Below are positions 1-64,000 of a DNA stretch of 64,000 nt, in pieces. Position 1 is the first letter of the stretch. The number at the start of each line of letters is the position of its first letter. This DNA is from an uncultured Clostridia bacterium (GTDB taxonomy: Bacteria > Bacillota > Clostridia > Oscillospirales > Acutalibacteraceae), in NCBI GenBank assembly GCA_946555465.1, contig CAMNST010000003.1, forward strand, positions 128,226 to 192,225. The letters are read 5' to 3'. A program made the position numbers and the translations under genes. A model generated the notes under the pieces. The model was given only the letters and a program-made list of their open reading frames with translations. It searched no databases and had not been told where the DNA came from.

Positions 1-130
1 ATCGGGTCTCGGCCTTTCAATATGTAAACAGATTGTTGAACTTCATGGCGGCTCAATATGGGCAGGCAGCCGTGAAAACGAAGGACTTTCAATTTTTATT
101 TCATTACCGAAAAAGGAGAAACAAAAGTGA
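1..130 (+). CDS. Sensor histidine kinase, C-terminal fragment
   Basis: Only the last ~42 residues are in the window; the gene enters from the left edge (reading frame from base 2). The peptide begins [20 protein letters not shown], which is the G2 box and following helix of a GHKL ATPase (HATPase_c) domain, so this is the ATP-binding end of a two-component sensor kinase. The stop TGA (128-130) overlaps the GTG start of the response regulator (127-129), so the two are translationally coupled and are probably a cognate pair. The sensor domain, and so the signal, cannot be seen. Confidence 0.85.
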
Positions 131-813
131 ACAGAATTTTGATTATTGAAGACGATAACAATATTCTTCAACTTGAGCGTGATTATCTTGAGGCAAATGG
201 TTTTGAAACCGAATTTGCCCTTGATGGCAAAACAGGTTTGAATAAAGCGCTTGAACATGATTTTTCGTTAATTCTGCTTGATGTAATGCTGCCGGAAGTT
301 GACGGGTTTGAAATCTGCAGGCATATAAGAGCGGTTAAAGATGTTCCGATTCTTCTTGTAAGTGCAAAAAAAGAGGAGTCCGATAAAATCAGCGGACTCG
401 GTTTCGGTGCAGATGATTATATTGTAAAGCCGTTTTCACCAAGCGAACTTGTGGCAAGGGTTAAGGCGCATATAAGCCGCTACCAGCGTCTGACAAATTC
501 AAAGCAGCGTGAAGAAACCGTTTTGAAATTTGATAATCTTGTGCTTAATAAGGAGTCGGGAGATGTGACGCTGAATGACAAGCCCATATCACTGACCAAA
601 AAGGAATTTGATGTTCTTTACCTTATGGCTTCCGCTCCGAAAACCGTGTTCAGCAAGAACGAACTTTTTGACAGTGTGTGGGGCTATGACTCTTTGGGTG
701 ATACTTCAACACTTACCGTTCATATCAACCGCCTGCGTGACAAACTTAAAGAGGCAGATGAGAATGCCGATTATATAAAAACTGTCTGGGGACGAGGTTA
801 CAGATTCAAATAA
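127..813 (+). CDS. OmpR/PhoB-family response regulator
   Basis: A 228-aa DNA-binding response regulator. Residues 1-120 form a receiver domain with the acidic pair EDD near residue 8, phosphoacceptor Asp52 in [11 protein letters not shown] and Lys101 in IVKPFSP. Residues ~130-228 form a winged-helix Trans_reg_C domain ending in VWGRGYRFK, typical of the OmpR/PhoB family. Start is GTG at 127, preceded by AAAAAGGAGAA. It overlaps the kinase stop, which points to a kinase-regulator operon. A strong hairpin follows at 845-877. Targets cannot be named from sequence; the adjacent ABC transporter is convergent and not clearly a target. Confidence 0.93.
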
Positions 814-844
814 AATCCGAAAAAGTAAATGCAAAAAACAGAAA

Positions 845-877
845 GCCATACATTCATTTGAATGTATGGCCTTTTTT
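845..877 (+). terminator. Intrinsic terminator after the two-component operon
   Basis: A 12-bp perfect stem (845-856 pairs with 859-870, GCCATACATTCA / TGAATGTATGGC) with a tiny loop is followed by six T. It lies between the regulator stop and the convergent ABC transporter stop. On the minus strand the T-run is much weaker, so it mainly serves the plus-strand operon. Confidence 0.85.
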
Positions 878-879
878 GT

Positions 880-1689
880 TTAGTTGTCTGCTTCGGTTGA
901 AAGAAGCATTCTGTCGTTATCAAGTTCTTCACCTGATGTAATTTTGAATTTTGCAAGAAGATCTGCTGTTGTAAGTGCTTTCTTTTCTTCACCTGCAACA
1001 TCATAGATGATTTTGCCGTCGTTCATCATTATCAGTCTGTTGCCGATATGAATCGCGTCTTTCATGTTATGTGTAATCATAATTGTTGTAAGATTATCTC
1101 TTTCAACAATAGTCTGTGTTAAATCAAGAACCTTTTTTGCGGTTTTCGGGTCAAGAGCAGCAGTGTGTTCATCAAGCAGTAAAAGTTTTGGCTTTTTCAA
1201 TGTTGCCATAAGAAGTGTTATAGCCTGTCTCTGTCCGCCTGATAAAAGCCCCACTTTTGATGTGAGTCTTGATTCAAGTCCTAAATCAAGGCTTTCAAGA
1301 AGTTTTACGTATTCTGCTCTTTCTTTCTTGCTTACGCCGAATTTAAGGCCACGGCTCTGACCTCTTCTTGCTGCGATTGCAAGGTTTTCATCAATCTGCA
1401 TATCGGCTGCAGTGCCTGTCATCGGGTCCTGAAAAACTCTGCCGATATATTTGGCTCTTTTGTGCTCCGGAAGTTTTGTAACATCTATGTTGTCAATGGT
1501 GATGCTTCCGCAGTCAACAGGATAAACACCGGCAACCATATTGAGCATGGTTGATTTTCCGGCACCGTTACCGCCGATAACAGTAACAAAATCGCCTTCA
1601 TTTAAAACTAAGTCAATGCCTTTAAGCGCTTTCTTTTCATTAATAGTACCTGCGTTAAAGGTCTTGTGAACATTCTTGATTTCAAGCAT
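880..1689 (-). CDS. ABC transporter ATP-binding protein (TrpXYZ/COG1101-type importer)
   Basis: A 269-aa ATPase subunit. Visible motifs are Walker A GGNGAGKST (residues ~39-47), signature LLSGGQRQ (~150), Walker B KLLLLDEHTAALDP and the switch His in IMITHN. The D-loop is complete. Its start overlaps the permease stop by 8 bp (1682-1689), so it is the last gene of a lipoprotein-permease-ATPase operon on the minus strand. The three-gene order and the permease type match the family that includes streptococcal tryptophan transporter TrpXYZ (COG1101/4120/2984). The substrate is an inference: amino acid or small organic solute. Confidence 0.88.
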   Translation of the reverse strand: MLEIKNVHKTFNAGTINEKKALKGIDLVLNEGDFVTVIGGNGAGKSTMLNMVAGVYPVDCGSITIDNIDVTKLPEHKRAKYIGRVFQDPMTGTAADMQIDENLAIAARRGQSRGLKFGVSKKERAEYVKLLESLDLGLESRLTSKVGLLSGGQRQAITLLMATLKKPKLLLLDEHTAALDPKTAKKVLDLTQTIVERDNLTTIMITHNMKDAIHIGNRLIMMNDGKIIYDVAGEEKKALTTADLLAKFKITSGEELDNDRMLLSTEADN

Positions 1690-2596
1690 CGTTCTTAACC
1701 TCCCCTTTAACTTTTTTCGGTGCTACTTTTGATTTCCAGTAAGGAACAGCAAGGAAAAGTGCAACAACGATTGCTGAGAACAGTTTAAGGTCGTTTGCAT
1801 CAAGACCAAACTTAAGCACAATGGAAATTACGATGTAGTATATAACGCTGCCAAGTACGGCCGAAAGCAGTTTGAGAGCAAAGTTTTTGAATATTTTGCT
1901 GAAGATAACCTCACCGATAATAACTGCTGCAAGACCGATAACAATGGCACCTCTGCCCATGTTGATATCGGCGCTTCCGCTGAACTGAGAAAGAAGTGCA
2001 CCCGAGATTGCAACAAGTCCGTTAGAGATAACAAGACCGATAATTTTTCTTGTGTCGGTATTGATACCGTTTGCTTTTGCCATTGCCTGATTGCTGCCTG
2101 TTGCACGGATTGAATGGCCGAGTTCCGTATCAAAGAACCAGTACAAAACAGCAATAATAACAACAACAAATATTACGCCTACCAAAATTGTGTGCCATAT
2201 CTGCTGCATATTTGATGAAACGATAAGGTCATAGTTTCGCCAACTGATTGTTGTATTGGCACGTCCGCTCATGATTCTGAGGTTAACTGAGTACAGCGCA
2301 AGTTGAACAAGAATACCCGAAAGTATAGCGGGAATTCCGAATTTTGTGTGTAAAATTCCTGTTACAAGACCTGCAAGACATCCGGCAACAAAAGCAATAA
2401 GCAGAGCAAGATAAATATTCATTCCGTGAACTGTTGTAAGAACAACTAAAACTGCACCGCCTGTGCCGAGTGTGCCGTCAACCGTAAGGTCGGCAAGATC
2501 AAGAATTTTGTATGTAATATAAACTCCGATAGCCATAATGCCCCAGATAATTCCCTGTGCAATAGGTGAGGGCAATGACTGCAAGAAATTCAGCAT
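1682..2596 (-). CDS. ABC transporter permease (BPD_transp_2 family)
   Basis: A 304-aa integral membrane protein with about eight to nine hydrophobic segments, matching the COG4120 permeases of the TrpXYZ-type importers. It contains a conserved cytoplasmic stretch (ELGHSIRATGSNQAMAKANG) that contacts the ATPase in this family. Start ATG at 2596 has AAGGAG upstream (minus strand). It lies between the binding-protein gene and the ATPase gene. The hairpin 2620-2654 upstream probably lowers expression relative to the lipoprotein. Confidence 0.87.
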   Translation of the reverse strand: MLNFLQSLPSPIAQGIIWGIMAIGVYITYKILDLADLTVDGTLGTGGAVLVVLTTVHGMNIYLALLIAFVAGCLAGLVTGILHTKFGIPAILSGILVQLALYSVNLRIMSGRANTTISWRNYDLIVSSNMQQIWHTILVGVIFVVVIIAVLYWFFDTELGHSIRATGSNQAMAKANGINTDTRKIIGLVISNGLVAISGALLSQFSGSADINMGRGAIVIGLAAVIIGEVIFSKIFKNFALKLLSAVLGSVIYYIVISIVLKFGLDANDLKLFSAIVVALFLAVPYWKSKVAPKKVKGEVKNDA

Positions 2597-2619
2597 TTGA
2601 GTAACTCCTTAAATACACC

Positions 2620-2654
2620 AAAAAAGCGATAAGGTTATTACTCACCGCTTTTTT
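2620..2654 (-). terminator. Internal hairpin between binding protein and permease genes
   Basis: AAAAAAGCG (2620-2628) pairs with CGCTTTTTT (2646-2654) around an 17-nt loop, so on the minus strand a stem is followed by a T-rich run. It sits in the gap between the lipoprotein stop and the permease start. Partial terminators at this place are common in ABC importer operons and keep the binding protein in excess. Whether it ends transcription fully is not visible. Confidence 0.6.
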
Positions 2655-2698
2655 GTTATTTGTTATTTTGTTATAATTTTATTGAAAAATTACGTTGC

Positions 2699-3715
2699 TT
2701 ATTCTGCTGTTACGTCGATTGCTTCGTAGCCGTCAGGAATTGTAATTCCGAGATTTTCTGCTTTTGAAGTGATATATTTCTTTGTAAGATCGGTTGCATA
2801 CTGGATTTCCATTTCTGCAGGGTTTTTGCCGTTTACAAGAATATCAAAAGCCGTCTGACCTGCTGCTTCACCAATGCTGTAGTAACTGATTGAAAGTGTT
2901 GCAAGACCGCAGCCTTTGCAGATTCCTTCTTCGCCTGCGATTACAGGAATCTTTGCAGGTTCAAGGATATTGTTGATTGCCTCTGCATTTGAAGCAGCGG
3001 TGTTATCTGTAGGAACGAATACAACATCGCACTGGTCAGTAACAATCTGCTGGGTAACAACAGAAACATCGTTTGTGTCAACGAATGTGTATTCTTTTAC
3101 AGTCATACCAAGTTCTTTAATGCTTTCGCTGATAACATCTGACTGATATTTTGAGTTCTTTTCTGCTGAGCAGTAAAGAATGCCAACATTTTTAGCATCA
3201 GGAACGAGTTCTTTAATCATTGCTGCCTGGTCTGCAAGAGGAGCAAGGTCTGAAGAACCGGTTACGTTGAAACCTGTTTTACCTGTCCAGTTGTCAATAC
3301 CGAGAGCGGTTGCATAGTCGGTGATTGAAGTTCCGACAATCGGGATATCTGCTGTTGCCTGTGATGCTGCTGCAAGCGCATCGGTAGCGTTTGCAAAAAT
3401 AAGGTCAACATTGTCGCTTACAAATTTTGATGTGATTGTTGTGCAGTTTGTGGCTTCGCCTGATGCATTCTGCTCATCAAAATTAAATGTAATGCCGTTT
3501 TCCTGACCGAGAGCAGTAAGTTTTTCTTTAAATCCTTTTGTTGCCTCATCAAGAGCAGGGTGCTGAACTAACTGGCAGATACCGATATTGTATTCTTTTT
3601 TGGCATCTGCGCCTGAAGGATTGTCTCCGCCCTGTTTTGAGCAGCCTGCAAATGCCGATGCAACAAGTACGCCGGAAAGAACAAGTGCTGCTGCTTTTTT
3701 GAAAAATTTATTCAT
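2699..3715 (-). CDS. ABC transporter substrate-binding lipoprotein (TrpX-like, COG2984)
   Basis: A 338-aa lipoprotein. The N-terminus MNKFFKKAAALVLSG is followed by a lipobox ending FAGC, so the mature protein is anchored outside the membrane. The body is a type-I periplasmic-binding fold (ABC_sub_bind), with features such as YNIGICQLVQHPALD near the start. I chose ATG 3715 rather than the upstream ATG at 3733 because AAAGGGG sits 8 nt before it. It is the first gene of the importer operon, behind a TTGACT-17-TAAAAT promoter. The ligand is not deducible; the family includes tryptophan and other amino-acid binders. Confidence 0.88.
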   Translation of the reverse strand: MNKFFKKAAALVLSGVLVASAFAGCSKQGGDNPSGADAKKEYNIGICQLVQHPALDEATKGFKEKLTALGQENGITFNFDEQNASGEATNCTTITSKFVSDNVDLIFANATDALAAASQATADIPIVGTSITDYATALGIDNWTGKTGFNVTGSSDLAPLADQAAMIKELVPDAKNVGILYCSAEKNSKYQSDVISESIKELGMTVKEYTFVDTNDVSVVTQQIVTDQCDVVFVPTDNTAASNAEAINNILEPAKIPVIAGEEGICKGCGLATLSISYYSIGEAAGQTAFDILVNGKNPAEMEIQYATDLTKKYITSKAENLGITIPDGYEAIDVTAE

Positions 3716-3761
3716 AAAATTTGCCCCTTTCATTAATAAAAATGGTTATTTTTACAGATTT

Positions 3762-3790
3762 ATTTTAACACATAAAAGTGCTAAAGTCAA
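3762..3790 (-). promoter_or_regulatory. Promoter of the ABC importer operon
   Basis: On the minus strand TTGACT (3790-3785), a 17-bp spacer and TAAAAT (3767-3762) fit a sigma-A promoter. It lies 47 bp upstream of the lipoprotein start. Confidence 0.7.
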
Positions 3791-3818
3791 TAGCCTGATT
3801 ACGGTATTTTGTATTTTT

Positions 3819-4760
3819 TTAGTCTTTTTCAATGCGTTTCGTGTTTTCTTTTATAATTTCACAACTTTTTTTCAGCAGATTCTGCTCATTTTCATCAAGC
3901 GGAAGTTCAATTATTTTTTCAATTCCGTTTTTTCCTATAACACATGGAACACCGCAGGCAACATCGCTCATACCGTATTCACCCTCAAGAAGAACAGACG
4001 CAGGCATAACTCTTTTTTCATCGTGAAAAATTGCTTTGCACATATCTGCACAGGCAGCACCTATTCCAAATTCCGTTGAGCCCTTGCCTTCGATGATTTC
4101 ATTGCCAATGCTTCTTGTTTTTTCAAGAATTACATCATCACAGAGATTATTGCCACTTTCTTTTTTCATAAGACTGTATTTTTTTGCACCGACAGTCATT
4201 GAAGAAAATGTAACAAATGAAGAGTTGCCGTGTTCGCCCATTGAGAAGGCGTCGATGCTTTTTCTGTCTGTTTCGGATAATTCCTCAACTGTTCGTTTGA
4301 GTCTTGCCGTGTCAAGATAAGTGCCTGTTGAAAAACAGCGTGTACGCGGCATATTCAGATGTTTCTGAAGATAATAACCTATAATATCGGCAGGATTTGT
4401 TATGGAAATAATAATTCCTTTGTAGTCAACAGGTTTAAGTTTGTCTGCCACATCTTTTATCATATCACCTGATTCATCCAGCAAATCAAGTCTTGTCTGA
4501 CCCGGTTTTCTCGGTATACCGACGGATATTATTATAATATCGGCATCTTTGCATTCGTTATATCCGCCCACTCTGATTTTTGTTGTTGAGGGAGTAAAGA
4601 GGCAGGCATCTGAAATGTCAAGACAGTTGCTTAACGCTTTTTCGGTATCTTTGTCAATAAAAACAATTTCATCGCAGTTTCCCTGAAAGCACAGTGCCAT
4701 TGCAACGTGTGAGCCAACATGCCCTGCCCCGATAATTACTACTTTTCTTTTAGAAATCAT
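3819..4760 (-). CDS. NAD-dependent lactate/malate dehydrogenase family protein
   Basis: A 313-aa Rossmann oxidoreductase interconverting a 2-hydroxy acid and its 2-oxo acid with NAD. Seen: GAGHVGSHVA dinucleotide loop (near residue 11), cofactor Asp in IVFIDKD, active-site loop IPRKPGQTRLDL, DTARLKR and catalytic His in SMGEHGNS. Overall it looks like L-LDH, but the substrate-specificity position before KPG is Arg, as in malate dehydrogenases, instead of the Gln of classical LDH. Start ATG 4760 (RBS GGTGAT) is preferred over the upstream in-frame ATG at 4805, whose extension does not fit the family. A short hairpin (TAGCC / GGCTA) lies just before the RBS. Confidence 0.85.
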   Translation of the reverse strand: MISKRKVVIIGAGHVGSHVAMALCFQGNCDEIVFIDKDTEKALSNCLDISDACLFTPSTTKIRVGGYNECKDADIIIISVGIPRKPGQTRLDLLDESGDMIKDVADKLKPVDYKGIIISITNPADIIGYYLQKHLNMPRTRCFSTGTYLDTARLKRTVEELSETDRKSIDAFSMGEHGNSSFVTFSSMTVGAKKYSLMKKESGNNLCDDVILEKTRSIGNEIIEGKGSTEFGIGAACADMCKAIFHDEKRVMPASVLLEGEYGMSDVACGVPCVIGKNGIEKIIELPLDENEQNLLKKSCEIIKENTKRIEKD

Positions 4761-4878
4761 ATTATCACCATAGCCCTTCAGGCTACAATAATTTACGAAA
4801 ATCATTAACGCCCCGGTAGCCTGACAAGGCGTGATTATTTATGTTTTATTATACACCCAATATGAAAAAAAACAATAA

Positions 4879-4918
4879 AAAACACACGCTGAAAGAATTA
4901 TTTTTCAGCGTGTGTTTT
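4879..4918 (-). terminator. Intrinsic terminator after DAHP synthase
   Basis: A 16-bp stem (4879-4894 with 4903-4918; core ACACACGCTGAAA) with flanking A and T runs. It is downstream of the minus-strand DAHP synthase gene. Confidence 0.85.
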
Positions 4919-4934
4919 TTATTTGCGTTTAAAT

Positions 4935-5975
4935 TTATAACTGGTCAGCAATAGAGTAAATCATATCTTTGGTTTTATCCCATCCGAGACAAGGGTCGGT
5001 TATTGATTTGCCGTAGATTCCTTCTTCAATTTTCTGACAGCCGTCTTCAATGTATGACTCTATCATAAAGCCTTTAACCATTCTTTTAATGTCGTTGCTG
5101 TGACGCATTGAATGAAGAACCTCGTTGGCAATTCTTACCTGTTCAAGATATTTTTTACCCGAATTTGAATGGTTTGTATCAACAACAACTGCGGGGTTCT
5201 GATATCCGCCTTCGCAGTATAAATCATAAAGTTGTTTCAAATCTTCATAATGATAATTTGCGTGGTTATTGCCGTGTTTGCTTACACTGCCGCGCATAAT
5301 TGCGTGAGCGAGCGGATTTCCGCTTGATTCAACTTCCCATCCTCTGTAAAGAAATGTGTGGCTGCTCTGTGCTGCTTTAATAGCGTTAAGCATAATGGAA
5401 AGATCGCCGCTTGTCGGATTTTTCATTCCCACAGGAATATCAAAACCGGATGAAACAAGTCTGTGTTCCTGATTTTCAACAGAACGCGCACCAATCGCAA
5501 TGTATGAAACCAAATCAGAAAGATAGCGTGCATTTTCGGGGTAGAGCATTTCGTCTGCACAGGTAAGACCCGATTGCTCAATAGCGTCTTTATGAAGTGC
5601 GCGGATTGCCTTTATGCCCTCAAGCATATCCGGCTTTTTGTCGGGATCAGGCTGGTGGAGCATACCTTTGTATCCTGCACCGGTTGTTCTTGGCTTTCCT
5701 GTGTAAATACGGGGAATCAGTATAAGTTTGTCCTCAACTTCTTTCTGAACAAGGGAAAGTCTGTTTATGTAGTCAAGAACGGAATCGCTTCTGTCTGCAG
5801 AACAGGGTCCTATAATAAGAAGAAATTTATCGCTTTTTCCCGTGAAAACATCAGCAACTTCCTTATCTCTTCTTTCCTTTATTTTGCATGCTTCTTCAGA
5901 TAACGGCATTTCTGCTTTTACTTCCTGCGGTATCGGAAGTTTTCTTTTGAAATTTGTATTTGACATATTATCCAT
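4935..5975 (-). CDS. aroF: 3-deoxy-7-phosphoheptulonate synthase (DAHP synthase), AroF/G/H type
   Basis: A 346-aa class I-alpha DAHP synthase, which condenses phosphoenolpyruvate and erythrose 4-phosphate in the first step of aromatic amino-acid synthesis. Seen: FLLIIGPCSADRSD, IPRIYTGKPRTTGAGYKG (PEP-binding Lys/Arg), ARSVENQEHR, MKNPTSGDLSIM and VVDTNHSNSGKKYLEQ (metal His). Length equals the family norm. The ATG at 5975 has GAGGTGAAATT directly before it. The paralogue type (Phe-, Tyr- or Trp-regulated) cannot be assigned. The gene appears monocistronic, with its own promoter and terminator. A possible link with the nearby TrpX-like importer is only suggestive. Confidence 0.93.
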   Translation of the reverse strand: MDNMSNTNFKRKLPIPQEVKAEMPLSEEACKIKERRDKEVADVFTGKSDKFLLIIGPCSADRSDSVLDYINRLSLVQKEVEDKLILIPRIYTGKPRTTGAGYKGMLHQPDPDKKPDMLEGIKAIRALHKDAIEQSGLTCADEMLYPENARYLSDLVSYIAIGARSVENQEHRLVSSGFDIPVGMKNPTSGDLSIMLNAIKAAQSSHTFLYRGWEVESSGNPLAHAIMRGSVSKHGNNHANYHYEDLKQLYDLYCEGGYQNPAVVVDTNHSNSGKKYLEQVRIANEVLHSMRHSNDIKRMVKGFMIESYIEDGCQKIEEGIYGKSITDPCLGWDKTKDMIYSIADQL

Positions 5976-6005
5976 AATTTCACCTCAATAAAAATACTTA
6001 TAACT

Positions 6006-6033
6006 ATTATAAATAACTGATTTTTAATGTCAA
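6006..6033 (-). promoter_or_regulatory. Promoter of DAHP synthase
   Basis: Minus strand TTGACA (6033-6028), 16-bp spacer, TATAAT (6011-6006): a near-perfect sigma-A promoter about 30 bp before the ATG. Confidence 0.75.
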
Positions 6034-6171
6034 TAATATACTTTAAATTGTTAAAATAAAAATTTTTCCATGAATTGCTATTGTTAATATTCTGTTATAA
6101 GTGGGTTTTATTTATGGATTTTTTTGTTTTGTTATGATAATATTGTTTCAGATTAAAAACGGAGAAGTATT

Positions 6172-6969
6172 ATGGCGGTTAAAAATAAAAAGAAATCAAA
6201 AAAATTTATTATTATAGAAAAACCAAAATCAGGAAAAGTGCTGGCTGCCGTTGCAGCAGTTCTGATAATTGCCCTTGTTGTTTCGGTTTTGGTTATTGCA
6301 AATGGTCCGGGCTCGGCAAAAGGCTCGGCTCAGTACGATTTCGGCAAAAAGGTTGCCGATGGAATAGATGTATCCGAACATAATAAAAAGGTCGACTGGG
6401 AGAAAGTTGCAAAAAATAAAGATTTTGCTTTTATCAGAGTGGGCTACCGCGGTTACGGCAACGGAAAAATTGTTGAGGATAAATATGCAAAAGAAAATCT
6501 TAAAGGGGCAAATGATGCAGGGATTCCCGTCGGTGTTTATTTTTATACGCAGGCAATAACGCCTAAAGAGGCGAAGGAAGAGGCAAAGTTTGTTATTGAT
6601 ATGATAAAGCACTATGATATATCCCTTCCCATAGTAATTGATTTTGAGTATCCCGATGATGAGACGGGGATGAGAGTCGGCAGGCTTTGTGATGCCAATC
6701 TGAACAGTGAGGAAAAAACGGATATTATTAATGCTTTTTGCAGTTATGTTGAAAATAAGGGTTATGCGGGCGGAGTTTATGCATCATCAAGTGTTTTAAA
6801 TCTTGATATCAACACAAAAAAATTAAGCAAAGATACACTTGTATGGGTTGCTGATTACAATAAAAAAGTTACATATAATGTTGATTATACAATATGGCAG
6901 TATTCAAAAACCGGCAGTGTTGACGGTGTTGAAAGCGAGTTTGTTGATTTGAATTACTGGTATAAGTAA
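6172..6969 (+). CDS. GH25-family muramidase, membrane anchored
   Basis: A 265-aa glycoside hydrolase family 25 protein (1,4-beta-N-acetylmuramidase). A lysine-rich start and one membrane helix (~residues 23-45) place the enzyme outside the cell, tethered. The catalytic domain begins KVADGIDVSEHNKKVDWEKV, contains FAFIRVGYRGYGNG and the acidic pair in LPIVIDFEYPD, and ends DLNYWYK, as expected of a single complete domain. Start ATG 6172 with GGAG 8 nt upstream. It ends only 7 bp from the convergent AraC-type gene. Likely a role in peptidoglycan remodelling; no cell-wall-binding repeats are present. Confidence 0.9.
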   Translation: MAVKNKKKSKKFIIIEKPKSGKVLAAVAAVLIIALVVSVLVIANGPGSAKGSAQYDFGKKVADGIDVSEHNKKVDWEKVAKNKDFAFIRVGYRGYGNGKIVEDKYAKENLKGANDAGIPVGVYFYTQAITPKEAKEEAKFVIDMIKHYDISLPIVIDFEYPDDETGMRVGRLCDANLNSEEKTDIINAFCSYVENKGYAGGVYASSSVLNLDINTKKLSKDTLVWVADYNKKVTYNVDYTIWQYSKTGSVDGVESEFVDLNYWYK

Positions 6970-6976
6970 TGGTATT

Positions 6977-7648
6977 TCAATTCTTTTTTACTGATATTTC
7001 ACGTTTTTTTTCTCTGAAACTTTTGGAGTAGTATTTTTTTAAAAGTCTCTGGGTCTGCCTTTCGCAAACGCCTATTTTATTTGAAAGTTCACGAAGCGAT
7101 ATATCGGGATTATATAAAAAAGATTGTTCAATAATAACAAAACGGCGGTCGTTCAGATTTTCGGCTGCCGTATTTTTTTCAAAAGCAGGCGGCAGGTATA
7201 ATCTTGTTATATCAGTAAGAAGTTTTGTGCACAGTGCTGATACAATGGTGGTGTAGTCAATCCTTTTTTCGCGGTATTCCTTGAGAATTTCTTTTGCCGT
7301 TTTGTTTTCAAAGTTATCATAGAAACAAAAACATGTGTCAAGAAAAACACCTGAAACGGCATTTGGTTTTCCGGCGTCTTCTGCCTGTATAGTGATAAAA
7401 ACATCTTTAACGGGATTTTGCTTATCCGCTGTCTGACTGTGATATACATTAGGCCCTGTTACAAAGAAATTTCCGCTTTTTAGATTGTGTACTTCCGTAT
7501 CTGTAATCAGTTTTCCTTTTCCGCTTATAATGAAATGCAGTTCATAACTGTTTTTTGCGTGGGCATGACGCGGTATATCTTCTCCGAGTGTACCGCCGCC
7601 GATATCCGTAATTTTAAATTTAATATTGTTCCATATAAATGCAATCAT
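6977..7648 (-). CDS. AraC-type transcriptional regulator with cupin sensor and short HTH region
   Basis: A 223-aa protein. Residues ~15-110 look like an AraC-type cupin sensor (HAHAKNSYELHFIISGKGKL, FFVTGPNVYHSQ). The C-terminus holds one AraC helix-turn-helix (ISLRELSNKIGVCERQTQRL, ~175-195), but the chain stops about 25 residues later, before the second HTH usual in this family. Start ATG 7648 with GGTGATATT. It is divergent from the GH95-like lipoprotein gene at 7799, so a local sugar regulator is the natural guess. Its promoter may be TTGACC-18-TATAAA (7710-7681). Confidence 0.75.
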   Translation of the reverse strand: MIAFIWNNIKFKITDIGGGTLGEDIPRHAHAKNSYELHFIISGKGKLITDTEVHNLKSGNFFVTGPNVYHSQTADKQNPVKDVFITIQAEDAGKPNAVSGVFLDTCFCFYDNFENKTAKEILKEYREKRIDYTTIVSALCTKLLTDITRLYLPPAFEKNTAAENLNDRRFVIIEQSFLYNPDISLRELSNKIGVCERQTQRLLKKYYSKSFREKKREISVKKN

Positions 7649-7723
7649 AATATCACCGAATAGTAGTTAGATATATCTTTTTTATAATTTATTGTTGTTG
7701 AGCAGGTCAAACTATTGTATCAT

Positions 7724-7758
7724 AAACACGACATTTTTTCAAATATGATGTCGTGTTT
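7724..7758. repeat. Inverted repeat between the AraC-type and GH95-like genes
   Basis: AAACACGACAT (7724-7734) and ATGTCGTGTTT (7748-7758) form an 11-bp perfect inverted repeat in the divergent intergenic region, 41 bp upstream of the GH95-like start. It could be an operator for the AraC-type protein or a hairpin in a leader. Confidence 0.6.
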
Positions 7759-7798
7759 TGCCTGTTTTTATATGTTATACTTCATTTGAGGTGATAAT

Positions 7799-10483
7799 AT
7801 GAAAAAAAGAATAAAAAAACTATTATGTATAGTTCTCAGTATAATAACGGTTTTAACAGTGACATCCTGTTCAAAAACTGAGAATAAAGAAGTGATAGAA
7901 ATGTTATTTTCAAATCTTTCAAAAATATCATACAGCAGCGATTACAAGGAATTAAAAAAAGATAAAAAGAACAAAACAAGCGCTTGGCGCCACGGAATGG
8001 TGTCGGGCAACGGAATGCAGGGTTTTGTTACAAGCGGTTCGCCCTACAGTGATACATTTATTTTTCAGAATATGCATTTTATTCTGCCAAATGAAAATGT
8101 GCGAAACTGCCCTGAAACATATGACGAACTTGAAACGGTAAAACAGTCAATCGTAAAGGGCGAAGATATTGTTGATAACGCAAGTTATGACGATGTTTAC
8201 CGTTATCATCCCGGTGCACAGATGCGAATAGAAAGTGATAAAAAAAGCGAGTCTGACTATGTTCGCTATACCGATTATGAAACAGGTCAGGTCGGTGTGC
8301 ATTATAAAGACAGTAACGGTGTTTGGGACAGAAAAATGTTTACCTCGATGGTCGATGGCGCGGTTATAACGCAGATTAATCAGTCAAGTGAAGGCAAAAA
8401 AGTAACTCTTACATTATCTGTTGATGATATCTCAACCCTTGCCAATTTCGGTGACAGCAATGAAACAGATCTGAGATATAAAAAGATTGTTTCGGAAAAT
8501 GCAGATTATATAACCATGGCTGCACATTATCCGAATTATGAAAACAGCGAACTCAAAAATGGCGGATATGCAACTCTTACATATGTCATTGCAGTCGGCG
8601 GAACAAAAGAAAAGGTTATTCTTGATACCGTTAACAAAGAAGAACAGTATGTGGGTGACGGAAATCAGGCAATTAAGATTACAGATGCCGATGCAGTTTA
8701 CTTTATAACGATTTCCGACCGTACCTACGATATGGGCAGTATTGAAGATTTTCCGTCACAGGAAAAATTTGAACTTGTCGACAGCCTTTACAGCAGAACA
8801 AAGGCAGTTGCCGATAAATATGCAGACGGCAACGGCTTCAATTATAACAAGGCACTTGAAGAACACCTTGCGGTTTATAAGGCGCAGTTCAATGCTGTTA
8901 CTTTTACTCTTGGCAACGATGAAAATCTTTCCTCAAATGAAGATTTGCTGAAAGCACAGAGACATAAAAAAGAACTGAACAGTGATTTGATGCAAAGGGC
9001 ATATTATTCGGGCAGATATGCTTATCTCTGCTGTTCGGGTTATTCTACAAGCAGACTTTACGGTATGTGGACAGGTGAATGGAACGCAGGCTGGGGAAGC
9101 AAATATACTATGGATGCAAATGTAAACCTCCAGACTTCTTCAATGAATACCGGCAATATTGCCTCCTCTCCTGTCGGTTATGCTTATTTTATACTTCGTC
9201 AACTTCCCGACTGGGAGGAAAATGCATTTGCAACCCACGGTTTTACAAATGCAATTCAGGCGCCTGTTAACACTGACGGTGACTGTGCTGTCATAACCGA
9301 AACATGTTATCCTTATCCTTTCAGATACTGGAATGCAGGAACAAGTTGGATGATTCAGCCGCTTTATGAAACACTGCAGTGTTACGGAAATATAAATATA
9401 CCTTTAAGCGATGAGTTCAGTCTTGAAGAACTGAAAACGGTTTTATCACTTACGGATAAGCCTTTGACCGATAATCAGATATCCGAAATTGAAAAAAGAG
9501 GTTATCTTCGTCTTGAAGAAGATATTCTTCTTCCCCTTCTCATCAAGAGTGCAAATTACTGGGAACAGTTAATGAGTGCTGAATATTATACCGATAAAGA
9601 CGGTGTAATTCATTATGAAGAGGGCAAAACAAATCTGAATGAGGGCGAAACCTACTGTATTCTTCCAAGTTATTCGCCTGAAAATAATCCGCTCAACTAC
9701 AGCAGCCCTTCAACGGCAAACTGCGCCATTGATATTTCTGCATGCAGAAATAATCTTGAAATGCTTATTGATGTTGCGGGAAATGCTGCCCCCGATATGA
9801 ATACTTCAAAATGGCAGGAAATGCTTGATAATCTGCCCCCGTACCTGTATGATGAAACAGGTGCCCTGAAAGAATGGGCGACCGTATCTTTTGAAGAAAA
9901 TAATGAACACAGGCACTTAAGCCATCTTTACGGAGTATGGCCGCTTTATGAAACGCAGGGTAATGAAGATCTGACAAATGCCTGCAAACAGGCTATTGAA
10001 AACAGAGAAAGCGAAAACGAGGCAAGCCATGCATTGGTTCACCGTTCTCTTATTGCTGCAAGGCTTAAAGACAGAGAAAGCCTTACCGATGCTCTGACCT
10101 CGCTTATGAATCACAAAATTCATTACAACTCACTTATTACAAACCATGATTACGATAGGGGAAGCTGTTACTGCACCGACTTTGCAATCGGCTATCTCGG
10201 AATCATAAATGAAAGTTTGCTTTATTCAAATACAGGTGAAATTGAAATTCTTCCTGCATTGCCTGAAAGCGGATTTGACAGCGGTGAAATAACAGGCCTG
10301 AGAGCAAGATGTCAGGCAACTGTTACAAGCCTGAAATGGAATGTAAACAGCGGCGCAACTGTAGAGATAAAGTCTGATATCAACCAGAAAATAACGATTT
10401 CATGCCCGTTTTCCGATAAAACGGAGGAAGTTGAATTAGAAGCAGGCGAAAGCGTAACAGTTGAATTTACTTTTAACGGATAA
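7799..10483 (+). CDS. GH95-like glycoside hydrolase lipoprotein
   Basis: An 894-aa exported protein. Signal peptide MKKRIKKLLCIVLSIITVL ends in lipobox VTSC (Cys24). The body resembles GH95 alpha-L-fucosidases: an N-terminal beta-domain with WRHGMVSGNGMQGF, then the (alpha/alpha)6 region with MDANVNLQ (~440), LPSYSPEN (~627), HRHLSHLYGVWP (~703) and a CTDFAIGYLGI segment (~791) at the place of the usual QIDGNFG. Thus Asn, Glu and Asp equivalents are present but the last motif diverges. It is clearly different from the second GH95 protein at 10566-12665. The substrate (fucosylated or galactosylated host/plant glycans) is inference. A terminator follows at 10494. Confidence 0.8.
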   Translation: MKKRIKKLLCIVLSIITVLTVTSCSKTENKEVIEMLFSNLSKISYSSDYKELKKDKKNKTSAWRHGMVSGNGMQGFVTSGSPYSDTFIFQNMHFILPNENVRNCPETYDELETVKQSIVKGEDIVDNASYDDVYRYHPGAQMRIESDKKSESDYVRYTDYETGQVGVHYKDSNGVWDRKMFTSMVDGAVITQINQSSEGKKVTLTLSVDDISTLANFGDSNETDLRYKKIVSENADYITMAAHYPNYENSELKNGGYATLTYVIAVGGTKEKVILDTVNKEEQYVGDGNQAIKITDADAVYFITISDRTYDMGSIEDFPSQEKFELVDSLYSRTKAVADKYADGNGFNYNKALEEHLAVYKAQFNAVTFTLGNDENLSSNEDLLKAQRHKKELNSDLMQRAYYSGRYAYLCCSGYSTSRLYGMWTGEWNAGWGSKYTMDANVNLQTSSMNTGNIASSPVGYAYFILRQLPDWEENAFATHGFTNAIQAPVNTDGDCAVITETCYPYPFRYWNAGTSWMIQPLYETLQCYGNINIPLSDEFSLEELKTVLSLTDKPLTDNQISEIEKRGYLRLEEDILLPLLIKSANYWEQLMSAEYYTDKDGVIHYEEGKTNLNEGETYCILPSYSPENNPLNYSSPSTANCAIDISACRNNLEMLIDVAGNAAPDMNTSKWQEMLDNLPPYLYDETGALKEWATVSFEENNEHRHLSHLYGVWPLYETQGNEDLTNACKQAIENRESENEASHALVHRSLIAARLKDRESLTDALTSLMNHKIHYNSLITNHDYDRGSCYCTDFAIGYLGIINESLLYSNTGEIEILPALPESGFDSGEITGLRARCQATVTSLKWNVNSGATVEIKSDINQKITISCPFSDKTEEVELEAGESVTVEFTFNG

Positions 10484-10493
10484 GAATATAGAT

Positions 10494-10532
10494 AAAAGCA
10501 GGTTATCCCGTTTTTAAGGATAACCTGCTTTT
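10494..10532 (+). terminator. Intrinsic terminator between convergent GH95 genes
   Basis: A 15-bp perfect stem (10494-10508 with 10518-10532, core GCAGGTTATCC) with A and T runs on both sides; it can act in both directions. Confidence 0.88.
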
Positions 10533-10565
10533 TATAAATGTCTTCGCCTTAAGGTGAAGTACGTT

Positions 10566-12665
10566 CTATATTCTTTTTCCGTTTTTGAATTTATATGATA
10601 TTTCTTTATTGCCGTAAGTTTTTATGCCCTTAATATATCCTGACCACTCGCTTGGCAGTGCCTCGTTTTTCAGCATTTCTGCAATGCCTGCGGTAACGCC
10701 GAAATTACCGTCAATCTGAAACGGCGGATGTGCGTCAAAAAGATTCGGATATGAACCGCCGCCGCTATTCAAAATATTGATTACAGGGCTGATATATGTA
10801 AGTTGCTGTCTGATAAGACGCAGTGCATTTTCTGCATTGCCGAGTCTTGCCCATAGGCAGACTTTCCAGCCAAGCGACCAGCCTGTGCCGCCGAAACCGC
10901 GTTTTTCAAGAGATTTTGCGGCTGCCTTCTGAAGTTCTTCGCTCTGAATATACGGAGACGGATAAATGCAGTACAGATGGCTTACGTGTCTGTGGTGTAT
11001 TTCGGTTTCCTCAAAATCTTCGCTCCATTCCGGAATTCTTCCGTCGGCAGCGGGTTTTACCTGTTCAATTTCAGGGGTACTGAATCCGAGTTCACGGCAG
11101 ATTTTAAAGAAATCAAAAAGAATTTCTCTGTCCATAGATGACATATATGTCAGTGAAGATGCTGTGCCGTTGTCTTTAAAAGTATTTTCCGGACTGATTG
11201 ACGGGCAAGTGATAAGTTCGCCGTCTTTTTCAATAAGATAATCTTTAAAAAATTCAAGGCATTTTTCAAACAATGGTGTAATTTCATTTTTGAAATCTTC
11301 ATCACAGGTATAAAGATAATGTTCATAAAGTTGGTTTAAAAGCCATGCAGAACTCATACACCAAGGTGCATAACCTGTTGCATTTCCGTCACCATCAGGG
11401 TAACCTGCCGGATAGGAAGCCCCCCATATATCACTGTTATGGTGAGAGCAGAAGCCTGCACAGTTATAATAATCTTTTGCTGTGACCGTCCCGTTGTCGG
11501 CAAGTTTTTTAACCAACTGAGTAAGCGGTTCAAAACATTCCGAAAGATTGACCGTATCGGTGCACCAGTAGTTCATTTCGGTGTTTATGTTTGTTGTATA
11601 ACTTGATGACCAGGGGGCACGCATATGCGTATTCCATATTCCCTGAAGGGTCATTGCGTTTGTGCCGCTTCTTGAGCCTGAAATGGTAAGATATCTGCCA
11701 TATTGAAAAAGAAGTGCAATAAGGCCGTTATCGTCATGGCTTCTTTTCATTCTTTTTATTCTTTTGTCGGTGGGCAGGTCGTCACGGCTTTTTTCAAGAG
11801 AAAATTCTACTCTGTTGAAAAAAGCGGAAAAATCTGCAATATGTTCATCCAGAAGTTTCTTATAAGTTTTTGCGTTTTCAAAATAAGAAAATGCTTTTTT
11901 TGTTTCATCTGCAGTCGGCATAGATTTGTGGTCAACAAAAGATGTTGCAAGTGAAACAAGAATGGTAGTTTCTTTCTGATTTCTGATGCTTATAAAATCT
12001 TTTTCAAAAACAGCATTGCCTATCACCTTGACTATACCGCAGAAACGCATGCCTTTATCACCCTGAACAATGCTTTTGCCTTTGTTATAATAAGGCGGCA
12101 TGCATACTTCGGGTGCTTTGCCGGATAGTATAAGGCTGTCTTCAACTGTTTTAACAGTGTGATTCATCTGACTGTCAAGTCTGATATCAAAACTAACGCC
12201 TTTATCGCTTTTGATGTTTATTACCATTAACTGTGCAGGGTGTGATACAAAAACGCTTTCGCAGAAACCGTTTGCCCGAACACTTGCAACACCTGTTTCA
12301 AGATTTAAATCACGGCGGTAGTTCTTTTTCGGTGCATTGAGATAATCAATTATAAGGTCGCCGAAAGGCAGATAAGCCTCCGACCAGTGACCGTGCATAT
12401 CCCTGTTCAGTATTTTAGCAGCGCTGTTATAATCTTTTTTCAGTATTGCATTTCTTGCAGAGTCAAGATATTTGAACGCATCCTTTTTATTTAAATCCTT
12501 TGGGTATCCCGACCAGAGGCTGTCTTCATTTAATGCAATTCTCTCCTTTTTAAGATTGCCGAACACAAGACCGCCTATTCTGCCGTTTCCAACAGGAAGA
12601 GACTGTTCAAAATATTTTGCTTTTCTTTTATAAAATAATGTATGTTTCATGATTTTATTGTACAT
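10566..12665 (-). CDS. GH95-family alpha-L-fucosidase/galactosidase, cytoplasmic
   Basis: A 699-aa protein without signal peptide, so probably intracellular. It has the canonical GH95 motifs: [15 protein letters not shown] and [12 protein letters not shown] near the start, NINTEMNYW (~360, the two catalytic-site Asn), CPSISPEN (~492, acid Glu), [13 protein letters not shown] and [17 protein letters not shown] (~652, Asp). The family inverts alpha-1,2-L-fucosides; some members act on L-galactosides. Start is uncertain: ATG 12665 or the ATG five codons later, neither with a good ribosome site. It is convergent with the secreted GH95-like gene, suggesting external trimming followed by internal degradation. 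Confidence 0.88.
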
Positions 12666-12679
12666 GAAAAAATATTAAA

Positions 12680-12708
12680 TTGCAAGCAAATAAAAACTAT
12701 GATAAAAT
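12680..12708 (+). promoter_or_regulatory. Promoter of the cytidylate kinase-like gene
   Basis: TTGCAA (12680-12685), 17-bp spacer, TAAAAT (12703-12708), 65 bp before the proposed ATG. Confidence 0.6.
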
Positions 12709-12772
12709 ATAAATAAAGGCAAAAGTTTTAGGACGCAAAAACCTTAATCTTATGATAAAAAGGATGGTTACT

Positions 12773-13381
12773 ATGAAAAAATTTATTATTACAATCGGCA
12801 GACAGTACGGTTGCGGTGCTCATGAAATTGTAACTAAATTGTCTGAAAAACTGGGCGTTTCATATTATGATAAAGAAATTATAAAAAGAGCGGCAAAAGA
12901 AAGCGGTTTTGATGAAAATCTTTTTAAATTTTATGATGAAAGGCCGACAACAAGTTTTCTCTATAATATTTCGGCAGATGGTTTCAGTGCGGTTGGCAGT
13001 CCGTCATTAACTTTAGAAGACAGGGTTGTTCAGTATCAGTTTGATGCAATCAGAAAAGTTGCCGATGAAGAAAGTTGTATTATAGTTGGCAGATGTTCTG
13101 ATTATATTCTGAAAGATACACCGGGTGTGGTACGTGTGTTCATTCATGGTGATGATGAATATCGTATTAACAGAGTTACCAAACTTTACGGCCTCAGTCA
13201 AAAAGACGCTGTTAAGGAAATAAAGAATATTGATAAAAAACGTGCAAAGTTCCATAATTTTTACAGCGATGAAAAATGGGGCGATTCATTTGCATATGAT
13301 TTGTGCATCAACGTGTCAAAAACAGGATTAGACGGTGCAGTTGATTTGATAGAATATTATATAAGAAAAAATTTTGCATAA
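12773..13381 (+). CDS. Cytidylate kinase-like family protein
   Basis: A 202-aa P-loop protein of the cytidylate-kinase-like family (Pfam PF13189). Seen: KFIITIGRQYGCGAHEIVTK with the glycine-rich nucleotide loop, YYDKEIIKRAAKESGFDE, CIIVGRCSDYIL and RVFIHGDD, as in members of unknown substrate found across Clostridia. ATG 12773 is preferred over the upstream ATG at 12752 because AGGATGG lies directly before it. It may phosphorylate a nucleoside monophosphate, but this branch is separate from Cmk and has no proven activity that I know of. Stand-alone gene with its own promoter and terminator. Confidence 0.85.
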   Translation: MKKFIITIGRQYGCGAHEIVTKLSEKLGVSYYDKEIIKRAAKESGFDENLFKFYDERPTTSFLYNISADGFSAVGSPSLTLEDRVVQYQFDAIRKVADEESCIIVGRCSDYILKDTPGVVRVFIHGDDEYRINRVTKLYGLSQKDAVKEIKNIDKKRAKFHNFYSDEKWGDSFAYDLCINVSKTGLDGAVDLIEYYIRKNFA

Positions 13382-13402
13382 TTGATTATTTGCCCAAAAC
13401 CA

Positions 13403-13430
13403 AAAGCCGAACCCGTAAAGGTTCGGCTTT
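13403..13430 (+). terminator. Intrinsic terminator after the kinase-like gene
   Basis: AAAGCCGAACC (13403-13413) pairs perfectly with GGTTCGGCTTT (13420-13430) around a 6-nt loop. The T-run is short. Confidence 0.75.
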
Positions 13431-13441
13431 CAGTTGTGTTT

Positions 13442-13581
13442 ATAGGGAATTATAAGGATTCGCTGGTCAACTGAGTTTCAGTTTTCATAAAACAATCAAT
13501 AAAAACATACGAATGTTTTATGATTCAATCCCTATTTTATGTGTCGGACCCATAAGTCCGACTGCGATTACTCTAACACAT
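13442..13581. other. Structured intergenic stretch without a gene
   Basis: The 326-bp gap before spoIIE holds nested inverted repeats: ATAGGGA/TCCCTAT (13442-13448, 13529-13535) enclosing CATAAAAC/GTTTTATG (13486-13493, 13515-13522), then GTCGGAC/GTCCGAC (13543-13549, 13556-13562) with an alternative ATGTGT/ACACAT pairing (13539-13544, 13576-13581). No ORF of note. It may be an RNA or a decayed repeat; the direction of transcription is not clear. Confidence 0.35.
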
Positions 13582-13596
13582 CAAAATTGAAAATAA

Positions 13597-13686
13597 TGTC
13601 GAAACCTGCGGTGCAATAAAAACTTTTCTGACTTTTTATTGCACTGTTTTATTTTTACAAAATTTTTACACAGATAGGAATATAAT
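13597..13686 (+). promoter_or_regulatory. spoIIE promoter with Spo0A box
   Basis: A perfect 0A box TGTCGAA (13597-13603) lies upstream of TTTACA (13654-13659) and TATAAT (13681-13686), which are separated by 21 bp. Spacing of 21-22 bp with sigma-A hexamers and an upstream 0A box is the known design of Spo0A-activated promoters such as Bacillus spoIIE and spoIIG. A hairpin GTGCAATAAAAA/TTTTTATTGCAC (13611-13644) followed by a T-rich run lies between box and promoter and may stop upstream transcripts. Confidence 0.7.
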
Positions 13687-13706
13687 TTCCACAAGGATGT
13701 GTAAAT

Positions 13707-15761
13707 ATGAAAGTCAAAGAAAGAATAAAACTTACCGGCGCTAAAGATGTTCGCTTTAGTGAAGTGATAAAAAGAGGAGTATGGTTTTTAATTTCTTTCG
13801 TTCTCAGTTTTTCATCGGTTGTAAATGGGAGTTGCCCGTTTGCAATTTCTCTGATAAGTGTTTCAAGCAAAAAGAATTTTTTGTTTTCAACATTGGGAGC
13901 GGGACTCGGCTACATAATCTTTTGTGATTCAAATTCTGCAATTCGGTATTTCAGTGCGGTACTTATCTGTTCGCTTGGTACTTTTGCGGTAAATATATTC
14001 AATTCACGCCGTGAGGCTTATCTGCCGATGCTGGTTTCATTTTTATCGGTTTTTATAACGGGCATTGTTATGAATTTCAAATCCGGTGCAGCACCTGCCG
14101 CGTATGCTTTGGTTTTCGGCGAAGCAATACTTGCACTTGGCGGAAGTTTTTTCTTTTACAGGTCGGTTCACTGCAATATGAAACGGCTTAAATTTAAAGC
14201 GCTGCCTGTTACAGATATAACATGCCTTATGGTTTCGGGTGCACTGCTTTTGTCAGGATTATCGTTTATTGAAATTAAGGGAATATCTCCTGCAAGAATT
14301 TTTGCGGCGGCAGTTGTTCTTGTAACTGTGCGTTTCGGTTCACAGCGCTGGGCGCTGATTATCTCTTTGTGTCTTGGGTTTGCTTTGGGAATAAGCAGAG
14401 AAAACAGTCTGTTTCTGCTTGGTGCTTATGCATTTTCTGCCTTGCTTTCAGGGCTTTTTACATCCATATCAAGTCTTGGGGTGGGAATAAGTTATACCCT
14501 GTCAATGGTATTTTTTGCTGTTGCTGCCGATATGGGCAGTTTTTCGGTTTGCTGCGTTATTGAAAGCGCGGTGGCCTCGCTTTGCCTTGTGCTGCTGCCC
14601 GAGGCAATATGTGGAAAAATAAGCGAATTTTTTGAGAGCGGTGCCGATATTGCACCTGACGGAAGTTTAAGACAAAGCCTTGTTGTAAGGCTGCGTTTTG
14701 CATCATCTGCTCTTGCACAGGTCAGCGAAAGTGTCAGAGATGTTCGTGAACGAATTAATGAAATAGGAAAAAGCAGACCGCTTGAAAGTGAAATAAGAAT
14801 GGTTGCGGCAGATCAGTTTTTTTCTATTTCGGATATGCTTGAAGATTTGGCTTTTGAATTTGACGATGCTGAAATTTTTGATTTTAAATCTGCAGGAAAA
14901 ATACGCCGAATGCTTGGCGAATACGATATTTATCCTGAAAATATATCGGTGATTATAGATAAGTTTGACCGCATGCGTGTTGAAATTCTTTCTTCTTCAA
15001 AAACGGTGGGTCTTGATAATCCGCGGATAAAAAATGAAATTGAAAAAATATGTGCAAGAGATTTTGAAAAAGGAAGAGTAAATATATCGGGCCCTAATAT
15101 GATGCTCAGTATTATTGAAAGACCGAATTATAAAATAAATTTTGGTTTTTCACAGTACTGTGCAGAAGGAAATCTCTGCGGTGATACGATAAAAACCATC
15201 AATGATTCACGCGGTCATATGATTTTTATTATCAGTGACGGAATGGGAAGGGGCAGCAGAGCAGCACTTGATGGGGCAATGGGCGCAGGACTTTTGTCAA
15301 AACTTTTGGCAGCGGGCTTCGGTTTTGATTCCTCGCTTAAAGTTGTGAACAGTGCCCTGCTGGTTAAAAGCAGTGAAGAGAGTCTTGCAACGCTTGACTG
15401 CGCGTGTGTGGATTTGTTTAACGGCAAATGCGAATTTTTTAAGGCAGGGGCACCAAAATCGTATGTTCTCAAAAACGGTATGGTGAATAAATGCGAACTT
15501 TCGTCAATGCCTGCAGGAATATTGAGGGGAATTGAATTTGCAAAACGTACAACAGTGCTTAATGTCGGTGATGAAATAATTATGATGAGCGACGGTATTA
15601 CCGACGTCGGAGAAGAGTGGCTTGAAAACTTTATAAAATTTGATGACAGTGATAATCCTAATGATAAGGCAAAAGCAATTCTTAATTTTGCTTTAAAAAA
15701 CAGCAGCGAACGCCACAGAGATGATATGTCGGTAATAGTTGCAAAACTGACAAAGGTGTGA
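13707..15761 (+). CDS. spoIIE: Stage II sporulation protein E (PP2C-type phosphatase)
   Basis: A 684-aa SpoIIE homologue, somewhat shorter than the ~827 aa of Bacillus subtilis. Residues ~25-310 contain about ten membrane segments; a central region follows; the last ~200 residues are a PP2C serine phosphatase with metal-binding IISDGMGRGSRAALDG (~511) and MSDGITDVGEEWL (~629). In the family it dephosphorylates SpoIIAA-P at the polar septum and so activates sigma-F in the forespore. ATG 13707 with AAGGATG upstream. The promoter shows a Spo0A box and a 21-bp spacer. The stop overlaps the GTG start of the next gene. Confidence 0.93.
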   Translation: MKVKERIKLTGAKDVRFSEVIKRGVWFLISFVLSFSSVVNGSCPFAISLISVSSKKNFLFSTLGAGLGYIIFCDSNSAIRYFSAVLICSLGTFAVNIFNSRREAYLPMLVSFLSVFITGIVMNFKSGAAPAAYALVFGEAILALGGSFFFYRSVHCNMKRLKFKALPVTDITCLMVSGALLLSGLSFIEIKGISPARIFAAAVVLVTVRFGSQRWALIISLCLGFALGISRENSLFLLGAYAFSALLSGLFTSISSLGVGISYTLSMVFFAVAADMGSFSVCCVIESAVASLCLVLLPEAICGKISEFFESGADIAPDGSLRQSLVVRLRFASSALAQVSESVRDVRERINEIGKSRPLESEIRMVAADQFFSISDMLEDLAFEFDDAEIFDFKSAGKIRRMLGEYDIYPENISVIIDKFDRMRVEILSSSKTVGLDNPRIKNEIEKICARDFEKGRVNISGPNMMLSIIERPNYKINFGFSQYCAEGNLCGDTIKTINDSRGHMIFIISDGMGRGSRAALDGAMGAGLLSKLLAAGFGFDSSLKVVNSALLVKSSEESLATLDCACVDLFNGKCEFFKAGAPKSYVLKNGMVNKCELSSMPAGILRGIEFAKRTTVLNVGDEIIMMSDGITDVGEEWLENFIKFDDSDNPNDKAKAILNFALKNSSERHRDDMSVIVAKLTKV

Positions 15762-16822
15762 TTACAACGGATAAAAAGAAATTTCTGCATAAAAAACAAA
15801 AGGAAATTGTTCCTCCTGTGACATATGATTTGGGGGATTTTCCCGATTTTACCAAAAAAGAAATATTTACACAGCATATTCTTTTGCAAAAACTTTTAAA
15901 TAAGTATATCAAAGGGGAAAAGATAAATTTTGATTTTCTTAAATTAAAAGCAGAAAAAATTAAAAGAATTTATATTGCCGCCTCATATTGCGATTACGGC
16001 TGTGCTGTTTCGGGTGCATATAATTTTGAGGTGCTGGTAGATATCTGCACCGTGCCTATTCTGCTGTCTGAATTTAACTGTTCAAATCCTATACTTGATA
16101 AAACAACGCTTGTTATACTGCTGGGCAGCGGAAAAGATAATGAAGAAATTTCAAACGCAATAAGAAGAGTTAAGGAAAGCGGTGCAAAAATTCTTTGTGT
16201 TTTTGATTATGAGGCTGATGATAAAGAAACAATCAGTCTTGACCATAAAATGCTGGGTGAATTTTCAACTGTTAATTTCACACTGAAATATATTGTTTGC
16301 TGTATGCTTTCACTTTATCTTGGAGAAAAAAATCAGGTTGTAACAGAATTGTATGTTAAAATTGCAATAAAAATGCTTCAGGCTTTTCCCGATAAGATTC
16401 ATAATGTTTTCAGGTCGGAATATTATATAAACTGTTTTAAACAGAATATTGAAAATAATGAACTTGTTTTCACCGGCTGTAATGTGGATTTTGCAGTGTC
16501 ACTTTACAGTTCATATGTTATGGAAACTGTGTTGAAAAAAAGATTTTCTGCCGTTGCACTCGGCGAACTCAACAAATCTGATTTATCAGGCAATGAAATT
16601 GCATTTGCTTCCAATCGCGATTTTTATTCTATGATTAAGAACTGCGATTTTATATTAAAAATTGTTCCCGAGGAAGTTGATGATGCTGTTCAAAATGCTT
16701 TAACATACAGTGAAACAATTCCTCTTTTTAATCCGGTGCTGAGTGCAGTTATTATTCAGTTGCTGGCCTATGGCTTCTATACGGAAAATAAATATGATAA
16801 TAAAGAAACAGGAACTGACTAA
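15758..16822 (+). CDS. Degenerate GlmS-like SIS-domain protein
   Basis: A 354-aa protein that starts with GTG overlapping the spoIIE stop by 4 bp, so it is translationally coupled. It aligns by eye with the isomerase half of GlmS: FPDFTKKEIFTQ resembles the linker, IAASYCDYGCAVSGAYNFE and LSEFNCSNPILDKTTLVILL match the first SIS domain, and the end IPLFNPVLSAVIIQLLAYGF matches the GlmS tail. The glutaminase domain is absent. The phosphosugar-binding SQSGET loop is replaced by LGSGKD, so catalysis of the normal reaction is unlikely. A sugar-phosphate sensor or structural sporulation role is inference. Confidence 0.7.
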   Translation: MITTDKKKFLHKKQKEIVPPVTYDLGDFPDFTKKEIFTQHILLQKLLNKYIKGEKINFDFLKLKAEKIKRIYIAASYCDYGCAVSGAYNFEVLVDICTVPILLSEFNCSNPILDKTTLVILLGSGKDNEEISNAIRRVKESGAKILCVFDYEADDKETISLDHKMLGEFSTVNFTLKYIVCCMLSLYLGEKNQVVTELYVKIAIKMLQAFPDKIHNVFRSEYYINCFKQNIENNELVFTGCNVDFAVSLYSSYVMETVLKKRFSAVALGELNKSDLSGNEIAFASNRDFYSMIKNCDFILKIVPEEVDDAVQNALTYSETIPLFNPVLSAVIIQLLAYGFYTENKYDNKETGTD

Positions 16823-16837
16823 TGACAGTTCCTGTTT
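16806..16837. terminator. Bidirectional terminator overlapping a stop codon
   Basis: AAACAGGAACTG (16806-16817) pairs with CAGTTCCTGTTT (16826-16837). The plus-strand stop TAA is in the loop and the minus-strand stop of the next gene is 6 bp away, so the hairpin serves both convergent genes. Confidence 0.8.
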
Positions 16838-16842
16838 TTGTT

Positions 16843-17937
16843 TTATTGATTTGTTTCGTTTTCGCCTGAATCTGTTTTGTTTTCGCTAAAATCGGGTTTT
16901 TCATAAGGAGAGTAATAATAGTTGGGCTTTTCAGGCTGAGTATACTGTTCGGGTCTATAAGAATAAGGCTGTTGTGTGCTTTGCTGCTGTGATTGCTGAT
17001 ATGGGGGCTGCGTATTGAAATTACCGTTATTCGGGTTATAATTTGGCTGATTATATCCGCTTGGAGGTGCATATTTTGCGGCCCTTTCAGCATCGGAAAG
17101 AAAATCGTCTTCTGTAAGAACACCTGTCTCTATCGCTCTTAGTCTGAAATTTTCGTAATATAAAGCATCCGTTGTATATTTGTATGGTTCAACATAAATG
17201 CCTATAAAACCTAATGTGACAGGATAAAGCAGATACCAGCCGATGAAACTGAGGTTCATCACAAAAAGTTCTGTGCGGTGACCGGTTATCATCTTTTTTG
17301 AAAGTTTAATTGCCTCAACAGGTGAAAGATTTGGAAAATCGCATAAAATCTGATAAGTGAAATAGGTGCTGTAATAGGCAATTACACCCGGAACAATAAA
17401 AAGGCACATAAGCAGAGCACAGATGCATTCTCTTAAAAGACCTGTCAGAAGTCTTTTTCCGTAATTTTTACTGAAAGAATTCTTAAAAAGATTTTCAATC
17501 ATTACGCCAAGGCGGAATTCTTCATTGGGGTTTCGTCTGACAAAAGCCACAAACAGCGCTGTCATTGTAATATAAAGCGGAATAAATACAATGCAAACAA
17601 TTTCCGATGTAAAATTGATATTGATTTTTGCAGTCTGAAAATAATCGGCAATTTCTGAAATACTGTTTTGGGAATGAAATTCAAAATCTTCAATAGGATT
17701 TTCAAAATTGAAATTGCTGAAATAATCTTCATCACTTTCTGCGGAATGATTGTTTTTATCAAAGTTAAAATCCGTGTACTGCGAATCATTACCCAGATTG
17801 TAGACAAGATTAATTCCGTTTGCAAGACCGCCTGTTAAAATCGAAACAATAAGAATAATAAGAAACAACTGAAAAACTTTGCCTTTTATAAGGTCTCTTG
17901 CCTGTGATTTAACTAATTTTCTGTCAATATTGTTCAT
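16843..17937 (-). CDS. DUF975-family membrane protein with Pro/Gln/Tyr-rich tail
   Basis: A 364-aa membrane protein. The start MNNIDRKLVKSQARDLIKGK followed by a hydrophobic segment is typical of DUF975. About five to six membrane helices fall between residues 20 and 250; a region around residue 215 (SPVEAIKLSKKMITGHR) is the conserved cytoplasmic signature. The last ~85 residues are low complexity and rich in Pro, Gln, Asn and Tyr, ending acidic. Function is unknown. It lies 26 bp downstream of glyS on the same strand and may be cotranscribed. Confidence 0.8.
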   Translation of the reverse strand: MNNIDRKLVKSQARDLIKGKVFQLFLIILIVSILTGGLANGINLVYNLGNDSQYTDFNFDKNNHSAESDEDYFSNFNFENPIEDFEFHSQNSISEIADYFQTAKININFTSEIVCIVFIPLYITMTALFVAFVRRNPNEEFRLGVMIENLFKNSFSKNYGKRLLTGLLRECICALLMCLFIVPGVIAYYSTYFTYQILCDFPNLSPVEAIKLSKKMITGHRTELFVMNLSFIGWYLLYPVTLGFIGIYVEPYKYTTDALYYENFRLRAIETGVLTEDDFLSDAERAAKYAPPSGYNQPNYNPNNGNFNTQPPYQQSQQQSTQQPYSYRPEQYTQPEKPNYYYSPYEKPDFSENKTDSGENETNQ

Positions 17938-17963
17938 AAAATACTCTTTTCATATGATATGAA

Positions 17964-19346
17964 TCAGAATTCAAGTTTCTTTTCAATGAAATCAGTAAGT
18001 TCACTGAGCGGAATTCTGACTTGTTCCATTGTGTCACGGTCACGTACTGTTACACAGCCGTCTTCCTGTGATTCAAAATCGTATGTGATGCAGTATGGGG
18101 TACCGATTTCGTCCTGACGGCGATATCTTTTGCCGATGGAACCGGCATCATCAAAGTCAACATTAAATTTCTTTGAAAGGGTTTCAAAAACTTCACCGGC
18201 CTGCTCGCTGAGTTTTTTGGAAAGCGGAAGAACTGCTGCCTTGAACGGAGCAATAACAGGGCTGAAATGCATAACAACTCTTGTGTCGTTCTTTTCTGCA
18301 TCAATTACTTCTTCATCATATGCTTCGGTGAGAAGAGCAAGGAAAAGACGTTCAACACCAAGTGACGGTTCAATAACATAAGGAACATATTTTTCGCCTG
18401 TTGCCTGGTCAAAATATTCCATATTTTTTCCGCTGGTGTTAATGTGCTGGGTAAGGTCGTAATCGGTTCTGTCTGCAACGCCCCAAAGTTCGCCCCAGCC
18501 GAATGGGAAGAGATATTCAAAGTCGGTTGTAGCCTTTGAATAGAAACATAATTCTTCAGGGTCGTGGTCGCGCAGTCTGAGGTTTTCTTCTTTAATTCCG
18601 ATTGAATAGAGCCAGTCGCGGCAGAAACCTCTCCAGTAATCAAACCATTCAAGATCTGTTCCCGGTTTGCAGAAAAATTCAAGTTCCATCTGTTCAAATT
18701 CTCTTACGCGGAAGATGAATTTACCCGGTGTGATTTCGTTTCTGAAGGATTTACCAATCTGAGCAACGCCGAAAGGAATTTTCTTTCTTGTTGTTCTCTG
18801 AACGTTTGCAAAGTTTACAAAGATACCCTGTGCGGTTTCCGGACGAAGATAAATTTCATCTTTGGCATCTTCTGTAACACCCTGGAATGTTTTGAACATA
18901 AGGTTAAACTGACGGATGTCGGTAAAGTTGTTTGCACCGCAGTTCGGGCAGGGAATATTATGTTCTTTAATATATGCTGCCATTTCCTCATTTGTCCATC
19001 CTGCAACATTTGTGCCGTCAAAACTTTCAATCAGATCATCTGCTCTGTGACGTGTTTTGCAGTCGCAGCAGTCCATAAGCGGATCAGAGAAACCGCCAAG
19101 ATGACCCGAAGCAACCCATGTCTGCGGATTCATAAGAATGGCTGAGTCAAGGCCTACGTTGTATTTGTTTTCCTGAATGAATTTTTTTCTCCATGCTTTT
19201 TTTATATTTTCTTTAACTTCAACACCCAGCGGGCCATAATCCCATGTGTTTGCAAGACCTCCGTAAATTTCCGAACCTGCATAAACAAATCCTCTGCCTT
19301 TGCTGAGTGCTACGAGTTGTTCAAGTGTTTTTTCTGTGTTTTGCAT
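17964..19346 (-). CDS. glyS: Glycyl-tRNA synthetase, single-chain (alpha2) type
   Basis: A 460-aa class II synthetase that charges tRNA-Gly. Seen: [20 protein letters not shown] at the N-terminus, CPNCG zinc-type pair, motif 2 [20 protein letters not shown], and motif 3 [12 protein letters not shown]. The C-terminal anticodon-binding domain ends with [14 protein letters not shown]. This is the archaeal/eukaryal-like alpha2 type rather than the bacterial alpha2beta2 GlyQS. ATG 19346 has GGAGGAC upstream. The short leader shows no T-box sequence. Confidence 0.96.
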
Positions 19347-19379
19347 ATACTTAGTCCTCCAATACGTATATTCTTTACT

Positions 19380-19408
19380 ATTCTACTATGTTTTATTTAA
19401 TAAGTCAA
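19380..19408 (-). promoter_or_regulatory. Promoter of glyS
   Basis: Minus strand TTGACT (19408-19403), 17-bp spacer, TAGAAT (19385-19380), 33 bp before the ATG. The leader is too short for a T-box. Confidence 0.7.
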
Positions 19409-19455
19409 TAAGGATAAATAAGCAGATATTAAACAGAAATCCGGATAAAAATACA

Positions 19456-19494
19456 AAGAGCGCTATGAATGTTTAAAACTCATAACGCTCTTTT
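19456..19494 (-). terminator. Intrinsic terminator of the YabE-like gene
   Basis: AAAGAGCGCTATGA pairs with TCATAACGCTCTTT (one mismatch) with flanking A and T runs, 16 bp after the minus-strand stop. Confidence 0.85.
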
Positions 19495-19509
19495 AATATT
19501 CTCAGTTAT

Positions 19510-20745
19510 TTACCAGCCGAGTCGAACAATTTCTATTGAACAACTTCCGGTACCGTATCTGTAGCATGCCGAGTGACCTTCAGGGGTGAAAATATCTATT
19601 CTGCCCACGCTTGAAAGTCCTGAACCGCCGCGGTCAACTACGGTATAGTTTGTTCCGTCAACATTAATGACTGAACCGAGGGGAAGCCAGTTGCAGGCAA
19701 TATAATAAGGGTCTTCCATTCCGTTGCTTATTCTTCTTCCGCTGGAAGTAATTCCGTTTGAATTGCCGTTGCATGTTGCACAGGCACAGTAGTGTGTGTA
19801 TCTGCCTGAAATTGTCTGACCTACTGTATATCCGTTTTTAGATGTTACTCCGTTTGATGTAACATCGGCACCGTCTGATTTTTTTGTTCCTATTTTAACT
19901 ACTTCGTCAACAGGTTTTGAAACTGTTTTACGTGTAAGCTCGGTTTTTGATTCTTCCTTACCGTTGACATATTTAACTTCATAAGTTACTTCGTCTTCGC
20001 CTTTAACACCTTTTGATGCAACAACCTGTGTTCCTTTGGTCATTGAATCATCGTTTTCGGCAACGGTTCTGTAATTTGTTTCCTCTTTAACGGTTTGTAT
20101 TTTTGTTTCAACACGGTAAACCGTTACGCTCATATTTGCCTTAAGATTTTCATTTATCGCCGGAACAGTGTAGTCTGATTCGCCGAGAGTAATCTGGGCA
20201 AGAGAAATTAAATCTTTAACTGTTCCCTGATAAATTGCGTACTTTGTTGATTTTCCGTCAACATTGAGTGTTACCGACATTGCAGATTTTATGGTTATTA
20301 CCATGCCGTCTTTAATCTCATCCGTAAGGGCATAGTTGACTTTGTCATTTGCACTTACGTTAAGACCGATTTCTTTGAACGCATCGTTCACGTTATCGGC
20401 ATATACGCCATATGAACTTATTACGCCGTCAAACTCAATATTAATGGTGTTCTTTTTGTCAATCTTAATTGAACCGCCTTTTCCTGCAGTGAAACCGCTT
20501 ATGTCAAGTTTATCACTTTCATTCAAGGTAATGTTCGCTTGTGACAGGATTTCGATAGGTTCCGTCTCATTGGTTGTAATTACTACACTGCTGTTATCCA
20601 CAATAATTTCAACATTATACTGTGAAACGAGATCGGCAAATGCTGTTGAAGCAAAAATTCCGATTGCGGCAATGAAAGCAATTACTGCTGTAAGAATTGC
20701 ACGGCTGATGCCTTTTAATCCTCCAGCGGTTGATTGGTTAATCAT
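19510..20745 (-). CDS. YabE-like cell-wall protein (DUF348, G5 and 3D domains)
   Basis: A 411-aa exported protein. One N-terminal membrane/signal segment (~residues 15-37) is followed by ubiquitin-like DUF348 domains (~45-200), a G5 domain (~200-285, containing VKEETNYRTVAENDD and KGEDEVTYEVKYVNGKEES) and a C-terminal 3D domain with the characteristic Asp residues in YTVVDRGGSG and VGRIDIFTPEG. Related proteins (YabE, Rpf-like) act on peptidoglycan, probably as lytic transglycosylase-like enzymes. The 3D domain carries a CACATC cysteine cluster near residue 325. ATG 20745 with AAAGGAGA, behind a consensus promoter. Confidence 0.9.
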   Translation of the reverse strand: MINQSTAGGLKGISRAILTAVIAFIAAIGIFASTAFADLVSQYNVEIIVDNSSVVITTNETEPIEILSQANITLNESDKLDISGFTAGKGGSIKIDKKNTINIEFDGVISSYGVYADNVNDAFKEIGLNVSANDKVNYALTDEIKDGMVITIKSAMSVTLNVDGKSTKYAIYQGTVKDLISLAQITLGESDYTVPAINENLKANMSVTVYRVETKIQTVKEETNYRTVAENDDSMTKGTQVVASKGVKGEDEVTYEVKYVNGKEESKTELTRKTVSKPVDEVVKIGTKKSDGADVTSNGVTSKNGYTVGQTISGRYTHYCACATCNGNSNGITSSGRRISNGMEDPYYIACNWLPLGSVINVDGTNYTVVDRGGSGLSSVGRIDIFTPEGHSACYRYGTGSCSIEIVRLGW

Positions 20746-20853
20746 CTTAATCTCCTTTGTTCTTCGGAAATATTTTTCCGTCTTATGAGCAGCGAAAAAG
20801 AGTGAAATAAATTTTTTAAATCGCGGCTCTTCCGTTATTATTTCCCCGAGCGA

Positions 20854-20882
20854 TTGACATTATAGTCACAAGTGCATAAGAT
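20854..20882 (+). promoter_or_regulatory. Opposing promoter-like sequence on the plus strand
   Basis: TTGACA (20854-20859), 17-bp spacer, TAAGAT (20877-20882). It overlaps the minus-strand promoter so that each -35 element covers the other's -10. No plus-strand gene follows in the next 4 kb. Confidence 0.45.
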
Positions 20883-20887
20883 GTCAA
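20859..20887 (-). promoter_or_regulatory. Consensus sigma-A promoter of the YabE-like gene
   Basis: Minus strand TTGACA (20887-20882), 17-bp spacer, TATAAT (20864-20859): perfect match to consensus. The ~110-nt leader carries a CGGAAA/TTTCCG hairpin (about 20763-20778) just before the ribosome site. I see no c-di-AMP riboswitch core in it. Confidence 0.85.
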
Positions 20888-20889
20888 CA

Positions 20890-21196
20890 AATTGAACTTG
20901 AAGTTTTTGTGCAGTTTTCACAAACAAAAAATGAATAATCTGTTTATTGAAGCAAATTGTTACTATATCTTGTGGTTATAAAATTTAACGCTTTAGCGTG
21001 TGATTAAAAATTTTTGTTAAAACATTAGAAATGTTAAAAAAAAATCTTACAATTTGTAACATTTTAATTTTTGAATATTTTTAAACACAATATATTGTTG
21101 CAAAAATAGGAAAAATGCAAATTGGATACAATATACATTGTTCAGAATCTGTTAACAATTTAAGCAGGTGAATAAACAGTAATTTTTGTGAATATG
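20890..21196. other. AT-rich gene-free stretch
   Basis: About 300 bp of very AT-rich sequence between the YabE-like promoter and the terminator of the membrane operon. It holds a small AACGC/GCGT hairpin (~20979-20993) and two ACAATATA-type palindromes centred near 21092 and 21134. No ORF with a ribosome site is present on either strand. Confidence 0.5.
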
Positions 21197-21199
21197 AAA

Positions 21200-21235
21200 A
21201 AAAGAGAACTTTCATTCAGAATAAAGTTCTCTTTT
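21200..21235 (-). terminator. Intrinsic terminator of the five-gene membrane operon
   Basis: AAAAGAGAACTTT (21200-21212) pairs perfectly with AAAGTTCTCTTTT (21223-21235), downstream of the last minus-strand gene. Confidence 0.85.
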
Positions 21236-21277
21236 AATACTTATATTTATATTATTTAAAACTATTATATATTAGGA

Positions 21278-22099
21278 TTACACTTTTTTATCTCTTCTGC
21301 GCTTATAAATTCCGATTGAACCCAAAATGGAAATTATGCATAAAAATATACCGATAATAATAGTAATGATAAAGTCACCCTTTATTGCCAGTGAAACGGC
21401 ATCTGCGTATATCAGGGGTGTTATCATGGGGTTGTTTCCCAAACCGAAAATCAAAGCGGCAATTCCTGTTAATACAAAAAAGAATCCTGTGGCAGTACCG
21501 ACCGAACAATAAACTTCCATTGCATCAATCTTTTTGCTGAATAAAAAGAAGATAATTACTGCACACATAGTGAAGATAAATAACCCGAATGAAGCAATTT
21601 TTGGCGCCAGAAATTCAGTTTTATCAATAAAAGCCTTAATCTCATCTGTATTTTTAAGCCCGAACGAGTCTGAATATATCATTGCTGCTTTTTCGGCAAC
21701 GTTATGCACATCCTCTTTGTTGTATTCAATTTCATTTCCGTCAAGATATTCAAGGCACAGTTTTTCATAGGTTTCAACACGGTCTTTGCTGTAGAGTGTT
21801 GAATCGTGACCGTTAAAAAACTTGCTTACAGCACTTTCATTTTTGCCGAGGGCATTTTCATCTGCAGTGAAAAATACTCTTTCGGGAATCATGCTGTCTT
21901 TTGCAAGAATGCTTATGCGCTTTTTATAATTTTCTTCGTATTCGCCTTTGATTTTGTCAGACAAAAAAACTTTTTCCATATATGCCTGTGAGCAAAGCGT
22001 ATGTGATATCAGTTCGACACCGGTAAAAAGACCTGCACCGATTACCATAATAATGGATAAAAGGAAGCATATGATTTTTCTTGACTTACTTAAAGACAT
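21278..22099 (-). CDS. Four-TM membrane protein of unknown function (paralogue B)
   Basis: A 273-aa protein, last gene of the operon. One N-terminal membrane helix (~9-30) is followed by a ~140-residue outside domain and three C-terminal helices (~165-185, 195-217, 232-255), ending in a basic tail YKRRRDKKV. Layout and local sequence match the protein at 23628-24524 (for example the EKVF/EKEF segment after the first helix and the YEKLCLEYLD / YIDALNKYDK stretch), so the two are paralogues. ATG 22099 with AAGGAGGAAG. No family recognised. Confidence 0.75.
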   Translation of the reverse strand: MSLSKSRKIICFLLSIIMVIGAGLFTGVELISHTLCSQAYMEKVFLSDKIKGEYEENYKKRISILAKDSMIPERVFFTADENALGKNESAVSKFFNGHDSTLYSKDRVETYEKLCLEYLDGNEIEYNKEDVHNVAEKAAMIYSDSFGLKNTDEIKAFIDKTEFLAPKIASFGLFIFTMCAVIIFFLFSKKIDAMEVYCSVGTATGFFFVLTGIAALIFGLGNNPMITPLIYADAVSLAIKGDFIITIIIGIFLCIISILGSIGIYKRRRDKKV

Positions 22100-22111
22100 A
22101 ACTTCCTCCTT

Positions 22112-22747
22112 TTACTGCGTAATATTGTTTCCGCTGATAAATTTGCAGATAACGGTAAAATATTTACTGCTTATTCCCGTTGAACTGCTGTTATCAGTGT
22201 AAATCACCAGTGATTTTCCTATTTTGCCGGCTGCTTTTTTTATATCGCTCTCCTGATTTATAACAGCGGTTGCAGTCACTTCATAAACATAGTTGCCGTA
22301 AACGGTTTCGATATTAATTTTGTCACCCGTTTTAAGTGATTTTATATCCGATGAATCACTTTTGCAGCATGAAATTACTGCACATCCGGTTTCGCCGATA
22401 AGCACACTGTCTTTGTTTAAACTGAAACTGCCTGAAGCGTTAACCTCATTTGCGTTATATATTAAAGGCATTTTTGCTTGTCCTGCCTCAAATGTTCCCA
22501 GGGCGGTATTGTCTTTTATCGGTAATATATCGGATTTTTTTACGTTTCCGTTTGAATCAATCGGAACTTTTTCCATTTGAATAACATCTGATTTTTCATA
22601 TTCTGCAAGCGAAATGTTTCTTTGCGAAAAAGGCATATATGAGGCAAGGGGGAAAATAGCCGCAAAAAAAACAGCGGTTATTATCAGCGCAATAATGAAA
22701 GGCACAATAAAGCCATTTTTTAATAATTTTTTCTGATGATGATTCAT
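22112..22747 (-). CDS. Sortase-like membrane protein lacking catalytic residues
   Basis: A 211-aa protein with one N-terminal membrane helix (~12-37, FIVPFIIALIITAVFF) and an outside domain. The C-terminal half reads like the sortase beta-barrel: LIGETGCAVISC, then SLKTGDKINIETVYGNYVYEV, then SLVIYTDNSSS and YFTVICK. In active sortases the corresponding places hold a His (GH), a Cys (TLVTC) and an Arg; here they read GETG, IYTD and SKYF, so the catalytic triad appears lost. Sortase fold is inference from pattern. It lies 12 bp upstream of paralogue B. Confidence 0.6.
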   Translation of the reverse strand: MNHHQKKLLKNGFIVPFIIALIITAVFFAAIFPLASYMPFSQRNISLAEYEKSDVIQMEKVPIDSNGNVKKSDILPIKDNTALGTFEAGQAKMPLIYNANEVNASGSFSLNKDSVLIGETGCAVISCCKSDSSDIKSLKTGDKINIETVYGNYVYEVTATAVINQESDIKKAAGKIGKSLVIYTDNSSSTGISSKYFTVICKFISGNNITQ

Positions 22748-22762
22748 TGCGTTTTCCTGTAA

Positions 22763-23614
22763 TTATCTGTTGATATTCTGTTGCTGCAATGCGTTCTGCA
22801 TAACATTGTTTTTCTTTTTCTTTGGCTTGTACGGAGGTGGATTTTTCAGTTTTTTTGTAAGACTGTTGTCTTTTCCTGTTATTTTGTTAATCTCGTGAAC
22901 AGGGCCCGACATATATTCAGACATATACTTATCGGCAGTTTCCATAAGTTTTGAATCATTTTTTATTTCGCCTAAAATTGTAACGCCTATAATATCCTGA
23001 ACTTCATTTGTTCCGTCTTCGTAAACTTCATTCAGCATTTTGAAAAGTTTTTTCTGTTCTGTTTCATTGCCGTTTGCAATAACATTCATAACCTTTTCCG
23101 TTCCGATTTCGCAGAAAAAGGTTTCAGGAAGAAATTCACCGTATTTTACGATGTTTTCCTTGATTGCGTCTTTCATATCAGGGTAAAGTGTTCCGAAACG
23201 GTTTGCAAGTGAATCGGTATCATAACTTACCATGCCGTTTTTTGCCTTGGCACGCGAAACGGCTTTAGGCATTTTTACCTTGTCAAGATCAACTTTTTTT
23301 CTTGACTTATACATAGATGAAATTTCATCTGCAATTTCATTTGAAATGGATTTTGCGTCTCTTTCGCCATATGTTTCCAAATCAAAAAGACTGCGCGAAA
23401 TTGATTTGAATTCGGGTTCGTCTCCCTCAGGAATGTCGGCGCATTCAAAGGAAATTATGCTTGCCTCTTCCTCAAATACAACTCTGTAAAGACCCTTTTC
23501 GCTTTCAAAGTTAATAGAGTTTTCTTTTTCACCTGCAATTTCCCTGAAATCTAATTCTTCGTTAATGCTTTTCAGGTTTTTTTCGATAACTTTTAATACT
23601 TCGCTGATTTCCAT
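22763..23614 (-). CDS. Soluble protein of unknown function
   Basis: A 283-aa protein without signal peptide or membrane helix, so cytoplasmic. It is acidic in the first half, contains MVSYDTDSLANRFGTLYPDM near residue 127, and has a basic Pro/Lys-rich tail (PPPYKPKKKKNN) that ends Gln/Asn-rich. I do not recognise a domain. It sits between the two membrane-protein pairs of the operon, 13-15 bp from each neighbour, so it probably works with them. ATG 23614 with AGAAATTTT; the ribosome site is weak. Confidence 0.7.
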   Translation of the reverse strand: MEISEVLKVIEKNLKSINEELDFREIAGEKENSINFESEKGLYRVVFEEEASIISFECADIPEGDEPEFKSISRSLFDLETYGERDAKSISNEIADEISSMYKSRKKVDLDKVKMPKAVSRAKAKNGMVSYDTDSLANRFGTLYPDMKDAIKENIVKYGEFLPETFFCEIGTEKVMNVIANGNETEQKKLFKMLNEVYEDGTNEVQDIIGVTILGEIKNDSKLMETADKYMSEYMSGPVHEINKITGKDNSLTKKLKNPPPYKPKKKKNNVMQNALQQQNINR

Positions 23615-23627
23615 AAAATTTCTCCAT

Positions 23628-24524
23628 TCAAAAATTTTGGTTGTTTTTTATAATGTTTCGTGATATTTCATTTTCCGTATCACATTCAATTAATTTTCTT
23701 TTATAATATTTGAAGTTTGAAAAAAATATTGCCAGTGCAGACAGTATGCATATTATGCCTGCCGCAAAAACAATAAGCATCATAATAAATATTGATTTTG
23801 ACAAGGCAGTGTTATATGCGGCTGCATTTGTAAACTCTGTTGTTTGAAATACTGTTGATAAAAAGAATAATAGCGTAAGTGTAATAAGAATTTCTCCTGC
23901 TGCCATAACAGACATTGCCGTGAAATTAAAACTTTTCCGCCTTTTTCCGCTGATCATATATTCTGCGAAATTCAAAACAACAAAACATATTATCAATACA
24001 AATCCTGCAATAAAAAGTTTTTCGCCCATATATTTTGTAAGTGGGTAAAACTGTTCGCTGTTTTCTATTGAACAGGTGCTGTTGAATATTTTAACCGCCT
24101 CTTCTGCGATAAAATCGGTATCCTCGGAATTTCGATTGATATGATTGGCTTTATCATATTTGTTTAACGCGTCAATGTATCGGTTTTTCAGATTTGTTAT
24201 ATTGCTGAAATCCGTTTTTGATGTATTGTGCATACTTCTGATAACGGAGGGCTGAACAGAAATGATAAAATCATATCCTGCCGCATCTGTAAAAACGGAA
24301 CAGGGAACACCGGTTTTATCAGATAAATCTTTAAAATTGCTTTCAAGTTCTGAAACAAGAGAGGTTATAACTTCTGCTTTTTTAAACTCTTTTTCAAGAA
24401 ATTCATCATTGCCCAATGTAACATTAACTGAAAAGGAGATGATTGATAGGGCTAAAAACAGGGTCATAAATGCCGATAAAGCGTAACACAAAAATCGTGA
24501 TGAATGATAAACAAGTTTGCTCAT
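23628..24524 (-). CDS. Four-TM membrane protein of unknown function (paralogue A)
   Basis: A 298-aa protein with one N-terminal helix (~11-35), a ~125-residue outside domain and three C-terminal helices (~170-190, 205-225, 242-270), then a cytoplasmic tail. It is a diverged copy of the protein at 21278-22099. ATG 24524 overlaps the stop of the 59-aa gene in an ATGA arrangement, so translation is coupled. No known family recognised; no catalytic motif visible. Confidence 0.72.
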   Translation of the reverse strand: MSKLVYHSSRFLCYALSAFMTLFLALSIISFSVNVTLGNDEFLEKEFKKAEVITSLVSELESNFKDLSDKTGVPCSVFTDAAGYDFIISVQPSVIRSMHNTSKTDFSNITNLKNRYIDALNKYDKANHINRNSEDTDFIAEEAVKIFNSTCSIENSEQFYPLTKYMGEKLFIAGFVLIICFVVLNFAEYMISGKRRKSFNFTAMSVMAAGEILITLTLLFFLSTVFQTTEFTNAAAYNTALSKSIFIMMLIVFAAGIICILSALAIFFSNFKYYKRKLIECDTENEISRNIIKNNQNF

Positions 24525-24700
24525 AAATTATCAGCCTCATTATTTAATTCCTGCTGCGTATATGTCTGAATATTCGGGAGAGCAGATTTGATTTCCGGCA
24601 GCAGTGCGATGAACAATATTCCTGAAATGATTGCAGTTATAAGAGGTACAATAAAAATTTTAATGATGACATTGCGTTTGTATTTTTCAAAAATAGTCAT
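24521..24700 (-). CDS. Small membrane protein, 59 aa
   Basis: First gene of the operon. Translation begins MTIFEKYKRNVIIKIFIVPL and has one membrane helix (~13-33) followed by a short polar tail ending EADNL. AAGGAG lies 10 nt before the ATG at 24700, and its TGA overlaps the next ATG. The helix (IFIVPLITAIISGILFIALLP) resembles the anchor of the sortase-like protein downstream, which suggests that it arose from a truncated copy or has the same partner. Confidence 0.65.
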   Translation of the reverse strand: MTIFEKYKRNVIIKIFIVPLITAIISGILFIALLPEIKSALPNIQTYTQQELNNEADNL

Positions 24701-24753
24701 ACAAACTCAACTCCTTAATAAAATACAGCCCAATAAACAATTTATGATAAAAC

Positions 24754-24782
24754 ATTATAACATTCAAAGATGCATTTGTCAC
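24754..24782 (-). promoter_or_regulatory. Promoter of the five-gene membrane operon
   Basis: Minus strand GTGACA (24782-24777), 17-bp spacer, TATAAT (24759-24754), 54 bp upstream of the 59-aa gene. Confidence 0.6.
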
Positions 24783-24820
24783 TAATTTTTATTTAATTCT
24801 TAAAATATAATTATATAAGG

Positions 24821-24849
24821 TTGATTATTGTAATTCAGTATGATAAAAT
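24821..24849 (+). promoter_or_regulatory. Promoter of ddl-murI
   Basis: TTGATT (24821-24826), 17-bp spacer, TAAAAT (24844-24849), 34 bp before the ddl ATG. Confidence 0.6.
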
Positions 24850-24882
24850 ATTATGAATAATTTTAAGGAGTGGAGTTCCTGA

Positions 24883-25950
24883 ATGAATAAATTAACAGTG
24901 GGTATACTTTTTGGCGGAGTTTCGTCGGAACATGATATCAGTTGCGTTTCTGCAAAAAGTATAATTTCAAATATCGATTACAACAAATACAATGTTATTA
25001 TTATCGGAATAACAAAGCAGGGCAAATGGTTTATCTATAATGATAATGTTAATCTTTTGCCTGATGACCGGTGGGTAACATCAAGAAATATTGTTCCTGC
25101 ATTTATTTCACCTGATACCGCAGTTCACGGTCTTGTAACATCAAGAGGTGAAATCATTAAACTTGATGTTGTTTTTCCTGTTCTTCACGGCAAAAACGGG
25201 GAAGACGGAACTGTTCAGGGTCTTCTTCAACTTGCACAGATTCCTTTTGTCGGATGTGATGCAACATCATCAGGTGTTTGTATGGATAAGGCAGTTGCAA
25301 ATGCGGTTGCCGATGCTTTTGGTATTGCTCAGGCAAAATGGTGTGCAATTAATCTTTATGACTACAGGAAAGATGCCGATGCCTGTCTTGAAAGTGCAAT
25401 TCAGAAACTCGACTTCCCGATTTTTGTTAAACCGGCTAATGCGGGCTCATCCGTCGGTATTTCAAAAGCACATAATAAAGATGATCTTTTCCGTGCAATG
25501 GAAATTGCTTTTAAAGAAGATAAAAAAGTGGTTCTTGAAGAATTTATCGACGGTTTTGAGGTTGAATGTGCAGTTCTCGGCAATAATGAACCTGTTGCCG
25601 GTGAAGTAGGTCAGATTGTTGCAGCGGCTGAATTTTATGATTATGACGCGAAATATAATAACCCGCAGTCTCAGTTACATATCCCTGCAGAAATTTCTGC
25701 CGAAAAGCGTGATGAAGTAAAAAATCAGGCACTTCGTGCTTATAAAGCGCTTGGCTGTGAGGGAATGGCAAGAGTGGATTTTTTTGTTACAAAAGATGAC
25801 GGAAGAGTCCTACTTAATGAAATTAATACGATTCCCGGTCAGACTGATATCAGTATGTATCCTAAACTTTTTGAAGCAGTCGGCATTTCTTATAAAGAAC
25901 TTATTGACAAATTAATCAGTGCCGCACTTCAAAGAGGGGGCAGAATTTAA
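24883..25950 (+). CDS. ddl: D-alanine--D-alanine ligase
   Basis: A 355-aa ATP-grasp enzyme making the D-Ala-D-Ala dipeptide for peptidoglycan. Seen: LFGGVSSEHDISCVSAKS at the N-terminus, FVKPANAGSSVGISKA (ATP loop), EFIDGFEVECAVLG, YDYDAKYNN and LLNEINTIPGQTDISMYPK (metal site). The KY pair in the omega-loop region is the D-Ala-specific type, rather than the His found in D-lactate ligases such as VanA. ATG 24883 with GGAG 8 nt before. The stop shares one base with the murI start. Confidence 0.95.
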   Translation: MNKLTVGILFGGVSSEHDISCVSAKSIISNIDYNKYNVIIIGITKQGKWFIYNDNVNLLPDDRWVTSRNIVPAFISPDTAVHGLVTSRGEIIKLDVVFPVLHGKNGEDGTVQGLLQLAQIPFVGCDATSSGVCMDKAVANAVADAFGIAQAKWCAINLYDYRKDADACLESAIQKLDFPIFVKPANAGSSVGISKAHNKDDLFRAMEIAFKEDKKVVLEEFIDGFEVECAVLGNNEPVAGEVGQIVAAAEFYDYDAKYNNPQSQLHIPAEISAEKRDEVKNQALRAYKALGCEGMARVDFFVTKDDGRVLLNEINTIPGQTDISMYPKLFEAVGISYKELIDKLISAALQRGGRI

Positions 25951-26759
25951 TGGATAAAAGACCGATCGGCGTTTTTGATTCAGGTCTCGGCGGGCTTTCG
26001 GCTGTTAAAGCAATTATTAAATATCTGCCTGAAGAGGATATCATTTATTTCGGCGATACCGGAAGAGTTCCTTATGGTTCGCGAAGTGAAAAGATAATTG
26101 AAACATACGCCAGAGAAGATATAAAATTTCTTGAAAAATTCGGATGCAAACTTATAATGGCAGCGTGCGGAACCGTTTCGTCGGTTGCTCATAATGCAAT
26201 ATCTCAAGTGAAAGAACCTTTTGTAGGTGTTGTTTACCCTGCCTGTGCTGCTGCTGTTAAAGCAACAAGAAATAATAAAATCGGTGTTATGGGTACTTCG
26301 GCAACAATAAACAGCGGTTCCTATGTTAAAAGAATAGGCGAATTAAAACCTGAAGCAGAAGTGTTTGGCGTTTCTTGTCCGCTGCTTGTTTCTCTTGTGG
26401 AAAACGACTGGATAGACAGCGATAACTATATCGCTAAAGAAATCATAAAGCGTTATATTGAGCCGCTTCTTGAACAGGGTGTTGATACCATAATTCTCGG
26501 ATGTACGCATTTTCCTCATCTTGCACCGATTATAGGTGAAATTGCAGGCGATAATGTTACGCTTATTGATACCGGATACGAGGCTGTTATGAAGGCAAAA
26601 GAAATACTTGAAGATAATTCTCTTGCCAATGATGCTTTGCACAAAGGTACGGCAAAATATTATATTTCGGATAAAACTCAGAATTTTTCAGAAATTGCAA
26701 ATACACTTTTAGGTGTTGATATTTCAGACAGCACCGAATTTGTAGATATTAATTCATAG
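25950..26759 (+). CDS. murI: Glutamate racemase
   Basis: A 269-aa cofactor-independent racemase giving D-glutamate for peptidoglycan. The N-terminus RPIGVFDSGLGGLSAVKAI is diagnostic. The two catalytic Cys are in MAACGTVSSVA (~73) and ILGCTHFPHL (~184). The usual CNT triplet after the first Cys reads CGT here, a small deviation in the substrate-binding loop. The ATG overlaps the ddl stop (TAATG), so ddl and murI form a translationally coupled wall-precursor pair. Confidence 0.94.
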   Translation: MDKRPIGVFDSGLGGLSAVKAIIKYLPEEDIIYFGDTGRVPYGSRSEKIIETYAREDIKFLEKFGCKLIMAACGTVSSVAHNAISQVKEPFVGVVYPACAAAVKATRNNKIGVMGTSATINSGSYVKRIGELKPEAEVFGVSCPLLVSLVENDWIDSDNYIAKEIIKRYIEPLLEQGVDTIILGCTHFPHLAPIIGEIAGDNVTLIDTGYEAVMKAKEILEDNSLANDALHKGTAKYYISDKTQNFSEIANTLLGVDISDSTEFVDINS

Positions 26760-26777
26760 AAATTCAAAGGATGAGAA

Positions 26778-27200
26778 ATGAAGGAAGTATTGCTTGAAAT
26801 TATCGGTACGCAGCGTATTGATAATCAAAAAGATAAAGTGGAAATGACCACTGTCGGAACTTTTGAAGAAAGTGACAGTGAATATATAATTAAATATAAA
26901 GAAGAGCAGGAACCGCCGTCGGCACCTGTAGATGTCTGCGTTACCGTAAGCAAAAGTGAAAATATGGTTGAACTGACACGTTCGGGAGCAGGCCAGTCCT
27001 GCCTCATAATAGAGCGTTCTAAACGCAATCTCTGCAATTATGCAACAGATTACGGGGATATTCTTATGGGAATATCAGGTCATTCTATTGATATTAACAA
27101 TGAAGAAGAAAAAGGCAGTTTTTATTTTTCGTATGATATAGATTTCAATGGTGCTGTTGCATCGAAAAATGAAGTCAAAATGTCTTACAGAAATAATTAA
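26778..27200 (+). CDS. DUF1934 beta-barrel protein (YwiB-like)
   Basis: A 140-aa cytoplasmic protein whose pattern, including a long beta-rich middle (ELTRSGAGQSCLIIERSKRN) and the closing SYDIDFNGAVASKNEVKMSY, matches the DUF1934/YwiB lipocalin-like family. Members are often placed just before argS, as here (20 bp gap). Function is unknown. ATG 26778 preceded by AAAGGATGAG. Confidence 0.8.
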   Translation: MKEVLLEIIGTQRIDNQKDKVEMTTVGTFEESDSEYIIKYKEEQEPPSAPVDVCVTVSKSENMVELTRSGAGQSCLIIERSKRNLCNYATDYGDILMGISGHSIDINNEEEKGSFYFSYDIDFNGAVASKNEVKMSYRNN

Positions 27201-27220
27201 ACAGTGCAGGAGCAGAAACG

Positions 27221-28909
27221 ATGTCAAAAATAGTAAAAGAAACACAGGATATTTTAAAAAATATAATAACCGATGCGGTAAGCAAAGCAATTCAGTGCGG
27301 TGATTTACCTGACGGTGAAGTGCCGCAGTTCATTATTGAAGTGCCGGCGAACAAAGCAAACGGGGATTTTTCCTCAAATGTTGCAATGGCAGGTGCAAGA
27401 AGTTTTAAAAAGGCGCCGCGTATGATTGCAGAAATTATTGTCAATAATATTGATTTAGCAGGAACTTTTTTTGAAAAAGTGGAAATTGCCGGTCCGGGAT
27501 TTTTGAATTTCTTTCTTTCTCAGGTCTACTACAGCGAAATTTTAAAAGATTTGTTTGCCTGCGGTGAAGATTACGGCAAGTCAGACTACGGCAACGGCAA
27601 AAGAGTTCTTGTTGAGTTTGTTTCGGCAAATCCAACGGGACCTATGCATATAGGCAATGCACGCGGCGGCGCAATAGGTGACTGCCTTGCGTCTGTTCTT
27701 GACTGGGCAGGTTATGAAGTAAACCGTGAGTTCTATGTAAATGATGCAGGAAATCAGATAGAAAAATTTGCAACATCTTTAGAGGTTCGCTATCTTCAGC
27801 ATTTTAAAGATAATGTTGAAATGCCTGAGGATGCTTATCACGGTGCAGATATAACCGAACATGCAGAGAATTTCATAAAAGAATTCGGCGATAAATATGT
27901 TGAATGTGAAAGCAGTGAAAGAAGAAAAGCACTTGTTGATTTTGCCCTTCCCAAGAATATTGATGGTCTTGAAAGGGATTTAAAAAGATACAGAATTACT
28001 TATGATAACTGGTTCAGAGAATCTTCGCTTCACAATGACGGCTCTGTTGAAAAGGTTATAAATGCTTTTAAAGAAAAAGGTGTTACCTACGAGCAGGACG
28101 GTGCGCTTTGGTTTAAAGCATCACAGTTCGGAAATGATAAAGATATCGTTCTCATCCGTGCAAACGGTCTTCCAACTTATATTGTTCCCGATATTGCTTA
28201 TCATTACAACAAACTGGTTACACGCGGTTATGACACTGCGATTGATGTTCTCGGCGCAGACCACCATGGTTATGTTGCACGTATGAAAGCAGCGCTTACT
28301 GCTCTCGGGGTTGATGCTGACAGACTGGATATTGTAATTATGCAGATGGTGCGCCTTGTTCGTGACGGTGAAACAATCAAACTTTCAAAACGTTCGGGCA
28401 AAGCAATTACACTTAATACCCTTATTGATGAAGTTCCGCTTGATGCTGCAAGGTTTTTCTTCAATCTGCGTGAGCCAAACTCCCACTTTGATTTTGATCT
28501 TGAACTTGCTGCAAAAGAGTCGAGCGAAAACCCTGTATATTATGTTCAGTATGCGCATGCACGCATATGTTCAATTCTTAAAAAAGTTCAGGAACAGGGA
28601 ACAGAATTGCGCACACCGACAGATGATGAACTTATGCTTCTCAATACAGATGAGGAAAGAGATTTAATTCGTCATCTTTCAAATCTGACAGGTGAAATTA
28701 TTACTGCCGCAAAAACATACGATCCTGCAAAGATTACGCATTATATTGTTGAACTTGCAACATTGTTTCATAAGTTTTACAATGCGCAGAGGGTAATGGT
28801 TGATGATGAGGGGTTAATGCAGGCAAGACTCTACCTTTGCAAAGCAGTTAAAGATACAATAAAGAATATTTTGACCATGCTTAAAATAACAACCCCAGAG
28901 GTAATGTAA
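27221..28909 (+). CDS. argS: Arginyl-tRNA synthetase
   Basis: A 562-aa class I synthetase. Seen: N-terminal Add-1 domain, SANPTGPMHIGNARGGAIGD with the HIGH motif (HIGN), YVNDAGNQI, DVLGADHHGYVARM, and KLSKRSGKAITL at the KMSKS position. The C-terminal DALR domain begins near residue 440 (QYAHARICSIL). ATG 27221 with AGGAG. Part of a ddl-murI-DUF1934-argS run; no T-box is visible in the 20-bp gap. Confidence 0.96.
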   Translation: MSKIVKETQDILKNIITDAVSKAIQCGDLPDGEVPQFIIEVPANKANGDFSSNVAMAGARSFKKAPRMIAEIIVNNIDLAGTFFEKVEIAGPGFLNFFLSQVYYSEILKDLFACGEDYGKSDYGNGKRVLVEFVSANPTGPMHIGNARGGAIGDCLASVLDWAGYEVNREFYVNDAGNQIEKFATSLEVRYLQHFKDNVEMPEDAYHGADITEHAENFIKEFGDKYVECESSERRKALVDFALPKNIDGLERDLKRYRITYDNWFRESSLHNDGSVEKVINAFKEKGVTYEQDGALWFKASQFGNDKDIVLIRANGLPTYIVPDIAYHYNKLVTRGYDTAIDVLGADHHGYVARMKAALTALGVDADRLDIVIMQMVRLVRDGETIKLSKRSGKAITLNTLIDEVPLDAARFFFNLREPNSHFDFDLELAAKESSENPVYYVQYAHARICSILKKVQEQGTELRTPTDDELMLLNTDEERDLIRHLSNLTGEIITAAKTYDPAKITHYIVELATLFHKFYNAQRVMVDDEGLMQARLYLCKAVKDTIKNILTMLKITTPEVM

Positions 28910-28922
28910 GAGAGGTTCATTC

Positions 28923-30350
28923 ATGGCTCAGGCTAAAAGCAGAATGCTTCACAGTATCGGAAATGTGCTGTTCAAGTATATCTATAAAAATCCACAAAAA
29001 AATATGCTTAAACTTATAAAGATAGGCAAAGCGGTTACGGGTAATATGTATCCTGAAAGTACATTTACAAAGCCGATTGAAATTATCTCGGATAAGAATA
29101 ATATCTGGAATCAGTTTTTGTTCAGAGGTCTTGAAGAGGTTGACAGTGACTTTTTGCGCCGTGCCATACTGACTTTCGGTATTGATCTCGGTCTTATCGG
29201 CACTTCAACATTGAGAAAAAACAGAGACGAAAAACACTGCAATATCCCGTGGGTTGTGCTTCTTGACCCGACTTCTGCCTGCAATCTGAAATGCAAAGGC
29301 TGCTGGGCAGCAGAATATGGTCATAAGTCTAATCTTACACTTGATGAAATGCGCAGAATTATTTCTGAAAGCAAGGAACTCGGAACGCATTTCTTTATGT
29401 TCACTGGCGGAGAGCCGCTTATAAGGAAAAAAGATATTATAACACTTGCAAAGGAAAACAGCGATTGTCTTTTCCTTGCATATACGAACGGAACTCTTAT
29501 TGACGATGCTTTTTGCGAAGAATTAAAAGCGTGCGGAAATTTCGGATTGGCGCTTTCAATAGAGGGCAATGAAACAACCAACGATGCAAGACGCGGTGAC
29601 GGTGCTTATCAGACAACTCTGAACGCAATGAAACTGCTGAAAAAACATAAATGCCTTTTTGGCACTTCAATATGCTACACAAGCCAGAATTATAAGGCTG
29701 TTACTTCTGATGAGTTTTATGACCTTATGATAGAAAACGGTGCAAGATATGCGTGGTATTTTCATTATATGCCGGTTGGCAGTGATGCAGATACAAATCT
29801 CCTTCTTACACCTGAGCAAAGAGAGCATGTTTACAGGGAAATAAGAGCAAAGCGTAATTCAAAAACAGGCAAACCGATATTTACTGTTGATTTTCAGAAT
29901 GACGCAGAGTTTGTCGGAGGATGTATTGCCGGCGGACGAAACTATTTTCACGTTAATTCCGAAGGTGATGTTGAACCCTGCGTTTTCATTCATTATTCGG
30001 ATTCAAATATAAGAGAAAAAAGCATATATGAATGTTTAAAATCTCCGTTATTCCGTGAATATTATAAGGGTCAGCCTTTTAATGATAATATGCTCAGACC
30101 ATGTCCGATGCTTGAAAATCCCGAGGCACTCAGAAAAATTGTTAAAAAATCAGGGGCAAGGTCAACCAATTTAATTATGGAAGAAAGTGCCGATGCCCTT
30201 TGTTCTAAATGTGATAATTACGCAAAACTCTGGGCGCCGAAAGCAAAAGAAATATGGGAGGAGCAAAAGCGTTTTGTTCCGTTTACACAGTATTACCGCG
30301 ATACTCCCGAGGGAAAAGCAGAGTTTGCACAAAATAAAAACAAAATTTAA
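28923..30350 (+). CDS. Radical SAM protein with SPASM-like C-terminus
   Basis: A 475-aa protein. The radical SAM cluster motif is SACNLKCKGCWAAEYG (CX3CX2C, ~residues 121-128), followed by FMFTGGEPL (SAM-binding GGEP) and LALSIEG. The C-terminal part has additional Cys (GGCIAGGRNYFHVN, VEPCVF, RPCPM, LCSKCDNY), consistent with auxiliary iron-sulphur clusters of SPASM/twitch type. The first ~100 residues are extra to the core. Substrate is unknown; similar proteins modify peptides, lipids or cofactors. ATG 28923, 13 bp after argS, likely same transcript. Confidence 0.87.
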   Translation: MAQAKSRMLHSIGNVLFKYIYKNPQKNMLKLIKIGKAVTGNMYPESTFTKPIEIISDKNNIWNQFLFRGLEEVDSDFLRRAILTFGIDLGLIGTSTLRKNRDEKHCNIPWVVLLDPTSACNLKCKGCWAAEYGHKSNLTLDEMRRIISESKELGTHFFMFTGGEPLIRKKDIITLAKENSDCLFLAYTNGTLIDDAFCEELKACGNFGLALSIEGNETTNDARRGDGAYQTTLNAMKLLKKHKCLFGTSICYTSQNYKAVTSDEFYDLMIENGARYAWYFHYMPVGSDADTNLLLTPEQREHVYREIRAKRNSKTGKPIFTVDFQNDAEFVGGCIAGGRNYFHVNSEGDVEPCVFIHYSDSNIREKSIYECLKSPLFREYYKGQPFNDNMLRPCPMLENPEALRKIVKKSGARSTNLIMEESADALCSKCDNYAKLWAPKAKEIWEEQKRFVPFTQYYRDTPEGKAEFAQNKNKI

Positions 30351-30414
30351 AAATTCGTAAATTTTTTCAAGTTTTTTGGAAATAATATTTTTTAATAACA
30401 AATTTTCTTCATTT

Positions 30415-30440
30415 TATTATGTGCGGTTTTGCACATAATA
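30415..30440. repeat. Perfect inverted repeat upstream of the 59-aa protein
   Basis: TATTATGTGC (30415-30424) and GCACATAATA (30431-30440) form 10-bp perfect arms round a 6-bp centre, 53 bp before the small gene. No T-run follows, so it resembles an operator more than a terminator. Confidence 0.65.
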
Positions 30441-30492
30441 CTATTGCACAGGAAGTAAGAAGTGATAATTCAAAGTGCAGAAGGAGAAAATT

Positions 30493-30672
30493 ATGAAATC
30501 AAAAAACACACAAAAAATGTTGAAAGCAATGGGCGCTGCACTGGCTGTTTGTTCGGCTGCTGCAATAATGGGCTCAACAAAATCAAGTTATTATAATTCG
30601 GCAAAAAAAACAATGAAAAAAACCGCCGATAAAGTTGTGGATTTTGTTGATACGGTATCAGCGCTTATGTAA
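30493..30672 (+). CDS. Small protein with hydrophobic segment, 59 aa
   Basis: ATG 30493 has AGAAGGAGAAAATT before it, which makes it the better start than an ATG at 30475. The peptide starts MKSKNTQKMLKAMGAALAV, has one Ala-rich hydrophobic stretch (~15-28) and a Lys/Ser-rich amphipathic remainder ending VDTVSALM. It could be a small membrane or membrane-associated protein similar to YtxH-like or DUF-type short proteins; no family is certain. It is followed by a strong terminator and preceded by a perfect inverted repeat. Confidence 0.7.
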   Translation: MKSKNTQKMLKAMGAALAVCSAAAIMGSTKSSYYNSAKKTMKKTADKVVDFVDTVSALM

Positions 30673-30683
30673 AAAACACAGTC

Positions 30684-30722
30684 AAAAAGCCATTAGCATA
30701 ATTCATTTGCTAATGGCTTTTT
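30684..30722. terminator. Bidirectional terminator
   Basis: A 15-bp perfect stem (30684-30698 with 30708-30722, core GCCATTAGCA) between the convergent 59-aa gene and an XRE regulator gene. Confidence 0.88.
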
Positions 30723-30726
30723 ATTT

Positions 30727-31236
30727 TTAATTTTTTCTGCTGAATATTTTCTTTTTGAGTGTTTTGATTTTTGCCATATGACCGCTTGTGTATAAAACAC
30801 CGACAAGTAAATCACCAAAAACAATTCCGAGCATTAAACCTGAAATAAAATCTGACAAATTTGTTGTGTTAAGATCGAAAAAAACAATGATTCCATATAT
30901 TATAAAAGCAATGACGCCTATTATAAATAAGACACATATTCTCTTTGAAAATGTGTTTTTTTCATGATTGTTGTAATCTGCTATTTTCATCATGGTTTCT
31001 TCTGTTATTTTATCCATATTTTCTGTTTTCCTTTCGCCTTCAAGAATTTCATCAATCTCAACATTGTAAAATTTTGCAATTTCAATAAGCATATCAAAAT
31101 CAGGCATTGTTGCACCGTTTTCCCATCGCGAAATGCTTCGGTTTGATGTGTTTAAATATTCTGCTAATTGTTCCTGTGTAATGCTTTTTTCATTTCTGAG
31201 AGTTTTTAAAAACATTCCGATTTTCTGCTGATTCAT
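30727..31236 (-). CDS. XRE-family regulator with C-terminal membrane helices
   Basis: A 169-aa protein. Residues ~5-60 are an XRE helix-turn-helix (LKTLRNEKSITQEQLAEYL, SNRSISRWENGATMPDFD). After a linker come two hydrophobic segments (~100-120 and ~127-150), so the DNA-binding domain is tethered to the membrane. ATG 31236 is chosen over the ATG at 31254 because AAAGGAGGGC precedes it. Targets unknown. Confidence 0.85.
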   Translation of the reverse strand: MNQQKIGMFLKTLRNEKSITQEQLAEYLNTSNRSISRWENGATMPDFDMLIEIAKFYNVEIDEILEGERKTENMDKITEETMMKIADYNNHEKNTFSKRICVLFIIGVIAFIIYGIIVFFDLNTTNLSDFISGLMLGIVFGDLLVGVLYTSGHMAKIKTLKKKIFSRKN

Positions 31237-31328
31237 TATTTGCCCTCCTTTCATAAAGAAAATATATCATTTTTTACTTAAGATTAACACGACACAAACT
31301 GAGAATCAGGCTGTTTACGCAAAAAAAT

Positions 31329-31364
31329 AAAAACATACCGAAAAATATTTTTCAGTATGTTTTT
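31329..31364 (-). terminator. Intrinsic terminator of serC-serA
   Basis: AAAAACATAC (31329-31338) pairs with GTATGTTTTT (31355-31364), with an inner GAAAAA/TTTTTC helix, 19 bp after the serA stop on the minus strand. Confidence 0.8.
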
Positions 31365-31382
31365 ATTGAATGGTTATTTGGA

Positions 31383-32543
31383 TTATTTAATAACTCTTAC
31401 TCTGATAACACCATCGATTGCAGTGATATCATCAATAACTTTGTCTGAAACAACAGTATCTGTATCAATGATGGAATAAGCAAATTCACCGCGGTTTTTA
31501 TCTTCAAATGAAGCGATGTTTACATCGTCTTTGCTGATTGTATCTGTGATTGTTGCAATCATATTCGGTTTGTTAATGTGAATAACGGTTATTCTTGCAA
31601 CACCTGTTTTTGGCATTGAAACAGCCGGAAGATTTACTGAATTTTTGATGTTTCCGTTTTCAAGGAAATCAATAAGTTCCAAAGCGCCCATTGATGCGCA
31701 GTTTTCTTCGCTTTCAGGTGTTGATGCACCAAGATGAGGAAGTGCGATAACACCATCAACACCGATAAGATCTGCTGAAGGGAAGTCTGTAACATATGCT
31801 GCCATTCTTCCGTCTTCAAGTGCTGAAACGATATCGGCTGAAACAGCAAGGTCACCTCTTGCAAAGTTGAGGATTCTTACGGTATCCTTCATTTTTGCAA
31901 TGTTTTCTGTGCTGATAAGACCCTTTGTTTCCGGAGTGAGCGGAACATGAAGTGTAATATAATCAGCAGCAGGATAAATTTCATCAAGATTATTATTTAA
32001 TGTGATGCCTGCCTTTAACTGTGCGCCTTCAGGTAAGAACGGGTCATAACCGATAACATTCATACCAAGATCAACTGCTGCTTCGGCAACAAGTCTGCCG
32101 ATAGCACCAAGACCGATAACGCCGAGCGTTTTGCCCTTGATTTCAGGACCTGCAAAAGCACTCTTGCCTTTTTCAACAACTTTGCCTACATTGTCGCCTT
32201 CATCTTTAATGGTTTTGCACCAGTCTATTGCCTTTGTAATTTTACGGCTTGAAAGAAGAAGGCCGCAGATTACAAGTTCTTTAACCGCATTTGCATTTGC
32301 ACCGGGAGTATTGAAAACAACAATGCCTTTTTCAGCACATTCTGCAACAGGAATGTTATTTACACCGGCTCCGGCTCTTGCGATAGCAAGAAGTGATGAC
32401 GGCATTTCCATATCGTGCATAGAAGCACTTCTTACCATAATTGCATCAGGATTTTCAACATCGCTTGAGCAGGTATATTTGGCAGGGTCAAATTTTGAAG
32501 TACCCACTTCGGATATCTTATTAAGCGTTTTAATATTAAACAT
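31383..32543 (-). CDS. serA: D-3-phosphoglycerate dehydrogenase with ACT domain
   Basis: A 386-aa enzyme for the first step of serine synthesis (3-phosphoglycerate to 3-phosphohydroxypyruvate, NAD). Seen: catalytic-domain RAGAGVNNIPVAEC, NAD-binding GVIGLGAIGRLVAEAA (~150), active-site ILNFARGDL (Arg) and LPHLGASTPESEENCA (His). The last ~70 residues form an ACT domain (RITVIHINKPNMIATITD), commonly a serine sensor. ATG 32543 with CGGAGATAA. It lies 15 bp after serC, same operon. Confidence 0.93.
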   Translation of the reverse strand: MFNIKTLNKISEVGTSKFDPAKYTCSSDVENPDAIMVRSASMHDMEMPSSLLAIARAGAGVNNIPVAECAEKGIVVFNTPGANANAVKELVICGLLLSSRKITKAIDWCKTIKDEGDNVGKVVEKGKSAFAGPEIKGKTLGVIGLGAIGRLVAEAAVDLGMNVIGYDPFLPEGAQLKAGITLNNNLDEIYPAADYITLHVPLTPETKGLISTENIAKMKDTVRILNFARGDLAVSADIVSALEDGRMAAYVTDFPSADLIGVDGVIALPHLGASTPESEENCASMGALELIDFLENGNIKNSVNLPAVSMPKTGVARITVIHINKPNMIATITDTISKDDVNIASFEDKNRGEFAYSIIDTDTVVSDKVIDDITAIDGVIRVRVIK

Positions 32544-32558
32544 AGTAATTATCTCCGA

Positions 32559-33647
32559 TTATTTTGTATTTGCTTTTTCAAATTCAGCCATGAACTCAAC
32601 AAGTTTTTCAACACCTTCAATAGGCATTGCGTTGTAGATTGATGCTCTCATACCGCCAACGCTTCTGTGACCTTTGAGGTTTACAAAGCCTGCTTCTGTT
32701 GCTTCGGCAATAAACTTCTTTTCAAGTTCGTCATCACCGATAACAAACGGAACGTTCATAAGTGAACGGTCTTCCTTAACAACAGTGCCTTTGAACATTT
32801 TTGAACTGTCGAGGAAGTTGTAAAGAACGGCAGCCTTTTTCTCGTTTCTTTCTTTCATTGCTGCAAGACCGCCGATGTCATTTTTAATCCATTCAAGAAC
32901 AAGTTTGCAGATGTAAATTGTCCAGCAAGGAGGGGTGTTGTAAAGTGAGTCTGCATCTGCCTGTACCTGATAGTTCATCATAACAGGAGTGATGTCTCTT
33001 GCTTTGCCGAGTAAATCCTCACGGATAATGGCAACAACAAGACCTGCAGGGGCAACGTTTTTCTGAGCACCGAAATAAACAACGCCGAATTTGCTGATAT
33101 CAAGAGGTTCTGAAAGAGCACATGATGATACGTCTGCGATAAGAACTTTGTCACCGACAGGAGGAAGTTCTTTATAAACAGTGCCGTAAATTGTGTTGTT
33201 CATACAGATATAAACATAGTCTGCATCTTCTCTGAAATCCTCTGCTTTTGTTTTAGGAATATAAGAGAAAGTTTTGTCTGCTGAAGAAGCGGCAGCAACA
33301 ACGTCACCGTATTTCTGTGCTTCCTGGAATGCTTTTTTAGCCCACTGACCTGTGATAATGTAGTCTGCCTTGCCTGTGCCGTTCATAAAGTTGAGCGGAA
33401 TTGCTGAGAACTGAGCAGATGCACCGCCCTGTAAGAACAATACCTTGTAATTGTCAGGAATATTGTAAAGTTCTCTCATAAGTGCTTCTGCATCTTTGAT
33501 GATTTTGTCGAATACCTTTGAACGGTGGCTCATTTCCATTACAGATTGACCACTGCCCTGATAATCCATCATTTCTGCCGCTGCCTGTTCAAGCACCTTT
33601 TCAGGTAATGTTGAAGGACCGGCACTGAAGTTAAATACTCTTGCCAT
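32559..33647 (-). CDS. serC: Phosphoserine aminotransferase
   Basis: A 362-aa PLP-dependent class V aminotransferase making phosphoserine from phosphohydroxypyruvate and glutamate. Seen: VFNFSAGPSTLPEKVLEQA, SHRSKVFD, LFLQGGASAQFSAIPLN, VSSCALSEPLDISKFGVVYF and GAQKNVAPAGL with the PLP lysine. It ends with GHRSVGGMRASIYNAMP, as in SerC. ATG 33647 with AGGAGAAAATT. First gene of serC-serA. Confidence 0.94.
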   Translation of the reverse strand: MARVFNFSAGPSTLPEKVLEQAAAEMMDYQGSGQSVMEMSHRSKVFDKIIKDAEALMRELYNIPDNYKVLFLQGGASAQFSAIPLNFMNGTGKADYIITGQWAKKAFQEAQKYGDVVAAASSADKTFSYIPKTKAEDFREDADYVYICMNNTIYGTVYKELPPVGDKVLIADVSSCALSEPLDISKFGVVYFGAQKNVAPAGLVVAIIREDLLGKARDITPVMMNYQVQADADSLYNTPPCWTIYICKLVLEWIKNDIGGLAAMKERNEKKAAVLYNFLDSSKMFKGTVVKEDRSLMNVPFVIGDDELEKKFIAEATEAGFVNLKGHRSVGGMRASIYNAMPIEGVEKLVEFMAEFEKANTK

Positions 33648-33702
33648 AATTTTCTCCTAAATATATATAATTAAATTTTTGCTATAAAAACTATGCTATT
33701 AC

Positions 33703-33730
33703 ATTATAGTATTGTAAAACATTTTGTCAA
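33703..33730 (-). promoter_or_regulatory. Promoter of serC-serA
   Basis: Minus strand TTGACA (33730-33725), 16-bp spacer, TATAAT (33708-33703), 56 bp before serC. Confidence 0.75.
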
Positions 33731-33792
33731 TGATTTCTTTGAAAGTTTGTTATATTTAACAATAGTTTGATAAATAATTAACAATATCGTAT

Positions 33793-33841
33793 AAAAATAA
33801 GTGCATATTTGACAAAAAATGCCAAACACGCACTTATTTTT
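33793..33841 (-). terminator. Intrinsic terminator of the small XRE gene
   Basis: AAAAATAAGTGC (33793-33804) pairs with GCACTTATTTTT (33830-33841). The stem includes the stop codon of the minus-strand gene. Confidence 0.7.
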
Positions 33842-34076
33842 TATTTGTTTTAAAATCAAAAAGTTCATCATATGAAACATCCAGCGCTGTTTTCAATGCT
33901 TTGATTTCGTCAGGATATGCATGACGCTGGGCGGATTCAATTTTTGCAAGGGCACTTCTTGTCATATCTATGCCTATCAACTGCATTTTTGTAACGAGTT
34001 CTTCCTGCGTCAGATTCTGCCTTTTTCGTATTTCTCTTATGTTTGCGCCAAACAGTTTTTTATATTCTTTATTCAT
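33834..34076 (-). CDS. Small XRE-family DNA-binding protein
   Basis: An 80-aa protein that is almost only a helix-turn-helix: FGANIREIRKRQNLTQEELV, MTRSALAKIESAQRHAYPDE. ATG 34076 (AAAGGTGACATT before it) is preferred to the ATG at 34109. A 9-bp perfect inverted repeat at 34134-34157 upstream is a good candidate for its own operator. Nearby target genes are not evident. Confidence 0.85.
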   Translation of the reverse strand: MNKEYKKLFGANIREIRKRQNLTQEELVTKMQLIGIDMTRSALAKIESAQRHAYPDEIKALKTALDVSYDELFDFKTNKK

Positions 34077-34102
34077 AATGTCACCTTTTTTATGCAAAAC
34101 AC

Positions 34103-34157
34103 TTGACATTATTGTAACTCTATGATAAGATAATTTTGCACTGATATAAGTGCAAAA
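34103..34157 (+). promoter_or_regulatory. Plus-strand promoter with inverted repeat at the start site
   Basis: TTGACA (34103-34108), 17-bp spacer, TAAGAT (34126-34131). Directly after it TTTTGCACT (34134-34142) and AGTGCAAAA (34149-34157) make a perfect inverted repeat. The repeat could be the operator for the divergent XRE gene and control both directions. Confidence 0.55.
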
Positions 34158-34321
34158 GTAAAATTAGTCTGCAGATTTTACGAAAGGTTTCATCGACCTA
34201 TACCTCGACTAACATTATGATAAATGTCTTGTTTTTATTCTATTATTGCTTCTTTTTGACCAGCGGATTCAAAAACGGAATGATTTATGAGCGTTTACAT
34301 AAAAGTTTTTATTTGCAGACC
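34138..34321 (+). other. Possible small RNA region, no gene
   Basis: Downstream of the plus-strand promoter at 34103-34131 there is no ORF. Pairing TTAGTC/GACTAA (34164-34169, 34207-34212) encloses AGGT/ACCT (34185-34188, 34196-34199). The next terminator is 34322-34354. A ~215-nt transcript is possible, but nothing more than weak pairing supports it. Confidence 0.3.
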
Positions 34322-34354
34322 AAAAAGCACGGGAGTTAACCTCCTGTGCTTTTT
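34322..34354. terminator. Intrinsic terminator of the ctsR-clpC operon
   Basis: A 14-bp stem with one G-U pair (34322-34335 with 34341-34354; core GCACGGGAG) with A and T runs on both sides, 6 bp after the clpC stop (minus strand). Confidence 0.85.
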
Positions 34355-34359
34355 GCTTT

Positions 34360-36783
34360 TTATGCAAATGTAAATTCGCTGCCGTTATAATCAACCCTGC
34401 AACTTTCGCCTAATCCGTTTTCAAGAATAAGTTCAGACAGTCTGTCTTCAATTTTAGTTTGAATTGCACGCCTGAGCGGTCTTGCACCGTATACCTTATC
34501 AAATCCTGCATCTGCTATTGCCTGCACGGCACTGTCTGTAAATTCAACCTCTGTTCCGAGTTCTTTGAGTTGCTTTTTCAGGCTTGAAAGCATTCTTTTT
34601 GTTATTTCTTCTATATCGTTTTTCTCAAGTTGTTTAAATACGATAATCTCATCAATACGGTTTAGAAATTCAGGTTTAAAGGTGGATTTTAAATCTGCTG
34701 TTACAAGTTCTTCAATGTTTTTGTTTTCATCTTCCGGGTTGTTTGCAAAGCCCAGCGAACCCTTAGGGTCGGTAATTTTTGATGCACCGATATTTGATGT
34801 CATAATAATTACCGAATTTTTAAAACTTACTTTTCTGCCCTGTGAATCGGTGAGAACACCGTCTTCAAGGATTTGCAGAAGCATATTGAAAACATCGGAA
34901 TGAGCCTTTTCAATCTCGTCAAAAAGAACAACCGAATATGGTTTTCTTCTGATTTTTTCGGTGAGTTGACCGCCTTCGTCAAAACCAACATATCCGGGAG
35001 GCGAACCAATAAGTTTTGAAACCGTATGCTTTTCCATATATTCCGACATATCGAGTTTTATAATTGACTCTTCATCGCCGAACATTGCTTCTGCAAGGGT
35101 TTTGCAGAGTTCTGTTTTGCCAACGCCTGTAGGACCGAGGAATATAAATGAGCCGATAGGGCGTTTTGGATTTTTCAGTCCCGCTCTTCCTCGTCTTATG
35201 GCTCTTGCCACACCAGATACGGCCTTATCCTGGCCGACAATTCTTCTGTGCAGAATGTTTTCAAGATTCAACAGCTTTTCGGATTCTTCTTTTGTAATCT
35301 GTGTTGTTGGTATTCCTGTCCATGAAGAAACAACTGCGGCAATATCTTCTGTTGAAATTTCTTTAATTTGGTGTGATGAAAGATTTTTCCACTTTTCTTT
35401 TTCTTCTTCGAGGAGTGTTTTTAGGCTTTTTTCTTTGTCGCGTATTTCGGCTGCACGTTCAAAATTCTGAGATCTTACTGCCGAAGATTTTTCTTCATCA
35501 AGAATTTTGATTTCTTTTTCCATCTCTTTAAGGTTATCGGGAACGGTGAGTGATTTCAGTCTGACGCGTGATGCCGCCTCATCTATAAGGTCAATCGCCT
35601 TGTCGGGCAGAAATCTGTCGTTAATGTAACGTGCAGACATTTTTACCGCGTTTTCTATTGCTTCATCGGTAATTTTAACTTTATGGTGTGCTTCGTATTT
35701 GTCGCGGAGCCCTTTGAGTATCTGTATTGCTTCTTCTTCGGTTGGTTCTCCGATGGTGACAGGCTGAAAACGTCTTTCAAGAGCAGCGTCTTTTTCGATG
35801 TTTTTTCTGTATTCATCAATGGTGGTTGCACCTATAACCTGTATTTCGCCTCGTGCAAGAGAAGGTTTAAGGATATTAGCCGCATCTGTTGCACCCTCTG
35901 CTGCACCTGCACCCATTATTGTATGAACCTCATCAATAAACAGGATAACATCTTTTGATGCTGCAACTTCATCCATTGCCTTTTTTATTCTTTCTTCAAA
36001 GTCACCGCGGTATTTTGTTCCGGCAACCATTGATGTCAGATCAAGAGCAACTATTTTTTTACCGTCAAGAAGTTCAGGCACTTCTTCTTTAACGATTCTG
36101 AGGGCAAGTCCCTCGGCTATAGCGGTTTTGCCTACACCGGGTTCACCGATAAGGCAGGGATTATTTTTTGTTCTTCTTGATAAAATCTGTATAACCCTTT
36201 CAATTTCGCTTTCTCTGCCTATAACAGGGTCTATTTTGCCGCTTTTTGCAAGGGCGGTAAGATCTTTGCCGAATTCATCAAGCGTCGGAGTTTTTGATTT
36301 TGCATTTTTTGTTCGTCTGCCGTTTTCGCCGTTATGCGGCGTGGTTTTGCCCACTGCCGAAACAACCTCTTCAAAAAGTGCATCTTCGTCATAACCTTCC
36401 GAATTTATGAACTTTACGGCATAGGAATCACTTTCCTGAAGAAGTGCGAGAAGAAGATGTTCGGTATCCACAAAACTGTGCAGCATGCCTCGTGCTATCT
36501 GAAAAGCAGTGTCAAGAACGCGTTTGCTTCTTGGAGTAAAATCATCGGGGGTAAGTTTTGTCGGCGTTCCTGTTCCGATATATTTTTTTATAAAGTTTTC
36601 GGCATCTTCAACTGTTATGCCTTTGCTGTCAAGCAGCGAGTAGGCAATGCCCGACTCGGTTTTTAAAAGACCTATAAGTATGTGTTCACTGCCGATATAA
36701 TTATGGCCTAAGTTTTCGGCGGTTTTGATTGCGTAATTTAAAACTTCGTTTGATTGTTGTGTAAAATAATTGAATCTGTACAT
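34360..36783 (-). CDS. clpC: ATP-dependent Clp protease ATP-binding subunit ClpC
   Basis: An 807-aa Hsp100 unfoldase. The order is two N-domain repeats (1-145), AAA+ D1 with Walker [14 protein letters not shown] (~211) and Walker [15 protein letters not shown], the coiled-coil middle domain with a UVR-like motif ([20 protein letters not shown]), AAA+ D2 with [12 protein letters not shown] (~547) and a C-terminal D2-small domain. It feeds proteins, including McsB-marked ones, to ClpP. ATG 36783 with AAGGAGGAA. Last gene of the CtsR operon. The 67-bp gap to mcsB holds an imperfect inverted repeat (GACAGCA ... TGCTGTTC). Confidence 0.96.
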
Positions 36784-36850
36784 AGTTATTCCTCCTTATC
36801 AGTTGAATCCGAACAGCAGATACAACTATGCAATATATAAATGTATATAG

Positions 36851-37855
36851 TTATTGCTGTCCTAATTTTTCTCTGACATATTTTGCACGCAGAAAATCAG
36901 ATTCTTCAACAGTTATTTTTTCGTCTGCACCGCATAGAACTGTTGCCGTTCCGAGCGAATGCATAAGTGAACCTATGGTTTCATACGGCGTATCAAACTT
37001 TCCTGCCGATATGCCGAGACGTGCAAGTGATATTAATTTGTAAAATTCTTTTGCCGATAATTTTCTTGCCATTTTCAGTGTGCCCATTGCACGGAAAATT
37101 CTATCTTCAAAATCTGAAAATTCCATTAATTCTTCTCTGAATATTCTTTCCTGCTTAACAATCTGGTCGCATATCGAGTTAAGATTTTCTATTGCAGATG
37201 ATTCGGTTATGCCAAGGCTGATTTCGTTTGAAAGTTCAAAGAAATCGCTGCCATCTCCGAATAACGGTCTGATTGAAAAACCGAGTTTGCCAATCATATT
37301 TGAAAGTGAACTTATCATATTATGGGCATTTACAGCCGGCAGGTGAAGGATAAAAGATGCTTTCATACCTGTTCCGAGATGCATTGGATTTGAAGTCAGA
37401 AAACCGAGTCTTTCGCTGAATGCTATTTTCATACTGTTTATAAAAACATCATCAATACGGTTTGCTTTTTCATATGCTTCTTTAAGATTTTGACCGGCCT
37501 GCATGGTGCAAAGGCGTATGTGGTCTTCTTCACAGAGCATAATACTGGTGCTTTCATCTTTTGAAACAAGCACGGCACTGTATTGATTTTGTTTTGCCAT
37601 TTCAGGACTGATAAGCCTTTTTTCCGCGAGCGAAATTTTTTGCAGATTGCTGAGTGTATTTAATTCGGTAAGGTCAAATTCACCGGCGAATTCAGAATTC
37701 TGAACAGCGGCAAATATTTTTTTGCAGAGCGATTTTCTTGCATCATTGCTGAGTTTGCAGGGGAAGGGTATTTTGTCTGCATTTCTTGCAAGCCTTATTT
37801 TCGATGATAAAACAACATCACTGTTGTTTCCCTGTCCGCTGTACCACTTATTCAT
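36851..37855 (-). CDS. mcsB: Protein-arginine kinase McsB
   Basis: A 334-aa guanido-phosphotransferase-like enzyme that phosphorylates arginines on proteins and marks them for ClpCP. Seen: VVLSSKIRLARNADKIPFPC, MLCEEDHIRLCTMQAG (the catalytic-site CEEDH), and LTSNPMHLGTGMKASFILHLP. ATG 37855 with GGAGGGTAAAA; it overlaps the end of mcsA by 8 bp. It works with McsA as its activator. Confidence 0.95.
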   Translation of the reverse strand: MNKWYSGQGNNSDVVLSSKIRLARNADKIPFPCKLSNDARKSLCKKIFAAVQNSEFAGEFDLTELNTLSNLQKISLAEKRLISPEMAKQNQYSAVLVSKDESTSIMLCEEDHIRLCTMQAGQNLKEAYEKANRIDDVFINSMKIAFSERLGFLTSNPMHLGTGMKASFILHLPAVNAHNMISSLSNMIGKLGFSIRPLFGDGSDFFELSNEISLGITESSAIENLNSICDQIVKQERIFREELMEFSDFEDRIFRAMGTLKMARKLSAKEFYKLISLARLGISAGKFDTPYETIGSLMHSLGTATVLCGADEKITVEESDFLRAKYVREKLGQQ

Positions 37856-38378
37856 TTTTACCCTCCGTCATGTCCTTTATTTTGTCTCTCAGAACTGCGG
37901 CATCTTCAAAACGCTGTTCTTTTATTGCATCTTTCAACTGCTCTTTTAGAAAATCAAGTTCGTTTGTTTTTGTTTCTTCTTTTATTTTTTCTTTATTTTC
38001 AGTGTAGGAAATAAACTTTCCTATGTGCTTTGTTTTGCCGTGAATTTTGTTTATTGATGGTTCAAGTTTGTCTTCAAATTTGCTGTAGCATTCGCTGCAT
38101 CCGGTGTGACCGCCTTTTACTATATCGCTGAATGATGAACCGCATACGCCGCACCTTTCAACACCGGCAAGGGAGTTCATTGCCGCAGCACCTGCACCAA
38201 GGAAGTTGCCGAGAAAACTGTCGCCGAAAAAGTCACTCATTGACGGAATTCTGAAATCTTCCATAACGCCGAGTTCTTTTGCACATTGCTGGCAAAGGTG
38301 CATTTCTTCCCGCTGGCCGTTGATGTTTTTTTTGATATGTGTTGTTGCTTCGTTTTGATTACAGTGTTGACATTGCAT
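37848..38378 (-). CDS. mcsA: McsA, zinc-binding activator of McsB
   Basis: A 176-aa protein with CXXC pairs: MQCQHCNQNEATTH and LCQQCAKELG at the start, then CGVCGSSF and GCSECYSKF (~residues 77-100), for two zinc sites. The C-terminus is a UVR domain (FLKEQLKDAIKEQRFEDAAV). It binds and stimulates McsB and modulates CtsR. ATG 38378 with AGGAGGTATTC. Gap to ctsR is 12 bp. Confidence 0.94.
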   Translation of the reverse strand: MQCQHCNQNEATTHIKKNINGQREEMHLCQQCAKELGVMEDFRIPSMSDFFGDSFLGNFLGAGAAAMNSLAGVERCGVCGSSFSDIVKGGHTGCSECYSKFEDKLEPSINKIHGKTKHIGKFISYTENKEKIKEETKTNELDFLKEQLKDAIKEQRFEDAAVLRDKIKDMTEGKNE

Positions 38379-38390
38379 AATGAATACCTC

Positions 38391-38840
38391 CTAATCAATA
38401 TATGCAATAAGCATTTGTTTTAACTGGTTTGCTCTTATTATGTTTTTTGTTTCAGAGCCGAGACCTTTAAAATTATTATCTGATATTACGGCAATCATCA
38501 TTTTTGCCGCTTTGTCATTAAGAAGTCCCTGGTAATTTAAATTGTAAATGTGTGATTTTGCATTTTTTTCGTCGATGGAAACACCTATTGAATTGATGAG
38601 CGAAACCAAAGCGTTTTCTTTGCTTGCTGCACGTGTTATAAGTATATATCCGCCGCCGCCGCGCCTTGATTCAATTCTGTAGCCCTGCTCAGGGGTGAAA
38701 CGTGATGTGATAACATAGTTTATCTGACTTGGTACGCAGCCGAGTTTGGCTGCCAGATCATTTCGCTGAATCTGAACTGTCGGCGTATCTTCGTCAAACA
38801 TATCAAGTATCATATCGGCAATTACATCGCTTATTTTCAT
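38391..38840 (-). CDS. ctsR: Transcriptional repressor CtsR
   Basis: A 149-aa class III heat-shock repressor. Seen: ISDVIADMILDMFDEDTPTV, the winged HTH with NDLAAKLGCVPSQINYVI, and the beta-wing YRIESRRGGGGYILITR whose glycine-rich loop acts as the temperature sensor. First gene of ctsR-mcsA-mcsB-clpC, with three CtsR boxes upstream, so autoregulated. ATG 38840 with GGAAGTGA. Confidence 0.95.
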   Translation of the reverse strand: MKISDVIADMILDMFDEDTPTVQIQRNDLAAKLGCVPSQINYVITSRFTPEQGYRIESRRGGGGYILITRAASKENALVSLINSIGVSIDEKNAKSHIYNLNYQGLLNDKAAKMMIAVISDNNFKGLGSETKNIIRANQLKQMLIAYID

Positions 38841-38904
38841 TTGATAATCACTTCCTTAAAAGTATGCTCAGAAAGGATTTTGGAAAGTCATTTTTTATTT
38901 TGAC

Positions 38905-38984
38905 CTTGACTTTCTTTGACCTTCTGTTGTTATAATAGCACAAAGGTCAGAAAAAGTCAAGAAAAAAATTGACCTTTTTTGACT
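38905..38984 (-). promoter_or_regulatory. CtsR operators and promoter of the clpC operon
   Basis: Three 17-bp CtsR-type boxes (RGTCAAA-NAN-RGTCAAA or reverse) are present: 38905-38921 (minus GGTCAAAGAAAGTCAAG), 38945-38961 (GGTCAGAAAAAGTCAAG on plus) and 38968-38984 (minus AGTCAAAAAAGGTCAAT). The minus-strand promoter is TTGACT (38960-38955), 17 bp, TATTAT (38937-38932), so the boxes cover the -35 element and the start region. This supports repression by CtsR. Confidence 0.85.
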
Positions 38985-38998
38985 TTTCTGTTCAAATA

Positions 38999-39033
38999 AA
39001 AAAGTGTACCCGATTTCTCAGGTACACCTTTTT
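38999..39033 (-). terminator. Terminator of the 42-aa protein gene
   Basis: GTGTACC (39004-39010) pairs with GGTACAC (39021-39027), flanked by A and T runs, on the minus strand 16 bp after the stop. Confidence 0.75.
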
Positions 39034-39048
39034 ATCGTATTCAGTTGA

Positions 39049-39177
39049 TTAGCAACCGCATCCGCAATCATTGTTACCACAATTACCGCCGCAACCGCCG
39101 CAGAGTAAAAGGATGATGATAAGGATGATGATCCAAGAAGAACCGCCACAACCAAAGTTATTGCATCCGCAACCCAT
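39049..39177 (-). CDS. Cys/Gly-rich small membrane protein, 42 aa
   Basis: A short ORF starting MGCGCNNFGCGGSSWIIILI, with one hydrophobic Ile/Leu segment (~15-25) between two Cys/Gly-rich ends; ten Cys in 42 residues. AAAGGGGG lies upstream of the ATG at 39177 and a terminator follows, which supports it as real. It resembles the YjcZ-type/small Gly-rich proteins linked with sporulation in Firmicutes, but Cys content is unusually high. Possible metal binding or spore-coat role is inference. Confidence 0.7.
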   Translation of the reverse strand: MGCGCNNFGCGGSSWIIILIIILLLCGGCGGNCGNNDCGCGC

Positions 39178-39310
39178 AATCGCGCAACCCCCTTTCCCTT
39201 TTCTAAACTATCCTATGAAAAGAAAAAGAAAGTGTTACAAATAAGCAAAAAATATGAATTAAAATTATTATGTTTTAATGTATACCGAATAAGAAAAAAC
39301 AAATGGCTGT

Positions 39311-39988
39311 TTAAACGATTCCGCCGTTTACACCGAGAATCTGCCCTGTTGTATATGGCGACTGTGCAAGAAAAAGAATTGCCTGTGCAATTTCTTCTGC
39401 TGTTCCAAGGCGTCCCATCGGCACTTCATTTTCAAGTTCTTTTTTATCAAACTGACTGTTCATACGTGTATCTATTATTCCCGGTGAAACACAGTTTACG
39501 GTGATATTGCTTGGCGCAAGTTCCTGTGCAAGTGATTTGGTAAGCCCTATAACTGCCGCCTTGCTCATTGAATAGGCCACTTCGCATGAAGCGCCCACCT
39601 GGCCCCACATGGAAGAAACGTTTATTATAGCACCGGAGTGTTTTTTTATCATGGATTTAACTGCATATTTTGAACAGAAAAAATATGATTTTGCATTTAC
39701 ATTATTTATTTCGTCATATTCTTCTTCGCTTGTGTCGTTAATCATTTTAATTAGGCTTACACCCGCGTTGTTTACAAGAATATCAATATCACCGATTTGA
39801 TTGAAAAGATTTTCAATTTCGCTGATATTTTCAAGATTGCATTTTATTGCGGTTACCCCTTCAATATCTGCAGGGGTTTTATTATATGTTATATAAACAT
39901 CATAACCGCTGTTTTTAAATACAATGGCAGTTGCTTTTCCTATTCCGCCTGCACCGCCTGTTATAAGAACTTTTTTACCGTTTGTCAT
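39311..39988 (-). CDS. SDR-family NAD(P)-dependent oxidoreductase (FabG-like)
   Basis: A 225-aa short-chain dehydrogenase. Seen: VLITGGAGGIGKATA cofactor loop, NNAGVS, catalytic Ser in IINVSSMWG, YSMSK (Tyr and Lys), and PGIIDTRMN. The length and the C-terminal GQILGVNGGIV match 3-oxoacyl-ACP reductases, but it is not beside other fatty-acid genes, so substrate is open. ATG 39988 with CGGTGATAGT. Confidence 0.88.
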   Translation of the reverse strand: MTNGKKVLITGGAGGIGKATAIVFKNSGYDVYITYNKTPADIEGVTAIKCNLENISEIENLFNQIGDIDILVNNAGVSLIKMINDTSEEEYDEINNVNAKSYFFCSKYAVKSMIKKHSGAIINVSSMWGQVGASCEVAYSMSKAAVIGLTKSLAQELAPSNITVNCVSPGIIDTRMNSQFDKKELENEVPMGRLGTAEEIAQAILFLAQSPYTTGQILGVNGGIV

Positions 39989-40097
39989 ACTATCACCGAA
40001 AAGATTATATCACCTGATGTTGTATTTTTCAATTATATAGGTTATAATCATTATATATTTATTTTGCTTGTACAACAGAAAGGCTATGGGAATTTAT

Positions 40098-40613
40098 ATG
40101 GAAAAAGAATTTTATACTATATCGGTTTATGTTGACGATGATGAAAACATGATAGGTATTCCCTGCGGAGAAAGTGCAAAATACGGAATAGCCGATATTG
40201 ATAAAGTTGTGCTTTTAAAAGCACCTTACAGTGATACACAGATTGAAAATTTTGTTGAAGAGGTTATTTCATATTGTTATACAAAAAAACATAATGATGA
40301 TTCACCGCTTTCAACTATTGAAAAATATACAAAAAAGAAAGGTTTTGTTAATGCTACGGCAGACCTTACATTGATTTCAATAGTAAAAACAAAAGAATCC
40401 TATTCTCTTATGCCTACTTTTAATGATTATGAAAAAGGGCCTCTTGTAATTGATGATGATGAGCATATTCTTATAAATCCTTATAAGAAAGGCGAACTTG
40501 CCGAGGTTATAAAAGGATTTATTCAGGTTTATGTAAAAGCCAATATGTTCTATAAAGAGATTCAGGAACTGGAAGAGGAAAAGAAAGCAAAGGGCAGCAA
40601 AGAAAATAACTGA
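40098..40613 (+). CDS. Protein of unknown function
   Basis: A 171-aa cytoplasmic protein starting MEKEFYTISVYVDDDENM. No signal peptide or membrane helix. It contains LLKAPYSDTQIENFVEEVIS and a highly charged C-terminus (EELEEEKKAKGSKENN-like). ATG 40098 is chosen because GGGA is well spaced; two ATGs upstream at 40068 and 40086 fit less well. The stop overlaps the next start (TGATG), so it is coupled to the pseudouridine synthase gene. No family recognised. Confidence 0.7.
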   Translation: MEKEFYTISVYVDDDENMIGIPCGESAKYGIADIDKVVLLKAPYSDTQIENFVEEVISYCYTKKHNDDSPLSTIEKYTKKKGFVNATADLTLISIVKTKESYSLMPTFNDYEKGPLVIDDDEHILINPYKKGELAEVIKGFIQVYVKANMFYKEIQELEEEKKAKGSKENN

Positions 40614-41557
40614 TGAAGAGTTTTATTATAAGCAGTAAAGATGCCGGTCAGAGAGTTGACAGATTTATTCAGAAAAGTTTTGAGCATCTTCCGAAATCTC
40701 TGATGTATAAAGAAATAAGAAAAAAGAATATTAAAGTGAATAAAAAACGCTGTACACCGGAACAGATTCTTCTTGAGAGCGATTTGCTTGAACTTTATCT
40801 TAAGGATGATGTTCTGAAGGAAAAAGAAAAGCATTATGATTTTCTTAAAGCATCAACAGATTTGGATATTATATATGAAGATGAAAACATAATTCTGTTT
40901 AACAAAAAGGTCGGCATACTGTGTCACCCCGACGGAAAAGATTATGTTGATAATCTTGTTGCAAGGTTTAAAAGATATCTGTTTGAAAAAGGCGACTGGA
41001 ATCCCGAAAAATCAACCTTTACACCATCGCTTGCAAACAGGATTGACAGAAACACAGGCGGAATTGTTATAGGTGCAAAAAATGCAGAAGCACTTAAAAT
41101 TATCAATGATAAAATAAAAAACCGTGAAATTGAAAAATATTATCTTACCGTTGTGCATGGCAAAATGCAGAAAAATAAAGAAACCATTACTGCCTATCTG
41201 AAAAAAGATGAGAGAAAAAATATGGTAAGCATTACCGATAACAAGTGTGACGGTTCAAAAAAAATCATAACGCAGTACAAAGTGATTGATTATTATGAAG
41301 ACGCGTCGCTTCTTGAAGTAAAACTTCTTACGGGCAGAACGCATCAGATAAGGGCGCATCTTGCGCACATCGGGCATCCGCTTTTCGGTGACGGAAAGTA
41401 CGGAAAAGAACAGGGAAGATACAGACAGGCTCTTTACAGTTATAAATTAAAATTCAATTTTTCAGATGATAATATGTTAAGTTATCTTGATAAAAAAGAA
41501 TTTCAGGCAGAAAATATTAATCTTTTAGATGATTTTAAGGAGAGGAAATTTATATGA
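40613..41557 (+). CDS. RluA-family pseudouridine synthase
   Basis: A 314-aa protein. Residues ~10-80 form an S4 RNA-binding domain; the catalytic domain has the RluA motif SLANRIDRNTGGIVIG with the nucleophilic Asp (~residue 142), and LLTGRTHQIRAHLAHIGHPLFGDGKYG. It isomerises uridine in rRNA or tRNA (RluC/RluD type likely). The start is coupled to the upstream gene and its own stop overlaps the next ATG (ATGA). Confidence 0.9.
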   Translation: MKSFIISSKDAGQRVDRFIQKSFEHLPKSLMYKEIRKKNIKVNKKRCTPEQILLESDLLELYLKDDVLKEKEKHYDFLKASTDLDIIYEDENIILFNKKVGILCHPDGKDYVDNLVARFKRYLFEKGDWNPEKSTFTPSLANRIDRNTGGIVIGAKNAEALKIINDKIKNREIEKYYLTVVHGKMQKNKETITAYLKKDERKNMVSITDNKCDGSKKIITQYKVIDYYEDASLLEVKLLTGRTHQIRAHLAHIGHPLFGDGKYGKEQGRYRQALYSYKLKFNFSDDNMLSYLDKKEFQAENINLLDDFKERKFI

Positions 41558-42060
41558 AAGACAGATTTATAAGATTGTTATCACCGATTACGCTGGCAGT
41601 GGTATTCATTTTTGACATTGCGGTTGCAGGATTTGCCGTTTTTGCCGTAAAAAAACTGATTGATGTTTTTACTTATGTTGTTATGGCATCAAAAATGAGC
41701 GTGTTTTTCTTTGCTGCCATTGAAGTTTTTGCAATCGTTCTTGCAATCATTGTAACCAAAGAGGTTTTAACACAGGGCGTAAAATTTTATGATGACGAAC
41801 TTGAGTTTACGGCTGTTGATGAAGATAATGTTTTTGCATATGCAGATATTGTGAAATTTGAAACGCAGAAAGACGATAAACCGAGTTTTACAAAGAATTT
41901 TATTGACAGACATGCAAAAATCATTTTTACTTTAAAAGAAGATAAGGTTATAACCGTTGATATTGGTCTTATATCAAAAGGCACACTGAAAAAGATTTCG
42001 GATGAAATTGAGTGCAGAATGAATGACACAGTTTCGGAAAAAGATGAAGAAAAGGAATAA
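41554..42060 (+). CDS. Membrane protein with PH-like C-terminal region, unknown
   Basis: A 168-aa protein. Two hydrophobic segments (~10-33 and ~45-68) are followed by a cytoplasmic beta-rich domain (VKFYDDELEFTAVDEDNVFA, ADIVKFETQKDD), similar in plan to YcxB/bPH-type membrane proteins. Function unknown. AGGAGAGGAAATTT precedes the ATG; 4-bp overlap with the pseudouridine synthase gene and 3 bp from obg, so in the same operon. Confidence 0.7.
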   Translation: MKDRFIRLLSPITLAVVFIFDIAVAGFAVFAVKKLIDVFTYVVMASKMSVFFFAAIEVFAIVLAIIVTKEVLTQGVKFYDDELEFTAVDEDNVFAYADIVKFETQKDDKPSFTKNFIDRHAKIIFTLKEDKVITVDIGLISKGTLKKISDEIECRMNDTVSEKDEEKE

Positions 42061-42063
42061 ATA

Positions 42064-43335
42064 ATGTTTGTAGATATTGCAAAAATTAAAATAAAAGCGG
42101 GTGACGGCGGCGCAGGAGCAGTTGCTTTTCACAGGGAAAAGTATGTTGCAGCGGGCGGACCCGACGGCGGTGACGGCGGAAAAGGCGGAGATGTTGTTTT
42201 TGTTGTTGACGATAATCTTGCAACACTTGCCGATTTCAGATATAAAAGAAAATATGCAGCCAGAAACGGTGAAAACGGCAGGGGTTCACGTCAGTACGGG
42301 AAAAAGGCACCTGACCTTGAAATAAAAGTTCCCAGAGGAACAATTATCCGCGAGGTGAATTCAGGTGCGGTTATGGCTGATATGAGCAAAAAAGAACGCT
42401 TTGTTGCTGCAAAAGGCGGAAAAGGCGGATGGGGCAATATTCATTTTGCAACACCTACCAGACAGGTTCCCCGATTTGCAAAGCCCGGTATGCCGGGTGA
42501 GGAGTGGGAAGTTTCTCTTGAACTTAAACTTCTTGCCGATGTGGGCCTTTTGGGGTATCCGTCAGTGGGCAAGTCGAGCCTTATCTCGGTTGTAAGTCAG
42601 GCAAAACCTAAAATAGGAGATTACCATTTTACAACTCTTGTGCCTAATTTGGGCGTGGTTTCAATGGGCGAGGGCAGTTCGTTTGTCATTGCCGATATTC
42701 CGGGTCTTATTGAAGGTGCGAGCGAGGGAATCGGTCTTGGTCATGAATTTCTGCGCCATGTTGAAAGATGCCGCCTGCTTGTTCATATCGTTGATGTCAG
42801 CGGCCACGAGGGCAGAAATCCGATTGAAGATTTTGAAAAAATTAATGAAGAACTTGTAAAATTTAATCCTGAACTTGCAAAGCAGCCCCAGATTGTTGCC
42901 GGAAATAAAATTGATATGGCCGAACCTGAACAGATTGAAGAATTCAAAAATTATGTTGAGGCAAAAGGCTATGAATATTATTCAATCTGTGCGCCTATCT
43001 GTGAGGGTACAAAAGAACTTATGAATGCAGTGTGGAATAAACTGCAGACACTTCCTCCGATTAAAGAATATGAGGTTGAGGAAATTCCGCTTGAGGCACT
43101 TATTAAAGATGACAAAGGGTTTAAAATCACGGTTGAAGACGATAACTATTATATTGTTGAGGCAAGTTGGTTCCCTAAAGTGCTTAAGGGCATAGACGTT
43201 GAGGATTACGAGGCTCTTCAGTATATGCAAAGAGTTCTTGAAAAAAGCGGCGTTTTTGCCGCACTTAAAGAAAAAGGAATACAGGAGGGCGACATAGTCT
43301 CAATTTACGATATTGAGTTTGAATATGTGCCGTAA
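42064..43335 (+). CDS. obg: GTPase Obg (CgtA)
   Basis: A 423-aa GTPase involved in 50S ribosome assembly and stress control. The N-terminal Obg fold has the glycine-rich pattern (KAGDGGAGAVAFHREKYVAAGG type). The G domain shows VGLLGYPSVGKSSLIS, DIPGLIEGASEGIGLG and NKID. The C-terminal OCT domain (~345-423) is present. Complete and of normal length. Confidence 0.96.
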   Translation: MFVDIAKIKIKAGDGGAGAVAFHREKYVAAGGPDGGDGGKGGDVVFVVDDNLATLADFRYKRKYAARNGENGRGSRQYGKKAPDLEIKVPRGTIIREVNSGAVMADMSKKERFVAAKGGKGGWGNIHFATPTRQVPRFAKPGMPGEEWEVSLELKLLADVGLLGYPSVGKSSLISVVSQAKPKIGDYHFTTLVPNLGVVSMGEGSSFVIADIPGLIEGASEGIGLGHEFLRHVERCRLLVHIVDVSGHEGRNPIEDFEKINEELVKFNPELAKQPQIVAGNKIDMAEPEQIEEFKNYVEAKGYEYYSICAPICEGTKELMNAVWNKLQTLPPIKEYEVEEIPLEALIKDDKGFKITVEDDNYYIVEASWFPKVLKGIDVEDYEALQYMQRVLEKSGVFAALKEKGIQEGDIVSIYDIEFEYVP

Positions 43336-43340
43336 ATTTT

Positions 43341-43727
43341 ATGCGATTTATTGATAAGGATGTTAATCCGAAACAACTCAGTCCGCTCAATCTTGCTTTT
43401 ATCGGCGATTGTATTTATGAAATACTTGTTCGTGAAATGCTGGTAACAGATGCAAACAGACCTGTAAATGATTTGCATAAGGAAAGCGTAAAGTATGTTT
43501 CGGCAAAGGCGCAGACATCTGCCTTTGAAAAAATAAAAGATGTTCTGACCGAAGAGGAAACCGCGGTCTATAAGCGCGGACGAAATGCAAAAGTCGGTCA
43601 TATGCCCAAAAGTGCAACCCAAAGCGAGTATCACTGCGCAACGGGTGTCGAAACTTTATTCGGCTATTTATATCTGAAAGAGGATACCGAAAGAATAAAA
43701 GAATTATTCAGCAAAATTAATGCTTGA
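43341..43727 (+). CDS. mrnC: Mini-ribonuclease 3
   Basis: A 128-aa RNase III catalytic domain without dsRBD, which matures 23S rRNA. Seen: LSPLNLAFIGDCIYEILVRE with the acidic motif, RGRNAKVGHMPKSATQSEYH, and TGVETLFGYLYL. Five bp after obg. Its stop overlaps the tRNA-Val promoter. Confidence 0.92.
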   Translation: MRFIDKDVNPKQLSPLNLAFIGDCIYEILVREMLVTDANRPVNDLHKESVKYVSAKAQTSAFEKIKDVLTEEETAVYKRGRNAKVGHMPKSATQSEYHCATGVETLFGYLYLKEDTERIKELFSKINA

Positions 43728-43752
43728 CAATTAACTTGTATTATTGTATAAT
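43724..43752 (+). promoter_or_regulatory. Promoter of tRNA-Val
   Basis: TTGACA (43724-43729), 17-bp spacer, TATAAT (43747-43752): perfect consensus, 13 bp before the tRNA. Confidence 0.85.
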
Positions 43753-43765
43753 TATTTTCGCTGAC

Positions 43766-43841
43766 GGGAGCATAGCTCAGCTGGGAGAGCATCTGCCTTA
43801 CAAGCAGAGGGTCACAGGTTCGAGCCCTGTTGTTCCCACCA
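43766..43841 (+). tRNA. tRNA-Val (anticodon UAC)
   Basis: A 76-nt cloverleaf with acceptor GGGAGCA / TGTTCCC, D arm GCTC..GAGC, anticodon stem TCTGC/GCAGA with loop CTTACAA (anticodon TAC), T arm ACAGG-TTCGAGC-CCTGT and encoded CCA end. A terminator follows at 43844-43878. Confidence 0.97.
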
Positions 43842-43928
43842 AGAACAGACGGTAATAAAAGTGCCGTCTGTTTTTTTATTAGTTAGAAAATAAAGCAGGG
43901 CGCGAACCTGTGACAAGCCGCTCCAAAT
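43826..43928 (+). repeat. Direct repeat copy A: tRNA-Val tail plus terminator (103 bp)
   Basis: Begins in the tRNA T arm, includes the 3' CCA end, the terminator hairpin and a stretch that is the reverse complement of the T arm (CGAACCTGTGAC). It is repeated at 43988-44090 with three mismatches and no indel. Confidence 0.9.
43844..43878 (+). terminator. Terminator of tRNA-Val
   Basis: AACAGACGG (43844-43852) pairs with CCGTCTGTT (43864-43872), followed by a run of T. A second identical copy lies 162 bp downstream. Confidence 0.85.
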
Positions 43929-43987
43929 CAGCGAGATTTGGAAGAAACAGTCCGGTGGACTGTTTCGCAGCGGGTTAGTTTCTCGGT

Positions 43988-44090
43988 CCTGTTGTTCCCA
44001 CCAAGAACAGACGGTAATAAAAGTGCCGTCTGTTTTTTTATTAGTTAGAAAATAGAGCAGGGGTCGAACCTGTGACAAGCCGCTCCAAAT
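43988..44090 (+). repeat. Direct repeat copy B of the tRNA-Val tail
   Basis: 103 bp, three mismatches to copy A. It holds only the last ~16 nt of the tRNA, so there is no second tRNA gene. The 59-bp spacer between the copies contains a 10-bp hairpin GAAACAGTCC/GGACTGTTTC. Confidence 0.9.
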
Positions 44091-44112
44091 TACAATGATT
44101 TGGAGCGGCTTG
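44076..44112 (-). terminator. Terminator after the 93-aa gene
   Basis: A 15-bp perfect stem (44076-44090 with 44098-44112, core AGCCGCTCCAAAT) just after the minus-strand stop; its left arm is part of repeat copy B. Confidence 0.75.
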
Positions 44113-44117
44113 TTTAT

Positions 44118-44399
44118 TTATTGTTTATTTTTCAGCATATGCTGCATATGTAGATAGCATTTATCGGAAAATGCGGTCAGTTCTTCCGTATAATCCAGCG
44201 CATCTCCGATTGCCATACAGAGCAGGTCGTAGTTTTTGTTGTTATACGCCTCCAGTTCAACACAGCACCCCTGCAGAACATCAAGCAGTTCTATTTTGTT
44301 TGAAAGTATCCCCAACCTGTCATTCAGTTGATTGTGCATTTTGAAAAATTCATGCAAATCTTTGCCCTCAATATCATACGAATACGTTTTTTCAGTCAT
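44118..44399 (-). CDS. Protein of unknown function, 93 aa, behind structured RNA
   Basis: Starts MTEKTYSYDIEGKDLHEFFK; predicted mostly helical, acidic, with Cys at several places (GCCVELE, DKCYLHMQ). ATG 44399 is preceded by AAGGGGGTCATAAAA, and this ribosome site directly follows the terminator of structured RNA copy 1. Thus expression may depend on readthrough past that terminator. No family recognised. An upstream ATG at 44486 would read through the RNA element and is unlikely. Confidence 0.6.
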   Translation of the reverse strand: MTEKTYSYDIEGKDLHEFFKMHNQLNDRLGILSNKIELLDVLQGCCVELEAYNNKNYDLLCMAIGDALDYTEELTAFSDKCYLHMQHMLKNKQ

Positions 44400-44419
44400 T
44401 TTTATGACCCCCTTAAAAA

Positions 44420-44590
44420 TAAAAAATGCGCGGCCGAAGCCGCGCATAAAAAACGCATGCTTCCACCGTCGCCAAACGAAATTCAATCAGCCAAGTACAT
44501 CTACGTATGCTGAAAAAGAGCATGCATTTTTATCAAAGATAAAAAAATACATACGCGGTGTACTAATAACTATATTGAATTTCATTTGGC
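44420..44590 (-). ncRNA. Structured pseudoknotted RNA, copy 1
   Basis: Promoter TTGACT (44626-44621), 18 bp, TATAAT (44602-44597). From the predicted +1 at 44590: P1 17 bp with one G-U (44590-44574 with 44487-44471), P2 AGTACA/TGTACT (44564-44559, 44499-44494), P3 CGTATG/CATACG (44555-44550, 44509-44504), P4 hairpin GATAAAAA/TTTTTATC (44545-44527), pseudoknot GCATGCT (44525-44519) with AGCATGC (44461-44455), then terminator ATGCGCGGC/GCCGCGCAT with UUCG loop (44447-44426) and T-run. Same design as copies 2 and 3 with compensatory changes. Could be a stand-alone sRNA or an attenuator for the 93-aa gene. Confidence 0.75.
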
Positions 44591-44643
44591 AAAAATATTA
44601 TATCATAATTCAAGTATATTAGTCAATATTACCTCCTAAAAAT

Positions 44644-44813
44644 AAAAAAATGCGCAGCCGAGACTGCGCATAAAAAACGCACACTCTCGTTTGCTGCGAC
44701 ACAAAACTAAAATACTATGCTAAAATAAGGCATAATTAACAGAGCGTGCATTTTTATACAGGAAATAAAATTGCAAGCCTTATTTTAAGCCATAATATAT
44801 AGTTTTATGTCGC
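44644..44813 (-). ncRNA. Structured pseudoknotted RNA, copy 2
   Basis: Promoter TTGACT (44849-44844), 18 bp, TATAAT (44825-44820). P1 14 bp with one G-U (44813-44800 with 44709-44696), inner stem GCTTAAAATAAGGC/GCCTTATTTTAGC with one bulge (44790-44777, 44731-44719), P4 (44770-44752), pseudoknot GCACGCTCT (44749-44741) with AGAGTGTGC (44687-44679, one G-U), terminator ATGCGCAG/CTGCGCAT (44671-44650). It is followed by AGGAGGT but no ORF of useful length; that sequence abuts the promoter of copy 1. Confidence 0.75.
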
Positions 44814-44891
44814 AAAATTATTATATCACAATTCGACTATGTTAGTCAATAAAAACAAAAAATTCCCTGACGCTGCAGAGAATTCTTTTAT

Positions 44892-45638
44892 CTATTTTAT
44901 TATTTTTACCATTTCATTTATATCTTTTGCCGAAAGGGTTTTGCCGCTGTTAAAGGCTGTGATATATTCGGCAAGTTTTTTTAGCCCGCCGCGGTTTGCG
45001 GTTATAATCGGTATGTCTTCCGGCATATTTTCAACAGATACCTGTGCCGTCGGATTTGAAAAATAAACAATTCCCTGAACCCATATGTTAAATCCGCTTT
45101 TTCTTAAAATGTTTGCCAATCTGTATATATGGGTGGAAACCTGTTTTATAGGATTATAGAACTGTTTTGAATATTTTCCTCCGCCTCTTCCTGTTTTAAA
45201 CTGCGTCCAGTTGTGTGACTGTGCATTTCCTGTTATTTCTTGATTGTGGTTTTTTACTTCAATAATGAAAACACCGTTTGTGCCCACAACAATCATATCC
45301 GTTTCACTTGTTTTGCCGTTATAAGTTATCCTGGCATTTGTTATGATTCGGTAGTCATCGGAAAGACAGCGGACAAGTTGTTTGGCTGCCTTTTCGCCTG
45401 TTATACCTGAATGTATTATCTTTATCTGCCTTTTTGAAATATGCGTTATTACTGCTGCAAAACCTGTTGTTAAAGACGAACATAGGATATATGTAAAATT
45501 CAGAATGCCGTTTTTATAAAAATAAACAGCCGTAATGCTCCATATTGCGGCACTCAGCAAAATCATAACTGCCGAAAGTATAATATATTTGTATTTTTTA
45601 TTTCTGAGTGCGTTTGAGCCTTTGTATAGTTTTGCCAT
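44892..45638 (-). CDS. NERD-domain membrane protein
   Basis: A 248-aa protein. Two membrane helices at the N-terminus (~18-40, 48-65) are followed by a nuclease-related NERD domain: GEKAAKQLVRCLSDDY, then TDMIVVGTNGVFIIEVKNHN, where Asp, Glu and Lys correspond to the predicted nuclease core. The C-terminal ~60 residues are extra. Family members are predicted DNA-processing nucleases, but activity is mostly unproven. ATG 45638 with AGGAG. It lies next to the tandem RNAs and the duplicated tRNA tail. Confidence 0.82.
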   Translation of the reverse strand: MAKLYKGSNALRNKKYKYIILSAVMILLSAAIWSITAVYFYKNGILNFTYILCSSLTTGFAAVITHISKRQIKIIHSGITGEKAAKQLVRCLSDDYRIITNARITYNGKTSETDMIVVGTNGVFIIEVKNHNQEITGNAQSHNWTQFKTGRGGGKYSKQFYNPIKQVSTHIYRLANILRKSGFNIWVQGIVYFSNPTAQVSVENMPEDIPIITANRGGLKKLAEYITAFNSGKTLSAKDINEMVKIIK

Positions 45639-45760
45639 TTATATCAACTCCTGTTTTTATTATAATAAGTATGTGTATAATGTCAAATTGTTCAATGTTC
45701 TTGACAATTATTTTTTATTATGTTTTAATGATTTAAAGATGATATTTAGGAGGGTTTTCC

Positions 45761-46195
45761 TTGAAAAGAATTTTAACATACGGCACATTTGATTTGCTCC
45801 ATTACGGTCACATCCGTCTTCTTCAAAGGGCAAAGGCAATGGGCGATTATCTTGTTGTTGCTTTGTCAACTGATGAATTTAATGCCGGCAAAGGCAAAAG
45901 AGCATATCATACGTATGAAACAAGAAAGAAAATGCTTGAGGCAATAAGATATGTTGACCTTGTAATTCCCGAAAACTGCTGGGAGCAGAAAATTGATGAT
46001 GTTAAAGAATATCATATAGACACGGTTGTTATGGGCGGCGACTGGGCAGGCAGCGATAAGTTTGATTATCTGAAAGATTACTGCGAACTTGTTTTTCTTG
46101 ACAGAACACCCGGTGTTTCAACAACAATGATAAAAAAAGACCTTGGTCTTAAAGAAGCAGTCAATGGTGTTGATCAACTTCCCGATGAAAAATAG
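45761..46195 (+). CDS. tagD: Glycerol-3-phosphate cytidylyltransferase-like protein
   Basis: A 144-aa nucleotidyltransferase that in the TagD family makes CDP-glycerol for teichoic acids. Seen: ILTYGTFDLLHYGHIRLLQR with HXGH, VVMGGDW and RTPGVSTTMIKK. Start is TTG at 45761 with AGGAGGG 6 nt before. It is slightly longer than TagD (~130 aa) by a C-terminal extension. No other teichoic acid genes nearby, so the product may be used in another CDP-linked pathway. Confidence 0.88.
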   Translation: MKRILTYGTFDLLHYGHIRLLQRAKAMGDYLVVALSTDEFNAGKGKRAYHTYETRKKMLEAIRYVDLVIPENCWEQKIDDVKEYHIDTVVMGGDWAGSDKFDYLKDYCELVFLDRTPGVSTTMIKKDLGLKEAVNGVDQLPDEK

Positions 46196-46211
46196 ATATT
46201 AAAATGGTTTT

Positions 46212-46245
46212 GGATAATTGCTCCCGGACGGCAATTATCCTTTTT
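46212..46245 (+). terminator. Terminator of tagD
   Basis: GGATAATTGC (46212-46221) pairs perfectly with GCAATTATCC (46231-46240), followed by six T. Confidence 0.9.
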
Positions 46246-46293
46246 TATTTATTTTGTTTTGCAAAATAAATGATAATTAAAAAATATCAATAA

Positions 46294-46482
46294 TGTTTCA
46301 CGCTGTTTTGTAACCGTTTTTATTGTTGAATTGTTGCGGAAAATGAAGATTTTACCCGTGAAACAGACAGATGTCTATTTCTCTATATATACATATTCTT
46401 GAGGTAGAATTAAATAAAAAATACAATATATTGTGTTTTTTATTCAATTTCTATTGACAGAACACAATTAATTTGTTATTAT
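46294..46482 (+). promoter_or_regulatory. nrdD control region
   Basis: A 345-bp gap. It holds a distant inverted repeat TGTTTCACG/CGTGAAACA (46294-46302, 46357-46365), an NrdR-box-like ATACAATATATTGTGT (46421-46436; fits the acaCwAtATaTwGtgt pattern) and a promoter TTGACA (46454-46459), 17 bp, TATTAT (46477-46482). A weaker second NrdR-like site lies between -35 and -10, centred ~41 bp from the first. Control by the repressor NrdR is likely. Confidence 0.55.
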
Positions 46483-46540
46483 TAATCCAGTCGCTTATAA
46501 ACGTGTAACTATTTTGTAACATTTTCGCGGGGTAAAAGAA

Positions 46541-48739
46541 ATGAAAATTATTAAGAGAAACGGTGCGGAAGTTGATTTTGATATAAACAAGATTATCGTT
46601 GCTGTATCAAAGGCAAATGCTGCCTGTAAAAAAGAAGAACTGACACAAAGCCAGATTAACGAAATTGCCGAATATGTTGAGTTTAAAATTTCAAAAGCAA
46701 GCAGATCGCTTTCGGTTGAAGAAATTCAGGATATCGTTGAAAACCAGATTATGGCACAGGGTGCATTTGATGTTGCCAGATTATATGTAAAATACCGTTA
46801 TAACCGTTCTCTTATCAGAAAGGCGAATACTACGGATAATCAGATTCTTTCTCTTATTGAATGCAATAACGAAGAGGTTAAACAGGAAAATTCAAATAAA
46901 AATCCAACAGTAAACTCCGTTCAGCGTGATTATATGGCAGGCGAGGTTTCAAAGGATATTACAAAAAGAATTCTTCTTCCGCAGGATATTGTTGATGCAC
47001 ATGAACAGGGTCTTATCCATTTTCATGATGCTGACTATTTTGCCCAGCATATGCACAACTGCGATCTTGTGAATCTTGAAGATATGCTTCAGAACGGAAC
47101 GGTTATTTCAGAAACAATGATTGAAAAACCGCATTCTTTCTCAACCGCCTGCAACATTGCAACCCAGATTATTGCACAGGTTGCGTCAAGCCAGTACGGC
47201 GGCCAGTCCATTTCTCTTGCGCATCTTGCTCCTTTTGTACAGATCAGCAGAGAAAAAATCCGCAGGGAAGTTAAAAATGAATCTGAACAACTTGAAATAA
47301 GCATGACAGAAGATCAGATAACAAAACTTACCGAAAAGAGACTTCGTGAAGAAGTTTCCCGCGGTGTTCAGACAATTCAGTATCAGGTTGTAACTCTGTT
47401 AACAACGAACGGACAGGCTCCTTTCGTTACTGTGTTTATGTATCTTAATGAGGCAAAGAGCGAACAGGAGAAAAAAGACCTTGCCCTTATTATTGAAGAA
47501 ACGCTTAAGCAGAGAATTAAAGGCGTAAAAAACGAGAGCGGCGTGTGGATTACACCTGCATTTCCTAAACTTATCTATGTTCTTGAAGAAGATAACATCA
47601 GTGACGAGTCACCGTATTTTTATCTTACCGAACTTGCAGCAAGATGCACTGCAAAAAGAATGGTTCCCGATTATATCAGTGAAAAGGTTATGCTTGAACT
47701 CAAAGGCGATGTATACACCTGTATGGGCTGCCGCAGTTTTCTTACACCGGACAGATTTACAAAAGAAAACATCGGCAATGTTGCCAATGCCAAAAATTAT
47801 GAAGAGGGCAAGCGCAAGTATTACGGCAGATTCAATCAGGGCGTGGTTACCATTAACCTTGTTGATGTTGCCTGCTCTTCAGGCGGAGATATGACCAAGT
47901 TCTGGAAAATATTTGATGAACGCCTTGACCTTTGCCACAGAGCACTCCAGTGCCGTCACAACAGACTGAAAGGCACAAAGAGCGATGCTGCACCTATTCT
48001 TTGGCAGCACGGCGCTCTTGCAAGACTCAAGAAGGGTGAAACAATAGATAAACTTCTTTTTAACGGTTATTCAACCATTTCTCTTGGTTATGCAGGCCTT
48101 TATGAATGCACAAAGTATATGACCGGAAAATCGCATACAGATGAAGCGGGCAAACCGTTTGCTCTTTCTGTAATGCAGTATATGAATGATGCCTGCTCAA
48201 AGTGGAAGGCTGAAGAGAATATTGATTACAGTATTTACGGTACTCCGCTTGAGTCAACTACATATAAATTTGCAAAATGTCTTCAGAACCGTTTCGGCAA
48301 AATTGAAGGCGTTACAGATAAAAACTATATCACAAACTCTTATCATGTTCATGTTGCGGAAGAAATTGACGCATTTACAAAACTTAAATTTGAGTCGGAA
48401 TTTCAGGCTCTGTCACCGGGCGGTGCTATTTCTTATGTAGAAGTTCCGAATATGCAGAACAATATCCCTGCCGTTATTCAGATTATGCGTTATATTTATG
48501 ATAATATTATGTATGCAGAACTCAATACAAAGAGTGATTTCTGCCAGTGCTGTGAATATGACGGTGAAATTCAGATTGTTGAAAATGAGCATGGCAAACT
48601 TGTCTGGAGATGCCCTAAATGCGGCAATGAAGATCAGGATAAGATGAACGTTGCACGCAGAACCTGCGGTTATATCGGAACCCAGTTCTGGAATCAGGGT
48701 AGAACCCAGGAAATTAAAGAAAGAGTATTGCACTTATAA
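46541..48739 (+). CDS. nrdD: Anaerobic ribonucleoside-triphosphate reductase (class III)
   Basis: A 732-aa glycyl-radical enzyme that reduces NTPs to dNTPs without oxygen. N-terminal ATP-cone (~1-95, KIIKRNGAEVDFDINKIIVA). Body includes HNCDLVNLEDML and the cysteine in STACNIATQI. C-terminal zinc site CQCCEYDG and CPKCGNED, then the glycyl-radical motif RRTCGYIG (~residue 712). Normal length. ATG 46541 with GGGGTAAAAG. Paired with nrdG. Confidence 0.96.
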   Translation: MKIIKRNGAEVDFDINKIIVAVSKANAACKKEELTQSQINEIAEYVEFKISKASRSLSVEEIQDIVENQIMAQGAFDVARLYVKYRYNRSLIRKANTTDNQILSLIECNNEEVKQENSNKNPTVNSVQRDYMAGEVSKDITKRILLPQDIVDAHEQGLIHFHDADYFAQHMHNCDLVNLEDMLQNGTVISETMIEKPHSFSTACNIATQIIAQVASSQYGGQSISLAHLAPFVQISREKIRREVKNESEQLEISMTEDQITKLTEKRLREEVSRGVQTIQYQVVTLLTTNGQAPFVTVFMYLNEAKSEQEKKDLALIIEETLKQRIKGVKNESGVWITPAFPKLIYVLEEDNISDESPYFYLTELAARCTAKRMVPDYISEKVMLELKGDVYTCMGCRSFLTPDRFTKENIGNVANAKNYEEGKRKYYGRFNQGVVTINLVDVACSSGGDMTKFWKIFDERLDLCHRALQCRHNRLKGTKSDAAPILWQHGALARLKKGETIDKLLFNGYSTISLGYAGLYECTKYMTGKSHTDEAGKPFALSVMQYMNDACSKWKAEENIDYSIYGTPLESTTYKFAKCLQNRFGKIEGVTDKNYITNSYHVHVAEEIDAFTKLKFESEFQALSPGGAISYVEVPNMQNNIPAVIQIMRYIYDNIMYAELNTKSDFCQCCEYDGEIQIVENEHGKLVWRCPKCGNEDQDKMNVARRTCGYIGTQFWNQGRTQEIKERVLHL

Positions 48740-48747
48740 TTATAAAA

Positions 48748-48772
48748 TAGGCTGTCTCTCGGGGCAGCCTTT
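48748..48772 (+). terminator. Weak hairpin between nrdD and nrdG
   Basis: AGGCTG (48748-48753) pairs with CAGCCT (48764-48769), followed by TTTT. Probably a partial terminator lowering nrdG. Confidence 0.6.
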
Positions 48773-48802
48773 TGCCATATGAATAAATTACGGAGAAAAT
48801 TT

Positions 48803-49327
48803 ATGAATTACGGAGAAATTAAAATCAACGATATTGCAAACGGAGAGGGTGTAAGAACATCACTTTTTGTTTCCGGCTGCAGACACTGCTGTAAAAACTG
48901 CTTCAATGCGCAGACATGGGATTTTGCTTACGGCAAACCTTTTACCGAAGAGACGATGACACAGATTTTTAAAGACTGTTCGCCGGAGTGGATAAACGGG
49001 CTTTCCATTTTGGGCGGAGAACCCTTTGAACCTGAAAATCAGAAAGTTCTTCTTCCGTTTCTCATTATGTTCAGAGACCGTTTTCCTCAAAAAACAGTGT
49101 GGTGTTATTCGGGATTCACAATAGAAGAAATTGTCGGAACAAAAAAGTCAAGGGCAGATACCGAAATAAGCAAAGAAATGCTTTCTTTGATTGATGTTCT
49201 TGTTGACGGAAGATTTGTTGAGGAAGAGAAAGATATTTCTCTTGTTTTCCGCGGTTCGGCTAATCAGAGAGTGATTGACGTAAAAAAAACAATACAGCAA
49301 AAAGAGATTGTTTTGTATCTTGAATAG
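48803..49327 (+). CDS. nrdG: Anaerobic ribonucleotide reductase activating protein
   Basis: A 174-aa radical SAM enzyme that installs the glycyl radical on NrdD. Seen: NDIANGEGVRTSLFVSGC and CRHCCKNCFNAQTW (CX3CX2C), SILGGEPFEPEN, VWCYSGFTIEEI and VDGRFVEEEKD. ATG 48803 with GGAG is preferred to the ATG at 48779. The ribosome-site region (AATTACGGAGAAA) is repeated just inside the gene. Confidence 0.94.
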   Translation: MNYGEIKINDIANGEGVRTSLFVSGCRHCCKNCFNAQTWDFAYGKPFTEETMTQIFKDCSPEWINGLSILGGEPFEPENQKVLLPFLIMFRDRFPQKTVWCYSGFTIEEIVGTKKSRADTEISKEMLSLIDVLVDGRFVEEEKDISLVFRGSANQRVIDVKKTIQQKEIVLYLE

Positions 49328-49485
49328 CAGATTGTTAAAATTTTGACTATATCAAATTGCCATATTATGTATGTTTTTGTATAAAGTGTAAAATTTACAA
49401 TTTTTTCTTGATTATCGGGGACAAACAGTATAAAATAATACTGCATAAAAGCAAATTATTAAATATTTTTCGGAGGTAAATTCCA

Positions 49486-50499
49486 ATGGTAAAAGTTGCT
49501 ATTAATGGTTTCGGCCGTATCGGTCGTCTTGCTTTCCGCCAGATGTTCGGTGCAGAAGGCTACGAAGTAGTTGCTATCAACGATCTTACAAGCCCTAAGA
49601 TGCTTGCTCATCTTCTTAAGTATGATTCATCACAGGGCAAGTATGCTCTTGCTGATACAGTTTCTGCTACTGATGATTCAATCATCGTAGACGGTAAAGA
49701 AATCAAAATCTACGCTAAGGCTGATGCTTCTGAACTTCCTTGGGGCGAACTTGGTGTTGACGTTGTTCTTGAATGCACAGGTTTCTATTGTTCAAAAGAA
49801 AAGGCTTCTGCTCACGTAAAGGCCGGTGCTCGTAAAGTTGTTATTTCTGCTCCTGCAGGAAACGATCTTCCAACAATCGTTTACAATGTAAACCACGAAG
49901 AATTAAAGCCAGAAGATACTGTTATTTCTGCTGCTTCCTGCACAACTAACTGTCTTGCTCCTATGGCTAAGGCCCTTAACGATTATGCAGAAATCCAGAG
50001 CGGTATTATGTGCACAATCCACGCTTACACAGGCGATCAGATGACTCTTGACGGACCTCAGAGAAAAGGTGACCTTCGCCGTTCACGTGCTGCTGCAGTT
50101 AATATTGTTCCTAACTCAACAGGTGCTGCAAAGGCAATCGGTCTTGTAATTCCTGAACTCAACGGCAAACTTATCGGTTCTGCACAGAGAGTTCCAACCC
50201 CAACAGGTTCAACAACAATCCTTACTGCTGTAGTTAAGGGCGAAGATGTTACTGTTGAAAAAATCAACGCTGCTATGAAGGCTGCTGCAACTGAATCATT
50301 CGGTTACAACACTGATGAAATCGTTTCTTCAGATATCGTTGGTATGAGATTCGGCTCACTCTTTGATGCTACTCAGACAATGGTTCTTCCTATCGGCGAA
50401 GGCCTCTATGAAGTTCAGGTTGTTTCATGGTATGATAACGAAAATTCATACACATCACAGATGGTTAGAACAATCAAGTATTTCTCAGAACTTGGCTAA
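49486..50499 (+). CDS. gap: Glyceraldehyde-3-phosphate dehydrogenase
   Basis: A 337-aa glycolytic enzyme. Seen: [37 protein letters not shown] with catalytic Cys, [33 protein letters not shown] and [16 protein letters not shown]. Asp in AINDLTS suggests NAD use. Codon choice differs from neighbours (many GCT, AAC, GGC/GGT), as expected for a highly expressed gene. ATG 49486 with CGGAGGTAAATTCC. Followed by a terminator. Confidence 0.97.
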
Positions 50500-50515
50500 T
50501 ATATCATTAAAAAGG

Positions 50516-50546
50516 AAAATCCCGACCGTTAAGGCCGGGATTTTTT
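50516..50546 (+). terminator. Terminator of gap
   Basis: ATCCCGACC (50519-50527) pairs with GGCCGGGAT (50533-50541; one mismatch), followed by six T. It sits beside the convergent LytTR gene stop. Confidence 0.85.
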
Positions 50547-51246
50547 ATTTATTGCTCAGCAGTTCAAAAAATTTCTGCTTAAATTCCGCTCTTTTTGAAT
50601 AGGCAATAGGAATATCGTATTTCTCATCAAGTATGATTCGACCGCGGTCGTAATATGTAATATAGTTGGTATTTATAATAAAACTTTTATGCGGAAATTC
50701 AAAATAGGATTTATTGAGTTTATCATGCCAGAATTTTATGCTTTCTTTTGAAGTATATTTATTCTTTTTGGTAACAACCATTGTTTTTCTTCCGCAAATT
50801 TCAATGTAAATAATATCCGTGCAGTTAACAGTGGCAAGCCCTTTGGCTTCATCGTACAGATAAAATTTGATTTCGGCATTATCTATTTTTTCTATTGCAA
50901 AATCAAGGCCTCTGAAAAATCTGTCACTTTCAATCGGTTTGGTAAAAAAGCGTATAACGCCCAAGTCAAGCGCATCATCAAGATAACGGTCGTATTCGGT
51001 TACATATATTAATGCGGTGCCGGGCTTTGTTTTCTGAAGTTCCTTGCCTATTTCAATGCCGTTTATTTCGTCAACTTCAATACCGAGAATAGCAATATCA
51101 AAACTTTTGCTGCTGCTTAAAATATCGGTGCTGTTGCTGAACTTGAATAATTCCAGGTATAAATTATGCTGCGAAAAATATTGATTTAAGTGCCTTTCAA
51201 TATCTTCAATACATTCCTCTTCTTTATCGCATATTGCTATTTTCAA
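50545..51246 (-). CDS. LytTR response-regulator-like protein lacking the phosphoacceptor Asp
   Basis: A 233-aa protein starting at TTG 51246 (GGGGAGA 6 nt before); the in-frame ATG at 51267 has no ribosome site. Residues ~1-120 look like a receiver domain with the acidic CDKEEE, Thr in YVTEYDRYL and Lys in FFTKPIE. At the phosphorylation site, FDIAILGIEVDEINGIEIG has Gly where LytTR/AgrA regulators have Asp (FLDI). Residues ~130-233 are a LytTR DNA-binding domain (DIIYIEICGRKTMVVT, FPHKSFIINTNYI). No kinase gene is adjacent. Confidence 0.85.
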   Translation of the reverse strand: MKIAICDKEEECIEDIERHLNQYFSQHNLYLELFKFSNSTDILSSSKSFDIAILGIEVDEINGIEIGKELQKTKPGTALIYVTEYDRYLDDALDLGVIRFFTKPIESDRFFRGLDFAIEKIDNAEIKFYLYDEAKGLATVNCTDIIYIEICGRKTMVVTKKNKYTSKESIKFWHDKLNKSYFEFPHKSFIINTNYITYYDRGRIILDEKYDIPIAYSKRAEFKQKFFELLSNK

Positions 51247-51420
51247 AATGATATCTCCCCAACACATAATTGTTAATACGCAAATATGTATAAATTCTAA
51301 CTGTGATTATTATCATATAGTATTTTAGTTGAAAAAAAACGCGGAAAATGTCAAAAATACCCATATTATGTGAAATTGTGATATAGTAATTCACTTTAAT
51401 GATTTCTTGCCGAAAAATAA

Positions 51421-51459
51421 AAAAATCATGGTCAATTTGGTTTGTTGACCATGATTTTT
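51421..51459 (-). terminator. Terminator of the carboxypeptidase gene
   Basis: AAAAATCATGGTCAA (51421-51435) pairs perfectly with TTGACCATGATTTTT (51445-51459), 16 bp after the minus-strand stop. Confidence 0.88.
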
Positions 51460-51475
51460 TATATCTGCTTTTTAT

Positions 51476-52228
51476 TTAACTGTTTAAATATTCTTCAAGG
51501 CATATTTTTTTATCATAAATTTTTTTGGCCGCCTCTTTGCCCACATAACGGTAATGCCACGGTTCGTAACTTATTCCTGTTATTTCACTTTTATCATTGG
51601 GATATCGCAGAACAAAGCCATATTTCCAACTGTTACTTAAAAGCCATTTCTGAACAGGTGTATCTTCCTGTTTTTCATCAAGAAGTTGATATGAAACATC
51701 AACGATATCAAGCGCCAATCCCAACTGATGCTCGCTTGTTCCCGGTATTGCCACAAGTTCTCCGGCCGCCTTTTTTGCATCCTCCTGTGAATAACCGTAT
51801 GAAAGATACCGGTCAACTTTGTTCTTGAAAAGTTCTTCCTGCTTTTCTCTTGTGCGGTATGAAGAACATATAAGCGGGTTGAGCCCTTCTGCTCTGCAGT
51901 CATCCATCATATCTTGTAAATCGGTATATGCTCTTTCGTCAATTCCGTGCCCGTTATCAAGATATTTTATAGTCGGATTATAGTTTTCAGGCAGCGAATG
52001 CCACGGATTAACCAGCATCAGATTCCACTGCGTTTTGTCGATTTCGGGTTTTTCTGTTGTGGTATTCTGTGTGGTTTGCAAATCGGCAGATGTGTGCTCC
52101 TGTTGTTTTTCCGAATCATCTTTCAGAATGCCGGTAAGTACGCATATTACAACAAGAATAAACACAACCCATGCGAGAGTGCACAGTTTTATTATTTTAT
52201 TTTTTTGGTTTATTCCGTGGTCATTCAT
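51476..52228 (-). CDS. D-alanyl-D-alanine carboxypeptidase, VanY-type (M15B)
   Basis: A 250-aa membrane-anchored metallopeptidase that trims D-Ala from peptidoglycan stem peptides. One N-terminal helix (~14-36), an outside linker rich in Ser/Thr/Glu, then the VanY domain with ICSSYRTREKQEELF, PGTSEHQLGLALDI (SXHXXGXAXD, zinc His and Asp) and YEPWHYRYVG (EXWH). ATG 52228 has AGAGGA upstream; an in-frame ATG at 52282 lacks one. Housekeeping role more likely than glycopeptide resistance because no van ligase genes are near. Confidence 0.9.
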   Translation of the reverse strand: MNDHGINQKNKIIKLCTLAWVVFILVVICVLTGILKDDSEKQQEHTSADLQTTQNTTTEKPEIDKTQWNLMLVNPWHSLPENYNPTIKYLDNGHGIDERAYTDLQDMMDDCRAEGLNPLICSSYRTREKQEELFKNKVDRYLSYGYSQEDAKKAAGELVAIPGTSEHQLGLALDIVDVSYQLLDEKQEDTPVQKWLLSNSWKYGFVLRYPNDKSEITGISYEPWHYRYVGKEAAKKIYDKKICLEEYLNS

Positions 52229-52324
52229 AAACTGAAAAATCCTCTTTAATATTTTTTTGAACAGATTTAACCGAACATACAAAAATACTATTTGCTTAAG
52301 ATTTTGAATTATACAGTTTTTATG

Positions 52325-52353
52325 TTGACTAATATTTCTTATTGTAATATAAT
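52325..52353 (+). promoter_or_regulatory. Promoter of structured RNA copy 3
   Basis: TTGACT (52325-52330), 17-bp spacer, TATAAT (52348-52353), then AATTTTGC as in copy 2. The predicted +1 (52360) is the first base of stem P1. Confidence 0.8.
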
Positions 52354-52359
52354 AATTTT

Positions 52360-52517
52360 GCTACACAAATTTCATATTACTAAGTGCTGGTATGTAATTT
52401 TTTATCTTTTGATAAAAATGCATGCTCTTTTAATCATACTAACATTTAGTAGTTAATTTGTGTAGCAGCAAACGGAGCATGCGTTTTTTATGCGCGGCTT
52501 CGGCTGCGCATTTTTTA
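52360..52517 (+). ncRNA. Structured pseudoknotted RNA, copy 3
   Basis: P1 GCTACACAAATT/AATTTGTGTAGC (52360-52371, 52455-52466), P2 TACTAAGTG/CATTTAGTA (52378-52386, 52443-52451), P3 GTATG/CATAC (52390-52394, 52435-52439), P4 TTTTTATC/GATAAAAA (52399-52406, 52411-52418), pseudoknot GCATGCTC/GAGCATGC (52420-52427, 52475-52482), terminator ATGCGCGGC/GCTGCGCAT with UUCG loop (52490-52511) and T-run. Linker AGCAAACG between P1 and pseudoknot equals that of copy 2. A GGGAGGTG follows, but only a 16-codon frame from a TTG. Same family as 44420-44813. Confidence 0.78.
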
Positions 52518-52593
52518 TTTTCGGGAGGTGAAAATTTGCACGGTATTATTACACCGCATTGTTTCAACTGTTGCCAAATCGGATAATAAACAA

Positions 52594-52625
52594 AAAACTG
52601 TCTCGGCAAAAACCGGGACAGTTTT
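52594..52625 (-). terminator. Terminator of the HTH-DUF4097 gene
   Basis: AAAACTGTCTCGG (52594-52606) pairs with CCGGGACAGTTTT (52613-52625; one T-G), 16 bp after the minus-strand stop. Confidence 0.85.
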
Positions 52626-52641
52626 GTTTTATTGTGATATT

Positions 52642-54357
52642 TTATGCACTTTTTAAAATTTCAAGATTTCCGCTGACGGCATCAAAATCTATAGAGTTTG
52701 AACCGTCTTTATAGGTGTGTGTTGTATCACTGAAACTTTTGGTGCTTCTGAAACCGTCAAATTCATATGTTGAAACATTGCCGGATACTGCCTCAAAATT
52801 ACAGGAAAAGCCGGGAATATTCTCGGGCAGATACAGTTTGCAGTTACCGCTTACCGTTTCCATACTGCAGGTGAAAGAATTGCTGCTATTATGAATATCC
52901 AGCATACCGCTTACACCTTGAGCGTCAATCGTGTTATAATTTCCCGTTGCAGTAACGTTACCGCTGACATAATCTATATTGAATTTTTCTGCGTCTATAT
53001 TCTGCATAACAACATCGGCAGAAACCGTTTCAATATCAATTTCGCTGAAATCCATATCCTGCGGAACCAGAACCGTCAGGTGTTTATTCATGCTGCCTGC
53101 ACCGTTTTTATACGGTTTTAATCCCGGTTTGCAGAATTTTATATAAAGTGTATCGCTGTCAACTTTATACCGCATTGTATAGTCGTCACTGCCGGAATAC
53201 GCTTCCTTGAATGAAACAGAATCTCCGTCATAATGCTCAAGAGTTATTTCACCCGATACCCATTCAATGTTTATATCCGACACCGTATCGCACTTTCCCT
53301 CACCGAGCGAATAGGATTTGTCATCATAATCCAGTGAACTGATATATGACGGTGTAAAATTGTCTATAATATTATCAATCGGCAGATTTTTTACAAATGA
53401 AAATGCCCCTACAATCGCAACAACGCATACAACCGTGATGGCACATATAATGGTGAGCAGAATAATTACAAACGGACTGGTCGATTTTTTTGTTTTTGTT
53501 TCGTCAACAACATTTGTTCCCTGCGGTGTGTAATATGTTGCTGATTCGTTTGTATAATTATAGTTTGTTTCTGTTTGGTTTGAAGTCGTTTTTTTTAGTG
53601 CGGAACAAATGGCATAAAAAGCAGGAATGGTTATGAAAACGACCCATGTCGGATGCCATATTCCTAAAAAGAATCCGAAGAATAAATATAAAAAGGTTGC
53701 AAAAACAGGATAACAGAAAGATGACGGTGTTTTTTTCTGAACAGCGGTAATTGTTGATTCAATAATCGGAATAAGAAGAAAAACGATCCATCCTTTTCCC
53801 CAGCCGCTGCCGCCGCAGGCAAAGCCCACGATAAGATAAAATGCAACAGCAAAAATCGGCAGCAGTGTGTGAAGCCATATCAGATTGTTTTTGTTATTGA
53901 CAGATTCTTCAAATTTTTTATGAATATGGTTGTGAAGTTCATCTTTGTTCATATGAACAGACTCGCCGTTTTTGGTTTCTACGTGAATGCCGTCCCATCC
54001 GATATCTACGTGTTCGTTTTCATTATGAACGTGAACACCGTCTTTAAAACTTATGTGTGCCGTACTTTTCGCGTCACTGTATTCACCATATTTATCAGAA
54101 GTTGAAGTGTTGGTATCTGTTTCGGTTTCTTCAACTTTGCTTTTTTCAGGTTTGCTTTTGCCTTGAAGAAGTTCGTCAATCGTTACATTATATAACTGTG
54201 CCAAAGCAATCAGGTTGTCTGTATCGGGACTGCTTTCGTTTCTTTCCCAGTTTGATATTGCCTGTCGGGAAACACCGAGTTTTTCTGCAAGATCTTCCTG
54301 TGAATAGCCATTTGCTTTTCTGAATTCAAGCAATCTTTTTGCTATGTCTGCGTTCAT
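52642..54357 (-). CDS. XRE-HTH membrane protein with DUF4097 (toastrack) domain
   Basis: A 571-aa one-protein fusion. Residues 1-65 are an XRE helix-turn-helix (GYSQEDLAEKLGVSRQAISN); ~70-155 a polar linker; ~160-265 about four membrane helices; ~295-320 another helix; ~340-571 a beta-repeat DUF4097 domain with recurring VSG/VSADV turns (IDIETVSADVVMQNIDAEKF, FNIDYVSGNVTATGNY). So DNA binding inside and a putative adhesin-like or sensing domain outside share one chain. ATG 54357 with GAGGAGATTG. Likely an envelope-sensing regulator; inference. Confidence 0.85.
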   Translation of the reverse strand: MNADIAKRLLEFRKANGYSQEDLAEKLGVSRQAISNWERNESSPDTDNLIALAQLYNVTIDELLQGKSKPEKSKVEETETDTNTSTSDKYGEYSDAKSTAHISFKDGVHVHNENEHVDIGWDGIHVETKNGESVHMNKDELHNHIHKKFEESVNNKNNLIWLHTLLPIFAVAFYLIVGFACGGSGWGKGWIVFLLIPIIESTITAVQKKTPSSFCYPVFATFLYLFFGFFLGIWHPTWVVFITIPAFYAICSALKKTTSNQTETNYNYTNESATYYTPQGTNVVDETKTKKSTSPFVIILLTIICAITVVCVVAIVGAFSFVKNLPIDNIIDNFTPSYISSLDYDDKSYSLGEGKCDTVSDINIEWVSGEITLEHYDGDSVSFKEAYSGSDDYTMRYKVDSDTLYIKFCKPGLKPYKNGAGSMNKHLTVLVPQDMDFSEIDIETVSADVVMQNIDAEKFNIDYVSGNVTATGNYNTIDAQGVSGMLDIHNSSNSFTCSMETVSGNCKLYLPENIPGFSCNFEAVSGNVSTYEFDGFRSTKSFSDTTHTYKDGSNSIDFDAVSGNLEILKSA

Positions 54358-54442
54358 ATATCAATCTCCTCAAAATTGGATTTTTGTAAATGCATTTTCA
54401 GGGCACAAAGTATTTGTTTTCCCTGCGTTTAAACTTATTGTA

Positions 54443-54471
54443 ATTATAGCAGTTTGATGGTATGCAGACAA
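54443..54471 (-). promoter_or_regulatory. Promoter of the HTH-DUF4097 gene
   Basis: Minus strand TTGTCT (54471-54466), 17-bp spacer, TATAAT (54448-54443), giving an ~80-nt leader. Confidence 0.6.
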
Positions 54472-54577
54472 TAAAATCTGCTTTGAAATTACGCAAGTAT
54501 TGCTTGCATTTTGCCTTTTTATGCGGTTTTTTACGGTTTATATTTAATTGACTTGTTCTTAGTTGATAAATTAATAA

Positions 54578-54617
54578 GAGACGGCAGAAAGACGGTTTGC
54601 CCGATATCTGTCGTCTC
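54578..54617 (-). terminator. Hairpin after galM
   Basis: GAGACGGCAGA (54578-54588) pairs with TCTGTCGTCTC (54607-54617; one mismatch). T-run weak; 22 bp after the galM stop. Confidence 0.6.
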
Positions 54618-54638
54618 ATCTGTTATATTAGAATTTTA

Positions 54639-55694
54639 TTACATCACCGAAAATCTGAATTCCGTTACGGTTTTGAATTCCTTGTTCGCTTCAACATAAA
54701 CAAAAGGAAAGTTTGCGTTGTTTACCGAATCGGGATAAAACTGGGTTTCAAGTGCAACACCTCTTCTGAATGTTACAAATGCGTTTCCTTTTCCGGGATT
54801 ATTTTCTTTACTCAGCCATCCGCCGCAGTAGAGTTGAATTCCGGGCAAATCGGTCCACACTTCCATTTTTCTTCCGCTTTCTTCGTCTGCAAGAACAGCA
54901 GCCTGTGCCATTTTGCCGATTTCGCTGTTATAAAGGCAGTAGTTATTATCGTAACCAATTCCGTCAATAATTGCTCTGAAGGGTTCATCAATTCTGTCGC
55001 CGATTTTGTGCATTTCGGTAAAGTCCATCATCGTGCCTTTAACTTCGCCGAGTTCACCTGTAGGCAACTGAGAGTCATCTGTTTCGGTAAATTTGTCGGC
55101 ATTAATCTGGAGAAGATGATTTTCAATAGTGCTGCCGTCATTTCCAGAAAGATTGAAATATGCGTGGTTTGTTGGATTTGCAACTGTCTTTTTGTCGGAA
55201 AGTACGGAATATTCAAGTCTGAGGGTGTTGTCATCTGTAAGGGTGTATTTAACGGTTAATGTGAAGTTGCCGGGAAAACCATCCTGCATATCAGGGGAAA
55301 AGAAAGAGAATGCAACGCTGTTATCTGTTGTTTCTTTAACATCCCAGTTGCTGAAACTGAAACGTCCTCCGCCGTGAAGGGTCCATGTTCCCTGATTTTT
55401 CGGTGTGTTGTAAGTAATGCCGTCCATAGTGAATTTTGCATCTCTTATTCTGTTTGCATATCTGCCGACCAGAAGGCCCTGAAATCCGAGATCGGGATTT
55501 ATATAATGTTTCGGTTCGTCAAAACCAAGAACAACATCGCTGAAGTTTCCGTTTTTGTCAGGAACATTCAGTGATTGTATGCCGCCGCCCAGAGTCATAA
55601 GCGAAACAGACGCACCGTTTTTGTTTGTAATTGTATAAAGTTCTACAATTTCACCATTTTCAAGTTTTCCGAAAATTGATTTTTGGCAACTCAT
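54639..55694 (-). CDS. galM: Aldose 1-epimerase (mutarotase)
   Basis: A 351-aa enzyme interconverting alpha and beta anomers of galactose and glucose. Seen: LMTLGGGIQSLNVPDKNGN, VGRYANRIRDAKF, TLHGG (catalytic His), NPTNHAYFNLSG (second His), and a C-terminal WTDLPGIQLYCGG and GVALETQFYPDSVN with the catalytic Glu. ATG 55694 with GGAGGAATACT; promoter TTGACA-17-TATTAG at 55747-55719 (minus). Stand-alone gene. Confidence 0.93.
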   Translation of the reverse strand: MSCQKSIFGKLENGEIVELYTITNKNGASVSLMTLGGGIQSLNVPDKNGNFSDVVLGFDEPKHYINPDLGFQGLLVGRYANRIRDAKFTMDGITYNTPKNQGTWTLHGGGRFSFSNWDVKETTDNSVAFSFFSPDMQDGFPGNFTLTVKYTLTDDNTLRLEYSVLSDKKTVANPTNHAYFNLSGNDGSTIENHLLQINADKFTETDDSQLPTGELGEVKGTMMDFTEMHKIGDRIDEPFRAIIDGIGYDNNYCLYNSEIGKMAQAAVLADEESGRKMEVWTDLPGIQLYCGGWLSKENNPGKGNAFVTFRRGVALETQFYPDSVNNANFPFVYVEANKEFKTVTEFRFSVM

Positions 55695-55718
55695 AGTATT
55701 CCTCCAAATGTTAATATT

Positions 55719-55747
55719 CTAATAATTAGTATAAGATAAAATGTCAA
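55719..55747 (-). promoter_or_regulatory. Promoter of galM
   Basis: Minus strand TTGACA (55747-55742), 17-bp spacer, TATTAG (55724-55719), 25 bp before the ATG. Confidence 0.55.
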
Positions 55748-55836
55748 CAAATTCAATAGTTTCTTGACTTTTAAAGAGATTGCAAGTATTTTATTATTAT
55801 ATAATGTTGATATAAATATATGAGGGAGTGGACAAG

Positions 55837-56595
55837 TTGGAAACATTAAATTTAGTTATAGCAGGTTTGTTGAGATATGTGCTGCCTGTTCTGGCAATTT
55901 TTATTTTATTCACTTGTATTATATCGCTGTTCAGAAACAGACCGAGGCTTCACAAAATGGCTCAACTTGTTGACCAGAAAAGCGGTTCAATAATAGATAT
56001 TGACAGATGGGAAATTTCTATAGGAAAAAGCAAATCAAATGACATTGTGTTTCCTATGGATGATATTTCGAGATTTCACGCTGTTATTGCAAAAAAAAGT
56101 AAAGAATGGGTAATAACCGATACTTTTTCAAAAACGGGTGTTGAAGTAAACGGCGAAAAAATTGAAGACCGGGCAGTGATTGAAGACGGCGATATTATAA
56201 AAATCGGCGGCGTTACGCTTAAATTTCTTTGTTCCGATGCGCTTTCGGCCAAATCAAAAAGCGAAATAAGAACGGCTGCCACGGGGCTTAATCAAAAACA
56301 GGGGAATGTTGCATATGCAGTTCTGGTTGATGTTAAAACACATAAACCTGTTTATCTCAGAAAAAAAGATGTTCTTATCGGCAGATGTGATTATGCGGAT
56401 ATCAAGATTAATCTTGATACGGTAAGCAGTGAGCATGCAAGAATACATTATACCTCACGCGGCTGGGCTTTGTCGGATCTGAACAGCCACAACGGAACAA
56501 AACTTAACGGCAGATTTATTTCGCAGCCTCAACTCATTTATGATGAGGACACTGTCACTTTCGGCGACAGAGTGTTTGTATTTTATGAAAAGTAG
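55837..56595 (+). CDS. Membrane protein with two FHA domains
   Basis: A 252-aa protein. One N-terminal helix (~10-33), then two FHA domains that bind phosphothreonine: the first with ISIGKSKSNDIV, SRFHAVI and KTGVEVNG (~50-130), the second with VLIGRCDYADI, SSEHARIHY and NSHNGTKLNGR (~170-250). TTG 55837 is preferred over GTG 55828 because GAGGGAG is then 8 nt away. It heads an FHA-SEDS-PBP operon, so it probably connects Ser/Thr kinase signalling with wall synthesis. Confidence 0.85.
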   Translation: METLNLVIAGLLRYVLPVLAIFILFTCIISLFRNRPRLHKMAQLVDQKSGSIIDIDRWEISIGKSKSNDIVFPMDDISRFHAVIAKKSKEWVITDTFSKTGVEVNGEKIEDRAVIEDGDIIKIGGVTLKFLCSDALSAKSKSEIRTAATGLNQKQGNVAYAVLVDVKTHKPVYLRKKDVLIGRCDYADIKINLDTVSSEHARIHYTSRGWALSDLNSHNGTKLNGRFISQPQLIYDEDTVTFGDRVFVFYEK

Positions 56596-56603
56596 GTGAA
56601 AAT

Positions 56604-57881
56604 ATGGCAAGTAAAAGTAAAAAACAAAAGAAAATACCCCATATAAAACCTATCAACAATTTTGCAATGCTCTTTGTTTTAACGGTTTTTCAACTGATTA
56701 CGGGATACAGTGCGGCTTTGGCCGGTGATGCGTTTTCGGGTAAAATGATGTTATGTGCTGCCGTGTTTGCGGCATTTGAATGGTTATATGTCGGCATATT
56801 TTATTTCGCAATGCACAGGCGCAATTTTGAACTTGAGTTTATTGCGTTTTTTCTGACAGGGGTGGGGCTTACGGCAATCGGTTCTGTCAATGTTGATGCC
56901 TGTTTTAAACAAATGCTCATTGCAATATGCGGTGTAATCGGATTTACAATTCTTGTTTTTATATTGGGAAATGTTGAACTATGCATGAAACTGAGAACAC
57001 CTGTTGCGGTTGCAGCATTGATATTGCTTGTGCTGAACCTCATTCTTGCAAAGGTAATCAACGGTGCAGGCAACTGGATTGAAATTGCGGGTGTAAGAAT
57101 TCAGCCGTCTGAATTTGTTAAGGTTGCATTTATTTTTGTAGGTGCTGCAACACTTGAAAAAATCCAGACATCAAAGAACATAATAAAATTTATAATATTT
57201 TCCGTTGCATGTGTAGGTACTCTTATTCTTATACGTGATTTCGGAACAGGTTTGGTATTTTTTGTAACTTTTCTTATTATTGCCTTTATGAATTCGGGCG
57301 ATATTAAAACAGTCGGTCTTGCTGTTTCGGCAGCAGGTATGGGCGGTGCTATCGTAATCAAATATAAATCTTATGTTACAAAAAGATTTTCTGTTTATCG
57401 TCATATATGGGATGACCCTTATGATACGGGTTATCAGCAGGCGCATATTCTTACGGGAATGGCGTCGGGCGGATTGCTGGGTCTTGGCATCGGAAATGGT
57501 AATATAAGGCATTATTTCAAGGATTATCACCTTACGATAACCGATGACATTTTTGGCTTTATATGCGAGGAATGGGGATTTTTATTCGGTATTGTGCTGG
57601 TGCTTTCGTTCGTTGCCATTGCGGTTTCGGCCCTTGTAAATTCAATCGCGGCAAGATCAGCGTTTTATTCCATTGCCGCTGTTGCCGGTGCAGGAATGCT
57701 TTTGTTTCAGACCGCTCTTAATATCTTCGGCATAACCGATGTTCTGCCGCTTACCGGTGTAACATTGCCGTTTGTAAGTCAGGGCGGAAGTTCAATGATA
57801 AGTTGCTGGGCAGTGCTTGCATTTATCAAAGCATCTGATGTGCGTACCTACAATTATCTGGGAGGTGCTAAGAAAAAATGA
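56604..57881 (+). CDS. SEDS-family peptidoglycan polymerase (FtsW/RodA/SpoVE)
   Basis: A 425-aa protein with about ten to twelve membrane helices. Seen: GNWIEIAGVRIQPSEFVKVAFI, LILIRDFGTGLVFF, GYQQAHILTGMASGGLLGLGIGNG, and VLPLTGVTLPFVSQGGSSMI, which are SEDS signatures. It polymerises glycan strands with a partner class B PBP, here the next gene (ATGA overlap). Whether it serves elongation, division or sporulation cannot be decided from sequence. The first ~25 residues are basic and cytoplasmic. Confidence 0.93.
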   Translation: MASKSKKQKKIPHIKPINNFAMLFVLTVFQLITGYSAALAGDAFSGKMMLCAAVFAAFEWLYVGIFYFAMHRRNFELEFIAFFLTGVGLTAIGSVNVDACFKQMLIAICGVIGFTILVFILGNVELCMKLRTPVAVAALILLVLNLILAKVINGAGNWIEIAGVRIQPSEFVKVAFIFVGAATLEKIQTSKNIIKFIIFSVACVGTLILIRDFGTGLVFFVTFLIIAFMNSGDIKTVGLAVSAAGMGGAIVIKYKSYVTKRFSVYRHIWDDPYDTGYQQAHILTGMASGGLLGLGIGNGNIRHYFKDYHLTITDDIFGFICEEWGFLFGIVLVLSFVAIAVSALVNSIAARSAFYSIAAVAGAGMLLFQTALNIFGITDVLPLTGVTLPFVSQGGSSMISCWAVLAFIKASDVRTYNYLGGAKKK

Positions 57882-59263
57882 AAATGATTACAAGAAGAGG
57901 TCTGTTTCTGCTTGTTCTGGTGGTTGCCTTTCTTGGCGGTCTCGGTTTTTTGACATACAGTTTTGTAAGTGACGGAGCAAAATGGGCAATGCAGCCTTAT
58001 AATTACGATTTGTATTATAATGGTGATTTGATAGCAGCGGGAACCATTACCGATTCAAACGGAACCGTTCTTGCAGAAACCGTTGACGGAAAAAGAGTTT
58101 ATAATGAAGATAAAACTACACGAAAATCAACTCTTCACACGGTCGGGGATACAAAAGGTTTTATTTCTACAGGAGTGCAGTCAACATACAAATCAAAACT
58201 TATCGGATACAATCCGCTTAACGGTATTTACAGTATTGTGAAAAACGGCAGCGGAAATAATATGGAACTTACTATAAATTCCGATGTGTGCGATGTTGCA
58301 TATGATGCACTGTCTGACTATAAGGCAGGCTGTGTCGGTGTTGTAAATTACAAGACGGGTGAAATAGTCTGTATGGTATCAACTCCGAGTTATGACCCTA
58401 TGAACAAACCATCGGATATTGATACAAATGATATATATTCAGGTGCATATATAAACCGCCTTCTCAGCGGAATGTATACTCCCGGTTCAACCTTTAAAAT
58501 TGTTACGGCAATTTGTGCTGTTGAAAATATACCGGATATTCAGTCAAGAACATTTGAATGTAAGGGCGAATATGATGCCGGCGGAACACCTATTGAATGT
58601 AACGGCTATCACGGCACCATTTCGTTTAATGACGCACTTGCAAAATCCTGTAACTCGGCATTTGCACAGATTGCTATAGAACTCGGTCCTGAAAAACTTG
58701 CAAAAACTGCCGAGCAGTTAGGTCTTACCTCTGCTGTTTCCGTCAGCGGCAATATCACTTCATCAACAGGCAGATTTTTCCTTGAAAAAGGTGATGCAAA
58801 TGACTATATAGGCTGGACCGGTATCGGTCAGGGCGATACACTTGTGTCTCCCGTTGCAATGCTCAGGCTTGTCAGTGCCATTGCAAACGACGGCAGTGTG
58901 CCGAGTTTTAATATTGTAAATTCATTTGCCACAAAAGCGGGCAAAGCACTTGATTTTGATTTTATATCACGTAATACCCAACTTCTCAGCAGTGAAACGG
59001 CAGATGTTATGAAAAATATGATGAGATATAATATTGTTGAGCAATACGGAGATTATAATTATGAGGGTTTAAATCTTTGTGCAAAATCCGGTACTGCCCA
59101 GATTGATGCTGTTGATTCTCATAATACTGCGTGGTTTGTGGGATTTATGGATGATGAACAAAATCCATATGCATTTGTTGTTCTTGTTGAACACGGAAAT
59201 TCAGGTTCTCAAACGGCAGGTCCTATTGCAAACAGAGTGCTGCAGGCACTTGTAAATGATTGA
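57878..59263 (+). CDS. Class B penicillin-binding protein (PbpA-like transpeptidase)
   Basis: A 461-aa protein with one N-terminal helix (~8-30), a short pedestal and a transpeptidase domain. Active-site motifs: GSTFKIVTA (SXXK, ~206), SCNSAF (SXN, ~261) and CAKSGTAQ (KTG-equivalent KSGT, ~402). Size and plan match actinobacterial PbpA. It overlaps the SEDS gene by 4 bp, so they form a polymerase-transpeptidase pair. Beta-lactam target by family. Confidence 0.92.
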   Translation: MKMITRRGLFLLVLVVAFLGGLGFLTYSFVSDGAKWAMQPYNYDLYYNGDLIAAGTITDSNGTVLAETVDGKRVYNEDKTTRKSTLHTVGDTKGFISTGVQSTYKSKLIGYNPLNGIYSIVKNGSGNNMELTINSDVCDVAYDALSDYKAGCVGVVNYKTGEIVCMVSTPSYDPMNKPSDIDTNDIYSGAYINRLLSGMYTPGSTFKIVTAICAVENIPDIQSRTFECKGEYDAGGTPIECNGYHGTISFNDALAKSCNSAFAQIAIELGPEKLAKTAEQLGLTSAVSVSGNITSSTGRFFLEKGDANDYIGWTGIGQGDTLVSPVAMLRLVSAIANDGSVPSFNIVNSFATKAGKALDFDFISRNTQLLSSETADVMKNMMRYNIVEQYGDYNYEGLNLCAKSGTAQIDAVDSHNTAWFVGFMDDEQNPYAFVVLVEHGNSGSQTAGPIANRVLQALVND

Positions 59264-59282
59264 ATGGTTAAAGAGTGATTGA

Positions 59283-60548
59283 ATGAATTTTGATTTGAAA
59301 AATGAAGAAAAGGCGGAAAAAGCGCTTCTTATCTGTGTTGATACAGGCGATACCGATTACGACGTTTCCATGAGAGAACTTGGTGAACTTGCACGCACTG
59401 CCGGTGCCGAAGTTGTAGGTGAACTGATTCAAAAAAGACCGACTGTTGAAAATGCAACCTTTGTGGGAAAAGGCAGACTTGAAGAAATATCAGAGTTTTG
59501 CAGAAACAATGATGTTGACCTGATTATAGCAGATGCCGAACTTTCTCCGGTTCAGGTGCGTAATATTGAGGATGCAACAGATACCCGTGTTGTTGACAGA
59601 ACAACACTTATTCTTGATATATTTGCCGGCAGGGCACAGTCAAAAGAAGGCAAACTGCAGGTTGAACTGGCTCAACTTAAATATTCACTGCCCAGACTTA
59701 CCGGAAAGGGAACAAGCCTTTCGCGTTTAGGGGGTGGAATAGGAACAAGAGGACCCGGTGAAACAAAACTTGAAAGCGACAAACGCCATATAAGAAGAAA
59801 AATTCAGTATATAAAAAACGAACTTGAGGATGTTGAACGCCGCAGGAATATGCAGCACACAAGAAGAAAAAAGAACGGGGTAAGGGTTGCTGCTATCGTT
59901 GGTTATACAAATGCAGGCAAATCAACGCTTATGAATAAACTGACCGATGCAGGCGTTTTGCAGGAGGACAAACTTTTTGCAACGCTCGACCCTACTGCAA
60001 GGAAACTTGTTTTGCCGAGCGGTGAGCAGATTATGATTGTTGATACGGTAGGCTTTATCAGCAGACTGCCGCACCAACTTGTAGAGGCATTTAAATCCAC
60101 CCTTGAGGAGGCGCTTTATGCAGATGTTATTCTGAATGTCTGCGATGCTTCCGATCCCGAGTGTCATAATCACATAAAAGTTACCAATGAAATACTTTCG
60201 GATATTTACGGCGGCGAATGTATAACTGTTCCTGTTATAAATGTTTTTAATAAATGTGATATCGGCAGTGATGTTGATTTTGGATTTATGTATAACAGAG
60301 AAAGCAGTGTTAAAATCAGCGCAAAAACAGGTTATGGTTTGGATGATTTGCTTAATGCTATTGAAAAATCACTGCCTCAGACAAGAAAAAGGGTTAAGAT
60401 GCTTTTGCCGTTTGAAAAAATCGGTGTTGCTTCACAGATCAGAAAAGATGGTGTTGTTCATAGCGAAAAGTATATGGAGGACGGGCTTCTTCTTGATGCA
60501 ACCGCTCAAATTTCATTTTTAGATTCAGTAAAAGATTATATTATGTAA
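59283..60548 (+). CDS. hflX: GTPase HflX
   Basis: A 421-aa ribosome-associated GTPase that splits stalled or hibernating ribosomes. N-terminal HflX domain with AGAEVVGELIQKRPTVENAT and FVGKGRLEEI, the glycine-rich RLGGGIGTRGPGETKLE, then the G domain with AIVGYTNAGKSTLMNKL (~205), VDTVGFISRLPHQLVEAFKS and NKCDI. Start ATG 59283; 19 bp after the PBP gene. Confidence 0.95.
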   Translation: MNFDLKNEEKAEKALLICVDTGDTDYDVSMRELGELARTAGAEVVGELIQKRPTVENATFVGKGRLEEISEFCRNNDVDLIIADAELSPVQVRNIEDATDTRVVDRTTLILDIFAGRAQSKEGKLQVELAQLKYSLPRLTGKGTSLSRLGGGIGTRGPGETKLESDKRHIRRKIQYIKNELEDVERRRNMQHTRRKKNGVRVAAIVGYTNAGKSTLMNKLTDAGVLQEDKLFATLDPTARKLVLPSGEQIMIVDTVGFISRLPHQLVEAFKSTLEEALYADVILNVCDASDPECHNHIKVTNEILSDIYGGECITVPVINVFNKCDIGSDVDFGFMYNRESSVKISAKTGYGLDDLLNAIEKSLPQTRKRVKMLLPFEKIGVASQIRKDGVVHSEKYMEDGLLLDATAQISFLDSVKDYIM

Positions 60549-60615
60549 TTTTCTTTCATAAGATTACTTAGAGCGGTTTAAATCCGTTGGATTTTTTTGC
60601 GTTACAGGTGATTTT

Positions 60616-61080
60616 ATGAAAATGCTTACTTTTAAACTAAAACCAAAAACAATATTCGGCATCATTCTTGCGGCAACAGGCGTTGTTGTTATTTTGCTTA
60701 CTTTCGTTTCAAATCATTTGCAGAAGAGCCAGAGTGTTTCTGCTGTAATCAGCGCTTCAACAGACAGGGAAAGACGTGACTATCTTGAGGGCTTTGGCTG
60801 GGAACTCGGTGAAGAATGTGAAACGAAAGAACTTACGATTCCGCAGGAATGGAACGAGATTTATACTGATTATAACGAAGTTCAGATTAATCAGGGCTTT
60901 GATTTGGCAGAGCATAAAGGTCAGAAAGTTATGCTTTATACTTATACTATAAAAAATTATGAAGGTGCATCTGAAGGCATTGTTGCAGATATGCTTGTGT
61001 TTGACGGAACGCTTATAGGCGGCGATGTTTGCAACACATCTGCAGAAAACGGCTTTCTGGTGGGCTTCAGCGGAGAATAA
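60616..61080 (+). CDS. DUF4830-family membrane-anchored protein
   Basis: A 154-aa protein with one N-terminal helix (~12-33) and an outside domain DYLEGFGWELGEECETKELT ... WNEIYTDYNEVQINQGFDLA, the signature I associate with DUF4830. Function unknown. GTGATTTT-type weak ribosome site. Its stop overlaps the next start (TAATG), so it is coupled to the pseudouridine synthase gene. Confidence 0.8.
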   Translation: MKMLTFKLKPKTIFGIILAATGVVVILLTFVSNHLQKSQSVSAVISASTDRERRDYLEGFGWELGEECETKELTIPQEWNEIYTDYNEVQINQGFDLAEHKGQKVMLYTYTIKNYEGASEGIVADMLVFDGTLIGGDVCNTSAENGFLVGFSGE

Positions 61081-61790
61081 TGGAACGGCTTGATAAGATA
61101 ATATCCGCCGCCGCAAATATTTCAAGAAGCGATGCAAGAACTTTTATAAAAAAAGGTCTTGTCACGGTTGACGGAAATACAGTGCGTGATATCGGCGGTA
61201 AATTTGATACGGCAATGTGTTCTTTCACCTGCGGCGGCAGGGTTGTGGAATACAATAAATTTGTATATATAATGATGAATAAGCCCAAGGGTGTGATATC
61301 TGCATCCGAGGGCGGCAGTGAGCCGACTGTTGTTGATATACTGCCTGAAAATATGAAAAGAAAAAATCTTTTTCCTGCCGGCAGACTTGATAAAGATACA
61401 ACGGGTTTTGTTCTTATAACAGACGACGGTGCTTTTGCGCATAGAATTTTAAGCCCAAAAAATCATATTCCCAAAACATATATTGCCTATCTGGACAAGC
61501 CGTTTGATGATGCGGTGATAAAGGGATTTGAGCAGGGCGTTAAACTGAAAGATGATGTTTGCATGCCGGCAAAACTTGAACCGGTGAACAGTGATAATAC
61601 TGTTGCAAAAGTTGAAATAAAACAAGGTATGTATCATCAGATAAAAAGAATGTTTGCCCGATATTCTTTAACGGTTGTTGATCTGAAAAGAATAAAAATG
61701 GGCGGACTTTTTCTTGATGAAAAACTTAAAGAAGGAGAATGCCGGTACATAACTCAAAAAGAGTTGCTTTCTGTAGAAAAAGGAAAATAA
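61080..61790 (+). CDS. RsuA-family pseudouridine synthase
   Basis: A 236-aa enzyme. N-terminal S4 domain (MERLDKIISAAANISRSDAR), then the catalytic domain with FPAGRLDKDTTGFVLI (Asp nucleophile, ~residue 104) and KQGMYHQIKRMFA. RsuA family modifies 16S rRNA; RluB/E/F members modify 23S, so the exact target is open. ATG 61080 is chosen over upstream in-frame ATG at 61029 since it gives a normal S4 start and a TAATG overlap. Confidence 0.92.
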   Translation: MERLDKIISAAANISRSDARTFIKKGLVTVDGNTVRDIGGKFDTAMCSFTCGGRVVEYNKFVYIMMNKPKGVISASEGGSEPTVVDILPENMKRKNLFPAGRLDKDTTGFVLITDDGAFAHRILSPKNHIPKTYIAYLDKPFDDAVIKGFEQGVKLKDDVCMPAKLEPVNSDNTVAKVEIKQGMYHQIKRMFARYSLTVVDLKRIKMGGLFLDEKLKEGECRYITQKELLSVEKGK

Positions 61791-61901
61791 CAATAAGTAG
61801 GCATTGTTTTTATCTGGTTAACAATATATTGTGTTTTTTTGATGAATTCTATACTATTTATGCAACTCTAACAAAAAAACAATATTTTTTTGTTAAAATA
61901 G

Positions 61902-61930
61902 TTGCAATATTGTTAAATGTCTTGTATAAT
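61902..61930 (+). promoter_or_regulatory. Promoter of the PucR/CdaR-type regulator
   Basis: TTGCAA (61902-61907), 17-bp spacer, TATAAT (61925-61930). The leader holds a GCACA/TGTGC hairpin (~61942-61961). Upstream AACAATATATTGTGTT (61819-61834) is a palindrome of unclear meaning. Confidence 0.6.
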
Positions 61931-61991
61931 ATTAACAAGTTGCACAGAAGTTTTTTGTGCATATTTTCTTGATTGCAAAGAGGTGGATAAA

Positions 61992-63077
61992 ATGCCTAAC
62001 AGATTATTTCAGGGAATTATTAATCAGATGAGGGATGCTGTTGACCGCACTATCGGTGTTGTTGATGAAACGGGAACCGTTATTGCGTGCAGTGATCTCG
62101 GAGTTATCGGAGAAGTTCGCAAAGGCGTTATTTCTGCAGGTGTTTTCAATTCGTCGCAAACTTGTGTTGACGATTCAACTTATACAACTTTTGATGTTCT
62201 TATCCGTCCGGAGTACGCTGTTTTTGTTGACGGAACCGATGAGGCAAGCCGCCGTTATTCTCAGTTGATTGCAGTTGCACTTGACCAAATAAAACAGAAT
62301 AATGATGAAAAATTTGACAGATCAAATTTTGTTAAAAATGTTATTCTTGATAACATTCTTCCCGGTGATATTTATATAAAATCACGTGAACTTCATTTTA
62401 ATAATGATGCTTCAAGAGTTGTGTTTTTAATCAGAACCACTCAGGAAACCGATATTTCGGTATTTGATATTATTCAGAATTTCTTTCCTGATAAAACGAA
62501 AGATTTTGTTATAAATATCAATGAAAGCGATATAGCACTTGTTAAAGAAGTAAGACCGAATGTTGACAGCAAGGATCTTGAAAAACTTGCACGCTCAATC
62601 AACGATACTCTTTTATCTGAATTTTATTTCAGTGCGGTTATCGGAATAGGAACCTGTGTAACAGGAATTAAAGAACTTGCCCATTCGTTCAAAGAAGCAC
62701 AGGTTGCACTTGAAGTGGGAAAAGTATTTGATACCGAAAGAACGATTATCAGTTATGAAAATCTTGGTATAGCAAGACTTATTTACCAACTTCCGACAAC
62801 ACTTTGCGATATGTTCTTAAAAGAAGTTTTCAAACGTGGTTCTATTGAATCGCTTGATCAGGAAACGTTGTTTACAATTCAGAAGTTTTTTGAAAATAAT
62901 CTTAATGTTTCCGAAACTTCAAGAAAACTCTTTGTTCACAGGAATACGCTTGTGTACAGACTTGAGAAAATCAAAAAACTTACCGGTCTTGATTTAAGAG
63001 AATTTGACGATGCTATTGTTTTCAAAGTTGCACTTATGGTTAATAAGTATCTTGCTTCAAGCCCTGTTAAGTATTAA
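61992..63077 (+). CDS. PucR/CdaR-type transcriptional regulator
   Basis: A 361-aa regulator. The N-terminal ~130 residues resemble the sugar-diacid recognition/sensor region (RDAVDRTIGVVDETGTVIAC), a GGDEF-like middle region follows (GIGTCVTGIKELAHSFKEAQ), and the C-terminus is the PucR helix-turn-helix (FFENNLNVSETSRKLFVHRN, TLVYRLEKIKKLTGLDLREF). ATG 61992 with AGAGGTGGATAAA. Ligand unknown. It stands just before ftsE, with its own promoter and terminator. Confidence 0.85.
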   Translation: MPNRLFQGIINQMRDAVDRTIGVVDETGTVIACSDLGVIGEVRKGVISAGVFNSSQTCVDDSTYTTFDVLIRPEYAVFVDGTDEASRRYSQLIAVALDQIKQNNDEKFDRSNFVKNVILDNILPGDIYIKSRELHFNNDASRVVFLIRTTQETDISVFDIIQNFFPDKTKDFVININESDIALVKEVRPNVDSKDLEKLARSINDTLLSEFYFSAVIGIGTCVTGIKELAHSFKEAQVALEVGKVFDTERTIISYENLGIARLIYQLPTTLCDMFLKEVFKRGSIESLDQETLFTIQKFFENNLNVSETSRKLFVHRNTLVYRLEKIKKLTGLDLREFDDAIVFKVALMVNKYLASSPVKY

Positions 63078-63095
63078 TCAAATATGTATGTTATT

Positions 63096-63129
63096 AAAAC
63101 GGTGAGAAATTTTTATTTCTTGCCGTTTT
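63096..63129 (+). terminator. Terminator of the PucR/CdaR-type gene
   Basis: AAAACGG (63096-63102) pairs with CCGTTTT (63123-63129) and AGAAA (63105-63109) with TTTCT (63116-63120), with two G-T pairs between; T-run follows. Confidence 0.8.
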
Positions 63130-63184
63130 TGTATATTTGGCTGTTTTTATGCCATTTGTTTACAAAAGAGTAACAAAAAGGGGG

Positions 63185-63213
63185 TTGATTTATTATACAA
63201 GTTGCTATATTAT
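63185..63213 (+). promoter_or_regulatory. Promoter of ftsE
   Basis: TTGATT (63185-63190), 17-bp spacer, TATTAT (63208-63213), 57 bp before the GTG start. Confidence 0.6.
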
Positions 63214-63269
63214 ATATATAAATAGAATTTTATGCAAAAATGCATATCTTAATTTAAGAGGTAAAAATT

Positions 63270-64000
63270 GTGATTGAATTTCGTAATGTGTCAAAGACAT
63301 ATGACAGCAACGGTACACACGCTTTGTCCAATATCAACATAAAGATTGAAGACGGCGAGTTTGTTTTCGTTGTCGGTTCGTCGGGAGCAGGTAAAAGTAC
63401 CTTCCTGAAACTTATCATGCACGAAGAAAAACCCTCTGAAGGTGAAATCATTTTTAACGAGTATTCTTCTGCTACATTAAAAAAGAGAAAAGTTCCTTAC
63501 TACCGCAGGGACATGGGTATTGTTTTTCAGGATTTCCGCCTGATTCCTAAAATGACCGTTTATGACAATGTTGCATTTGCAATGAGAGTAATCGGTGCAA
63601 AAGAAAAGGAAATCAGAAAAAGAGTTCCTTATATTCTTCAACTTGTCGGTCTTTCACAAAAGGCAAGAGCGCTCCCCAATGAACTTTCCGGCGGTGAGCA
63701 GCAGAGAGTTTCGCTTGCAAGAGCGCTTGTTAATAACCCTAAAGTAATTATTGCCGATGAGCCTACCGGTAACGTTGACCCTGAAATGAGCCACGAAATT
63801 GTCGGCCTTTTAACAAAAATCAACAATGCAGGCACCACCGTTATCATGGTAACCCATGAACATGATCTGGTTCGTTCTTTCCAGAGACGTGTTATTGTAA
63901 TCAAAAACGGTGAAGTTGTGTCTGATACACCCGACCCGACACACGCACAGTTTGAAAGTTCAACCCCTAAAGAAGATACCGATATGTTCTTCTTTGAAGA
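63270..64000 (+). CDS. ftsE: Cell-division ATP-binding protein FtsE (3' end outside window)
   Basis: ABC ATPase that, with FtsX, controls peptidoglycan hydrolases at the division site. Starts GTG 63270 with AAGAGGTAAAAATT. Seen: VVGSSGAGKSTFLKLIM (Walker A), MGIVFQDFRLIPKMTVYDN (Q-loop), NELSGGEQQRVSLARAL (signature), VIIADEPTGNVDP (Walker B) and MVTHEHDLV (switch His). At the edge 243 codons are open, longer than the ~228 aa usual for FtsE, so there is a C-terminal acidic tail (STPKEDTDMFFFE). Confidence 0.93.
   Translation, partial: MIEFRNVSKTYDSNGTHALSNINIKIEDGEFVFVVGSSGAGKSTFLKLIMHEEKPSEGEIIFNEYSSATLKKRKVPYYRRDMGIVFQDFRLIPKMTVYDNVAFAMRVIGAKEKEIRKRVPYILQLVGLSQKARALPNELSGGEQQRVSLARALVNNPKVIIADEPTGNVDPEMSHEIVGLLTKINNAGTTVIMVTHEHDLVRSFQRRVIVIKNGEVVSDTPDPTHAQFESSTPKEDTDMFFFE

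Follow-up and report, generated by a model that had tools for sequence, protein, structure and literature searches.

An apparently uncatalogued family of switch-like leader RNAs before genes in gut Clostridia

Known leader RNAs and related systems

Several described RNA systems resemble the element analysed here. In the pseudoknot attenuating riboswitches, for example preQ1, as these are generally described, a 5' leader contains a pseudoknot and a choice is made between terminator and antiterminator before the gene. The present leader RNA is alike in its leader position and its pseudoknot, and would probably make such a choice. Unlike the preQ1 type, it is built as a rod whose variable stems begin at +1, is present in many copies per genome, precedes diverse surface proteins and is accompanied by antisense tails. 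Another example is that of Listeria SreA and SreB and of the ANTAR-dependent EutX (for ANTAR, PMC3369936), where a leader that ends at its terminator may affect further transcripts, as may happen here; in contrast to these systems, the candidate trans part of the present RNA is a tail past the terminator that runs antisense to its sister leaders. The antitoxin RNAs of type III systems (ToxI and its kin) also consist of a pseudoknot RNA with a terminator before a small gene, although they differ from the leader RNA in partner genes, in size and in the provision of a promoter for each copy. Finally, 6S RNA (RF00013) is similarly long and rod-like; its sole match in the genome under study, at C1:55910-56103, lies elsewhere and scores 33.5 bits against a cut-off of 46.4. 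No description of the leader RNA was found in the literature searched, which covered few subscription journals and included passages of PMC11109978 and PMC8632094.

Three copies in the window

The window is a stretch of 64,000 nt from an uncultured Clostridia bacterium, and coordinates are positions in it counted from the first letter. A first-pass annotation had marked three copies of a pseudoknotted RNA, all of them correctly placed, the RNAs occupying 44590-44427 (minus), 44813-44651 (minus) and 52360-52510 (plus), each followed by a U tract. All three are real; as a count, three is too low, the genome holding 34 copies by one search and 35 by another. The shared promoter type (TTGACT and TATAAT, 17-18 nt apart) and the common +1, which is the first base of P1 and lies 6 nt past the -10 box, were found in every copy as described. 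P1 comprises 17, 14 and 12 perfect base pairs in copies 1, 2 and 3, respectively, with sequences unlike each other. In copies 2 and 3, the pseudoknot involves the same strands as had been proposed; the pairing exists, and the length given for it was too short (the duplex of copy 3 joins AAAAAUGCAUGCUC to GAGCAUGCGUUUUU and takes in the U run). The features of the locus are the following.

44621..44626, minus: copy 1 promoter, -35 box TTGACT
44597..44602, minus: copy 1 promoter, -10 box TATAAT (spacer 18; 6 nt, then +1)
44427..44590, minus: copy 1 leader RNA, from +1 through the terminator hairpin
44574..44590, minus: copy 1 P1, 5' strand (17 bp with 44471-44487)
44517..44531, minus: copy 1 apical-loop strand AAAAATGCATGCTCT, 5' strand of the pseudoknot
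44471..44487, minus: copy 1 P1, 3' strand
44464..44470, minus: copy 1 class A linker, GACGGTG
44448..44463, minus: copy 1 pseudoknot 3' strand and U run, also candidate antiterminator strand
44427..44447, minus: copy 1 terminator hairpin, then U tract
44118..44399, minus: 93-aa member of a paralogous family of about 92 aa, led by copy 1
44844..44849, minus: copy 2 promoter, -35 box TTGACT
44820..44825, minus: copy 2 promoter, -10 box TATAAT
44651..44813, minus: copy 2 leader RNA, a tandem copy lying upstream of copy 1, with the class B linker AGCAAACG
44800..44813, minus: copy 2 P1, 5' strand (14 bp with 44696-44709)
44741..44755, minus: copy 2 apical-loop strand AAAAATGCACGCTCT
44696..44709, minus: copy 2 P1, 3' strand
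44672..44687, minus: copy 2 pseudoknot 3' strand AGAGTGTGCGTTTTTT
44651..44671, minus: copy 2 terminator hairpin ATGCGCAGTCTCGGCTGCGCA
52325..52330, plus: copy 3 promoter, -35 box TTGACT
52348..52353, plus: copy 3 promoter, -10 box TATAAT (spacer 17)
52360..52510, plus: copy 3 leader RNA, with the class B linker AGCAAAC
52360..52371, plus: copy 3 P1, 5' strand (12 bp with 52455-52466)
52414..52428, plus: copy 3 apical-loop strand
52455..52466, plus: copy 3 P1, 3' strand
52474..52489, plus: copy 3 pseudoknot 3' strand and U run
52490..52510, plus: copy 3 terminator hairpin
52523..52531, plus: Shine-Dalgarno-like GGGAGGTGA past the copy 3 terminator, then a frame of 16 codons only
52555..52579, plus: copy 3 antisense tail
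52594..52625, plus: second terminator-like hairpin, 3' of the tail, read by eye; it may also serve a converging gene

In copy 1, the A run of AAAAATGCATGCTCT doubles as the 3' side of a hairpin, P3. In copy 2, AGAGTGTGCGTTTTTT is unlike its counterparts in copies 1 and 3, and the change extends to both its apical-loop strand and its terminator arm.

Distribution and comparison with known families

That the RNA belongs to no known Rfam family was borne out by an Rfam 15 search of the window, which gave only a tRNA at the cut-off; the same search with 20 divergent loci returned two tRNAs, neither at the leader RNA, and matches to other Rfam families were weak, far under the cut-offs and of unrelated types. 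The earlier picture of a free-standing RNA of unrecognised topology was incomplete: in other genomes the RNA usually has the position of a 5' leader, as does copy 1 here. In a covariance-model search of 391 genomes from the class, 93 gave a match, and 398 genomes drawn from the phylum gave none except in the genome under study. Copies per genome range from 7 to 19 in the seven genomes counted in full, and truncated copies also occur. There are tandem arrays as well, one with four copies and a gene behind the last (L055) and another with three copies and no ORF found 3' of the last (L058); each tandem copy keeps its own promoter and its own terminator, which is unusual for a riboswitch. Altogether, the family appears to be a large and uncatalogued one of switch-like RNAs situated before genes in many gut Clostridia.

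Fold and covariation

The alignment was reduced from 236 matches to 233 distinct ones and then to 208 rows in which P1 had at least 8 bp and the U run could be recognised. Among the rows removed were truncated copies and matches on the antisense strand; the full pairing of inner P1 is therefore partly a product of selection. A search of 100 loci excluded L126, L133, L139 and L146. Stems were entered by hand, because RNAalifold on a MAFFT alignment gave only the pseudoknot and the terminator. The selected structure with covariation that had been claimed from three copies is supported, for stems and pseudoknot, by 112 matches from other genomes, all rows of alignment A5 being taken into the column tests of stems, pseudoknot and antiterminator. 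Covariation of the stems is very strong: 91.8% of stem cells are paired versus 75.3% after shuffling, and the covariation score is 0.482 versus 0.184 (reached in 0/500 shuffles), falling to 0.115 or less once the partner strand is slid. That of the pseudoknot is clear, with 93.4% of cells paired versus 89.4% shuffled and 60 double-change cells versus 19.8, neither reached in 500 shuffles. Hairpin P3 is just 76.8% paired in these matches. The lengths of P1 and P2 are slightly anticorrelated (rho -0.19), which speaks against a folding back of P2 along P1 at equal length.

Leader position and downstream genes

Downstream ORFs, for which a Shine-Dalgarno-like motif was demanded, start 20-29 nt past the terminator hairpin in 97 of 150 cases overall and in 86 of 138 outside this genome, so that the RNA occupies a 5' UTR with a terminator before the start codon, as an attenuator would. 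Outside this genome, 43 of 181 copies have no ORF of at least 40 aa within 170 nt in this motif-dependent search, and hence some copies would be other than ordinary leaders. Proteins that look secreted make up 50 of 87 downstream products versus 44 of 348 neighbours (odds ratio 9.3). Family scans covered 125 of the 134 partner ORFs, some long ones shortened. The commonest of their 54 Pfam families are surface families (LRR_5 in 20/125 and SLH in 4/125); PHROG families number 96, the top two, with 22/125 and 20/125, being of unknown function; and PADLOC gave eleven single-member matches.

These data bear on two other explanations. A mobile, MITE-like repeat that spreads a promoter and a terminator would account for the many copies, their patchy occurrence and the truncated ones; nevertheless, it is very improbable, given that stem pairing is kept while the sequence changes, that the distance to the gene is narrow, and that neither plasmid records nor an exact-pattern search of viral contigs gave any match. 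A phage origin was likewise rejected: the single phage record, MT835845, carries ClpB-like and YicC-like genes, which we take to be bacterial. A type III toxin-antitoxin pair, in which the RNA would be the antitoxin of a small toxin gene, is suggested by the pseudoknotted RNA and terminator directly 5' of a small gene in this genome. This is the least probable of the alternatives, extremely so, because over half of the longer partner proteins elsewhere appear to be secreted and the commonest families are those of the cell surface, and because the RNA lacks the arrangement generally described for type III systems, in which a short repeat runs in tandem behind a single promoter; no ToxN/AbiQ-type toxin was found among the 25 commonest of the 54 Pfam families.

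In this genome, the protein of about 92 aa follows the leader at 13 loci. Its 93-aa member matched no family in Pfam or NCBIfam and gave two weak matches in PHROG. An RNA-binding protein, possibly this one, might set termination by binding the linker or the apical loop, the gene-less copies serving as decoys. The linker and apical loop are indeed unpaired and conserved (first 75 rows each of alignments A4 and A5), and the 13 leaders before the small protein in this genome fit this reading. However, the RNA is found across the class and the scan of genome contigs found no relative of the protein, which makes it an unlikely general partner. No protein emerged as a candidate, and the single-sequence structure model of the ~92-aa protein is low in confidence (pLDDT 49). 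We consider a protein-sensing leader unlikely.

The proposed switch

The 3' strand of the pseudoknot is complementary to the 5' arm of the terminator as well, and the fold therefore reads as a probable attenuator. P1 and P2 make up a rod beginning at +1, with hairpin P3 and a strand L (AAAAAUGCAUGCUC) in its apical loop, and a strand F (GGAGNNAUGCG and the U run) adjoins the terminator on its 5' side. In the proposed mechanism, pairing of F with L, the pseudoknot, would leave the terminator free and transcription would stop; pairing of F with the 5' arm of the terminator, the antiterminator, would allow read-through into the gene. One A run belongs to both P3 and L, and a presumed signal favouring P3 would thereby release F.

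The complementarity of F to both partners was computed directly. The duplex of each pseudoknot with its own partner has -16.8 kcal/mol, versus -13.5 +/- 0.19 kcal/mol when partners are swapped, and F with its own terminator arm has -11.6, versus -10.15 +/- 0.11 for swapped arms (0/20) and -5.9 for letter-shuffled ones. Swapping within genomes gave -11.46 versus -10.40 +/- 0.19 (0/20; 13 genomes, 119 distinct pairs), and in some divergent copies (copy 2 and L148) L, F and the terminator have all changed together. When the antiterminator is tested on fixed columns, its signal is weak, with 87.1% paired versus 85.1% shuffled and double-change pairs not above the shuffles (125/500; 112 rows in both cases). 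From sequence, we give a probability of roughly 0.7 to the leader being a cis-acting, riboswitch-like transcription attenuator, used as the 5' leader of multiple genes in Clostridia.

Antisense tails

In this genome, 10/10 gene-less loci versus 0/13 protein loci carry a tail that complements linker and stem sequences in other copies, leaving out of the count L038 (another gene) and L040 (contig end). The tail of copy 3 complements the linker, the P1 3' strand and the pseudoknot strand of class A copies, not its own: against its own copy it scores 6.0, which places it at index 26 of 34 (numbering starts at 0), the best score being 17.0. Scoring used 205 of the 208 rows, and tail scores of 12-13 are not clear of background, because the sense-strand control also yields them (4/205 rows without a tandem copy behind); outside this genome, a score of 14 is reached only by L113 and the two copies of L224. 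The gain of tail addressing over the null mean is seen in 11/11 tails, with p <= 0.002 in 5/11, the null being rough and the two L037 tails near-identical. The wobble pairs assigned to the tails (53 G-U versus 13 A-C) were counted on lenient alignments with non-tail rows among them; their excess may stem from base composition alone and is not taken as evidence.

A stable trans-acting small RNA, decoy or regulator, whose adjoining genes are incidental or served by other promoters, would fit these tails, as it would the promoter and terminator of each full copy and the arrays of four (L055) and three (L058) copies. It is quite unlikely, rather more so than protein sensing, since it leaves unexplained the narrow distance from terminator to start codon and the strong enrichment of secreted proteins, and gives no role to the complementarity between F and the terminator. 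Under the attenuator reading, the read-through product of gene-less units would bear a tail antisense to the linker, P1 and F of other copies, and the tails probably mediate trans control between leaders. Tentatively, and with the odds against it, this may extend to a chromosomal network of paralogous attenuator leaders, dozens to a genome, of which one part would govern proteins and another part tails addressed to defined subsets of sister leaders, with no protein regulator.

Biological significance

About one in four of the genomes sampled from the class has these leaders, often in multiple copies and often before secreted or surface proteins. If the reading is true, they would make up an extensive level of gene regulation, so far unstudied, in bacteria of the gut and rumen. 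The antisense tails suggest, in addition, an RNA-only wiring between leaders.

Architecture and covariation

Inspection of the sequence located the RNA three times in the window, where the first-pass annotation had placed it:

44590-44427, minus strand: copy 1
44813-44651, minus strand: copy 2
52360-52510, plus strand: copy 3

As claimed, the copies share a promoter type and a fixed +1 (TTGACT, 17-18 nt and TATAAT, with the first base of the rod stem P1 lying 6 nt past the -10 box), and each ends in a hairpin followed by a U tract. The sequence of P1 changes between copies and its pairing is kept, with 17, 14, and 12 bp, all perfect, in copies 1, 2, and 3. The pseudoknot is also present, the apical-loop strand (AAAAAUGCAUGCUC in copy 3) pairing with F, the strand before the terminator (GAGCAUGCGUUUUU), but it is longer than first stated, since the U run takes part. 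The family is absent from Rfam 15, in line with the first-pass annotation, which had not recognised it, and no published description was found in the abstracts and full-text passages searched.

The stems have been assessed in an alignment of 112 matches outside the genome of the window to R1, a covariance model trained on 29 copies. Stem cells were paired in 91.8% of cases (75.3 +/- 0.4 shuffled), double-sided changes affected 512 cells (138.8 shuffled), and the covariation score was 0.482 (0.184 shuffled; 0.115 or less with the partner slid), none of 500 shuffles equalling any of these values, although the counts are biased in the structure's favour because the alignment was fitted to the R1 structure and the rows are related. 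P1 was also parsed separately in 207 copies, preselected for a P1 of 8 bp or more and containing 137 distinct P1 5' strands; its first 12 positions were 99.1% paired, versus 37-44% when slid and 75.5% with strands swapped between copies. The pseudoknot, which lies outside the R1 model, was 93.4% paired in matches from other genomes versus 89.4% after shuffling, with 60 double-change cells versus 19.8 (0/500 shuffles reached either value); the number of pairs with any double change was not clearly beyond the shuffles (59/500). In a distant variant of genomes such as G069 (e.g., L092:1501-1707), a hairpin GAAUUUG/CAAAUUC, rather than UUUUUAUC/GAUAAAAA, seems by eye to sequester the loop strand AAAAAUGCAAAUUCC.

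Copy number and distribution

The three copies of the window are not the total: BLASTN with copy 3 found 34 places in the same genome (GCA_946555465.1) at E 1.2e-10 or better, the next match having an E of 0.005. R1 gave 34 matches on the fetched loci of this genome and 35 on the whole genome (E below 0.01). The copies are spread over 25 loci, several of them tandems of two or three. Some copies (L021:2953-3155, L028:3003-3163, L036, and L040:3045-3181) lack the promoter and the P1 5' strand and start near the apical-loop hairpin P3, close behind upstream sequence; these have probably been truncated or recombined at T-rich stretches.

Under stricter filters, with which weak matches are lost, R1 matched 63/98 sampled relatives (E 0.01; 13/33 by genus) and 93/391 genomes of the class (E 0.001; 54/223 by genus), many of the latter with at least seven scored copies, and found no match beyond the own genome in a phylum sample of 398 genomes (E 1e-5). 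Full listings for seven genomes contained 7 to 19 copies each (R1, E 0.001). An exact-pattern scan of named genomes yielded 85 stretches with the RNA pattern; most of the titles among the 80 matches listed name uncultured Clostridia, Ruminococcaceae, Oscillospiraceae, Eubacterium, Ruminococcus, or Monoglobus, from which the class searched is taken as Clostridia, and many refer to gut or rumen samples. The pattern also occurs in a genome titled Bacteroides sp. (JAMPEQ01 contigs; L230, L276), a title that is probably wrong. Part of the RNA precedes a lipoprotein-like gene in MT835845.1 (L228), filed as phage; its ClpB-like and YicC-like genes, which we take to be bacterial content, make it probably bacterial.

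A leader of downstream genes

By position, the RNA is mostly the leader of a downstream gene. In other genomes the terminator hairpin is usually followed by a start codon. Of the 150 downstream ORFs with at least 40 aa, found by a search that required a Shine-Dalgarno-like motif and a start within 170 nt, 97 begin 20-29 nt past the hairpin (11/12 in the own genome, 86/138 in others). By a simple hydropathy rule, 50/87 downstream proteins look secreted, versus 44/348 among the other ORFs at these loci (odds ratio 9.3, p 4.5e-17; 100 aa or more, start within 80 nt, own genome left out, duplicates removed). Pfam domains among 125 scanned partners include BspA-type LRR_5 (20), copper amine oxidase N-terminal (6), SLH (4), and Big_2, NPCBM, PIN, and MazE-like (3 each), and a second group consists of short proteins (29 distinct, 40-99 aa). 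No ORF of 40 aa or more within 170 nt was found behind 43/181 copies outside the own genome, in part because a tandem copy comes next.

In the own genome, a paralogous protein of ~92 aa follows the leader at 13/25 loci (12 complete genes; the 13th, L023, ends at the contig end), and one member scanned had no Pfam or NCBIfam match. At L038 the leader precedes another protein, and at L040 the contig ends. The remaining 10 loci retain, by eye, a Shine-Dalgarno-like sequence, followed by a tail in place of the gene. The window also contains these elements:

43826-43942 and 43988-44104: direct repeat of 117 nt, two copies, 93% identical, the first beginning inside a tRNA gene (43766-43838), at its 3' end
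43944-43967: palindrome CGAAACAGTCCACCGGACTGTTTC

The palindrome recurs behind the ~92-aa gene in L041.

A candidate switch

F fits its own apical-loop strand (-16.8 kcal/mol; swapped, -13.5 +/- 0.19) and also its own terminator 5' arm (-11.6 kcal/mol; swapped, -10.15 +/- 0.11; letter-shuffled, -5.9; 194 distinct pairs). The latter preference holds for swaps within genomes (-11.46 vs -10.40 +/- 0.19), and a fixed-column test gave a small excess (87.1% paired vs 85.1% shuffled). Copy 2 departs from copies 1 and 3 in all three strands (apical loop, F, and terminator arm), and the fit is retained; L148 and L187 show a similar concerted change, whereas other divergent copies fit poorly. The mean energies of terminator hairpin (-13.0 kcal/mol) and antiterminator (-11.6 kcal/mol) are close, so a switch is feasible, and P3 and the pseudoknot compete because both use the same A run. 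In the proposed off state, the pseudoknot would form and allow the terminator to form; in the on state, P3 or a ligand would hold the loop strand and F would pair with the terminator arm. We infer this direction from the two pairings of F and the P3/pseudoknot competition, and the sign might be the reverse. The mechanism would resemble that of attenuating riboswitches with pseudoknots.

Antisense tails

The tails of gene-less loci show complementarity to three parts of leaders: the 3' end of P1, the linker, and F. They score 12.6-18.2 (11 tails, 10 loci) versus 7.0-10.6 at 13 protein loci, where L023 offers just 108 nt to examine; 2,400 shuffles had a maximum of 13.0, with 0.17% at 12.5 or above. 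Under a stricter score, 14/205 copies reach 12 and 0/615 shuffles do (maximum 11), the sense-direction control likewise giving 14/205. Of the sense-direction cases, nine lie ahead of a parsed tandem copy and a tenth, L021:3211, ahead of L021:3435; the other four, scoring 12-13, have no copy behind them, so 12-13 on this score lies near background. Nine antisense cases reach 14 or above. Six of these belong to the own genome, one (L113) to a second genome, and two (both in L224) to a third. Among the 14, L151 has a 107-codon frame behind.

Most tails have a better match in other copies than in the RNA they belong to, which would point to action in trans rather than in cis. Counting from 0 among 34, the own RNA has index 28, 27, 31, 33, and 26 for five own-genome tails and 7, 9, 13, and 20 for those of L033, L039, L028, and one of L037; its rank is 11 to 34 when longer stretches are compared. 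Leaders with the linker GACAGTTGG are found at 10/13 protein loci versus 1/10 tail loci (p 0.003), and the tail of that one locus, L039, is directed against the other class. According to a rough test, some tails may address particular copies: that of L033 fits L043 best, and that of L036 fits copy 1 of the window, tied with two others. L043 has an unusual P1 base (GTTTGAC), noticed in no other copy of the own genome, and the L033 tail matches it, as targeting of individual copies would predict. If real, such a leader-to-leader antisense network would represent a novel form of wiring.
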